This document shows positions 1 through 35,569 of a DNA stretch of 35,569 bases, in pieces (position 1 is the first letter of the stretch; each line of letters opens with the position of its first letter). The position numbers and the translations under genes were made by a program. The notes under the pieces were generated by a model, which was not told where the DNA came from, ran no database searches, and saw nothing but the letters and a program-made list of their open reading frames with translations. Location: the NCBI GenBank assembly GCA_009909005.1, contig JAAAOG010000085.1:1-35569 (forward strand). Direction: 5' to 3'. The DNA comes from Alphaproteobacteria bacterium (GTDB lineage: Bacteria > Pseudomonadota > Alphaproteobacteria > DSM-16000 > Inquilinaceae).

Positions 1-526
1 CGCCGCCGCGGTCCGGCTCTTCGCCGCTCTGGCCGGTCGCGCCGGCCGCAGGCGTTTCGCCGTCCGAGTCGGCCGGCTGTCCGGCAGTGCCGGCTGCCGC
101 TGCGGCCGTCTCAGTCTCCGCCGGACGATCCCGGCGCCCCGGTTTGCGGCGGCGCCCGCCGCGACTGGCGCCGCGCTTGCGGTCATTGCCGCCGCCGGCG
201 CGCTCGCCCTCCTCGCCCGTCTCCTCGTCGAGCCCGCGCTGGGCCTCGGCCTCGGCGACCAGCGCCTGGCGGTCGGCAAGAGGCAGGCGGTAGTAGTCCG
301 GATGGATTTCCGTAAAGGCCAGGAAACCGTGCCGGTTGCCGCCATATTCGACGAAGGCCGCCTGAAGCGACGGCTCGACCCGGGTCACCTTGGCGAGGTA
401 GATATTGCCCTTGAGCTGCTGGCGGCTCGCCGCCTCGTACTCGAACTCGTCAAGCTTGTTACCGCTTACGACCGCGACCCGGGTTTCTTCCGGGTGCGTC
501 GCGTCGATAAGCATCCTTTTGGTCAT
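1..526 (-). CDS. rne: Ribonuclease E, N-terminal part (cut by window start)
   Basis: This is the N-terminal 175 codons of the endoribonuclease that initiates mRNA decay and rRNA processing and scaffolds the degradosome. The reading frame on the minus strand begins MTKRMLIDATHPEETRVAVV and continues into a recognisable RNase E/G start (GNKLDEFEYE, then QLKGNIYLAKVTRVEPSLQA, the beginning of the S1 RNA-binding domain). From about residue 95 the S1 domain is interrupted by a low-complexity insert rich in Gly, Arg, Ala and Glu, as is common in alphaproteobacterial RNase E. The ATG at 524-526 is the only sensible start because the family motif begins directly after it. The catalytic DNase I-like region and the C-terminal scaffold lie outside the window. 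The gene has a long untranslated leader of its own. Confidence 0.93.
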   Translation of the reverse strand, partial: MTKRMLIDATHPEETRVAVVSGNKLDEFEYEAASRQQLKGNIYLAKVTRVEPSLQAAFVEYGGNRHGFLAFTEIHPDYYRLPLADRQALVAEAEAQRGLDEETGEEGERAGGGNDRKRGASRGGRRRKPGRRDRPAETETAAAAAGTAGQPADSDGETPAAGATGQSGEEPDRGG

Positions 527-882
527 GCTCCACATCCTTGGGGAGCCACCAGCCGCCCCGCGCGACGGACAGGGCGGCGGCGCGTCATCCCGATCATCCG
601 GAAGCCGTCCTTTGTCGTCCGGTCACGGCGCGGCAATGGCGCTCGACAGCAAGCCTATTGCCTTCAAGGCTCCGGGCAGACCGGAACCCCGCCGCATCAC
701 CGTCCGACCGTCCCGGCCGGCTTCCTCGTTTGAATCCCTTTCGTCGCCGAGCGGACGCCTTTTCCAAAACGGTCGACCCGGATAAACCTGTCGCTGCTGC
801 GATCGTCCGTGGATGTCCCCACGGACCGATCTGAAATTCCGGGTCGCCGGTCGCACAGGAGAAAGACCGATCGGCATGTCGC
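527..882 (-). promoter_or_regulatory. Long 5' leader of rne with stem-loop
   Basis: About 355 bases separate the predicted transcription start (near 882) from the rne ATG, with no convincing gene in either strand. A strong hairpin lies at 801-831: arms 801-812 and 819-831 pair over 12 bp with one bulged C and a 6-base loop. In Escherichia coli, RNase E limits its own synthesis by cutting an approximately 360-base leader through a stem-loop. The similar length and a hairpin here suggest the same kind of feedback, but this is inference. The remainder, to the sixA stop at 1081, holds only the promoter. Confidence 0.5.
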
Positions 883-888
883 GCAATT

Positions 889-917
889 ACGATAGCTGCG
901 TGCGGCAAGCGCGACAA
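889..917 (-). promoter_or_regulatory. Putative sigma-70-type promoter of rne
   Basis: Read on the minus strand: -35 TTGTCG (912-917), 17-bp spacer, -10 TATCGT (889-894). Predicted start is near 882, giving a leader of about 355 bases. The spacing is ideal and the hexamers are moderate matches. It lies in the only non-coding stretch upstream of rne. Confidence 0.5.
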
Positions 918-1080
918 TCGCAGAATGTGCGATTAAGCGCCCGATTGTGACATTCTTTTTCCTGGGGCGAAAGCGTTCGTCTCCGTTGCAACCGATTACT
1001 GTCGCCGCACTGCGACATGTTTGCAGTCATGGGGCGCCGGGCCGGCCACTTCAAGGGCTGCCGTCTTTCGCACCGGCCTT

Positions 1081-1671
1081 TCAAACCAGATCCTTGGGCG
1101 TGGCATGGCAGACCAATGTGCCGGTGGCGTGGCCGATCCCGGCCCAGTGCGCCAGCGGCAGCTTGATCGCCGCAAAGGAGGCGGTGGGGAACTTCGCCTT
1201 CAGGCGGGCGAGCTGTTCGGCATCGCCGCGCCGGGCCAGCGTGGTCACCAGGTCGTGCAGGTCGGGGTTGTGGGCGACGAGCAGCACGGACCGGACGCCG
1301 TCATCCAAGGCCATCATCGCCCGCATCAGCTCCCGCTCGCCGTTCAGATAGAGCCGCGGGACGAATTCGACGGGGGGCATGACCGGCCATTGGCCGGCGG
1401 CCAGGGCCAGGGTCTGCCGGGCCCGGGCCGCGGTCGAGCACAGCACGATCTCGGGCAAAAAGCGCCGCTGGGCCATGAACCGGCCCATGACCAGCGCGGC
1501 CCGCTCGCCGCGCGGGTCCAGCGGACGGTCATGGTCGGGCAGCGCCGGCGACTCCCACGAGGACTTGGCATGCCGCAGCAGATAGAGGCTGCGCAAAGCC
1601 GGGGAGGGCTCCGGCAGGTCGGCGGGCAGCGTGGTCACGGGATCGGATCCGGTCATGGCGACAACCAGCAA
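1081..1671 (-). CDS. sixA: SixA-type phosphohistidine phosphatase (histidine phosphatase superfamily)
   Basis: A 196-residue cytoplasmic protein of the histidine phosphatase (phosphoglycerate-mutase-like) superfamily. The catalytic RHG-type motif appears as LYLLRHAKSSW near residues 29-39, with the phosphorylated His. A later VLLVAHNPDLHDL near residues 128-140 supplies the second catalytic His. This compact arrangement is typical of SixA, which removes phosphate from histidine phosphotransfer domains or from the nitrogen PTS protein NPr. The true substrate here is unknown. Translation could start at 1671 (MLVVAMTG) or at the inner ATG at 1656. The gene is divergent from ppk, with about 90 bases between them. 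Confidence 0.85.
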   Translation of the reverse strand: MLVVAMTGSDPVTTLPADLPEPSPALRSLYLLRHAKSSWESPALPDHDRPLDPRGERAALVMGRFMAQRRFLPEIVLCSTAARARQTLALAAGQWPVMPPVEFVPRLYLNGERELMRAMMALDDGVRSVLLVAHNPDLHDLVTTLARRGDAEQLARLKAKFPTASFAAIKLPLAHWAGIGHATGTLVCHATPKDLV

Positions 1672-1762
1672 AGCGGTCTATAAGGGGCGTTGTTAGCAGG
1701 CAGCGTCTCCGGGGGCACCGCGCCCGTGGCGTCGGGCCGGCCACGACATCAAGGACAGGGCC

Positions 1763-3928
1763 GTGAGCATCGCCGAACCGGAAGATTTCGCCCCCAGCGA
1801 TGCGGCAGTGATCGACCCCGCGTCGCCGCAACGCTTCATCAACCGCGAACTGTCCTGGCTGGCCTTCAATCAGCGGGTCCTGGACGAAGCCTATAACACG
1901 GCGCACCCACTATTGGAGCGGCTGCGGTTTTTGTCCATCTCGGCCAGCAACCTCGATGAATTCTACATGGTCCGCGTGGCCGGGTTGAAGGCCCAAGTCG
2001 CCCTGGGAGTCAAGAGCGCCAGCCAGGACGGGCTCACCCCGGCGCAGCAGCTGCAGGCCATTGCGTTGCGGGTGACCGAGCTGATGCGCGACCAGCAGGC
2101 CTGCTGGCGCCAGCTGCGCCAGTTGCTCAGGGATTCCGGGATCCTGGTGCTCGACCCGCGGGAGATTGACGAGGTCGACCGGCAATGGCTGGCGGAGACC
2201 TTCCAGCGCGACATTTTCCCCATCCTGACGCCGCTGGCCATCGATCCCGCCCACCCCTTCCCCTTCATCCCGAATCTCGGGCTCAGCCTCGCCATCCAGA
2301 TCCTGAACCGCGAGGAAGCGGTGGAGCGCAACGCCCTGGTGCCGCTGCCGCCGCAGCTGCCCCGCTTCATCCGCCTGCCCGGCGAGAATATCCGCTTCTG
2401 CCTGTTCGAGGTGGTGGTGCTGATGTTCCTCGACCGGCTGTTCCCCGGCTTCGAGGCCCAGGACCATGGCGTGTTCCGGGTGATTCGCGACAGTGAAATG
2501 GAGATCGACGAAGAAGCGGAAGACCTGGTCAAAACGTTCGAAAGCGCGCTCAAGCGGCGGCGGCGCGGCAGCGTCATCCGGTTGACCGTCGATGCCGACA
2601 TGCCCGCGCCGCTGCGGAATTTCGTCCGCAAGCAGCTCGCAGTGCCGGACGAGGACGTCTATCCGCTGGACGGGCTGATCGGCCTGGCCGACACCAAGGC
2701 CTGCGTCGTCGACGATCGGCCGGATCTGCTGTTCACGCCCTACAATCCGCGCTTTCCCGAGCGCATCCGCGATTTCGGGGGCGACAGCTTTGCCGCCATC
2801 CGGGCCAAGGACATCGTTGTCCATCATCCCTATGAGAGCTTCGACGTCGTCGTCCAGTTCCTGCAGCAGGCGGCCCAGGATCCGGACGTCGTCGCCATCA
2901 AGCAGACCATCTACCGCACCTCCAAGCACTCGCCGATCGTCGCGGCACTGATCGAGGCGGCGGAGGCCGGCAAGTCGGTGACGGCCATGGTGGAGCTCAA
3001 GGCCCGCTTCGACGAGGAGGCGAATATCCGCCAGGCCCGCGACCTGGAGCGGGCCGGCGCCCAGGTGGTCTACGGCTTCCTCAACCTGAAGACACACGCC
3101 AAGGTGTCGCTGGTGGTGCGGCGGGAAATCGGCGGCCTCGGCACCTATGTCCACTTCGGCACCGGCAATTATCATCCGATCACGGCAAAGATTTACACCG
3201 ACCTCAGCTTCTTCACCTGCGATCCCGGGCTCTGCCACGACGCGGCGGTGATCTTCAATTATATGACCGGTTACGCCACCCCGAACCGGATGGAGAAGCT
3301 GGCCATTGCGCCGCTGCATCTGCGGGCGGTGCTGCTGGAGGGCATCGACCGCGAGATCGCCCACGCCAGGGAAGGCCGGCCGGGGCAGATTTGGGCCAAG
3401 ATGAACTCGCTGGTCGACGGTGATATCATCGACGCGCTTTACCGGGCCTCGCAGGCGGGGGTGGAGATCGACCTGGTGGTCCGCGGCATCTGCTGCCTCA
3501 GGCCCGGCCTGCCCGGCCTGTCGGAGAATATCCGCGTCAAGAGCATTGTCGGGCGTTTCCTGGAGCACTCGCGTATCATCATCTTCGCCGACGGTGAGAG
3601 GCTGCCCTCGGCCAGGGCGGCCGTCTACATCTCCTCGGCCGACTGGATGCCGCGCAATCTCGACACCCGCATCGAAAGCCTGGTGCCGATCGAGAACCCG
3701 ACCGTCCGCCGCCAGGTGATGGAGCAGATCATGGTCGCCAATCTCAAGGACGAGACCAGCAGCTGGCTCCTGGCCGGCGACGGCAATTACGAAAGACTGG
3801 CCGCCAGGCCCGGTGCCTTCAGCGCCCATCAATACTTCATGACCAATCCCAGCCTGTCCGGGCGCGGCAGCGCCTCCGACCAGGGTACGGAGGCGCCCGA
3901 TCTGATGCCCCCGGCCATCGATTCCTGA
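1763..3928 (+). CDS. ppk: Polyphosphate kinase 1
   Basis: PPK1 reversibly transfers the gamma-phosphate of ATP onto inorganic polyphosphate. The protein has 721 residues, the normal family length. Its N-terminal domain starts with [19 protein letters not shown] and continues with [15 protein letters not shown]. The two phospholipase-D-like catalytic domains follow. The autophosphorylated His is in [11 protein letters not shown] (His445) and the second active-site His is in [10 protein letters not shown] (His602). The start codon is GTG at 1763, preceded by a purine-rich AGGACAGGG about 2-10 bases upstream. No upstream ATG fits better. It is followed after 39 bases by ppx, so synthesis and degradation of polyphosphate are probably co-transcribed. 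Confidence 0.97.
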
Positions 3929-3967
3929 CGCGAAAGGGGCCGCGACCATGCCCGAAGGTCCGGGCCG

Positions 3968-5470
3968 ATGATCATGCCGCTGGAACGGGCGCGGGATGCC
4001 AGGCGGCTGGCCGTCATCGATGTCGGCTCCAACTCGATTCGGCTGGTCGTGTTCGACGAGCTGGGCCGCGCCCCGCTCTCCGTGTTCAACGAACGGGTGA
4101 TGTGCGGGCTCGGCCGGGAGCTGGCGCGGACCGGCCGCCTTCATGCGGGCGGGGTGAAGCTGGCGCTCGACAATCTTGCCCGCTTCACCCGGCTGCTGCA
4201 GGGCATGCATGTCGACCGGGTCGATGTGCTGGCCACGGCGGCGGTGCGCGAAGCGGAAGACGGCCCGTCTTTCGTCGACCAGGTCAAGCGTCGCTGCAAT
4301 CTCGACGTCACGGTCATCGACGGCACGGAAGAGGCGCGGCTCTCCGCCCTCGGCGTGTTGTCCGGGGCACCGGGAGCGGACGGCGTGGTCGGCGACCAGG
4401 GCGGCGGCTCGCTGGAACTGGTCGGGCTCGACCAGGGCCGCCTGCGCGATCAGGTCAGCCTGCCGCTCGGCCCCTTCCGGCTGATGGAGATCGATGGCGG
4501 GCGCGACGCGATGCGCGCCCATATTGCCCGGACGCTCGACGGGCAGCGCTGGCTGCAGGCCTGGCAAGGGCGGACGCTGTTTCCGGTCGGCGGCGCCTGG
4601 CGCACCCTGGCGCGCATCGACATGGACAATCGCGGCCACCCGCTGCACATCATCCAGAACTACACCGTCCGTCCCGACGACCTGGCCAATGTGGCGGGGC
4701 TGATCGCCCGCCAGGGCAAATCCTCGCTGGCCCGGATGGCGGCCGTCTCCAAGCGCCGGACCGAGACGCTGCCCTATGCCGCCATGGTGCTGGAAGCGCT
4801 GATCGCCCGGCTGCAGCCGCGCGACGTGGTGTTCTCGGCCTTCGGGCTGCGCGAAGGCCATCTTTACGACCTGCTCTCGGAAGACGACAAGGCGCTCGAC
4901 CCGCTGCTCGCCGCCTGCGCCGACATCGCCCGCCGGCTCGGCCGGTTCGGCCATGCCGAGCTGATCGCCGCCTGGACCGGTCCGCTGTTCGACGAGGGCG
5001 ATGCCCGTTTCGACCGGCTGCGCACGGCCGCCTGCCTGCTGAGCGACATTGCGTGGTCGGAACACCCGGATTACCGGGCCGAACATGCCCGCCTGAAGGC
5101 TCTGCGCCTGCCGATCGTCGGCATCGATCATCCCGGCCGGGCGCTGCTCGCCGCCGCGCTGGCGGTGCGCTATGGCGGTGCCCTGGGCGACAGCCAGACC
5201 GAACCCTCGCTCGCCCTGCTCGACGAAACGGAGCGCATCCGGGCCCATCGGCTGGGCCTGGCGCTCAGGCTTGCCCATACCCTGTCCGGCGGTGCGGCCG
5301 AGCTTCTGGAGCGCACGGCGCTGGTGCGCGACGGGGCGGAACTCTTGTTGACCCTGCCGCCCGACGAGGCGGCGCTATCGGGCCATGTCGTGCAGCGGCG
5401 GCTCAACGCCCTGGCATCGGCCTTTGGTGCCGTCGGGCGAATCACGGTGGACCCGCGCGGCCTCGTGTGA
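3968..5470 (+). CDS. ppx: Exopolyphosphatase / GppA-family phosphatase
   Basis: This ASKHA-fold enzyme of 500 residues releases orthophosphate from polyphosphate ends. Members of the family can also dephosphorylate pppGpp. Visible motifs are the first phosphate loop LAVIDVGSNSIRLVVF (about residues 14-29), ATAAVREAEDG (about 94-104), the catalytic-Glu region VIDGTEEARLSALG and the second phosphate loop VVGDQGGGSLELV (about 140-152). The C-terminal half resembles the HD-like second domain of long Ppx proteins. An alternative start is the ATG encoding Met3. It sits directly behind ppk. Because rsh is also in this window, a link between polyphosphate and the stringent response is plausible but not shown by the sequence. 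Confidence 0.93.
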   Translation: MIMPLERARDARRLAVIDVGSNSIRLVVFDELGRAPLSVFNERVMCGLGRELARTGRLHAGGVKLALDNLARFTRLLQGMHVDRVDVLATAAVREAEDGPSFVDQVKRRCNLDVTVIDGTEEARLSALGVLSGAPGADGVVGDQGGGSLELVGLDQGRLRDQVSLPLGPFRLMEIDGGRDAMRAHIARTLDGQRWLQAWQGRTLFPVGGAWRTLARIDMDNRGHPLHIIQNYTVRPDDLANVAGLIARQGKSSLARMAAVSKRRTETLPYAAMVLEALIARLQPRDVVFSAFGLREGHLYDLLSEDDKALDPLLAACADIARRLGRFGHAELIAAWTGPLFDEGDARFDRLRTAACLLSDIAWSEHPDYRAEHARLKALRLPIVGIDHPGRALLAAALAVRYGGALGDSQTEPSLALLDETERIRAHRLGLALRLAHTLSGGAAELLERTALVRDGAELLLTLPPDEAALSGHVVQRRLNALASAFGAVGRITVDPRGLV

Positions 5471-5559
5471 GTTCCCCTTTCCCCCGCCGCAGCGGGTTGT
5501 GGTACAGAAGCGGTGGCGCCGGTTGGCGCCCCGCTATCACGCCCGCAGGAGACCTCGCC

Positions 5560-5784
5560 ATGGCCACCAATGAAAGCCTGACAGAAATTCTCGACAAGGC
5601 CCATGAGACCGACGCGCTGAAGGATATTGCAAAGATGTCGCCGGCCGTGCTTCAGGGCGTTTCGGAGAACGACGCCAAGCTTCTGCAGGAGGCCTTCGGC
5701 ATCAAGACCGTCTCCGACATGGCCACCAACAAGTTCTTCCTCTGGGCCCAGGCCATCCACACCCTGGCGCAATACGAGAAGTAG
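5560..5784 (+). CDS. Small conserved protein, helix-hairpin-helix-like
   Basis: A 74-residue protein with a very good ribosome binding site (AGGAG at 5547-5551, 8 bases before the ATG). The sequence is helical and acidic at the start (MATNESLTEILDKAHETDAL). It then contains a segment, AVLQGVSENDAKLLQEAFGI followed by KTVSDMATNKFFLWAQAI, whose pattern resembles helix-hairpin-helix modules of the DUF4332 kind (Gly-Val/Ile, two helices, then KT-x-x-x-Met/Leu-Ala). No signal peptide, membrane segment or cysteine is present. It follows ppx by 89 bases and may be its last operon member. I do not recognise a defined function. A DNA- or protein-binding accessory role would be a guess from the fold alone. 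Confidence 0.75.
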   Translation: MATNESLTEILDKAHETDALKDIAKMSPAVLQGVSENDAKLLQEAFGIKTVSDMATNKFFLWAQAIHTLAQYEK

Positions 5785-5818
5785 ACGCCGGCGAGTCCGC
5801 ACGCGGCGGCCGGACGGC

Positions 5819-6517
5819 TCATTCGTGCCGGAGCACCCGGTCGACGAGCCAGTCGGCCCAGCCGCGCGACTGGAACTTCTCCCGGACCGTGTCCGGGTCG
5901 TAGACCGTGTCGACCCATTCCATGAAGCCGATCGGGGTGCGGGCGGCGTAGTCCCGGTATTGCACAAAGAAGAAGTCGAGAATGCCGGTCTTGGCGGCGC
6001 GGACATGGCCGTAGCGCAGGCTGAGCTGCCCCATCGCCTCCGCGACCGGGCGTCCCTCGTGCAGGATCAGATAGAGCGCGCTCATCAGACCGGCACGGTC
6101 GGCGCCGGATTTGCAATGCAGCAGGGCCGGATAGTCGATTGACCCAAAAATCTCGCTTGCGCCGTGAAGCTTGTCCTTGCGCGGCGTGTCCCGACTATTG
6201 AGCGAGAAATCGACCAGCGCCAGGCCGTGGCTCCGGCAGGCCTCCGCCTCCAGCCGATAGGAGCCGGTGTCGCTGGCGCCGCGCAGGTTCACGATCGTGC
6301 GGATCCCGGCCCGGGCGAAGCGGCGGATGTGATACGGCGCCGGCTGGCTGGCGCGCCAGAGCTCCGGCGTGACCCGGTGGCAATTGCTGTAGACCGCCCG
6401 GATGAAGCCGTGGTCGACGATGGCCTGGTCGAAATGGGCGAAGGCCGGCTGGGCCCAGCCGGGCAGGCGGTGCGCCGCCCGGTTGAGCCAGCGGCGGTGA
6501 TCGATATTAAGCTTCAT
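5819..6517 (-). CDS. Protein-tyrosine / dual-specificity phosphatase family protein
   Basis: A 232-residue cytoplasmic protein with the cysteine-phosphatase signature LLHCKSGADRAGLMSALY (about residues 132-149), which matches HC-x5-R with the catalytic Cys and Arg present. An upstream acidic loop region (VDFSLNSRDTP) may hold the general acid. The N-terminal part (NIDHRRWLNRAAHRLPGWAQ) and the WRASQPAP segment are typical of the bacterial tyrosine-phosphatase family often called DSPc/Y-phosphatase 3-like. Substrates of this family in alphaproteobacteria are poorly known. Lipid or sugar phosphates are as possible as phosphotyrosine. It converges on the small gene ending at 5784 and lies about 100 bases downstream of the anti-sigma gene on the same strand. 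Confidence 0.82.
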   Translation of the reverse strand: MKLNIDHRRWLNRAAHRLPGWAQPAFAHFDQAIVDHGFIRAVYSNCHRVTPELWRASQPAPYHIRRFARAGIRTIVNLRGASDTGSYRLEAEACRSHGLALVDFSLNSRDTPRKDKLHGASEIFGSIDYPALLHCKSGADRAGLMSALYLILHEGRPVAEAMGQLSLRYGHVRAAKTGILDFFFVQYRDYAARTPIGFMEWVDTVYDPDTVREKFQSRGWADWLVDRVLRHE

Positions 6518-6620
6518 GGGGGCGATGGCGACGGGGTTGCGGAACGAGTCCCGTCTTGTACACCGTGCGCCCTGCGTCGGGCGACGGCTGAGTCGGCCGC
6601 CGCACTAGCTCTCGACCGGA

Positions 6621-7391
6621 TCAGGGGGACCACCCCTCCTCGAGCAGGCGGCTTTCCTCCTGCGGGGCAAGAGGCTGGCCTGCGCCCATCGCGTCGAGCA
6701 TGGAGCCCAGGGCATCCCCCGCCGGTCCGCCGGCCGGGACAAAGCCGTTTGCGCCCGATGGCGTTTGCTGGGGTGCGGCCACCAGGATCTCGACATGCCA
6801 GTCGCCGGACGGCGTGCGGCAGGCGATCCCGAGTTCCGTTTCCTGCGGCAGCGCCTCCACGACTTCGAACTCGCGGCAGTAGCGTCCCGCCGCGTCGCGG
6901 AACGTCAGCATCGGACGCACGCCGCTGTCCGTGATGCTGCCGCTGGCAAGCGTCTCCAGGGCCGTGAAGAGCGGCCCGCCGGGTTGTGCCGTCCCCGGCG
7001 CGGCGACAACACGCGTGTCAGTCCCCGGGCCCCAGAGCAGCCCGCCGATGCCCAGGCCGGCCGCCAGGCCGAAGACCAGCGCGACCGATGCGGCGAGGGC
7101 GGCGGGCCGGCGGCTTGGCCGATGCGCCCGGCGCCCGAAGCCCCGTGCGGCCGGGACGGCCGCCCCGGCCGGATGGCTCTCGATCGCCCTCCGGATTGCG
7201 GCCGGGACCGGCTCCGCCAGAGGATCCTCATAGGCCGCCATCAATGCTTGATTGGTTTTGCGTACGGCTTCGGCATAGGCCCCGGCCTCGGGGTCGGCAA
7301 CGACCAGGCGAGCGATCCGCTCGGCATCCGTGCCGTCGAGCTGACCGTCCACCCAGGCGGCGATCTCGGCCTCGGTCCATTCGGTGCTCAT
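6621..7391 (-). CDS. Membrane-anchored anti-sigma factor
   Basis: A 256-residue protein whose start overlaps the end of the ECF sigma gene by 4 bases, the standard sigma/anti-sigma arrangement. The N-terminal cytoplasmic part (EAEIAAWVDGQLDGTDAERI, residues 7-26) has the helical sigma-binding pattern of anti-sigma domains. It lacks the His-x3-Cys-x2-Cys zinc motif. One membrane segment lies near residues 97-121 (LAASVALVFGLAAGLGIGGL). The roughly 130-residue C-terminal part is therefore predicted to be periplasmic. It contains two Cys (one in RYCREFEV, one in GIACRTPSG) that could form a disulfide. It probably holds the sigma factor inactive until a signal outside the cytoplasm releases it. 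Confidence 0.85.
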   Translation of the reverse strand: MSTEWTEAEIAAWVDGQLDGTDAERIARLVVADPEAGAYAEAVRKTNQALMAAYEDPLAEPVPAAIRRAIESHPAGAAVPAARGFGRRAHRPSRRPAALAASVALVFGLAAGLGIGGLLWGPGTDTRVVAAPGTAQPGGPLFTALETLASGSITDSGVRPMLTFRDAAGRYCREFEVVEALPQETELGIACRTPSGDWHVEILVAAPQQTPSGANGFVPAGGPAGDALGSMLDAMGAGQPLAPQEESRLLEEGWSP

Positions 7392-7891
7392 GGTGTCGTG
7401 TCCTTGGTGCTGGCCATCAACCGGGCGCGCGCGCGTGCCAGACGGCTCATGACCGTCCCGACCGGAATTGAGAGGATCGCGGCGGTTTCGGCGTAGGAGG
7501 CGCCCTCGATGGCAACCAGCGCGATCACTGCCCGTTGGTCTTCCGGCAGCGCGTCCATCGCGTCGCGCACCCGTACCAGCGTCAGCCGGTCTTCGGACTG
7601 CCGGACTGCGGCGCCCTCGTCCGAGAGGCGGTCAAGCGCCTCCGGATCCGACCGCGTGTCCCAACGGCGTGTGCGCCGCATCGTATCGAGCCAAGTCGTT
7701 TGCACGATCCGGAACAGCCAGCTGTCCAGCCGCGTCCCGTCGCGGTACTGATGCAGCCGTTCCAGGGCCTTGATGCAGGCCGTCTGCACGAGATCGTCGC
7801 CGTCGGGCTTCGAACCTGTCAGCGCGTAGGCGAAGCGGCGCAGGCGCGGCACCAGCGCTACCATTTCGGCTTTGATCGTCTCGTGCATCAT
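7388..7891 (-). CDS. ECF-type RNA polymerase sigma factor
   Basis: A 167-residue sigma-70 family protein with only regions 2 and 4. Region 2 includes RLRRFAYALTGSKPDGDDLV and QTACIKALERL, with SWLFRIVQTTWLDTMRRTRR for promoter opening. Region 4 includes MDALPEDQRAVIALVAIEG and the helix-turn-helix SYAETAAILSIPVGTVMSRL. The start may be at 7891 or at the next ATG codon at 7888. Neither has a strong ribosome binding site. The anti-sigma gene follows with a 4-base overlap. A promoter-like element on the minus strand at 7922-7952 matches one in front of the NTPase gene at 9562, suggesting autoregulation and a small regulon. Confidence 0.93.
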   Translation of the reverse strand: MMHETIKAEMVALVPRLRRFAYALTGSKPDGDDLVQTACIKALERLHQYRDGTRLDSWLFRIVQTTWLDTMRRTRRWDTRSDPEALDRLSDEGAAVRQSEDRLTLVRVRDAMDALPEDQRAVIALVAIEGASYAETAAILSIPVGTVMSRLARARARLMASTKDTTP

Positions 7892-7921
7892 CGATCCGCG
7901 GTTCGTCGCGCCGTCGTCGGG

Positions 7922-7952
7922 GGGACAACGGCGCGCCCGCGCATCTATTCCC
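7922..7952 (-). promoter_or_regulatory. Predicted ECF-dependent promoter of the sigma/anti-sigma operon
   Basis: Minus-strand reading gives GGGAATAG (7945-7952), exactly 14 bases, then CGTTGTCCC (7922-7930). The same 17 bases with the same spacing recur on the plus strand at 9478-9508. Viewed as GGAAT-N16-CGTT, it has the size and spacing of ECF -35/-10 elements. Predicted start is near 7916, some 25 bases before the sigma ATG. Confidence 0.65.
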
Positions 7953-8019
7953 GAAACCGACGACTTTTCCCAGGGCTCGGGCGTTGTCGGCCGGAGGCGG
8001 CAAGCGGAGGATCCGATCC

Positions 8020-9456
8020 ATGTCGAGAATTCTGAGATTGTGCGCCGTTGCGATGGTCCTTGTCCTTCTCCAGCACGAGGCCCCGCAAGACGGCAGGCTG
8101 ATCGGCCAGGCCCAGGCCGATGACGGCGACGGCGGCGGAGGAGACGGAGGCGACGGAGGCGACGGAGGCGACGGTGGGGATGGAGGAGATGGCGGCGACA
8201 ATGGCGGCGGCGACAATGGCGGCGGCGACAATGGTGACGGCGACAATGGCGACGATGATGGCGGCGGCGGACGGGACGCCCCTTCGGACGGCGGCGAGGG
8301 TCGGGGCGTGCGCGCCTCCAATGGCGGCTCCGGCGGCGGCGACCCTTTCGGGGCCGTCATCGACTTTCTGTTTGGAACGGAAGGCAGTGATTTCGTTGAG
8401 GACGAGCTCATCGCCGTGCGGCTGGCGGTCGCCGACCGGACGGCCCTCCTGAATGCCGGCTTCCGCGTTCTCCTGGAGCAGCCGCTGCCCGGCATCGGTG
8501 AGGTTCTGACTATTCTGGCCGTTCCGGCCGGCCTGGGAAGCGAGGAGGGGCTCGGCGTTGCCCGCGGCCTCGCCCCGGATGCCCTGATCGACCTCAATCA
8601 CCTTTATGCCGGCGGCGGGACAGGGTGCGCCGGCGAGGCCTGCTGGGGGGCCCGGCTGGTCGGGTTGACGCCCCTGCCGGCGACGGCCTGTGTGCGGGGT
8701 GCGCCGATCGCCGTCATCGACACGGCTGTCGAGTCAAGCCACCCGGCATTCGCCGGAGCCCGGATTGAGACCCGGAGTTTCCTGCGGCCGGCCACGCCGC
8801 CGGGGGCCTCTGCGCACGGGACCGCGATTGCCGCCCTGCTGGTCGGCACGGTGCATCCCGAAGCCCGGCCGCTTGCGCCCGGCGCATCGCTGCTGGCGGC
8901 CGAAGTCTTTGGTGCCGACGATGACGGCACGGTGCTGGCGGACGCGGCAGCCATCCTGCGGGCGATCGATTGGGCGATGACCAGGCGGGCCCGGGTCATC
9001 GCCCTCAGCCTGGCGGGGCCGCCCAACGCCTTGCTGCGGCTCGGGACGCAGCGCGCGGCGGCGCGGGCCAACCTGGTGGCCGCCGCCGGCAATGGCGGGC
9101 CGGGGGGCGAGCCGGCCTATCCCGCCGCCTGGCCGGAGGTGATGGCGGTCGCCGCTGTCGACCGGCGGATGCGTCCTTATCGTCGGGGCACCCGGGGAGA
9201 CTATGTCGAAATCGCCGCGCCCGGCGTGGACGTGCTGTCTGCCGGGGTCGGCGGTGGCCGGCAGGCCTGGACCGGCAGCAGCTTCGCCGTGCCGTTCGTG
9301 GCCGCGGCCTTGCTGCGCGCCCGGGCCGAGAGCGGCGGCGATCCGCAGGCTGCCCGGCAACGCCTGGCCCGCAGTGCTCGCGACCTCGGCGCGCCGGGAC
9401 GCGACCCCATCTTCGGCCATGGCCTGCTCAGCGATCCCGGAAATCGGTGCTGGTGA
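8020..9456 (+). CDS. Secreted subtilisin-like serine protease (S8) with Gly/Asp-rich N-terminal region
   Basis: The open frame extends further upstream, but the ATG at 8020 has a GGAGG 9 bases before it (8006-8010) and begins a signal peptide (MSRILRLCAVAMVLVLLQ, likely cut after AQA near residue 33). This gives 478 residues. Residues about 34-110 are a low-complexity Gly/Asp/Asn stretch. Next comes a segment of about 110 residues that may be a propeptide. The S8 domain carries Asp234 in AVIDTAVESSHPAF, His266 in SAHGTAIAALLVG and the nucleophile Ser421 in TGSSFAVPFVAA. The oxyanion Asn is probably that in AAAGNGGPGGE. The triad is intact, so it should be active outside the cytoplasm. Its position divergent from the ECF operon suggests it either degrades damaged envelope proteins or takes part in signalling. 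Confidence 0.9.
   Translation: MSRILRLCAVAMVLVLLQHEAPQDGRLIGQAQADDGDGGGGDGGDGGDGGDGGDGGDGGDNGGGDNGGGDNGDGDNGDDDGGGGRDAPSDGGEGRGVRASNGGSGGGDPFGAVIDFLFGTEGSDFVEDELIAVRLAVADRTALLNAGFRVLLEQPLPGIGEVLTILAVPAGLGSEEGLGVARGLAPDALIDLNHLYAGGGTGCAGEACWGARLVGLTPLPATACVRGAPIAVIDTAVESSHPAFAGARIETRSFLRPATPPGASAHGTAIAALLVGTVHPEARPLAPGASLLAAEVFGADDDGTVLADAAAILRAIDWAMTRRARVIALSLAGPPNALLRLGTQRAAARANLVAAAGNGGPGGEPAYPAAWPEVMAVAAVDRRMRPYRRGTRGDYVEIAAPGVDVLSAGVGGGRQAWTGSSFAVPFVAAALLRARAESGGDPQAARQRLARSARDLGAPGRDPIFGHGLLSDPGNRCW
8124..8277 (+). repeat. Tandem short repeats encoding the Gly/Asp/Asn-rich linker
   Basis: Within the protease gene, a 9-bp unit GGCGACGGA is repeated in tandem. It is followed by about three copies of a 15-bp unit resembling GGCGGCGACAATGGC and by degenerate versions. 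All keep frame and encode Gly-Asp-Gly and Gly-Gly-Asp-Asn repeats. Such repeats can change length by slippage. The many Asp/Asn residues could bind calcium after export, but there is no strict RTX nonapeptide. Confidence 0.8.
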
Positions 9457-9477
9457 GACGAGGCTTGTCGATTCCCG

Positions 9478-9508
9478 GGGAATAGGCGCCGGGACCCGGC
9501 GTTGTCCC
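9478..9508 (+). promoter_or_regulatory. Predicted ECF-dependent promoter of the NTPase/ABC operon
   Basis: GGGAATAG (9478-9485), 14 bases, CGTTGTCCC (9500-9508): identical bipartite element and spacing to the one in front of the sigma gene. Predicted start is near 9514, some 48 bases before the ATG at 9562. The intervening 14 bases differ between the two copies, so the match is not a simple duplication. Confidence 0.65.
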
Positions 9509-9514
9509 GGCGCC
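9485..9514. terminator. Perfect inverted repeat after the protease gene (possible terminator)
   Basis: An 11-bp perfect stem, GGCGCCGGGAC (9485-9495) and GTCCCGGCGCC (9504-9514), with an 8-base loop, lies 29 bases after the protease stop. There is no following T-run. It overlaps the predicted promoter element at 9478-9508, so it could terminate protease transcription, bind a regulator, or be partly coincidental. Confidence 0.35.
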
Positions 9515-9561
9515 GGCTGCCCGATGGCGGCTGATCCCTAGGGAAAACGGAGACCGGAAGA

Positions 9562-10635
9562 ATGGTGACGACCCGCATCAACGCCGACCGCCTGGCCGCA
9601 CTCAAGCCGTCCTTCGCGACGCGCCGCGTCGATCGGAACGATATCGGCAGCCTTGACCGGGAGGCCTCGGACCTGAAGCCGGGAGACCTGGTGGTGGCGC
9701 GCGTCACCGAGGTCGGCCATCACGCCAACATCGAACGCCCGAATGGACGCCGGTCGAAGCTGTTTTCCGGCGATGAGATTCTCGTCGCCTGCGGGGCGCG
9801 CTATGCGCCGGACCAGTTCGAGGCCGAGGCTCCGGTGGCCGTCGGGCCTGCCGAGCTGGTGGCGGCAGGCGGCATTGTCGGCCATGTCGGCTGCGCCCAT
9901 GACCGCATGAAGCCGGCGACGCAGGTCACGATCCTGGGCGCGGCCTGCCGCCGCGACGGCCGGCGTCTGACGCTGGCCGACTATGCCCTTCGGACCCCGC
10001 CCGCGCCGGTGACGGTGCCGGTGGTCGCCGTCTGCGGCACCGCCATGAATGCCGGGAAGACCCATACGGCGGCATCCCTGGTGCGCGGGCTTGCCGTCAG
10101 CGGCGTGCGCGTGGCGGCGATCAAGGTCACCGGCACCGGCGCCGGCGGCGATCTCTGGTCCTTTCACGATGCCGGAGCGGCGTTCGTCGGCGATTTCACC
10201 GATGCCGGGTTCGCGACGACCTACCGGCAGCCGGTCCCAGACATCCTTGAGGGGGCCCGGCGACTAATCACCGAGGCGGAAGCCGCCGGCTGTGCGGCCA
10301 TCGTCCTCGAAGTGGCCGACGGTTTGTGCCAGGCCGAGACGGCGGCGCTGCTGCAGGCGGACGGATTTCGGGAGATGCTGTCGGGCGTCATTTTCGCAGC
10401 CGGCGATGCCATGGGGGCCGAGGCGGGCGTCGCCTGGCTGCGGCGGGCCGGCCACCGGGTTCTGGCCGTGGCCGGGCGTCTCACCTGTGCGCCGCTGGCG
10501 GTGCGCGAGGCCGAAGCCGCCATCGGGATCCCCTGCCTGACGCCGGCCGACTTCCTCTCTCGCGACCCTCTCGCCCGGTTGCTGCCGAGTTTCTGCATGA
10601 CGCCCGTGCCGGAACCCGGGTGGATTGCCGCCTGA
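9562..10635 (+). CDS. P-loop NTPase with BioD/MobB-like Walker A (unrecognised function)
   Basis: A 357-residue cytoplasmic protein. The first 145 residues form a separate domain with DLKPGDLVVARVTEVGHHAN and a conserved-looking GGIVGHVGCAHDRMKP. The C-terminal domain starts with a Walker A, VCGTAMNAGKTHTAASLV (Gly159 to Lys166), followed by VRVAAIKVTGTGAGGDLWSF, a pattern close to dethiobiotin synthetase and MobB in the SIMIBI class. A hydrophobic strand IVLEVADGLCQAET may be Walker B. The start is ATG 9562, after a GGAAG. It precedes the ABC-like gene by 27 bases. The predicted ECF promoter lies just upstream. I cannot assign a reaction. A DUF1611-type ligase-like activity or an ATPase serving the neighbour are possibilities only. 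Confidence 0.8.
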   Translation: MVTTRINADRLAALKPSFATRRVDRNDIGSLDREASDLKPGDLVVARVTEVGHHANIERPNGRRSKLFSGDEILVACGARYAPDQFEAEAPVAVGPAELVAAGGIVGHVGCAHDRMKPATQVTILGAACRRDGRRLTLADYALRTPPAPVTVPVVAVCGTAMNAGKTHTAASLVRGLAVSGVRVAAIKVTGTGAGGDLWSFHDAGAAFVGDFTDAGFATTYRQPVPDILEGARRLITEAEAAGCAAIVLEVADGLCQAETAALLQADGFREMLSGVIFAAGDAMGAEAGVAWLRRAGHRVLAVAGRLTCAPLAVREAEAAIGIPCLTPADFLSRDPLARLLPSFCMTPVPEPGWIAA

Positions 10636-10662
10636 AGGTCCGGTGGGTTGGAGGATCGTCCG

Positions 10663-12099
10663 ATGTCCCCGCGCCACGTGCCTTCCAACGGCCTTCCCGG
10701 TCTGCTGGCCGGACGCCGGCGCCGTTGGGCCTTTGCCCGGCTGCTGGCCAACGGCCTCGTGCAGGCCGGGGGTGCCGTCGCCCTGCCCTTCGCCATTGCC
10801 GCACAGACGGATGGGGTGACGCCGTCCGGGCTGGCCGGGCTGGCCGGCCTGGCAGTTTTGCTGGTCGGGGCGAAGGCTCTGGAATTCATCGATGCCGAAC
10901 GGCTCGGTGCCGACTATGTCCAGCGCGTGCGGTTGTCGCTGCTCGACGGATTGCTGGCCGGCACGGCCTCGACCCGCCACGGCGTTGCCATGAGCCGGCT
11001 GATGAATGACCTCTCCGCCCTGAAGGACTGGGTCGGTCTTGGCCTCGCCCGGCTGATCGTCGCGCCGCTGGCCTTGGGCGGCTGCCTCGCCGCGGCGGCA
11101 CTGATTTCGCCGCTGCACCTTCTCGTTCTGGCTGCGCCGGTGCTGCTGGCGGGGCTGGTCGGCGGGGCGCTGGTCGCACCGCTCCGGCGGCGGGTTGGCG
11201 AGGTGCGACGACGCCGCGGGCGTGTCGCGGCGCGGGCCGGCGAGACGCTGCTGGCACGCGATCTCCTGAAGACCTTCGGTCAGGGCGGCCGGGGGCGGCG
11301 TCGGGTGGCCAGGGCCGGCCGGGCCCTTTACGAGGCCCAGATCCATCGCATGAGGCTGGCCGGCCTTGTCCGGGCCATGCCGGACATGCTGCTGCCGATG
11401 ACCGTGCTGCTGGCCGTCATCGTCGGGATGCCGTTCCGATCGGATACGGTCAGCATTGCCCTTCTTGCGGGGTTGGCCGCCGATCCGGTCCGCAAGGCCC
11501 TGCGCGCGATCGAATACCGGGCCGCGTTCGTCGTCGCCCGCCAGCGGCTGCTGCCCGGGCTCGGCCGCGGCCGGGTTCGGAATGCCCGACCGGCGACGCC
11601 CGCCGGTTCGGCAATCGACCCCCCGCCGGCCGGGTTGCATATGCTGAGGGGCCCGCATGCGGTTGCCCGCAGCTGCGTGCCCGAAGGCGCCGTGGCGGTC
11701 ACGGCGACGCCCGACGTCCTGCCGGGATCGCTGCGCCGGAACATCGACCTGACCCGACGCTGGCGCGGGGCGGACGACGGACTCGGCGAGATTGCCGCGG
11801 CATGCGGGCTGGCCGGTCCCGACTTTGCGCCGCAGGGGCTGGACACCCGGTTGCGGGAACGCGATCCACGCCTTTCCGGCTCCCTGGCCGCCCGCCTGTC
11901 GCTGGCCCGGGCGCTGGCCGCCGGGGTGCCGGCCGTCTGTGTCGATGCCCCGGTGCTTCTGGCGGAGGCCGAGGGCCGCGACCTTCTCAGGACGGTTCCG
12001 GACCGCTGGCCGGTGGCGCTGTACGTTCTGGACGGGGAGTCCGGTCCTGCGGAGCCGCGTTTCGCGCCAGAGCCATCCCCAGCTGCAGGGCCGTCATGA
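10663..12099 (+). CDS. ABC-exporter-like membrane protein with degenerate nucleotide-binding domain
   Basis: A 478-residue protein starting at ATG 10663 (GGAGG at 10650-10654, 8 bases upstream). A TTG at 10648 is a less likely start. Residues 1-310 look like an exporter transmembrane domain with about six membrane segments. Residues 330-460 align by eye with an ABC exporter NBD: PDVLPGSLRRNIDL matches the segment after the Q-loop, GLDTRLRERDPRLSGSLAAR (Leu404-Ser405-Gly406) replaces LSGGQ, and AVCVDAPVLL (Asp428-Ala429) replaces the Walker B LLLDEP. There is no Walker A, no catalytic Glu and no switch His. ATP hydrolysis by this domain is therefore unlikely, although the frame is intact and well preserved. 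The 3' end overlaps the convergent glycerate kinase gene by 113 bases. Confidence 0.8.
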   Translation: MSPRHVPSNGLPGLLAGRRRRWAFARLLANGLVQAGGAVALPFAIAAQTDGVTPSGLAGLAGLAVLLVGAKALEFIDAERLGADYVQRVRLSLLDGLLAGTASTRHGVAMSRLMNDLSALKDWVGLGLARLIVAPLALGGCLAAAALISPLHLLVLAAPVLLAGLVGGALVAPLRRRVGEVRRRRGRVAARAGETLLARDLLKTFGQGGRGRRRVARAGRALYEAQIHRMRLAGLVRAMPDMLLPMTVLLAVIVGMPFRSDTVSIALLAGLAADPVRKALRAIEYRAAFVVARQRLLPGLGRGRVRNARPATPAGSAIDPPPAGLHMLRGPHAVARSCVPEGAVAVTATPDVLPGSLRRNIDLTRRWRGADDGLGEIAAACGLAGPDFAPQGLDTRLRERDPRLSGSLAARLSLARALAAGVPAVCVDAPVLLAEAEGRDLLRTVPDRWPVALYVLDGESGPAEPRFAPEPSPAAGPS

Positions 12100-13201
12100 A
12101 CCGTGATGCGGCCCCGGCGAGCAGCGGCTCGGCCTCGGCCATCGCCTCTTTCAGCGCCATCGGCCGGTCGACGATCGGCACGACAGCCGACACGCCCTCG
12201 GATCGGAGGTCCTGCGGATCGCCCTCGATCAGGCCGGCAATGGCGATGGCGGGCACGCCGGCCGCCCTGGCACGGCGGGCGACGCTGACCGGGACCTTGC
12301 CGGCCAGCGACTGTGCGTCCAGCCGGCCCTCGCCGGTGATGACGAGGTCGGCACCGGCGATCGCCGCATCGAGGCCGGCGAGGCCGGCGATCAGCGGGAA
12401 CCCCGCCCGCATCTCCGCCCCCGCGGCCGAGCACAGCAGGAACCCGATGCCGCCGGCCGCCCCGGCCCCGGGTGTCTCGCGATGGTCGACGCCGGTCGTC
12501 GCGACCACCCGTTCGGCGAATTGCGCCATGCCGGCCTCGAAGACGGGAATGTCGGCTTCGGCCACGCCTTTTTGCGGGCCGAACACATGCACCGCGCCCT
12601 GCGGGCCGAGCAGCGGGCTGGTGACGTCGGTGGCGATCGTCAGGTTCACGGCGCGCAGGCGCCGGTCGAGCCCCGCAAGGTCGATGGCGGCGATACGGCC
12701 CAGCGTGCCGCCGGCGCCACGCAGCGGTTCGCCGTCGGCATCGAGGAAGCGGGCGCCGAGGGCGGCCAGGAGGCCGGTGCCGCCGTCGACCGTGGCGCTG
12801 CCGCCAATGCCGAGCAGGATGCGGGCCGCCCCGCGGTCCAGGGCGTCGCGGATCAGAACGCCGGTGCCGAAGGTCGAGGCGCGGACCGGGTCGGGGCTGT
12901 CGCCGAGCAGCGGCAGGCCGGAGGCGGCGGCCATTTCAATGACAGCCAGCCGCTCGCCGGCGATCCAGCCATAGGCGGCGTCGACCGGCCGGTCGAGCGG
13001 GTCGGGCACGGTGCAGCCGACGCGCTCGCCGCCGAGACAGGCGATCAGGGCCTCGACTGTGCCCTCGCCGCCGTCGGCCATGGGCAGCAGGACCGTTTCG
13101 ACGGTCCCGTCGACCCGGCGGAGGCCGTCGGCGATGGCCGCCGCCACGGCCGGCGCCGTGGCCGAGCCCTTGAAGGAATCGGGGGCGATCAAAATCCGCA
13201 T
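11987..13201 (-). CDS. Glycerate kinase (GlxK/GarK class)
   Basis: A 404-residue enzyme that phosphorylates D-glycerate, feeding glyoxylate- or glucarate-derived carbon into glycolysis. The N-terminus MRILIAPDSFKGSATAPAVA is the family hallmark. It is followed by LLPMADGGEGTVEAL, a glycine-rich LLGIGGSATVDGGTGLL and VITGEGRLDAQSLAGKVPVS. These are all features of the PF02595 glycerate kinase family rather than the MOFRL type. The normal family length is about 375-390. The last 35 or so residues here (RNAAPQDRTPRPERTAPP) are unconserved-looking and come from the stretch that overlaps the ABC-like gene on the other strand. The exact product (2- or 3-phosphoglycerate) cannot be told from sequence. 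Confidence 0.93.
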   Translation of the reverse strand: MRILIAPDSFKGSATAPAVAAAIADGLRRVDGTVETVLLPMADGGEGTVEALIACLGGERVGCTVPDPLDRPVDAAYGWIAGERLAVIEMAAASGLPLLGDSPDPVRASTFGTGVLIRDALDRGAARILLGIGGSATVDGGTGLLAALGARFLDADGEPLRGAGGTLGRIAAIDLAGLDRRLRAVNLTIATDVTSPLLGPQGAVHVFGPQKGVAEADIPVFEAGMAQFAERVVATTGVDHRETPGAGAAGGIGFLLCSAAGAEMRAGFPLIAGLAGLDAAIAGADLVITGEGRLDAQSLAGKVPVSVARRARAAGVPAIAIAGLIEGDPQDLRSEGVSAVVPIVDRPMALKEAMAEAEPLLAGAASRFMTALQLGMALARNAAPQDRTPRPERTAPPASGPEPS

Positions 13202-13349
13202 GCGGTTCCGCTCTCGGCCGGCGCCGGCGATTTCGGCCGGCCGGCTCCCTTCCGGTGTCTCTTGCCCTCAGGATAGTGCTAGAACCGGTCGGCGCCCAGC
13301 GCTTCCCAGCAGGCGACTCCCGGAGCGAGGCGACGATCCCGCCGATGCC

Positions 13350-14351
13350 ATGCAGCTGAAGATCATCGAAGTGGTGGCCCCGCGCGGCCATGCCGACACG
13401 CTCACCGCCATTGCCGAGCAGGCGGAGGCGACCGACTGGACGACCGCCGAACTCGCCGATCCGGACATGGTGGCGGTGCGCATCCTCTGCGGGCCGGATG
13501 CCCGGCAGGCGATGATCGACCGTATCCAGACGGTGCTGGCCGGGGCCGAGCGCTGGCGGCTGTCGCTGCTGCCGGTGGACGCGACCCTGCCCGCGCCGCG
13601 CCGCGACGAAGAGACCATCGAAGCCGAACGCAGGAAGGCGGTCACCGCGACCCGCGAAGAGCTCTACACCGCCGTCTCGGCCGGAGCGGCGATCGACAGC
13701 AATTTCGTCGTCTTTATCGCCGTTTCGACGGTGGTTGCCGCGCTGGGCCTGACCACCGACAATGTCGCGGTGATTATCGGCGCCATGGTCATTGCGCCGC
13801 TGCTCGGGCCCAGCCTCGCCTTCGCCCTGGCCACGGCACTCGGCGACAGGGTTCTGCTCGGCCGGGCGCTGCGCACCGGGGCGCTGGGCCTGGGGCTGGC
13901 GATTGCCCTCTCCGCCCTTCTCAGCACGATCGTGCCGGTCCCGACGGACGGCGCCGAGCTGCTGGCCCGCACGGCTATCGGCTATGACGGCATCGCTCTG
14001 GCGCTGGCGTCCGGCGCGGCCGCCGCGTTGTCGCTGACGGCGGGCCTGTCGACGGCCCTGGTCGGGGTGATGGTGGCCGTCGCCCTTCTGCCGCCGGCGG
14101 CGACGGCGGGGCTGATGTTCGGCATCGGCGCCATCGGCCCGGCGCTGGGAGCGCTGATGCTGCTGGCGGCCAATCTGATCGCCCTCAATCTGATGGGTCA
14201 GACGGTCTTCCTGCTGAAAGGCATCCGGCCGCAGCGCTGGCTGGAACGCGCGGCCGCGCGCCAGTCGGTCGGGCTCAGCATCGCCCTGTCGCTGGCCTTG
14301 CTGGCTGCAATCATCGTGCTGATCGCCCTGGGACAGGACTCGCCGGGATGA
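13350..14351 (+). CDS. DUF389 (TIGR00341) membrane protein
   Basis: A 333-residue protein starting at ATG 13350. The open frame runs further upstream, but that part is opposite the glycerate kinase start and not protein-like. Residues 1-90 are a soluble domain (MQLKIIEVVAPRGHADTLTA). Residues about 105-330 hold six or seven membrane segments with the DUF389 core: FIAVSTVVAALGLTTDNVAV, IIGAMVIAPLLGPSLAFALA, AVALLPPAATAGLMFGIG and LMLLAANLIALNLMGQTVF. The family is widespread and its function is not established. The gene is divergent from glycerate kinase and converges on rsh with only 9 bases between the stop codons. Confidence 0.9.
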   Translation: MQLKIIEVVAPRGHADTLTAIAEQAEATDWTTAELADPDMVAVRILCGPDARQAMIDRIQTVLAGAERWRLSLLPVDATLPAPRRDEETIEAERRKAVTATREELYTAVSAGAAIDSNFVVFIAVSTVVAALGLTTDNVAVIIGAMVIAPLLGPSLAFALATALGDRVLLGRALRTGALGLGLAIALSALLSTIVPVPTDGAELLARTAIGYDGIALALASGAAAALSLTAGLSTALVGVMVAVALLPPAATAGLMFGIGAIGPALGALMLLAANLIALNLMGQTVFLLKGIRPQRWLERAAARQSVGLSIALSLALLAAIIVLIALGQDSPG

Positions 14352-14360
14352 GCCGCGCGG

Positions 14361-16511
14361 TCAGCCGCTGCGGGCGCGCTCGACGGCGCTGATGACGGGC
14401 GTGGCGCGCAGGGCGGCGATGATGTTCGACAGGTGCTTGACGTCGGTGACGTCGATGTCGATCAGCATCTCGAAGAAGTCGGGCGAGCGGCTGGTGATCT
14501 TGAGATTGGTGATATTGCCGCCGTTCTTTCCGATCACCATGGACAGGGTGCCGAGACTGCCGGGCTCGTTGGCCAGCACCGTGTGCAGCCGCCCGACCTG
14601 GTTTTCCTTGGCCTCGGCGTCCCAGCTGACGTCGAGCCAGCGTTCGGGCGCGTTGTAGAAGCTTTCCAGCGTCTCGCAGTCGATGGTGTGGATGGTCACG
14701 CCTTTGCCGGTGGTGACGATGCCGACGATGCGGTCTCCCGGAATGGGGTGGCAGCAGCGGGCATAGTGCACGGCCATGCCGGGGATCAGCCCGCGGATCG
14801 CCAGGGGCGGGTGCTTGGCGTCCTTGACGTGCCGGCTGCGCGCCCGGTTGATCGGCACGACATTGTCGTCGCGCTGGGCGCTGGCGCGATGGCCGGGGAA
14901 GACGGCGTGGAAGACCTCCCGGCTGGTGACGGTGGCCGAGCCGACCGCGGCATAGAGGTCCTCGACGGCCTGGACCTTGAACTGTTTGAGGACTCCCTCC
15001 AGCGCCTTTTCAGTGAAATCATAGCCTTCCTGCCGGAACACCTTCTGCAGCATCGCCCGGCCGAGCTCCGCGTATTGTGCGCGCTGCTGCTGGCGGATGA
15101 AGCGGCGGATGCGGGCCCGCGCCTTGCCGGTGACGGCGAAGCGCTCCCATTCCGGCGAGGGCGAGGAGGTCTTCGAGGTGACGATCTCCACCTGGTCGCC
15201 GTTGTTGAGCGCCTGGCGCAGCGTGACCATGCGGCCGTTCACCTTGGCGCCGACGCAGCGGTCGCCGACCTCGGAATGCACGGCGTAGGCGAAGTCGATC
15301 GGCGTCGCCCCCTGCGGCAGGGAGATCAGCATGCCCTTGGGCGTGAAGCAGAAGACCTGGTCCTGGAACAGCTCCAGCTTGGTGTGTTCCAGGAACTCCT
15401 CCGGCTTCTGGGCCGTCTCGAGAATGTCGAGCAGCTGCCGCAGCCAGCGGTATTTCGGCATGTCCTTCGGCCGGCCGCCCTGCTTGTAGGCCCAGTGCGC
15501 GGCAACGCCGAGCTCCGCCACCTCGTGCATGTCGCCGGTCCGGATCTGGATCTCGATGCGCTGCTGGAAGGGGCCGAGGATGGCGGTGTGCAGGGAGCGA
15601 TAGCCGTTCGGCTTGGGCGTCGAGATATAGTCCTTGAAGCGCCCGGGGATCGAGGCATAGCGGTGGTGGATCAGGCCCAGCGCCTGGTAGCACTCGCCCG
15701 GATCGGCGACGACGACCCGGAAGGCCATGATGTCGGACAGCTGCTCGAACGCCACGCTCTTGCGCTGCATCTTCCGCCAGATGGAATAGGGGCGCTTTTC
15801 CCGGCCGGTGATCTCGGCCTTCAGACCGCCGCGTTCCAGCACGCCTTCGAGTTCGGCGATGATCCGGCCGGTCAGGTCGCCGCCTTCCTTGCGCAGGAAG
15901 AACAGCCGCTGAACGATGCTTTCGCGCGCATCCGGGTTGAGCTGGGCGAAGGCGAGATCTTCCAGCTCGTCCTTCATCTCGTGAATGCCGATGCGCTCGG
16001 CCAGAGGCGCGTAAATCTCCAGCGTCTCGCGCGCGATGCGCTTGCGCTTTTCGTCGTCGCGAATGTGCTGCAGGGTGCGCATGTTGTGCAGCCGGTCGGC
16101 CAGCTTGACCAGCAGCACCCGCAGGTCCTTGGACATGGCCAGGACCAGCTTGCGGAAATTCTCGGCCTGCTTGTCGGCGTCGCTCTGCAGTTCGAGCTTG
16201 GACAGTTTGGTGACGCCGTCGACCAGCTCGCGGATTTCCGCGCCGAACAGCTTGTCCAGGTCTTCCAGGCTGGCGACCGTGTCCTCCACCGTGTCGTGGA
16301 GCAGACCGGTGACGATCGAACCGGTGTCAAGCTTCATGTCGGCCAGAATGCCGGCGACCTCGAGCGGATGGAGGAAATAGGGATCGCCCGAGGCGCGGCG
16401 CTGCTGGCCATGCGCCTTCATGGAAAAGACGTAGGCGCGGTTGATCAGATCTTCGTCGGCAACCGGATCATAGGCCTTGACGCGTTCGACAAGCTCGTAC
16501 TGGCGGATCAT
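14361..16511 (-). CDS. rsh: Bifunctional (p)ppGpp synthetase/hydrolase (RelA/SpoT homologue)
   Basis: A 716-residue cytoplasmic enzyme controlling the stringent response. The hydrolase HD domain is intact, with His48 in YFLHPLEVAGIL, His72-Asp73 in LLHDTVEDTVAS and Asp139 in LADRLHNMRTL. The synthetase domain is also intact (SIWRKMQRKSVAFEQLSDIM, DYISTPKPNGYRSLHTAI near 294-311, RIEIQIRTGDMHEVAELG). A TGS domain (about 385-447, FCFTPKGMLISLPQGATPID) and a C-terminal ACT domain (about 640-712, VLANEPGSLGTLSMVIGKNG) complete the family architecture. The two conserved HD acidic and His residues suggest real hydrolase activity, as in the single Rsh of alphaproteobacteria. It lies 24 bases after rpoZ and is probably transcribed with it. 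Confidence 0.97.
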   Translation of the reverse strand: MIRQYELVERVKAYDPVADEDLINRAYVFSMKAHGQQRRASGDPYFLHPLEVAGILADMKLDTGSIVTGLLHDTVEDTVASLEDLDKLFGAEIRELVDGVTKLSKLELQSDADKQAENFRKLVLAMSKDLRVLLVKLADRLHNMRTLQHIRDDEKRKRIARETLEIYAPLAERIGIHEMKDELEDLAFAQLNPDARESIVQRLFFLRKEGGDLTGRIIAELEGVLERGGLKAEITGREKRPYSIWRKMQRKSVAFEQLSDIMAFRVVVADPGECYQALGLIHHRYASIPGRFKDYISTPKPNGYRSLHTAILGPFQQRIEIQIRTGDMHEVAELGVAAHWAYKQGGRPKDMPKYRWLRQLLDILETAQKPEEFLEHTKLELFQDQVFCFTPKGMLISLPQGATPIDFAYAVHSEVGDRCVGAKVNGRMVTLRQALNNGDQVEIVTSKTSSPSPEWERFAVTGKARARIRRFIRQQQRAQYAELGRAMLQKVFRQEGYDFTEKALEGVLKQFKVQAVEDLYAAVGSATVTSREVFHAVFPGHRASAQRDDNVVPINRARSRHVKDAKHPPLAIRGLIPGMAVHYARCCHPIPGDRIVGIVTTGKGVTIHTIDCETLESFYNAPERWLDVSWDAEAKENQVGRLHTVLANEPGSLGTLSMVIGKNGGNITNLKITSRSPDFFEMLIDIDVTDVKHLSNIIAALRATPVISAVERARSG

Positions 16512-16535
16512 CGGCTTGCCCGGTGCCCGGTGTTA

Positions 16536-17153
16536 TCAGCGGGAGAACGGGTCTTCCGCGTCCTCCGCCTCCGGCAAAGGCGCGAGCTCCTCGCCCGTCA
16601 CGTCATTGCTGAGATCGGCCTCCGCCAGCCCTTCCTCGCCCAGTTCGTCGAGATCCTCGCCGACTTCCTCTTCATCCTCCTCGGCGCCCAGGCCTTCCGC
16701 GCCGAGTTCATCCTCCGCGCCGAGCTCCTCCTCAAAGGTGTCCGGCGCGAAGCCCTCGGTTTCCGGATCGCCGGTGTCCTCCCCATCCTCGCGCAGGGCA
16801 TCGAGGGAGATTTCGTCGGACTGCGGGCTGTCCGGCGAGTCGGGCGCGACATGACCGGGCGGCTGGCTCAGGGCCTCTTCCTCGCCGGCCATCAATTCGA
16901 TGACGTCCTCTTCCGCCTCTTCCGCTTCCAGATGGCGCTGATGGCCGCGGACCACGGAGTCGCGCAGCTGGTCCACGGCGACGGTCCCATCGGCGATCTC
17001 CCGCAAAGCGACGACCGGGTTCTTGTCATTGTCGCGCTCGATGGTCAGGTTCGCGCCCGCCGTCAGTTCGCGCGAGCGCTGAGCGGCGAGAATGGCCAGT
17101 TCGAACCGGTTCGGAACCCGGACGACGCAATCTTCGACGGTCACGCGTGCCAT
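16536..17153 (-). CDS. rpoZ: RNA polymerase omega subunit with long acidic C-terminal extension
   Basis: Omega supports RNA polymerase assembly and forms part of the ppGpp site 1 in proteobacteria. Residues 1-75 are a clear omega domain (MARVTVEDCVVRVPNRFELA, ILAAQRSRELTAG, DNDKNPVVALREIADGTVAV). The protein is 205 residues, whereas omega is usually 70-130. Residues about 76-205 form a tail dominated by Glu and Asp (GEDLDELGEEGLAEADLSN and similar), likely disordered. A good sigma-70 promoter lies upstream. Co-transcription with rsh links production of ppGpp with the subunit that helps bind it. The tail's function is unknown. The start ATG 17153 fits the family exactly. Confidence 0.95.
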   Translation of the reverse strand: MARVTVEDCVVRVPNRFELAILAAQRSRELTAGANLTIERDNDKNPVVALREIADGTVAVDQLRDSVVRGHQRHLEAEEAEEDVIELMAGEEEALSQPPGHVAPDSPDSPQSDEISLDALREDGEDTGDPETEGFAPDTFEEELGAEDELGAEGLGAEEDEEEVGEDLDELGEEGLAEADLSNDVTGEELAPLPEAEDAEDPFSR

Positions 17154-17191
17154 GGCACTGTCTAACCCTTAATGACGGATATGTGGGAGGC

Positions 17192-17220
17192 AATATATGC
17201 GGCGGAGGCGCTCGCAGCAA
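17192..17220 (-). promoter_or_regulatory. Predicted sigma-70 promoter of rpoZ-rsh
   Basis: Minus strand: -35 TTGCTG (17215-17220), 17-bp spacer, -10 TATATT (17192-17197). Predicted start near 17185, about 32 bases before the rpoZ ATG. The -10 has five of six consensus bases and the spacing is ideal. Confidence 0.65.
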
Positions 17221-17346
17221 GCAAGCCGGGCCTTTCGGGACCGGCCGGGAGGCTCGGGGCCGCGCCCGCAAAACCGCTGCGGCAGGACGCCGCGGGTGCC
17301 TCGAGGGTTCCGGCGCTTACTTGGGAGCAACGGTGCCCCGAAATGT

Positions 17347-17375
17347 TTGACTTCGGGAGCCGAACCGTTTAGCGA
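17347..17375 (+). promoter_or_regulatory. Possible sigma-70 promoter of the NYN-domain gene
   Basis: -35 TTGACT (17347-17352), 17 bases, -10 TAGCGA (17370-17375). The -35 is strong and the -10 weak. It is the best candidate in the 270-base divergent region between rpoZ and the NYN gene. Confidence 0.4.
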
Positions 17376-17423
17376 TGAAGGGTCAAGTGTCAAAAGCTTG
17401 GGCGTTAGCAGAAAAGGCAGGAG

Positions 17424-18041
17424 ATGATATTTTACAAGGAAGAGCGACTGGCTCTCTTCATTGACGGAGCCAACCTATACGCGGCCGCACGGTCTCTCGG
17501 TTTCGACGTCGATTACAAACGGCTTTTGGATCTGTTCTCTAAGAAAGGACGCATGATCCGGGCGTTCTACTACACGACGCTCATCGAAGACCAGGAATAC
17601 TCGCCGATCCGTCCCTTGATCGACTGGCTTGACTATAACGGTTACACAATGGTGACCAAGCCGATCAAGGAATTCACCGATGCCCAGGGCCGCCGTAAGG
17701 CCAAGGGCAGCGTCGACATCGACCTGGTCATCGATGCCATGGAGATGGCCGACAAGGTGGACCACATCCTCCTCTTCTCGGGGGACGGCGATTTCCGCCG
17801 GCTGGTCGACGCCGTGCAGCGGAAGGGCGTGCGGGTCACCGTGGTCAGCACCATCAAGGCGCAGCCGCCGATGGTGGCCGACGAATTGCGGCGCCAGGCC
17901 GACAACTTCATCGAGCTCATGGACCTCGCCCCGCATATCCAGCGGAACAACACCCAGCAGCGGGATATGCAGCGACCCGCCCCGGAAGGCTATCCGGAAG
18001 GCGAGGACGAGGACGAGGGTTATTACCGCAACTCGGCGTGA
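17424..18041 (+). CDS. NYN-domain (LabA/DUF88-like) putative ribonuclease
   Basis: A 205-residue cytoplasmic protein of the NYN superfamily (PIN-like fold). The conserved acidic residues appear in order: LALFIDGANLYAAARSLG (about residues 9-26), GSVDIDLVIDAMEMADKVDH (about 95-114) and LLFSGDGDFRRLVDAVQRKG (about 117-136). This fits metal-dependent RNA cleavage, as in other NYN proteins, but substrates are unknown. The last 40 residues (NNTQQRDMQRPAPEGYPEGE onward) are polar, probably disordered. It starts with ATG 17424, with AGGAG just upstream. Its stop overlaps the GTG start of the uracil-DNA glycosylase, implying translational coupling. Confidence 0.92.
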   Translation: MIFYKEERLALFIDGANLYAAARSLGFDVDYKRLLDLFSKKGRMIRAFYYTTLIEDQEYSPIRPLIDWLDYNGYTMVTKPIKEFTDAQGRRKAKGSVDIDLVIDAMEMADKVDHILLFSGDGDFRRLVDAVQRKGVRVTVVSTIKAQPPMVADELRRQADNFIELMDLAPHIQRNNTQQRDMQRPAPEGYPEGEDEDEGYYRNSA

Positions 18042-18724
18042 GCGACGGCGAGGCGGCGGGAAACGAGGCGGACCCGGCCGTATGGACCGGGCCGCCTGGC
18101 GATTGTTCGCTCTGCCCGCGGCTCGCGGCCTTTCGCGCCGATAACCGGCGGGCCTATCCCGCGTTTTTCAACGCGCCGGTGCCGTCTTTCGGCAGTCCGG
18201 ACGCGCCGCTGCTGGTTGTCGGACTGGCTCCGGGTCTGAAAGGGGCCAACCGCACCGGCCGGCCTTTCACCGGCGATTTCGCCGGCGAACTCCTTTATGG
18301 CACGCTCAAGCGCTTCGGCTTTGCGGAGGGCGACTATGCGGCGCGGGCCGATGACGGCTTGGTCCTGCGCGACTGCCGCATTACCAATGCCGTGCGCTGC
18401 GTGCCGCCTGAGAACAAGCCCACCGGCACGGAAGTGACGACCTGCCGGGCATTTCTTGGCGCGGAACTGGCCGCCCTCCCGCATCTACGGGTGGTGGTGG
18501 CGCTGGGAGCGGTGGCCCATCGCTCGCTGGTGGCGGCGACGGGGATGCGGCAGGCGGCCTGTCCCTTTGTCCATGGTGCCTGGTCCGTGACGCCCGGCGG
18601 CCTGGAGATCGGCGCCAGTTATCACTGCTCGCGCTACAATACCGCCACCGGCCGGCTGACCCCGGCGATGTTCCACGCCGTCTTTGCCGAAGCACGCCGC
18701 CGCCTCGACGCCGCGGGCGGCTGA
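18038..18724 (+). CDS. Uracil-DNA glycosylase, family 5-like (iron-sulfur)
   Basis: A 228-residue DNA repair enzyme that removes uracil (and in family 5 also other deaminated bases). The N-terminal CSLCPRLAAF (Cys23, Cys26) and later Cys residues (NAVRCVPPENKPTG and EVTTCRAFLG) fit a 4Fe-4S cluster. The catalytic motif region GLAPGLKGANRTGRPFTGD and the C-terminal YHCSRYNTATGRLT are characteristic of UDGb rather than families 1-4. The start is GTG at 18038, inside the stop region of the NYN gene (4-base overlap). It converges on the small gene at 18733, with 8 bases between them. Confidence 0.92.
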   Translation: MSDGEAAGNEADPAVWTGPPGDCSLCPRLAAFRADNRRAYPAFFNAPVPSFGSPDAPLLVVGLAPGLKGANRTGRPFTGDFAGELLYGTLKRFGFAEGDYAARADDGLVLRDCRITNAVRCVPPENKPTGTEVTTCRAFLGAELAALPHLRVVVALGAVAHRSLVAATGMRQAACPFVHGAWSVTPGGLEIGASYHCSRYNTATGRLTPAMFHAVFAEARRRLDAAGG

Positions 18725-18732
18725 CGGCTCTT

Positions 18733-18951
18733 TCAATCCCCGTCCCGGAGCAGGCGCTGCAAGGCGCGGGCGACCGCCGGGGCGCCGTCCTCATCGCGAC
18801 TGAGCTTTTGCAACCGTGACAGCGAATCACGCGCCCGGACGGCCCGGCGAGCGCTGTCGACGGCTTCCGGGTCGACGGTTCCGGCAATGCGGGGGCCCGG
18901 GGCAGGGGCGGTGGGCTGCGCCCGCATGCGCAGGTGTGATATGGCCTTCAT
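18733..18951 (-). CDS. Small hypothetical protein
   Basis: A 72-residue basic frame beginning MKAISHLRMRAQPTAPAPGP and ending in a plausible amphipathic helical segment (LSRLQKLSRDEDGAPAVARA). It fills the space between the glycosylase stop and the AT-rich gap. Codon use is like the neighbours, which supports a real gene. I know of no family, and no strong ribosome binding site is visible. The alternative is non-coding GC-rich DNA with a chance open frame. Confidence 0.4.
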   Translation of the reverse strand: MKAISHLRMRAQPTAPAPGPRIAGTVDPEAVDSARRAVRARDSLSRLQKLSRDEDGAPAVARALQRLLRDGD

Positions 18952-19415
18952 GGCAAGCCTTCAAATAAAGTCGGCCCGATATGGCGCGAGCCCGAGTTGG
19001 CACATCACCCGATGCGCATGGATATCTATTTTCCTTCGTTTTCGTTATCAAATTATTAGGTTCTGTTGCAGAAAATTTTCATAGAATACACAAAACCTGT
19101 CGATGTTTTGTCGTGCATTGCCGCCGATCCGTGCCGTGCTATCTTACGGAGTCGTGGTTTCTGGTTGCGGACTCTGCCGAGCGGTTGACTTTCACGAAGA
19201 AAGGCGATGGCAAGTCCCTTCCCTTTTGAGGGGAGCAATTCTTAACCAACCTCCCTTTCTGGGGCAGGCTGTCTTGTCATGATCGGAGAAAGCCGCTAGC
19301 TTACGACAAAACCAAAAATCGTCTGGGCGGGAGCCGCCGCACGGCCTGTCTAATTTCCGCTTGTTTCTGTCCGGCCACCGCGACAGGCCTGAACAGGCAA
19401 ACTCAGGATGGCAAC
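18952..19415. other. AT-rich intergenic region
   Basis: About 460 bases without a convincing gene. The segment 19021-19120 is much more AT-rich than the rest of the window. It contains GGTTCTGTTGCAGA (19059-19072), which resembles IS6-family terminal repeats, but no transposase remains. Toward the ribbon-helix-helix gene there is a promoter candidate (19274-19302). One 82-codon open frame (18981-19229) has no protein-like pattern. Confidence 0.5.
19274..19302 (+). promoter_or_regulatory. Possible promoter of the ribbon-helix-helix gene
   Basis: -35 TTGTCA (19274-19279), 17-bp spacer, -10 TAGCTT (19297-19302). Predicted start is near 19309, giving a leader of about 107 bases. The -35 is good and the -10 moderate. 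Confidence 0.4.
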
Positions 19416-19763
19416 GTGATTCCAGATTTGGCGCAGCGCATGGACCAGACCCCTGTCTGTCGGAATATCTATGTTTCCGGCCGCCGAACCAGTGTCCGGA
19501 TGGAACCGGTCATGTGGCAGAGCCTCGACGAGATCCGCGACCGCGAGAACATGACCCTCAATCAGCTCTGCGGCCTGATCGATTCGGTCCGCGGCGAAGC
19601 CGGACTCACCGCGGCGCTGCGCATTTTCATCATCAGCTATTACCGGGCCCAGACCCAGGGTGACAGTGCCGCTCCGCGCATCGCCGATGCCCTGCGGCGC
19701 TTCGATCCGAATGCCGAGCGGCGGAGCCGCTCGCTGTCCCAGGCCCTGCAGGTCTTCGGCTGA
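19416..19763 (+). CDS. Ribbon-helix-helix domain protein
   Basis: A 115-residue cytoplasmic protein related to the RHH_4 family, which is common in alphaproteobacteria. The core is RNIYVSGRRTSVRMEPVMWQ (beta strand then helix), followed by SLDEIRDRENMTLNQLCGLI and TAALRIFIISYYRAQTQG, the order expected for the RHH fold with an additional helix. Such proteins bind DNA as dimers, but the targets of this family are unknown. The GTG start at 19416 has AGGA 8-11 bases upstream. The ATG at 19440 lacks a ribosome binding site. It converges on the HAD gene. Confidence 0.82.
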   Translation: MIPDLAQRMDQTPVCRNIYVSGRRTSVRMEPVMWQSLDEIRDRENMTLNQLCGLIDSVRGEAGLTAALRIFIISYYRAQTQGDSAAPRIADALRRFDPNAERRSRSLSQALQVFG

Positions 19764-19790
19764 GCACCAGCCCCGGCAGACCGGCGCCGT

Positions 19791-20690
19791 CTACCAGGTC
19801 AGGCCGGCAATGGCGCCGTCCGGCCGGGCATCGCAGCTCGCGGCAAGATGCCGGACTTTCTCCGGGTCCGGCGTGCGCCCGTCCGGCCCAACCAGTTCGG
19901 CGCCATGGATGCCGCCGGTGACCAGCAGGCTGGCGAGTCCGGCGCGGTTGGCCCCGGCGATATCGGTGAGAAAATTGTCGCCCACGGCCAGGATACGGGG
20001 GGGCGGCATGTCGCCCAGCAGGGCCAGGCATTGCCGGTAGATCGGCGGGTGCGGCTTGCCGTGATAGGCGACGCGGCCGCCCAGCCCCTCGTAATGGCGG
20101 GCCAGCAGGCCGGCGCAGATGGCGATCTTGTCGCCCATCATCACGGTCAGATCGGGATTGGCGCAGATCATCGGCAGGCGGCAGCGGGCGGCCGCCTCCA
20201 GCGCCGGCACATAGTCCTCAAGCGTATCGTCATAGCCGTCGGCCCCGGTGTTGAGCACGAAATCCGCCGCCTCGGGCGCGTCCACCAGCGTCAGGTCCAG
20301 GCCCGCGTGCACCGAATCGTCGCGTGGCGGGCCGAGATGCCAGCAGCGGCGGCCGAGCCTGGCGTGGAAATCGTCGGGCGGATCGGCGATGGCCCGGTGC
20401 GCGGCCTCGCCGGAGGACAGGACCTCGTCATAAAGGCGGCGCGGCACGCCGATTTCCTCCAGCCGGGCGACGACATCGGCGACCCGGCGCGGCGCGTTGG
20501 AGAGCAGGCAGGTGCGCTTGCCGGCCTGTTTCAGCCGGGCGAGGCAGTCGAGCACGCCCGGATAGGGTTCCAGGCCGTTATGGATGACGCCCCAGAGATC
20601 GAGGATATAGCCGTCATAGCGGTCGGCCCATTCGGAAAGGCCGGCAAGCACCGGCATGGCGGTGCCGGCGCCGGACGGGGTTTCGGACAT
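19791..20690 (-). CDS. HAD-superfamily hydrolase, class IIA, TIGR01459 family
   Basis: A 299-residue cytoplasmic phosphatase-like protein. Motif I is YILDLWGVIHNGLEPYPG (the nucleophile Asp and WGV typical of the NagD/TIGR01459 group). Motif II is the Ser-Asn in CLLSNAPRRV, the Lys is in YHGKPHPPIY, and motif III/IV is ILAVGDNFLTDIAGANRAGL. A class IIA cap lies between motifs II and III. The substrate of this alphaproteobacterial subfamily is not established. It is divergent from leuD with 195 bases between the two starts. Confidence 0.9.
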   Translation of the reverse strand: MSETPSGAGTAMPVLAGLSEWADRYDGYILDLWGVIHNGLEPYPGVLDCLARLKQAGKRTCLLSNAPRRVADVVARLEEIGVPRRLYDEVLSSGEAAHRAIADPPDDFHARLGRRCWHLGPPRDDSVHAGLDLTLVDAPEAADFVLNTGADGYDDTLEDYVPALEAAARCRLPMICANPDLTVMMGDKIAICAGLLARHYEGLGGRVAYHGKPHPPIYRQCLALLGDMPPPRILAVGDNFLTDIAGANRAGLASLLVTGGIHGAELVGPDGRTPDPEKVRHLAASCDARPDGAIAGLTW

Positions 20691-20885
20691 GACGGCGGTC
20701 CCTCATATGACGGGCAGGACGGGCCGCTTGTGTGCCATGCCGGGTGCAGCCGCGCAATGCGCCGCCCAATCCGGAACCCGGTGCGGCCGGTCTGCCTGGG
20801 ATCTGCATGGGAGTGGACAGGCCCGCCCTCCGCGTGGCAAGTGAACCCGTAAGTGGCCCTCGAGCATTCTCAGAGTCGGAAGCCG

Positions 20886-21500
20886 ATGACTCCCTTTACC
20901 ACTATGACCGGCGTCGCCGCGCCGCTGCCGATGATCAATGTCGATACCGACATGATCATCCCCAAACAGTTCCTGAAGACCATCAAGCGGACGGGGCTGG
21001 GCATCAACCTGTTCCACGAGATGCGCTACGCCGACGATGGCAGCGAGGCGGGAGATTTCGTCCTCAACAGGCCGGCCTGGCGGCATGCGACGATCCTGGT
21101 GGCCGGCGCCAATTTCGGCTGCGGCTCCAGCCGCGAGCACGCGCCCTGGGCGCTGCTCGACTTCGGCATCCGCTGCATCATCGCGCCCAGCTTCGCCGAC
21201 ATCTTCTACAACAACTGCTTCAAGAACGGCATCCTGCCGGTCGTCCTGCCGCAGGCGGATGTCGACAAGGTGATGGACGACGCCATGCGCGGCGCCAACG
21301 CCACGGTGACCGTCGATCTGGAAGCGCAGGAAATCCGCGGGCCGGACGGCGGCGTCATCCGCTTCGACATCGACCCTTTCCGCAAGCACTGCCTGCTCAA
21401 CGGGCTCGACGATATCGGCCTGACGCTGCAGCACGCGCCGGCGATCGACGCCTATGAGGAAACGCTGCGCAAGGCCCGGCCCTGGCTGATCGGCGCCTGA
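20886..21500 (+). CDS. leuD: 3-isopropylmalate dehydratase small subunit
   Basis: LeuD forms isopropylmalate isomerase with LeuC and catalyses the second step of leucine synthesis. The protein starts [20 protein letters not shown] and has [14 protein letters not shown], the swivelling-domain loop [20 protein letters not shown] and [20 protein letters not shown], all standard for bacterial LeuD. From ATG 20886 the length is 204 residues. The open frame begins at a GTG 33 bases earlier, but the family start matches the ATG. leuC is not in the upstream 200 bases, so the pair is split in this genome. An M23 peptidase follows after 36 bases. Confidence 0.96.
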
Positions 21501-21536
21501 AGCCGGGTTGACCAACCGAACCGACGGGGAGGTGTC

Positions 21537-22556
21537 ATGCCCCGATATGTGTCGCCGCGCGCCCGGCCGGCCCTGCTCGCCCTGCTGCCGGCATTGCTTC
21601 TGGTCGCCGCGCCGGCCGCCGCGCAGCAGATCCTGCTGAACTGGCCGGTCGACTGCCGCTATGGCGAGACCTGCTTCATCCAGAACTATGTCGACCACGA
21701 TCCCGGCCCCGGCCGGGTCGACTATGCCTGCGGCCGGCTGAGCTATGACGGCCATGACGGGACCGATATCCGCCTGTTGAACTATCCGGCCATCGAGGAC
21801 CGGGTGCATGTGCTGGCAGCGGCGGAGGGCATTGTCCTGCGGACCCGCGACAGCGTCCGCGACGTCAATGTCAACGAGATCGGCCCGGCGGCGGTCGAGG
21901 GGATCGAGGCCGGCAATGGCGTCCTCATCGGCCATGGCAGCGGCTGGCAGACCCAGTACAGCCATCTCCGCCAGGGCAGCATCACTGTGATGCCGGGTGA
22001 GCGCGTACAGCCCGGCGACCGGCTGGGCCAGATCGGCCTGTCCGGCATGACCGAGTTCCCGCATGTCGAGTTCACCGTGCGCTATCGCGGCGAACCGGTC
22101 GACCCGTTCGTCGGCCTGACCGATTTCGCCGGCTGCGAGGATGCGCGTGAGCCCTTGTGGGCGCCGGCGGTGGCAGCCCTGCTGCCCTATCAGGAGACGG
22201 GACTGCTGTCCTCCGGCTTTGCCACCGGCGCCGTCGATGCCGAGGCCGCCCGGCAGGGCCGGCACGACCAGCCGGCCCTGAGTGCCGAGGGCGAGGGCCT
22301 GGTCTTCTGGGTCGACCTGTTCGGCGCGATGGCCGGCGATGTCGAGCGCGTCGTCATCACCGCTCCCAACGGCCAGGTCGTGCACGAGACCACCCGCACG
22401 CTGGAGGCCAGCAATGTCAGCTGGTTCAGCTTCTCCGGCCGCCTCACCCCGTCGGGCGGCTGGCCGGAAGGCACCTACAGCGCCAGTTATACCCTGAGCC
22501 GCGACGGGTCGCCGGTGGTCGAGGCCTCCGGCCTTGTCGTGCTGCAGCGCCGCTGA
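21537..22556 (+). CDS. Exported M23-family peptidase-like protein
   Basis: A 339-residue protein with a signal peptide (ALLALLPALLLVAAPAAAQQ, cleavage probably after AAA near residue 29). The LytM domain spans about residues 65-190. The first metal motif is intact (His73 and Asp77 in DGHDGTDIRL), and the catalytic His143 is in QYSHLRQG. The last motif is HVEF (His176 and Glu178) instead of the usual HxH, so one metal ligand is changed to Glu. Activity is possible but not certain. The C-terminal 140 residues form a beta-rich domain of unknown role. It may cut peptidoglycan cross-links or regulate another hydrolase. Confidence 0.85.
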   Translation: MPRYVSPRARPALLALLPALLLVAAPAAAQQILLNWPVDCRYGETCFIQNYVDHDPGPGRVDYACGRLSYDGHDGTDIRLLNYPAIEDRVHVLAAAEGIVLRTRDSVRDVNVNEIGPAAVEGIEAGNGVLIGHGSGWQTQYSHLRQGSITVMPGERVQPGDRLGQIGLSGMTEFPHVEFTVRYRGEPVDPFVGLTDFAGCEDAREPLWAPAVAALLPYQETGLLSSGFATGAVDAEAARQGRHDQPALSAEGEGLVFWVDLFGAMAGDVERVVITAPNGQVVHETTRTLEASNVSWFSFSGRLTPSGGWPEGTYSASYTLSRDGSPVVEASGLVVLQRR

Positions 22557-22694
22557 CGGCGCGGCGTCGGGGCGGTTGCCCGGGGCACGCCGGCCGCTCA
22601 AAATGCGGTGCAGCTTTGTGGAACCCGGGCGGGGCTGGCGGTGTCTTAGTGCTGCCGCCGGCCGGGACCGAGAGACCGGCAACAAGGGGACAGC

Positions 22695-23084
22695 ATGTCC
22701 AGCGAATCACTGCACGAGGAGCGCACGGCGCTGAAGCCGCTGACGCTCGACATGCACCGCGCCATCGCCTCCCTGATGGAGGAGCTGGAGGCGGTCGACT
22801 GGTACGCCCAGCGCGTCGATGCCGCCGAGGACGCGGAATTGCGCGACATCCTCGCCCATAACCGCGACGAGGAGAAGGAGCACGCGGCGATGATCCTGGA
22901 ATGGATCCGCCGGCGCGACCCGGGCTTCGACGAGCACCTGCGCACCTATCTGTTCACCGAAGGCTCGGTCACCGAGCTGGAAGAGGCCGAAACCGGCGGC
23001 GAGGCCGGCGGCGACGCGTCGGCGGCTGCGGCCGGCAGCGGCAGCCTCGGCATCGGCAGCCTGCGGGAGAAGGGCGGACAATGA
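22695..23084 (+). CDS. Encapsulated ferritin-like protein (EncFtn)
   Basis: A 129-residue ferroxidase that is cargo of the encapsulin encoded next. The helical core carries the metal residues in SLMEELEAVDWYAQRV (Glu29, Glu32, Trp36, Tyr37) and in NRDEEKEHAAMILEW (Glu60, His63), matching the Rhodospirillum rubrum protein, which forms the active site at a subunit interface. The C-terminus GSLGIGSLREKGG is the encapsulin targeting peptide, joined by an Ala/Gly/Ser linker. The ribosome binding site AAGGGGA lies just before ATG 22695. The stop overlaps the shell gene start (ATGA), fixing cargo and shell production together. No Fur- or Irr-type box was obvious upstream. Confidence 0.96.
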   Translation: MSSESLHEERTALKPLTLDMHRAIASLMEELEAVDWYAQRVDAAEDAELRDILAHNRDEEKEHAAMILEWIRRRDPGFDEHLRTYLFTEGSVTELEEAETGGEAGGDASAAAAGSGSLGIGSLREKGGQ

Positions 23085-23899
23085 CGGATTTTCTCTATCG
23101 TGACCTGGCACCGATCACGCCCGAAGCCTGGGCCGAGATCGAGGAGGAAGCCCAGCGCACCCTGTCCAGCCATCTCGCCGGCCGCCGGCTGGTCGAGATG
23201 ACCGGGCCGCTCGGCTGGCAGGCCGCGGCCGTCGGCACCGGCCGGGTCAAGGCGATCGCCGAGGCGCCGCGCGACCGGGTGCAGGCGCAGGCGCGCCTGG
23301 TCCAGCCGCTGCTGGAATTCCGCGTACCCTTCACCCTGTCGCGGGCCGAGATCGACGCCGCCGGGCGAGGTGCCAAGGATGCCGACTGGCAACCCGTCAA
23401 GACCGCCGCCCATGCCGCGGCGCTGGCCGAAGACGGGGCGATTTTCGAGGGCTATGCCGCCGGCGGCATCACCGGCATCGGCCAGGGCGAGGCCCATGCG
23501 CCGCTGGCCATCTCGGACGACTACAGCGGCTACCCGCTGGTGGTGGCCGAGGCGCTGAACCGCCTGCGCACCGCCGGCGTGAACGGGCCCTATGCCATCG
23601 CCCTGGGGCCGCGCTGCTATACCGGGCTGACGGTGACCACCCAGGCCGGCTATCCGATCCTCGCCCATGTGCAAAGGCTGGTCGACGGGCCGATCGTCTG
23701 GGCCCCGGCGGTCGACGGCGCCATCGTCATGAGCCTGCGCGGCGGCGATTTCGAGCTGGTGGTCGGCCAGGATTTCTCGATCGGCTATCTCGGCCACACC
23801 GACGAAACAGTCGATCTCTACATCCAGGAAAGCTTCACCTTCCGGGTGCTGGCCGAAGAGGCCGCCGTGCCGCTGCGCTACGCCACCGCGGCGGCGTAG
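23081..23899 (+). CDS. Encapsulin shell protein (family 1)
   Basis: A 272-residue HK97-fold protein that assembles into an icosahedral nanocompartment. The N-terminus MTDFLYRDLAPITPEAWAEI and the stretch HLAGRRLVEMTGPLGW are typical of family 1 encapsulins, as are EDGAIFEGYAAGGITGI, GVNGPYAIALGPRCYTGL and the C-terminal FELVVGQDFSIGYLGHT and LYIQESFTFRVL. Together with the ferritin-like cargo it would oxidise Fe(II) and store iron, protecting against oxidative stress. It is coupled by an ATGA overlap to its cargo gene. The neighbourhood after it changes to unrelated genes behind a 49-bp palindrome. Confidence 0.97.
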   Translation: MTDFLYRDLAPITPEAWAEIEEEAQRTLSSHLAGRRLVEMTGPLGWQAAAVGTGRVKAIAEAPRDRVQAQARLVQPLLEFRVPFTLSRAEIDAAGRGAKDADWQPVKTAAHAAALAEDGAIFEGYAAGGITGIGQGEAHAPLAISDDYSGYPLVVAEALNRLRTAGVNGPYAIALGPRCYTGLTVTTQAGYPILAHVQRLVDGPIVWAPAVDGAIVMSLRGGDFELVVGQDFSIGYLGHTDETVDLYIQESFTFRVLAEEAAVPLRYATAAA

Positions 23900-23990
23900 T
23901 CCGGACACAGGAGGCGGAGGGCAGGCTCGCGGAGACGGCCGTACGTCCAGTGCTTCGTGACCTTTTCTCTCGCCTCCAAGCCCGATGCAA

Positions 23991-24039
23991 GCGAAGCGCA
24001 TCTCGTCATCAACTGAGTTGATGACGAGATGCGCTTCGC
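23991..24039. repeat. 49-bp perfect palindrome (REP-like element or strong hairpin)
   Basis: Arms 23991-24014 and 24016-24039 are perfect reverse complements of 24 bases around a single G. As RNA this is an extremely stable hairpin that could end the encapsulin transcript. The flanking minus-strand sequence begins GTCATTGTAAGGAGG and continues into GCGAAGCGC, which resembles REP-type intergenic repeats of other alphaproteobacteria. Only one copy exists in the window. Confidence 0.85.
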
Positions 24040-24166
24040 GCCTCCTTACAATGACAATTTTTACAAACACGGCGCGCGCCTTGCCGCATCCGAGCCGCCT
24101 CGCACTCTTGCACCGGCATCGGGTTTTCCCACGTTTACGCCGGACTGTCACATCCGGAGGCATTGA

Positions 24167-25063
24167 ATGACCAGCGAGGCCGAGGCCGTCGCCGCCGCGA
24201 CCGAGACCGACCGATCTTCCCTTCAGACCGCCGAGGCCGGCTTCGTCGCCCGCCTGCGGCGGCTGGTCGAATCGGCCTGGACCCTGCGCGTTATCACGGC
24301 GCTGATCTGCCTGAATGCGGTGACCCTGGGCCTGGAGACCAGCGCCAGCGTCATGGCGGCGGCCGGGGACGTGCTGCTGACCGTCGACCGGATCATCGTC
24401 GCCATCTTTGCGCTGGAGATCGCCGCCAAGCTGGTGGTCTATCGCGGCAGTTTCTTCCGCAGCGGCTGGAACATTTTCGACTTCGTCATCGTCGGCATCT
24501 CGCTGGCGCCGGCCTCGCAATCGCTGTCGGTGCTGCGGGCCTTGCGCATCCTGCGCGTGCTCCGCCTGATCTCCGTCGTCCCGGATTTGCGCCGCGTCGT
24601 GCAGGCACTGCTGGCAGCGATCCCGGGCATGACCTCGATCGTCGGGGTGCTGCTGCTGGTCTTCTATGTCTCTTCGGTCCTGGCGACCAAGCTGTTCGGC
24701 AGCCATCCCGACCCGAATATGCAGGAATGGTTCGGCACCATCGGTGCCTCGATGTACACGCTCTTCCAGATCATGACGCTGGAGAGCTGGTCGATGGGCA
24801 TCGTCCGGCCGACCCTGGAGCTCTTTCCGTGGGCCTGGGTGTTCTTCGTGCCGTTCATCGTGCTGACCAGCTTTGCGGTGCTGAACCTGTTCATCGCCAT
24901 CATCGTCAACGCCATGCAGAGCCAGCACGAAGCCGAGCGCGAGGCGCAGAGCACCGAAATCCGGTCCATCGCGCATGAGGAGGGGGACGCCATCCTCCGC
25001 CAGCTGGAAGGCCTGCGGGCGGACATCGCGGATATGCGGCGGCGGCTCGATGAGCGCGGCTGA
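24167..25063 (+). CDS. Voltage-gated sodium channel, NavAb/NaChBac type
   Basis: A 298-residue single-domain ion channel that works as a tetramer in the inner membrane. Segments S1-S4 form the voltage sensor, with gating Arg124, 127, 130 and 133 spaced every third residue in VLRALRILRVLRLISVVPDL. S5 is GVLLLVFYVSSVLATKLFG. The pore has the selectivity filter TLESWSMGIVRP (Thr204-Met210), the same as in NavAb from Arcobacter. S6 ends in FIAIIVNAM and is followed by a charged C-terminal coiled-coil region. The start ATG 24167 has GGAGG 6 bases upstream. Its stop overlaps the start of the phosphodiesterase gene by 14 bases. Confidence 0.96.
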   Translation: MTSEAEAVAAATETDRSSLQTAEAGFVARLRRLVESAWTLRVITALICLNAVTLGLETSASVMAAAGDVLLTVDRIIVAIFALEIAAKLVVYRGSFFRSGWNIFDFVIVGISLAPASQSLSVLRALRILRVLRLISVVPDLRRVVQALLAAIPGMTSIVGVLLLVFYVSSVLATKLFGSHPDPNMQEWFGTIGASMYTLFQIMTLESWSMGIVRPTLELFPWAWVFFVPFIVLTSFAVLNLFIAIIVNAMQSQHEAEREAQSTEIRSIAHEEGDAILRQLEGLRADIADMRRRLDERG

Positions 25064-25832
25064 GCGCGCGGGCCCGGCGCCGGCGCCGCCGCCGCTGTCC
25101 GACGGTCTCGTCCTGCCGCGGGTGATCGGCCATCGCGGCGCGGCGGCGCATGCGCCGGAGAACACCCTGGCCGGCCTGCGGGCGGCCGCCGCTCTGGGCG
25201 TGACCATGGTCGAGGTCGACGTCAAGCTGACCGCCGATGGCGTGCCCGTGCTGATGCATGATGAGTGGCTGGACCGGACGACCGACGGCTCCGGCGCGGT
25301 CCGGGCGACGCCTTGGGCGGATATCCGGCGGCTGGATGCCGGCAGCCGGTTCGGCTCCGGCTTTGCCGGCGAGCCCGTCCCGTCGCTTGAGCAGGCGCTC
25401 GACCTCGCGCTGTCGCTCGGCCTGGCGGTCGATCTGGAGATCAAGCCCTGCCGCGGCCGCGAGGCGGAGACCGCCCGCAAGGCCATCGAGGTGGCCCGCG
25501 CCTTCTGGCCGGCGGATCGGTCGGCGCCGCTGATTTCCTCCTTCTCGGCCCGGTCGCTGGCGGCGGCGGCCCAGGCCGCGCCCGGCTGGCCGCGCGGCCT
25601 GCTGATCGGCCGGCCCTATCGGAGCTGGTGGCGAATCGCCCGGCGCCTGGGCGCGGCACTCGTCGGCATCGACCATCGCTATGTCACAATCCGCCGTGTG
25701 GAATATTGCCGCGCCCAGGGGCTGCCCCTGCTGGCCTATACCGTGAATGACCCGATTCGCGCCCGAACCGTCTACAACTTCGGTATAAGGTCGGTATTCA
25801 GCGACGCCCCGGACCGCGTTGCCGGTCCGTGA
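25050..25832 (+). CDS. Glycerophosphodiester phosphodiesterase
   Basis: A 260-residue cytoplasmic enzyme (no signal peptide) that hydrolyses glycerophosphodiesters to glycerol 3-phosphate and an alcohol. The GDPD motifs are present: VIGHRGAAAHAPENTLAG with the first catalytic His and Glu, MVEVDVKLTADGVPVLMHDE with the metal-binding Glu/Asp and second His, LDRTTDGSG, and LAVDLEIKP. The C-terminus PLLAYTVNDPIRARTVYNFG is family-typical. The likely start ATG 25050 lies within the last 14 bases of the channel gene, so the two are translationally coupled. The longer upstream frame is not protein-like. Confidence 0.93.
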   Translation: MSAAERAGPAPAPPPLSDGLVLPRVIGHRGAAAHAPENTLAGLRAAAALGVTMVEVDVKLTADGVPVLMHDEWLDRTTDGSGAVRATPWADIRRLDAGSRFGSGFAGEPVPSLEQALDLALSLGLAVDLEIKPCRGREAETARKAIEVARAFWPADRSAPLISSFSARSLAAAAQAAPGWPRGLLIGRPYRSWWRIARRLGAALVGIDHRYVTIRRVEYCRAQGLPLLAYTVNDPIRARTVYNFGIRSVFSDAPDRVAGP

Positions 25833-25938
25833 TCCGCGTGCCGGAACGCCAGAGCGCAATCTCAGGGCACCCGTCCGGTCCTGAGACAAAGTGTCGCACG
25901 CTGTCGGACCGCCTGGGATCCGGCCGCCCGTCTTAAGC

Positions 25939-26508
25939 CTAAAGGCTGAAGCGGCAGCGCTCGCGACGGTGCGCCATGGTGACGACGCTGCCGCTGCCCT
26001 GGTCGGCGCCGCCATTGCCGGGGTGCCGGTTCCGGCTTGCCGCGGACTTCGGCAGTTCCTTGCAAAGTGTCATATTTTCAAGGACATGCCCGCGCCTGCG
26101 GAAGTGGTCGAGGACCCAGTCCTGGGGTGCTGCCGCTTCGCTGGCCGGCTTCGGCAGGGCGGTCTGGATGGCCCGGCAGCAGAGGCGGGCGGCCAGCCCG
26201 TCGATGGCGTCGATCAGCGCGTTGGCAACGGCGCCCGGATTGAACAAATCGAGCACAAAGAAGTTGTCGATCAACAGCAGGCGTTCGTGGATCAAATGCG
26301 GTTCCACGGCATAGCTGAACAGACCGTGGATATAACCCTGGTTCTGCACAGTGATAATGCCGGCCTGATCTTCCGGCCGGGCACCGACTTGCTCCGCGAA
26401 CTCGCGCCACACGTTCACATCGAGGTCCGGCATGATGGACTGCACGATGGGATACGCTTGATCGATCTGCTTCGGACCGAGTGGCAACAGGGAAAACAGG
26501 TCCGACAT
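25939..26508 (-). CDS. GNAT-like protein of unknown function, divergent from fnr
   Basis: A 189-residue cytoplasmic protein starting at ATG 26508 (a TTG one codon earlier is less likely). I do not recognise a named family. The order of elements suggests an acyltransferase fold: a strand pair AGIITVQNQGYIHGLFSYAV, a long strand ERLLLIDNFFVLDLFNPG, a helix GAVANALIDAIDGLAARLCC and a closing HFRRRGHVLENMTLCKEL. The usual Q/RxxGxG/A acetyl-CoA loop is not obvious. The last 35 residues are basic and low in pattern. A perfect FNR box lies 60 bases upstream, and the regulator gene is divergent, so expression is probably oxygen-controlled. A small hairpin sits at the stop codon (25936-25947). Confidence 0.75.
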   Translation of the reverse strand: MSDLFSLLPLGPKQIDQAYPIVQSIMPDLDVNVWREFAEQVGARPEDQAGIITVQNQGYIHGLFSYAVEPHLIHERLLLIDNFFVLDLFNPGAVANALIDAIDGLAARLCCRAIQTALPKPASEAAAPQDWVLDHFRRRGHVLENMTLCKELPKSAASRNRHPGNGGADQGSGSVVTMAHRRERCRFSL

Positions 26509-26567
26509 CAACTAATCTCATGATAAAGCGGTGGATTGCATGCTGGCGTTCACAGGCGCCATTTGCT

Positions 26568-26581
26568 TTGATATGGATCAA
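26568..26581. promoter_or_regulatory. Perfect FNR/FixK box
   Basis: TTGAT (26568-26572), ATGG, ATCAA (26577-26581), an exact match to the TTGAT-N4-ATCAA consensus. It lies between the divergent GNAT-like and fnr genes. On the minus strand a TATCAT hexamer (26520-26525) would place the box near -61.5, a class I activation position. It may also allow fnr autoregulation. Confidence 0.85.
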
Positions 26582-26605
26582 CACAGAGGGAAAGACGCGT
26601 CTGGT

Positions 26606-26624
26606 TTTTGTGCACTGCACAAAA
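26606..26624. promoter_or_regulatory. Second palindrome (TTTTGTGCA-C-TGCACAAAA) upstream of fnr
   Basis: A perfect 9+1+9 palindrome lies 25 bases from the FNR box and 81 bases before the fnr ATG. The size and symmetry fit an operator for a dimeric regulator. I do not recognise the regulator. It has no T-run and does not follow a gene, so it is unlikely to be a terminator. Confidence 0.5.
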
Positions 26625-26704
26625 TTTCTCAAACCCGGCGCGTGACGCTTGAAAGGGTTGATTTCGGCGGCTCATGGTTGCGATGTTAACTAGGTCGCGT
26701 CGTC

Positions 26705-27472
26705 ATGTCGCTGCTGAGAACCGGAGTGGGAGTCGCCATGCCCCCGTTCGATCTGGCCAGGCCGGGCAAGTCAGGTGCTGTTGATATCCATCCCTGCGGC
26801 GCTTGTCCGGTCCGCGCGCTCACCGTTTGCGCGGCCTTGGAGGAAGAGGAGCTGAGTCGGCTCGCGGACATCGTCCATACCCACCGGGTGGAGGGGAACC
26901 AGACGATCTTCAGCGAAGGCGATACGGCTGCGAACATGTTCAACGTCACCGCCGGCTCGGTGAAGATCTATAAATTGCTGCCCGATGGGCGCCGGCAGAT
27001 CACCGGCTTCCTGTTCAGCGGCGATTTCATGGGCCTGGCGGTGAACGACCGTTATGCCTATTCCGCGGAGACGGTGGCCACGACCTCCATCTGCCGCTTC
27101 CCCCGGCGCAAGATGGACCAGCTGATGGACGAGTTCCCCAAGCTGCAGCGCCGGCTGTTCCGTCTCGCCTCGAACGAGCTGGCGGCGGCGCAGGACCAGA
27201 TGCTGCTGCTCGGCCGCAAGACCGCGAAGGAGAAGATCGCCTCCTTCCTTGTGATGCTGGCGCAGCGCGCGGTGCGGCGCGGCCAGCGGGACAATCCGGT
27301 CCACGTGCCGATGAGCCGGGCCGACATCGCCGATTATCTCGGCCTGACGACCGAAACGGTGTCGCGCACCTTCACGCAGCTCAAATCCAGCGGCGCGATC
27401 CGCCTGCTCGAAGGCAGCAAGGTCCAGATTACCGATACCGGCAAGGTCTACGAGATGGCCGAAGGCGGTTGA
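26705..27472 (+). CDS. Fnr-type oxygen-responsive transcriptional regulator
   Basis: A 255-residue CRP/FNR family protein. The N-terminal PCGACPVRALTVC gives Cys31, Cys34 and Cys42, and Cys130 in TTSICRF supplies the fourth ligand for an oxygen-sensitive 4Fe-4S cluster, as in FnrN/AadR proteins. The cyclic-nucleotide-binding-like fold follows (IFSEGDTAANMFNVTAGSVK, LFSGDFMGL). The helix-turn-helix is SRADIADYLGLTTETVSRTF, whose E-x2-S-R fits recognition of TTGAT half sites. The ATG at 26738 (Met12) is a possible alternative start. A matching FNR box lies upstream. The gene probably controls genes for low-oxygen growth. Its 3' end converges on pyrE. Confidence 0.94.
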   Translation: MSLLRTGVGVAMPPFDLARPGKSGAVDIHPCGACPVRALTVCAALEEEELSRLADIVHTHRVEGNQTIFSEGDTAANMFNVTAGSVKIYKLLPDGRRQITGFLFSGDFMGLAVNDRYAYSAETVATTSICRFPRRKMDQLMDEFPKLQRRLFRLASNELAAAQDQMLLLGRKTAKEKIASFLVMLAQRAVRRGQRDNPVHVPMSRADIADYLGLTTETVSRTFTQLKSSGAIRLLEGSKVQITDTGKVYEMAEGG

Positions 27473-27482
27473 CGCCGTCGCC

Positions 27483-27510
27483 GGCGAGGACTGCCGCCGG
27501 GTCCTCCGCC
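27483..27510. terminator. Hairpin between convergent fnr and pyrE
   Basis: GGCGAGGAC (27483-27491) pairs with GTCCTCCGCC (27501-27510) through a 9-base loop and one bulge. It fills the 38-base gap between the stop codons of fnr and pyrE. No T-run follows on either strand, so termination strength is uncertain. Confidence 0.4.
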
Positions 27511-28179
27511 TCACTGTGCGCCGAATCCTTCTTTCCCTGCCGCCGCCGACCAGCCCTCCGGGTCGACCAGATAGCGCCGGACGCTGTCCAGGGTCTCCTG
27601 TTCGAAAAAGGCGCAGCGCTGGGCCTCGGTCACCACGTCGTCCCAGGTGGCCAGCCAGTGCAGGCTGACGCCCTCTTCCTTCAGCAGGTCGGTGCTGTCC
27701 TGGAAGACGCCGTAATTGAACACGACGAGGCAGTGCTCGATCCGGGCGCCGGCGTCCCGCAGGGCGCGGATGAAGTTCAGTTTCGAGCCGCCGTCGGTGA
27801 CCAGATCCTCCATCAGCAGCACACGCTGGCCGGCCTCGAGCAGGCCTTCGATCTGTGCCTGGCGGCCGACCTTTTTGGCCTCCTTGCGGACATAGATCAT
27901 CGGCAGGGACAGCCGCTCGGCGATCCAGGCGGCAAAGGGAATGCCGGCCGTTTCGCCGCCCGCCACCACGTCGAAGGCCTCGTAGCCGATATCGCGGGTC
28001 AGCAGATCGACCGCCATGTCCATCACCCCGGCCCGGGCGCGGGGGAAGGAGATCAGCCGCCGGCAGTCGACATAGACCGGGCTGAGCCGACCCGACGTCA
28101 GGGTGAAGGGCGGCCGCGGCCGCACCTTGATGCACTCGGTTTCGAGCAGGATGTTGGCCGTGGCCTGGGGAAAGGACAT
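27511..28179 (-). CDS. pyrE: Orotate phosphoribosyltransferase
   Basis: PyrE joins orotate to PRPP to make orotidine 5'-phosphate in pyrimidine synthesis. The protein from ATG 28179 has 222 residues, normal for the family. The open frame runs about 150 bases further upstream, but MSFPQATANILLETECIKVR is the expected start and has GGAG upstream. Visible motifs are PPFTLTSGRLSPVYVDCRRL, VVAGGETAGIPFAAWIAERL, MIYVRKEAKKVGRQAQIEG and the PRPP-binding VLLMEDLVTDGGSKLNFI. It converges on fnr and lies 146 bases downstream of the transporter gene on the same strand, a gap in which I see no further gene. Confidence 0.96.
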   Translation of the reverse strand: MSFPQATANILLETECIKVRPRPPFTLTSGRLSPVYVDCRRLISFPRARAGVMDMAVDLLTRDIGYEAFDVVAGGETAGIPFAAWIAERLSLPMIYVRKEAKKVGRQAQIEGLLEAGQRVLLMEDLVTDGGSKLNFIRALRDAGARIEHCLVVFNYGVFQDSTDLLKEEGVSLHWLATWDDVVTEAQRCAFFEQETLDSVRRYLVDPEGWSAAAGKEGFGAQ

Positions 28180-28325
28180 GGATGGGGCTCCGCTGAGCGG
28201 TGACACGGGAGAGGCAAGAGCCGGCCGGTGGCGGTTCGGACCGGCGTGATCGTTGGGGCTTCCCATGAACAGGGCCGTCGGGGTGTGGGACCGGGCATCA
28301 TGGTTCCCGTCTCGCGCCTCACGGT

Positions 28326-29312
28326 TCAAGGTTCGGGGGCGAAAAGCCGCCCGGAAAAAAGCGCCCGGACGGTCCTGGCCACAACCATGGCGATAATCGC
28401 GGTCGCCGCCAGCAAAAGGACCGATGCCAGCGCCGCCGAAGCCGTGCCGCCGCTATCGGCGTGCCAGATCAGCCCCGCTCCGGCCAGCGCGGCCGACGGA
28501 AAGGTGTAGGCCCACCAGCCGACCGCATAGGGCACCGCCAGAAACAAGCGCGCCATCGTGGCAAGAAGAAGGGCGATGAACAGGGCGGCGAAGAACAGCA
28601 CCCGGCCCAGGACGTCGAGCGGTGCGCCGTCCAGCAGCGGCGCATAGGCGACAAGACCGATGGCCGGCGGCGCCATCAGGATGAACAGCGTCGGCAGGAA
28701 CTTCCCCGGCAGCTGGTCGTGAAAGATGATCCGGTTGAGGACAACCGGAAACAGCACCAGCCAGAAGACGAGTCCGACGGCGAAAAAGAACCAGGAAACC
28801 TCCATATAGCCGAGCGGTGCCCCGGCGATCGGCACGACGATATTGCCGACGACGGGAATGAACCAGGCCGGGCTGGCATGCGTGATCGTGACATTCTCGA
28901 CGATCCAGCGCCGGAAAATGGTCAGCGCCAGCCCCAGCTGCAGCAGCGTTCCGGCGATCCACAGCGCTTCCGCAGCCAGCCGGCCATAAGGCAGCGCCGC
29001 GGCCGCGATCAGCAGCAGGCTCATCGAAAAGGCCGGGAAGAAATTGATCAGGACGGGATGGCGAAAATCCGCCACCGCGGCCCCCGGGTGCCGGACGGCC
29101 TTGCCGGCATAGAGGGCTGAGACCGCCGCGAAGGCAAGGACAGCCAGCAGCAGCACGCCCTCGCCGATCCAGCCCGGCCAGCCGAGCACCGCCTGCGCCT
29201 GGCGCCAGGCCAGCCCCAGCCCGGTCAGGCCCATGCCGACGGCAAAGAGCGGGACCGGCACATCGGCAAGCGAGGCGGTCCGCGGGGCGGCAGAGGGCGG
29301 GGCTGCGGTCAT
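28326..29312 (-). CDS. SLAC1/TehA-type anion channel or TDT-family transporter
   Basis: A 328-residue inner-membrane protein with about ten membrane segments. The start is ATG 29312, with GGAGG 5-6 bases upstream. The longer frame upstream lacks support. Family features include NFFPAFSMSLLLIAAAALPY, PAWFIPVVGNIVVPIAGAPL (the P-V-G-N motif of TehA/SLAC1 proteins), SWFFFAVGLVFWLVLF and PTLFILMAPPAIGLVAYAPL. The substrate could be a small anion or dicarboxylate. Tellurite resistance is only a historical family label. It is divergent from the crotonase-like gene. Confidence 0.9.
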   Translation of the reverse strand: MTAAPPSAAPRTASLADVPVPLFAVGMGLTGLGLAWRQAQAVLGWPGWIGEGVLLLAVLAFAAVSALYAGKAVRHPGAAVADFRHPVLINFFPAFSMSLLLIAAAALPYGRLAAEALWIAGTLLQLGLALTIFRRWIVENVTITHASPAWFIPVVGNIVVPIAGAPLGYMEVSWFFFAVGLVFWLVLFPVVLNRIIFHDQLPGKFLPTLFILMAPPAIGLVAYAPLLDGAPLDVLGRVLFFAALFIALLLATMARLFLAVPYAVGWWAYTFPSAALAGAGLIWHADSGGTASAALASVLLLAATAIIAMVVARTVRALFSGRLFAPEP

Positions 29313-29470
29313 AAAGCCTCCGGTACGGGCGTCCTCTTGAGGGGACCCTTGCTGCGCCGCACAATAACCCCCTTCGCCGTTGCAAGGGAAGAGTCGCTCT
29401 GGCAAGCCTGAGCGAGAACCGCCGGCGGCGTGGCGATCCGGGCGGCTATCGGGGGACGGGAGTTGCGGTC

Positions 29471-30259
29471 ATGACGGAATCGCGGACGGAGGCTGTGACG
29501 GTCGGGCGCGATGGGGGGCTGGCGACGGTGACCCTGAACCGCCCGGACAAGCTCAATGCCTTCGACAAGCCGATGTGGCGGGACCTGACCGCCGCCGTCA
29601 GGACGCTGGCGGCGGACGACTCGGTCCGCTGCATCATGCTCACCGGGGCAGGGTCGGCCTTCTGTCCCGGCGCCGACATTTCGGAATTCTCCCGCGAACG
29701 CGGCTCGCCGGAGCAGGCCCATGCCTATGGCCGGATCATGGACGAGGCCTATGATGCACTGCGCTCCTGCCGCCACCCGCTGATCGCACGCATCCGGGGG
29801 GCGTGCACGGGGGTGGGCATGATCGTCGCCCTGCTCTGCGACCTGCGGATCAGCGCGGAAAGCGGTCGTTTCGGGGCGCCGGTCGCCCGGCTGGGCCTCG
29901 CCATGCCGCTGTCGGAATTCGCGATCCTGTTCGAGGAGGTCGGCAAGGCGGTTGCGGTCGAGATCGTGCTGGAGGCGCGGGTCTTCGATGCCCGGGAGGC
30001 GCAGGCCAAGGGCATCGTCCAGCGCGTCGTCAGCGAGGATGCGTTGGATGAAGCGGTGGCCGAGACGGTCAAGCGTCTGCTGGCCGGGGCACCGCTGGTC
30101 CATCGCTGGCACAAGAGCTTTGCCCGCCGCCTGGCGGCCGGCGGCCCGCCGACCGGGGTGGAGATCGCCGACAGCTATCAGTCCTTCGCCACCGCGGATT
30201 ATCGCGAAGGCATCGCCGCCTTTCTGGAAAAGCGCCGGCCGGTCTTCCGGGGCGAATGA
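29471..30259 (+). CDS. Crotonase-fold (enoyl-CoA hydratase/isomerase family) protein lacking catalytic Glu pair
   Basis: A 262-residue cytoplasmic protein. The CoA-binding start (ATVTLNRPDKLNAFDKPMW) and the oxyanion-hole segment (GAGSAFCPGADISEFSR) are intact. In true enoyl-CoA hydratases the two catalytic Glu lie in GGGCELA and FGQPE. Here the corresponding segments read GVGMIVALLCD and FGAPVARLG, with Val at both positions. It is therefore unlikely to hydrate enoyl-CoA. Isomerase, hydrolase, decarboxylase or dehalogenase reactions of the superfamily remain possible. Start ATG 29471. It converges on uppP with a 33-base gap. Confidence 0.9.
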   Translation: MTESRTEAVTVGRDGGLATVTLNRPDKLNAFDKPMWRDLTAAVRTLAADDSVRCIMLTGAGSAFCPGADISEFSRERGSPEQAHAYGRIMDEAYDALRSCRHPLIARIRGACTGVGMIVALLCDLRISAESGRFGAPVARLGLAMPLSEFAILFEEVGKAVAVEIVLEARVFDAREAQAKGIVQRVVSEDALDEAVAETVKRLLAGAPLVHRWHKSFARRLAAGGPPTGVEIADSYQSFATADYREGIAAFLEKRRPVFRGE

Positions 30260-30292
30260 CCCGGAAATCCGGCCGGCGGGCTTGACGGCGGC

Positions 30293-31123
30293 TCAAAGGG
30301 GCAGCGTGAAGACGTAATAGGTGAGGAACAGCCCCAGCAGCACCCGGTAGATGACGAAGGGCAGGAAGCTGGCAAAGCGCAGCAGGCGCATCATCAGCGT
30401 GATGGTGATCAGAGCCGCGACAAACGAGAATGCCGCGGCGATCAGCGCATCGAGGCCCAGCTGTGCGTCGCCCGCATCGTAGACGTCCTTGCCGGCCAGC
30501 GTCCCGGCGCCGAGGATCACCGGGATGGCGAGCAGCAGCGAGAATCGGGCGGCCTCCGTCCGGCTGACGCCCAGCAGGCGGGCGGCCGTGATGGTGATGC
30601 CGGCGCGGCTGGTACCGGGGATGAGGGCGATCGCCTGCATCAGGCCGACGATCAGCGCACCGCCATAGCCGATCTCCGTAACGTCGCGGGTGGTCGGACG
30701 GAAGCGGTCGGCCGCCCACAACAGCAATCCGAAGAACAGGGTGGTCTGGGCGATCACCGCCATGGCCAGGCGCGGATTCTCGCCGCCCGCCCGGAACAGA
30801 GTCGGCGCCATCTCGTGCAGCATAAAGCCGGCCAGGAAAGCCGGGACGGAGGCAATCGCGATCTGCAGGGTCAATCGGGCTTCCGGGGTCCAGCGTCCGG
30901 CGATCAGGCGCAGGCCGCCCTGAATGATGGTCCAGACATCGTGTCGGAAATACAGGATGACGGCGGCCAGCGTGCCCAGGTGCACCGCCACGTCGATCAC
31001 CAGGCCCTGATCCGGCCACCCCATGACGACAGGCACCAGCACCAGATGGGCGCTGGAGCTGACCGGGATGAACTCGGTGATACCCTGAACGATGGCAATA
31101 ACAAGAAGCTGGAGCAGTGTCAT
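30293..31123 (-). CDS. uppP: Undecaprenyl-diphosphatase
   Basis: UppP (BacA) dephosphorylates undecaprenyl diphosphate to recycle the lipid carrier for peptidoglycan and other envelope polymers. It is an integral membrane protein of 276 residues, normal length, with about eight segments. The two active-site motifs are intact: VQGITEFIPVSSSAHLVLVP near residues 13-32 and LIPGTSRAGITITAARLLGV near 166-185. The C-terminus FLPFVIYRVLLGLFLTYYVF is also typical. Start ATG 31123, with an extended -10 promoter 33 bases upstream. It is divergent from gltD. Confidence 0.97.
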   Translation of the reverse strand: MTLLQLLVIAIVQGITEFIPVSSSAHLVLVPVVMGWPDQGLVIDVAVHLGTLAAVILYFRHDVWTIIQGGLRLIAGRWTPEARLTLQIAIASVPAFLAGFMLHEMAPTLFRAGGENPRLAMAVIAQTTLFFGLLLWAADRFRPTTRDVTEIGYGGALIVGLMQAIALIPGTSRAGITITAARLLGVSRTEAARFSLLLAIPVILGAGTLAGKDVYDAGDAQLGLDALIAAAFSFVAALITITLMMRLLRFASFLPFVIYRVLLGLFLTYYVFTLPL

Positions 31124-31506
31124 GAGTCGGCATCCATCTGTAATGCATCCTACCGCTTATAGCAGTTTCATAGTGACGTAATACAGTATATTGCGTTTGT
31201 AGGGGATAGTCCCGAAACGGACCTTTCTGTCGCCGTGGCGGAGGCAAGCAGGCGCTCCCGGCCGCAGGTGGCGGCGACCCGCCCTGAAATTCGGACAGCA
31301 ATCCTGCCACAGTGAAGATTTTTCGCGTGCATCCGGTCCCTCTTTGGCCTAGATGAGTCGAGCGGTGCGGGGCCCGGCGGTCCCGGCTCCCGTTCCGGTC
31401 GCCCCCCTGCATGAACGCATGGACGGCGTCTGCAGACGCGGGTACCGGAGAGGGGCGGTGACACTGTCCTCTTGACTGACTTCCGAATCGTAAAGGAGCC
31501 GGCACC
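31124..31506. other. Divergent intergenic region between uppP and gltD
   Basis: This 383-base stretch holds no convincing gene. The half near uppP (31140-31200) is AT-rich and carries the uppP promoter candidate. The middle is GC-rich and unstructured to my eye. Near gltD there is a TTGACT (31472-31477) without a well-spaced -10, and the strong AAAGGAG (31492-31498) ribosome binding site of gltD. I did not find an NtrC or sigma-54 site. Confidence 0.5.
31156..31164 (-). promoter_or_regulatory. Extended -10 promoter candidate of uppP
   Basis: Minus strand TGC-TATAAG (31156-31164): a five-of-six -10 hexamer with the TGn extension. Predicted start is near 31149, some 26 bases before the uppP ATG. 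There is no good -35 at 17 bp. Confidence 0.45.
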
Positions 31507-32961
31507 TTGCCTGAAAGGATGCTCAAATTTGTCAAGACGGCGCGGGAAATGCCGGAAAAGCGGTCCGCCGACCAGCGCAGGCAGGACTGGCACGAGGTCT
31601 ATGCCGAATATGCCCGGGCCAAGGCGGAAGAGCAATCGGCGCGTTGCTCGCAATGCGGCGTGCCATTCTGCCAGGTGCATTGCCCGCTCCACAACAATAT
31701 CCCGGACTGGCTGAAGCTGACGGCCGAAGGCCGGCTGGAAGAGGCCTATGAGGTCTCCTCCGCCACCAACAACATGCCGGAGATCTGCGGGCGTATCTGT
31801 CCGCAGGACCGGCTTTGCGAAGGCAATTGCGTCATCGAGCAGTCGGGCCACGGGACCGTGACCATCGGTGCGGTGGAAAAGTACATCACAGACACGGCGT
31901 GGGACATGGGCTGGGTCAAGCCGGTGCAGCCCCGCCGCGAGCGGCATGAATCGATCGGCATTGTCGGCGCCGGGCCGGGCGGCATGGCAGCGGCCGAAGA
32001 GCTGCGCCGGCGCGGCTACAAGTGCCATGTCTATGACCGCTATGACCGCGTTGGCGGCCTGATGATCTATGGCATCCCGGAGTTCAAGCTGGAGAAATAT
32101 GTCGTCGAGCGGCGGGCCAAGCTGCTGGAGGATGCCGGAATCATCTTCCATCTGAACTGCGAGATCGGCCGCGACGTCACCTTCGCCGAGCTGCGGTCGC
32201 GCCATGATGCGGTGCTGGTCGCCACCGGCGTCTACAAGGCCCGCGACCTGATGGCGCCCGGCAGCGGCCTCGCCAATATCGTCCCGGCGATGGACTATCT
32301 CACCGCCTCGAACCGGACCTGCCTGGGCGATTCCGTCCCGGCCTTTGAGAGCGGCGCGCTGAATGCCGCCGGCAAGAATGTCGTGGTCATCGGCGGCGGC
32401 GACACCGCCATGGATTGCGTGCGCACCGCCGTGCGCCAGGGCGCCAAATCGGTGAAATGCCTCTACCGCCGCAATCGCGCCAACATGCCGGGCTCGCAGC
32501 GCGAGGTTGCCAATGCCGAGGAGGAGGGCGTCGAGTTCATCTGGCAGGCCGCGCCGGAAGCCTTCAACGGCGACGATGTCGTCACCGGCGTGCGGGCGGT
32601 GAAAATGCATCTGGGCACGCCCGATGCGACCGGCCGCCAGACCCCCAAGCCCATGCCGGGCTCGGATTTCACGCTGGACGCCGATCTGGTGATCAAGGCC
32701 CTGGGCTTCGATCCGGAGGATCTGCCGACCCTGTTCGACTCCGCCGACCTGCGGGTCACCCGCTGGGGCACGCTGCGCGTCGACTATCGCTCCTTCATGA
32801 CCAATCTCGACGGGGTCTTCGCGGCCGGCGACATCGTCCGCGGCGCCTCGCTGGTGGTCTGGGCGGTCCGCGACGGGCGCGATGCGGCAGCCGCCATTCA
32901 CAAGTTCCTGCAGGACCGGGCCGCCGCCCAGACATCGGCGCCGGCCGTGGCCGCCGAATAG
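31507..32961 (+). CDS. gltD: Glutamate synthase (NADPH) small subunit
   Basis: GltD oxidises NADPH and passes electrons through FAD and 4Fe-4S clusters to GltB for glutamate synthesis from glutamine and 2-oxoglutarate. The protein has 484 residues. Cluster cysteines are in RCSQCGVPFCQVHCPLHNNI and ICGRICPQDRLCEGNC. The FAD site is IGIVGAGPGGMAAAEELRRR and the NADPH site is VVVIGGGDTAMDCVRTAV. The TTG at 31507 is chosen as start because AAAGGAG lies 8 bases before it. The first ATG (31519) would be too far from that site and would shorten the usual MPERMLKF start. The partner gltB begins 2 kb downstream behind two unrelated genes. Confidence 0.96.
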   Translation: MPERMLKFVKTAREMPEKRSADQRRQDWHEVYAEYARAKAEEQSARCSQCGVPFCQVHCPLHNNIPDWLKLTAEGRLEEAYEVSSATNNMPEICGRICPQDRLCEGNCVIEQSGHGTVTIGAVEKYITDTAWDMGWVKPVQPRRERHESIGIVGAGPGGMAAAEELRRRGYKCHVYDRYDRVGGLMIYGIPEFKLEKYVVERRAKLLEDAGIIFHLNCEIGRDVTFAELRSRHDAVLVATGVYKARDLMAPGSGLANIVPAMDYLTASNRTCLGDSVPAFESGALNAAGKNVVVIGGGDTAMDCVRTAVRQGAKSVKCLYRRNRANMPGSQREVANAEEEGVEFIWQAAPEAFNGDDVVTGVRAVKMHLGTPDATGRQTPKPMPGSDFTLDADLVIKALGFDPEDLPTLFDSADLRVTRWGTLRVDYRSFMTNLDGVFAAGDIVRGASLVVWAVRDGRDAAAAIHKFLQDRAAAQTSAPAVAAE

Positions 32962-32968
32962 GCCGCCC

Positions 32969-34129
32969 ATGGCCGAAACGAGCCTGGAAAAGCCGCCGGT
33001 CCGCCTTTGGATCGAGACCCGCGACAGCTTCGCCGACGAACTCGCCGATTTCGGTGAGGCCGTAACGGCAAGCCGCCGCGGTCATGACCGGAGCCCGGCC
33101 GAAAAGGAAGCGTACTGCCTGAGGGCCTATCTGGTCGCCGCCAGGCTCGCCGGGACCCTCGTGTTTCCGGTGATTGTCCATGCATCGGAACAGAGAGATC
33201 AGCAGGCGGGCTGGCCGGATTTCGTGCTCGAAACCGGTAACACATTGCGGGGCGTCGAGATCTCGGAAGCCGGTAGTCCGGATTTCCAGAAGTGGGTCAC
33301 GAAAGCCCATGACGAGCCAAGAGCGGTACCGTTCCCCGATGATCGCGGGCACCAGGGCGACCGGCCTGAAAGAATGGCGTTGGACGACATCGTCAAGGGC
33401 GTTGAAAAGAAACAGCAGGAGCTGGCCAAACAAAGTTATCGCCAGGTCGCTGATTGCGAACTGCTTGTCTACGTAATGTCCGAGGGTTGGGTCCTTGCCG
33501 ACAAAGAGAAGGTCGCGAACAGGCTGCAGACCGAGCTTGGCCGGTTCATCGATGATACAAATCTCTTGTTATTCAGACACATACACATTGTTTCCGACTC
33601 TCTGGTGATCCTTGATGCCGGCGGCCCCGAGCAGAGAGCCGTACGCACGGAAAAAGCCTACGAAATGGACTATTCGGACTGGGCTCTAGAGCAGGCAGCA
33701 TTGGCTCGGGATGAAAAGGTCAACAGACTGGATCTCTGGAATATTGCAGGGGAACTGGAAGCCTTGAGCAAGAAGGACCGGAGATCCCGTGACAGTCATC
33801 TGAGAAATCTGCTTATGCATTTGCTCAAATATGCCTATCAGCCGGAAAAACGAAGCGGCAGCTGGAAGACCTCTATCCGCAATGCCCGGACCGAGATTTG
33901 GAAGATTTCGAACGATAGCCCAAGTCTGAGCCTTTTAAAGCAGCGATCGGAGGATGCTCTGGGGGTTCTGTCCTGGGAATATGATCGTGCGCGTCAGAAC
34001 TGCCTTGACGAAACGAGGTTATCCGCCGATCAGGTGCCGGTTGTTTGCCCGTTCACTCTGGAGCAGATACTGGACGAGGATTTCTGGCCGGAACCGTCTG
34101 CCGGCCCTGAAACCGATCCGCCGTCGTGA
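32969..34129 (+). CDS. DUF29-domain protein with an unknown, possibly nuclease-like N-terminal domain
   Basis: A 386-residue cytoplasmic protein starting at ATG 32969, 7 bases after the gltD stop, with no strong ribosome binding site. Residues about 232-378 are a DUF29 domain (DYSDWALEQAALARDEKVNR, LLMHLLKYAYQPEKRSGSWK, CPFTLEQILDEDFWPE), a family of unknown function, usually alone and about 150 residues long. The first 230 residues are not recognised. They contain WPDFVLETGNTLRGVEISEA (Asp84, Glu97, Glu100), a spacing reminiscent of PD-(D/E)xK nucleases, although the Lys is replaced by Ser. Base composition drops strongly (for example 24 of 60 G/C at 33541-33600), unlike both neighbours, pointing to horizontal acquisition. 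The stop overlaps a GTG of the next gene. Confidence 0.8.
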   Translation: MAETSLEKPPVRLWIETRDSFADELADFGEAVTASRRGHDRSPAEKEAYCLRAYLVAARLAGTLVFPVIVHASEQRDQQAGWPDFVLETGNTLRGVEISEAGSPDFQKWVTKAHDEPRAVPFPDDRGHQGDRPERMALDDIVKGVEKKQQELAKQSYRQVADCELLVYVMSEGWVLADKEKVANRLQTELGRFIDDTNLLLFRHIHIVSDSLVILDAGGPEQRAVRTEKAYEMDYSDWALEQAALARDEKVNRLDLWNIAGELEALSKKDRRSRDSHLRNLLMHLLKYAYQPEKRSGSWKTSIRNARTEIWKISNDSPSLSLLKQRSEDALGVLSWEYDRARQNCLDETRLSADQVPVVCPFTLEQILDEDFWPEPSAGPETDPPS

Positions 34130-34143
34130 GGACATTGCCACCC

Positions 34144-34980
34144 ATGCGCCTCAGCGACCGCGACATCGCCGCCATCACCGACACCGCCGCCGCGCTGTTC
34201 GGGGGCTCGGCGACCGTGCGCCTGTTCGGCAGCCGGCTGCATGACGACCTGAAAGGCGGCGATATCGACCTCTATGTCGAGGTGGATGCCGGCCAGGGCG
34301 GTGCCGGGCGGACGGAGAGGTTTCGCGATCGGCTGGCAGAAAGCCTGGGGGTCGACGCGCCGCTCGACGTGCTGGTGCACGAGCGCGGGCGACCCTTGCG
34401 CCCGATCGAACACCTCGCGGCGGAGACCGGCGTCGTCCTCGGATCGGACGGCGGCCCGGAAGAGCCGCGCCAGCCCGCAGGAGCGGCCGGCATGACCCCG
34501 GCATACCACAATGCGGCACTGCTCGCGGAAGCGCTTGAGATGTCCGCGCGCAATCTCGAGCAACTGACCTGGCTGCGGCCACGGTTGGCCGATCTGCTCC
34601 CGCTTTCGGCGGCCACGATGGCGAGCCTGTCGCGCGACCGGCTGATCGAGATCGACGCGTTTCTGAAACGTTTCGAGAATGCCCAGGACATTATGCAGCG
34701 CCGCCTGTTCCGGGCGGTACTGATGGCCGAGGGCGAGGCGGTGCGCGGCCAGCCTTCGGCAGAAATCGCCGAGCGGCTTGTGACCCGCGGCGCTCTGGGC
34801 GATGCCGCGCCGTGGAAGGCGCTGGCCGAATTGCGCAACCGCCTGAGCCATGATTATCCGCTGGATCCGGCTGTCCAGGCCGAGCGGGTGAACCAAGTCG
34901 ATGGGGCGATCCCGATCCTGGTCGCCACCCTGGACGAGGTGCGGGCCTATGTCGGCCGCGCCGGGCTTTTGACCGCTTAA
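34144..34980 (+). CDS. Fused MntA-like nucleotidyltransferase and HepT-like HEPN ribonuclease
   Basis: A 278-residue protein from ATG 34144 (AGGA 11 bases upstream). The GTG at 34126 overlapping the previous stop is an alternative. Residues 1-95 are a minimal nucleotidyltransferase with FGSRLHDDLKGGDIDLYVEV (Gly29-Ser30, Asp40, Asp42) and Asp75 in APLDVLVH, a complete catalytic set. Residues about 117-278 are a HEPN domain ending in LRNRLSHDYPLD (Arg231, His236, Tyr238), an exact R-x4-H-x-Y motif. In known MntA/HepT systems these are two proteins, and MntA inactivates the HepT RNase by AMPylating that Tyr. Here they form one chain. An AGGAG (34479-34483) 8 bases before an in-frame ATG (34492) at the domain boundary could also give a free HEPN protein. 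Confidence 0.88.
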   Translation: MRLSDRDIAAITDTAAALFGGSATVRLFGSRLHDDLKGGDIDLYVEVDAGQGGAGRTERFRDRLAESLGVDAPLDVLVHERGRPLRPIEHLAAETGVVLGSDGGPEEPRQPAGAAGMTPAYHNAALLAEALEMSARNLEQLTWLRPRLADLLPLSAATMASLSRDRLIEIDAFLKRFENAQDIMQRRLFRAVLMAEGEAVRGQPSAEIAERLVTRGALGDAAPWKALAELRNRLSHDYPLDPAVQAERVNQVDGAIPILVATLDEVRAYVGRAGLLTA

Positions 34981-35013
34981 CACCGAACCCTGCGTTTTGA
35001 GGAGGCGAGTGCC

Positions 35014-35569
<556 letters not shown>

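Follow-up and report, generated by a model that had tools for sequence, protein, structure and literature searches.

A P-loop protein gene and its dedicated ABC-exporter-like partner, in which the predicted ATPase has been lost repeatedly

How does a membrane protein with the fold of an ABC exporter work when its nucleotide-binding domain (NBD) appears unable to bind or hydrolyze ATP, and what does the P-loop protein encoded directly before it contribute? This question is raised by a 35,569-nucleotide stretch of alphaproteobacterial DNA (GCA_009909005.1 JAAAOG010000085.1:1-35569), referred to here as the window. On its plus strand, the gene for a 357-aa P-loop protein (PL; 9562..10635), defined by its open reading frame, an AlphaFold2 model and structure matches, is followed by the gene for an ABC-exporter-like membrane protein with an NBD predicted to be non-working (10663..12099; 478 aa from the ATG, 483 aa from an alternative TTG at 10648). 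The gap is 27 bp to the ATG and 12 bp to the TTG. A first-pass annotation had described an intact P-loop gene directly before an exporter-like gene with a full-length frame, a membrane domain and a C-terminal NBD-like fold. This description was borne out, as the frame is open to 12099 and the model matches type IV exporters.

Both proteins were modeled with AlphaFold2, each folded as a separate chain. The ABC-like model reached a mean pLDDT of 88.3 and a pTM of 0.81, and its top structural matches were type IV ABC exporters across the whole length. CydDC (7zdt) aligned over 447 residues within the model range 11-469 (Z 23.5, rmsd 5.1), and the membrane domain and NBD fold are common to CydDC, TmrAB, MsbA and TM287/288 (Z 19-23). 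The transmembrane domain (TMD) comprises the helices of model residues 18-302 (10714..11568, plus strand), assigned from the secondary structure of the model and a partial match to PF00664 (residues 103-257; 24.6 bits, below the 28-bit cut-off, which is exceeded by the relatives at loci L057 and L103). The NBD-like remnant, residues ~323-460 (11629..12042, plus strand), was delimited by alignments, blocks of the model with pLDDT 77-95 and a match of the C-terminal part to CydC (residues 322-442, E 1e-14).

Unlike type IV ABC exporters, the window protein and 17 other partner proteins have no Walker A, and their signature, Walker B glutamate, D-loop and H-loop are eroded. Alignment of the window protein placed GPHAVARS in the position of GPNGAGKS (11650..11673, plus strand; context RGPHAVARSC). 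LSGS (LSGSL) replaces LSGGQ (11872..11883, plus strand), the Walker B remnant VCVDA(P) carries Ala for the catalytic Glu (11935..11949, plus strand), and the H-loop is missing, with Gly at the His-aligned column. The remnant is also shortened between the Walker A and Q-loop regions. Two elements are retained: GSLRRN, the TMD-facing segment past the Q-loop (11725..11742, plus strand), and RLSLARA, the helix following the signature. The loss of Walker A, the LSGS signature and the Asp-Ala Walker B had all been read correctly in the first-pass annotation. No GK[ST] was found in any of the six frames over 11200-12100, so that a hidden frameshift is rejected, and by G+C content at the codon positions the gene resembles its neighbors. 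On the opposite strand, a glycerate kinase ORF (11987-13201, minus) reaches with its non-conserved tail into the end of the gene (11987-12099). The closest relative of the protein (L057; 44% identity over 451 aa), encoded in another genome of a different family, has the same motif losses and likewise a shortened NBD, which excludes a sequencing error.

The PL model has a mean pLDDT of 95.7 and a pTM of 0.92. It shows a beta-rich N-terminal domain (~residues 1-145) and a SIMIBI P-loop domain (~150-342) with an intact P-loop, GTAMNAGKT (G159-T167; 10036..10062, plus strand; wider motif CGTAMNAGKTH, ~10033-10065). In structure comparisons residues 139-350 matched dethiobiotin synthetase (BioD; Z 16.6), TM0796/DUF1611 (2g0t; Z 16.3) and CTP synthetase (Z 16); the match list spans these residues, and the N-terminal domain lies outside it. 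The P-loop together with the BioD match assigns PL to the SIMIBI BioD-like P-loop fold, which residues 139-350 share with BioD, MobB and DUF1611 (TM0796, 2g0t) at Z 16-17. In contrast to the MobB and DUF1611 families themselves, PL stays under the curated cut-offs (MobB, PF03205: 18.2 bits against 26.6; DUF1611, PF07755: 17.6 against 25), and its N-terminal domain has no alignment to 2g0t. MobB, DUF1611 and dethiobiotin synthetase were rejected as family names, all scores being below the cut-offs.

An alignment of 65 relatives showed G159, M162, N163, G165, K166 and T167 to be invariant, an invariance that is partly built in because one genome scan pattern contained the P-loop; the second pattern, RYA[PS]DQFE, had no P-loop requirement. 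One genome (G006) carries two PL genes in tandem (L044:1669-2775 and 2784-3935), the first without a P-loop (DMIPGTKSALRN) and the second intact, which by their motifs form a predicted pseudo-enzyme pair on the PL side.

When the PL sequence alone was used to query genome contigs no match was obtained, and a query with the PL alignment gave matches. A scan of GTDB genomes with this alignment yielded at least 567 relatives, the best 80 of which were kept as named loci. In 47 of these 80 best matches (of at least 567) a dedicated ABC gene of one family lies directly downstream of PL; at one more of them the contig stops within the ABC gene. Another arrangement, found at 16 of the same best 80, has PL followed by genes for a type I secretion ABC protein and HlyD. 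Many PL-ABC pairs overlap by 4 bp (ATGA). Genomes from the family of the window (G002, G004, G005, G006 and G012) encode PL relatives of 45-47% identity with an ABC protein gene directly after them; the contigs of the loci in G012, G004 and G006 recur among the named loci as L052-L054. Because keeping the best 80 favors sequences close to the window, PL genes from a sample drawn evenly across the class were read as well. There the ABC gene adjoins 9 of 15 PL genes, eight with Walker A and one without (L198), and the six unpaired PL genes are lower-scoring ones. PL and the dedicated ABC gene form a conserved two-gene unit. The concern that the two genes might never be found together is dispelled; adjacency is frequent, but it does not extend to every locus.

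The state of the ATPase varies widely within this unit. Among the 47 paired ABC proteins, 24 are intact, 3 lack the catalytic Glu, 17 lack Walker A and 3 have no NBD. With the window protein and four from its family added, an alignment of 52 dedicated ABC proteins contained 27 intact forms, 4 with Walker A and no catalytic Glu (L045, L062, L070 and L104), 18 without Walker A and 3 without an NBD. The NBD-less proteins (L073, L077 and L102), all from Sphingomonadaceae, are 311-317 aa long and stop after the membrane domain; an alpha/beta hydrolase gene comes next at all three loci. As only one of the nine ABC proteins in the evenly drawn sample is Walker A-less, dead forms make up the smaller part overall.

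In a tree of the membrane domain, well-supported branches force at least four label changes for Walker A loss, and constraint to one clade was rejected both for Walker A loss (p-AU 5e-6) and for all non-intact forms (p-AU 6e-5). The window protein and L057 (an uncultured Neomegalonema) were paired with support 100/100, one Walker A-less clade extends over many families, and a separate Walker A-less lineage (L122, L126 and L088) is nested among intact proteins; deeper placements are uncertain owing to long branches. L088, titled Enemella evansiae, is nearly identical to L126 of Celeribacter, so this contig of an actinobacterial assembly may be contamination. Carriers of the dead form include named isolates of Mesorhizobium, Vibrio, Roseibium and Celeribacter. 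Walker A loss is therefore recurrent and shared with L057, though not general, and the combination of a P-loop protein with an ABC exporter whose NBD is predicted to be dead is found repeatedly and is conserved. No paper on the PL-ABC pair or on an ABC exporter family with recurrent Walker A loss was found in the literature; as far as it was searched, the repeated loss of the ATPase in an ABC-exporter architecture tied to a P-loop partner is undescribed.

The parallel losses could also reflect slow pseudogenization, in which a dispensable ABC protein decays independently in several lineages. All stages from intact to NBD-less are indeed seen, and the slot of some PL-A loci holds an ATP-grasp gene or nothing. 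For three pairs of closely related Walker A-less proteins, dN/dS of the NBD remnant was 0.27, 0.20 and 0.25; the membrane domain gave 0.10, 0.20 and 0.21, and PL 0.12, 0.19 and 0.09. The remnant in these pairs is under purifying selection. It accumulates amino-acid changes more quickly than the TMD does, and so may still be decaying. Erosion is greatest at the ATP-contact residues, where Walker A-less proteins retain the intact consensus at 8-35% (Walker A 15%, H-loop 8%, Walker B 33%). Retention in the TMD-facing segment (48%) and in the helix that follows the signature (72%) is about equal to or above that in the membrane domain (52%). Ratios of 0.20-0.27 for the remnant and 0.10-0.21 for the TMD, open frames of ~480-535 aa across divergent genera and a Walker A-less clade spanning many families all speak against pseudogenization, which we regard as improbable. 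Recent decay in this strain, the doubt attached to the pair in the first-pass annotation, was rejected: intact homologues exist, yet the closest homologue, from another family, is equally dead, the loss recurs in the tree, and the dN/dS of the remnant is low.

A missing ATPase could in principle be supplied from elsewhere. Degenerate sites are common among heterodimeric type I exporters (PMC7756269), and the dead protein might be one half of such a heterodimer, with an unlinked intact ABC half-transporter providing the other half and one degenerate site between them. TM287/288, TmrAB and Pdr5 share with the window protein the loss of the catalytic Glu and of signature residues, there confined to one NBD; in these exporters, however, the partner has a working site (PMC7756269), whereas the window protein has no nearby partner and no remaining ATP contacts. 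Candidate partners are available in genome G000, which encodes generic exporters, five of them over the PF00664 cut-off. The neighborhood table nevertheless lists no second exporter gene beside the Walker A-less genes, and a search of genomes with the dead form gave no intact protein of the dedicated family elsewhere; the exporters present there score as generic (~240-300 bits, where a true intact member reaches 744). In addition, all ATP contacts are eroded and not the catalytic ones alone, and the Sphingomonadaceae forms have no NBD. Such a heterodimer is thus unlikely.

The motor could instead be PL itself, docking as a SIMIBI NTPase under the membrane domain and driving or gating it in place of the dead NBD. 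ArsA, a SIMIBI ATPase that energizes the carrier ArsB, provides a precedent. The arsenite pump resembles the PL-ABC pair in that a SIMIBI protein stands beside a membrane protein; ArsA, however, is a tandem ATPase, ArsB does not have the ABC fold, and any coupling by PL is hypothetical. A redundant motor would predict recurrent NBD loss, the PL and ABC genes are tightly coupled in translation, and at no locus with a dead NBD has PL lost its P-loop (intact at 18/18 Walker A-less and 3/3 NBD-less loci). The P-loop is equally intact at every other paired locus, next to working NBDs, and next to type I secretion exporters, so that its conservation does not discriminate. Nor does the PL tree follow the ABC states neatly. 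The window PL groups with L052-L057, where the ABC partner is intact (L056), dead (L057 and the window) or absent, or where a RimK-like ATP-grasp protein stands in its place (L042/L052 and L043/L053); these differences indicate that partners have been exchanged at this locus, which also carries an S8 protease gene. The RimK-like ligase genes occupy the ABC slot of the orthologous S8-PL locus at L042:4120-5286 and L043:8139-9305. As distant PL relatives also occur in arginine operons without an adjoining transporter gene, it seems doubtful that PL has functionally replaced the ABC motor in several lineages and so left the NBD free to give up ATP binding and in the end to vanish, and a motor role of the ArsA-ArsB type is itself quite unlikely. 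The earlier proposal of PL as the working NTPase of a joint transporter is not sustained by this distribution.

An S8 subtilisin-like serine protease gene (7984..9456, plus strand; likely start ATG 8020; PF00082, E 1.3e-25) lies upstream of PL in the same orientation, as it does at L042, L043, L055, L056 and L057. After a signal-like N-terminus its product shows Asp/Gly repeats (DGGDGGDGG..., then DNGGGDNGG...; 7984-8300), and a comparable Asp/Gly-rich stretch occurs in L096. Divergently from S8, PL and the ABC gene are encoded an ECF sigma factor with Sigma70_r2/r4_2 domains (7388..7891, minus strand) and an anti-sigma factor (6621..7391, minus strand; NF052375, E 4e-6, below the cut-off). 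Orthologues at L042 and L043 have 70-72% identity for the sigma factor, in the same place, and 49-50% for the anti-sigma factor, and the order antisigma/ecf, S8, PL is repeated at L042, L043 and L055. The first-pass annotation had placed these genes accurately. Alignment of the divergent intergenic region, which holds the putative promoters (7892..8019), with L042 and L043 revealed a common element, GGAATA-N15-CGTTGTC, reading toward ecf, and CGTTGTC faces the S8 gene. This element fits ECF autoregulation, and the divergent ecf/anti-sigma genes together with the conserved element make ECF control of the PL-ABC genes plausible. One may then ask whether the dead protein has ceased to be a transporter and anchors PL in the membrane as a sensor or scaffold taking part in ECF or two-component signaling. 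Genes for ECF, anti-sigma and S8 proteins, or for histidine kinases and response regulators, are frequent neighbors, and the NBD remnant is retained as a fold only. The same regulatory neighbors occur at loci with intact NBDs, however, and the anti-sigma factor has its own gene, conserved at L042 and L043 where the ABC protein is missing. Such a sensor or scaffold without a transport function is unlikely.

Hints to the role of PL come from its wider genomic context. Distant relatives head PL-argC-argB(-argD-argF) clusters in G045 (L051:7610-8653), G272 (L210:348-1394) and G251 (L211:457-1518), as judged from the neighboring genes. Searches for argJ and argA with two models gave no hit over the cut-off in these three genomes; argJ is present in G000 and G004. 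The occurrence of PL relatives in arginine operons where neither gene is detectable makes PL more likely an amino-acid-modifying enzyme, and these relatives may be an unrecognized N-acetylglutamate-forming enzyme. DgcN, a D-glutamate conversion enzyme, is a DUF1611 protein that N-acetylates. Directly after two other relatives (L208:244-1287 and L209:4258-5316) lies a gene for beta-aspartyl-peptidase, and further neighbors encode RimK-like and CphA-like ATP-grasp ligases, a capsule-synthesis domain (PGA_cap) and an aspartyl/asparaginyl hydroxylase. Our best guess from these neighborhoods is that PL is an enzyme acylating or amidating acidic amino acids or peptides. CphA-like ligases are also encoded at two of the PL loci that carry genes for a type I secretion ABC protein and HlyD (L106:10685-12940 and L069:11789-14962), one ligase being fused to a poly-gamma-glutamate capsule (PGA_cap) domain; both loci look like a secreted amide-polymer or peptide system.

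Taken together, we favor, with a probability of about one half, a biosynthetic PL that is paired with a dedicated carrier of type IV ABC fold for its product or substrate, the dead-NBD forms working without an ATPase of their own. PL would make or modify a small compound, probably an acylated or amide-linked acidic amino acid or small peptide, and the membrane protein would move the product or substrate of PL across the inner membrane. In most lineages this protein would be an ordinary ATP-driven exporter. In the lineage of the window and several others the NBD would neither bind nor hydrolyze ATP, and the protein would act as a gradient-driven or facilitative carrier like SbmA, or would anchor or scaffold PL at the membrane; the NBD remnant would persist solely for structural docking beneath the membrane domain. 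We infer all four elements of this proposal, namely PL as an enzyme, the nature of the compound, the direction of transport and the ATP-independent action.

That an ABC-exporter membrane fold can work without an NBD is known from the SbmA/BacA proteins (SLiPTs), for which descent from a full ABC protein has been proposed (PMC13316013). SLiPTs have neither an NBD nor coupling helices; they possess TM0 and a glutamate ladder and are proton-driven (PMC13316013). The window protein differs in that an NBD-like remnant is present and modeled. Alignment of the membrane domain revealed no acidic columns gained in the Walker A-less clade, so that nothing specific supports proton drive for the proposed carrier. 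The NBD-less Sphingomonadaceae proteins (L073, L077 and L102) are the closer parallel to SLiPTs.

PL represents an uncharacterized, widespread P-loop family with at least 567 relatives, and in some small genomes it may supply the initial acetylation that arginine synthesis is missing there. With the parts that bind and burn ATP lost again and again, the pump would have to act unlike known ABC pumps. ABC transporters are defined by their ATPase; the dedicated family shows every stage from an intact motor to none while the same partner is kept. Since all these stages are found in living lineages, the question of how a primary transporter becomes something else can be asked directly.

Follow-up and report, generated by a model that had tools for sequence, protein, structure and literature searches.

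A predicted PD-(D/E)xK nuclease-like domain fused to DUF29 and carried mainly in the glutamate synthase operon

We analyzed a window of 35,569 nucleotides of alphaproteobacterial DNA and found, between the two glutamate synthase genes gltD and gltB, a gene for a two-domain protein in which a predicted nuclease-like domain of an unclassified family (here referred to as the N-domain) precedes a DUF29 domain (Table 1). The ATG of this fusion gene lies 7 nt past the gltD stop. The protein would be a metal-dependent nuclease of the PD-(D/E)xK type, using E47, D84, E97 and, in place of the motif III lysine, K148, and the C-terminal helical DUF29 would most likely control or target it. The gene may be an accessory one of the conflict type, serving in phage defence or as an analogous toxic nuclease; carriage within a core operon would give it steady expression with gltD and gltB, and it would take no part in glutamate synthesis. 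For this reading as a whole, an operon-embedded conflict or defence nuclease under DUF29 control, we put the probability at about 0.5.

Table 1. Features of the window and loci compared with it (coordinates refer to the window).
Feature	Coordinates	Strand	Basis
gltD, small subunit of glutamate synthase, next gene upstream of the fusion	31507..32961	+	Fer4_20 + Pyr_redox_2; 75–79% identity to the order's best gltD
Fusion gene, 386 aa, PD-(D/E)xK-like domain + DUF29	32969..34129	+	ORF, Pfam
Residues 1–219, predicted restriction-endonuclease-like domain, unclassified family	32969..33625	+	AlphaFold2 models, VIA-align, homologues
E47 codon, motif I candidate, helix 43–60	33107..33109	+	invariant 11/11
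P83-D84 codons, motif II candidate	33215..33220	+	invariant 11/11
E97 codon, motif III acidic residue	33257..33259	+	invariant 11/11
K148 codon, candidate shifted catalytic lysine, helix 132–154	33410..33412	+	invariant 11/11
DUF29 domain, residues 231–373	33659..34087	+	PF01724 E 3.9e-35; 3fcn match
Putative MNT nucleotidyltransferase-HepT fusion (alternative ATG 34144)	34126..34980	+	sub-threshold Pfam, motifs by eye
gltB, large subunit of glutamate synthase, cut off by the window's end	35014..35569	+	tblastn to neighbours' gltB
Fusion loci: window; VGEV01000004 (L010/L016); CAJWQN010000116 (L011/L017); VGEJ01000049 (L012/L020)			
Further fusion loci: Stella (now Allostella) vacuolata AP019702 (L018); gammaproteobacterial MAG JAPPIX010000209 (L019)			
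gltD–gltB gaps of 660–891 nt with other genes: L022, L023, L026, L028, L034, L035			

The first-pass annotation had described a DUF29 domain fused to a large unnamed N-terminal domain, and this is borne out. The C-terminal part belongs to DUF29 by its Pfam score, since the match to PF01724 reaches 121.5 bits against a gathering cut-off of 22.5 and spans profile positions 2–138 of 138. This full-length domain is also recovered in the structural comparison, where the DUF29 structure 3fcn (Rhodospirillum rubrum) tops the list for this part of the full-length model (Z 10.6, rmsd 4.5, 122 aligned residues). No other Pfam family passed its curated cut-off in the fusion protein, and residues 1–219 gave neither an above-cut-off Pfam match nor an NCBIfam or PADLOC match at E ≤ 1. 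Moreover, no family of PADLOC-DB 2.0.0 matched the fusion protein at E ≤ 1, nor any of the four stand-alone relatives of its N-domain that were searched. The N-domain family is uncatalogued in Pfam, NCBIfam and PADLOC, while the fold class itself is well known. To our knowledge, DUF29 is an abundant domain without known function, and a whole-word search of the papers available found neither DUF29 nor PF01724.

The gene is also poorer in GC than its neighbours, as had been claimed. Its GC is 0.569 (0.591 in the N-terminal and 0.542 in the C-terminal part), compared with 0.664 for gltD and 0.690 for the gene downstream of the fusion, and the corresponding GC3 values are 0.656, 0.852 and 0.818. 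Recent transfer may or may not suffice as the explanation of the low GC: low GC3 is common to all six fusion copies found in this study (0.64–0.76, against 0.845–0.924 for gltD of the four loci in glt operons), and in the window's genome other DUF29 genes, too, frequently have a lower GC than the DNA around them.

We then predicted the fold of the N-domain from two AlphaFold2 models, one of the full-length protein (mean pLDDT 73.3) and one of the N-domain alone (mean pLDDT 70.7, pTM 0.72). In both models a helix (43–60) and three strands (68–72, 85–89 and 92–101) form the early elements; the later predicted elements are helices at about 104–115 and at 132–154, a strand (162–169), a helix (179–197) and a last strand ending at residue 209. 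The models were compared with solved structures by VIA-align, whose Z of 3.5–7.4 is a range where matches can be a mere common arrangement. Among the 50 entries listed for the N-domain alone, 15 are acetyl-CoA carboxylase, and the titles of 16 of the 35 others say nuclease, nickase or resolvase. The best single-domain match is 1y0k, PA4535 of Pseudomonas aeruginosa (Z 7.4, rmsd 3.5, 135 aligned), which we take to be restriction-endonuclease-like in SCOP; in the full-length model it reaches Z 8.9. PaqCI (Z 6.4, rmsd 3.7, 133 aligned), FokI (Z 4.2, rmsd 4.8, 130 aligned) and Shedu (Z 4.1–5.0, rmsd 4.6–4.8, 143 aligned; for 8ps5, Z 5.0 and rmsd 4.6) were also matched. SduA, XisH, SfsA, HerA-DUF and Cap4 are likewise among the entries listed, and presumably all five have the restriction-endonuclease fold.

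These resemblances lie at the level of the fold. PA4535, a protein of unknown function without DUF29, is 13% identical to the N-domain, and a search of the papers available for PA4535 together with nuclease found nothing. The nuclease domain of Shedu (SduA) is 8% identical, and no PADLOC profile matches the fusion protein. Foldseek returned no match at E ≤ 0.001 for the models, and nothing credible came from the sequences of solved structures searched with N-domain profiles. Because the Foldseek E-values are poor, the fold assignment rests on the topology, on the nucleases among the structural matches and, most of all, on the residues described below. The order of elements predicted in the two models and the VIA-align company, at moderate Z, fit the PD-(D/E)xK superfamily. 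The earlier guess at such a fold is thus supported by structure prediction, by structural comparison and by a conserved set of E, PD, E and K, and we consider it highly probable that the N-domain has a restriction-endonuclease core. Acetyl-CoA carboxylase domains score as well as nucleases (Z 9.1 with the N-domain part of the full-length model, 7.3 with the domain alone). The central domain of the eukaryotic enzyme resembles the N-domain at Z 7–9 and an rmsd of about 4, and it possibly shares a fold with this nuclease-like domain at a distance.

The residues were examined in an alignment of 11 N-domains including that of the window, six of them fused and five stand-alone, which are 20–37% identical to the window's sequence. 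The columns invariant in all 11 are M1, E47, L55, P67, P83, D84, E97, A101, K148 and L165, and the charged ones among them are E47, D84, E97 and K148 only. In the models, the first core helix contains E47 and the third strand E97; D84 marks the beginning of the second core strand, and K148 belongs to the helix that follows the third strand. The pattern PD-x12-E-x2-E, pointed out in the first-pass annotation, is present as P83-D84, twelve residues, E97, two residues and E100; P83, D84 and E97 are invariant, whereas E100 varies and is serine in Allostella. Thus the motif I acid, the PD of motif II and the motif III acid of the superfamily were all found. The lysine of motif III (E-x-K) was not, position 99 being serine in the window and S, T, I or V among the relatives, and the invariant K148 stands in the following helix instead. 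PMC1913061 describes such a variation for DUF1626 and the related DUF506 and DUF790, where the motif III lysine is replaced (often by threonine in DUF1626) and a conserved basic residue is found in the next helix. Since the shift to K148 matches this published variation, we claim the N-domain as a variant of the superfamily and not as a canonical member. It differs from those three families in that it has no above-cut-off Pfam match, is fused to DUF29 and has one single invariant lysine.

The suggestion that the nuclease is degenerate is therefore not supported; the N-domain probably has a variant, active PD-(D/E)xK site and would cut DNA or RNA. An inactive scaffold, that is, a former nuclease domain which now only binds, would account for the missing canonical lysine and for the return of a non-nuclease, the central domain of acetyl-CoA carboxylase, by the fold search. 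We regard it as improbable, as four charged residues that are invariant in 11 of 11 sequences at 20–37% identity are hard to explain without catalysis, and the lysine shift has a precedent in the families of PMC1913061.

The fusion is rare. A single-sequence search of 385 genomes sampled from the class matched the N-domain in four, including the window's, and a profile search found the same four and one stand-alone relative in genome G216 (E 4.7e-12); four weak short matches in this sample (E 0.019–0.047) were dropped. The window was the sole match in a phylum sample of 398 genomes, and 84,980 species genomes scanned with a four-row profile yielded five loci, three of which were already in the class sample. 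As a result, we obtained six fusion loci in total (Table 1). DUF29 follows the N-domain in all six, and the other copies are 34–39% identical to the window protein. Neither plasmids, phages nor viral contigs contained an N-domain relative when the window sequence was the query, and viral contigs contained none with the fusion profile. In the VGEV01000004 copy DUF29 is split over two frames (L010, G082:C4:19524-19924), by a frameshift due either to decay or to an assembly error.

The fusion DUF29 is the genome's sole DUF29 match in four of the five other fusion genomes, and in the fifth, VGEV, the split gene accounts for both matches. A tree was built with 16 stand-alone DUF29 proteins, all sampled from the window's genome; one branch (support 97/94) sets the six fusion DUF29 domains apart from them, and the fusion N-domains are likewise separated from the five stand-alone relatives (support 100/99). 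This placement of both domains fits a single fusion, and the fusion apparently has one origin.

Four of the six fusion genes, those of the window, CAJWQN010000116, VGEJ01000049 and Allostella, lie between gltD and gltB. In VGEJ01000049 and in Allostella the end of the fusion gene shares 4 nt with the start of gltB (in Allostella, gltB start at 9056 by tblastn, fusion gene end at 9059). In CAJWQN010000116 the overlap is 8 nt (determined by eye), and in the window the MNT-HepT-like gene separates the fusion gene from gltB. No defence gene was noticed in the flanks read at these four loci. The VGEV copy adjoins uppP and an MscS-like gene (named by eye), and the gammaproteobacterial copy adjoins an AbiEii/DUF6036-like nucleotidyltransferase and an AAA ATPase, the latter recognized by eye. 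Within the window's order the fusion gene is present in one of 17 genomes, the window's own. We inspected the gltD–gltB gap in 15 of the remaining 16 genomes, leaving out G009, whose gltD is split across contigs: it is empty in nine (14–80 nt) and holds genes in six (Table 1). Judged by eye, five of these six carry a gene resembling glutathione-S-transferase and the sixth a different small gene. The gap is thus an insertion slot whose content varies within the order, and this speaks against a role specific to glutamate. A search of the papers available, combining glutamate synthase genes with defence and nuclease, gave nothing that looked relevant.

This position might point to a regulator of the glt operon, a nuclease or nucleic-acid binder modulating glutamate synthase expression, for example by mRNA processing, and the exact placement between gltD and gltB in four loci, with the stop overlapping gltB in three, speaks for it. 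It is nevertheless unlikely in view of the presence of the gene in only one of 17 genomes, the empty or otherwise occupied slot in the others, the two copies that lie elsewhere and the other DUF29 genes of the genome, which sit in other core operons.

For the preferred reading, a conflict or defence nuclease, the stand-alone relatives of the N-domain are informative. They were reached only through the G216 protein, which matched plasmids of Shewanella, Massilia, Pseudomonas, Cupriavidus and Dyella (5 of 72,556 records, some partial); an alignment of the stand-alone relatives in addition matched one IMG/VR contig. The Cupriavidus match is partial, unannotated and not among the six loci considered here, and the partial Dyella protein was left out of the alignments. 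The relationship to the fusion holds in both directions: hhalign joined the stand-alone and fusion profiles over 189 columns (98.6%, E 1e-15) with E47, P83, D84, E97 and K148 aligned, and the stand-alone profile in turn found the window gene as sole match in a sample of 398 genomes (E 8.1e-6).

The stand-alone relatives are mostly on mobile DNA. AbiD (6.8e-57) and SieB lie near the Shewanella gene; PDC-S39 (2.2e-166), integrases and a P4-type primase near that of Massilia; an Hp3 match (4.4e-23) and an integrase near that of Pseudomonas; and a SIR2 protein (ThsA profile, 3.1e-30) and SRAP near that of the viral contig. No defence name occurs among the Dyella neighbours, two of which were scanned without a match, and no defence match was seen among the G216 neighbours, which were read by eye. 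A defence-profile match within 5 kb was thus found in four of six stand-alone loci, a raw count without a baseline, from neighbours scanned in part. On the viral contig (L053, IMGVR_UViG_3300046523_000288, 765-6252) the nuclease-like gene, the SRAP gene and a SIR2/ThsA-like protein of 908 aa stand side by side.

The proposal that the fusion is a defence or conflict gene therefore stands in part: its stand-alone relatives on plasmids and a viral contig, near defence-profile genes, favour it, and the location of four of six fusion loci in the glt operon speaks against it. Homologues confined to housekeeping contexts had been named as evidence to the contrary, and this is half true of the fusion itself: those four loci are in the gltD–gltB operon, but the slot is variable. 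The step to defence rests on the contexts of the relatives and on the low GC, and we hold a defence role of the fusion to be about as probable as its opposite.

The neighbour called a toxin-antitoxin fusion is plausible as such by its motifs, though weaker than stated, as both Pfam matches are below their cut-offs (HepT-like 19.3 bits against 23.5; NTP_transf_2 16.7 against 21). By eye we see what we take to be the MNT-type GS..DxD and HEPN/HepT RX4HxY motifs. In one gltD–gltB gap of the order (L028) a fragment of an MNT-gene relative lies beside the transferase gene, without the fusion gene, so adjacency to a toxin-antitoxin gene argues only weakly for a conflict role.

The window's genome contains 28 DUF29 matches. 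One DUF29 gene lies between sufB and sufC (G000:C160:8693-9103, L060; sufC was named by eye on an ABC_tran match), three follow a cysD-like gene and precede cysNC, the latter named by eye (G000:C52:3212-4559, L048, L066), and another is found in the order recO, DUF29, next gene (G000:C64, L057). Six tandem DUF29 genes, about 467 nt apart, are found behind a histidine kinase (G000:C215:2087-4853, L047). In 7 of 13 loci DUF29 starts 2–45 nt behind a coding gene of the same strand, which is a raw count without a baseline of ordinary spacing.

According to PMC10327210, Rpn toxic nucleases likewise have a helical C-terminal domain behind a PD-(D/E)xK domain, are horizontally spread and include RpnP2, for which phage defence was shown. 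By analogy the fusion could be an intragenic toxin-antitoxin gene, with the DUF29 part also translated alone and blocking the nuclease; the layout shared with the Rpn proteins, and the abundance of stand-alone DUF29 genes in the window's genome, would agree with this. We consider it very unlikely: a sequence scan for internal starts ahead of DUF29 revealed none that is conserved and has a Shine-Dalgarno-like site; one of the six loci has such a start, at a linker position that is not shared. In contrast to Rpn, therefore, the C-terminal part has no shared internal start, and it belongs to a different family.

The gltD of the window is 75–79% identical to its best matches in its own order and 68–71% to those of the other inserted loci, the gltB start follows the same trend, this comparison of identities revealed no co-conversion of the glt flanks, and the gltD backbone looks vertically inherited. 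A homing-like selfish gene, whose PD-(D/E)xK domain would cut uninserted gltD–gltB junctions and spread by repair, is hence the least probable of these readings: the occupation of one slot by four distant lineages and a patchy presence (1/17, 1/9 and 1/2 genomes of three orders) would suit it, but the flanks show no sign of having travelled along, identities of 34–39% to the window protein are far from recent spread and two of the six copies lie elsewhere.

In the operon-embedded conflict nuclease proposed here, DUF29 would be the part that controls or targets the nuclease. A wider and quite doubtful extension is that DUF29 in general is the control module, an inhibitor or sensor, of conflict systems parked inside core operons, such as the suf, cys and glt operons of this genome, with the glt fusion showing the effector; if true, a nuclease would be armed or restrained through the host's use of an essential operon. 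The analysis adds a nuclease-like family with a shifted-lysine site, whose members stand alone on plasmids and on a viral contig and form part of a fusion in chromosomes. The fusion is also the first lead known to us on what DUF29 might work with, and it makes the role of DUF29 directly testable.
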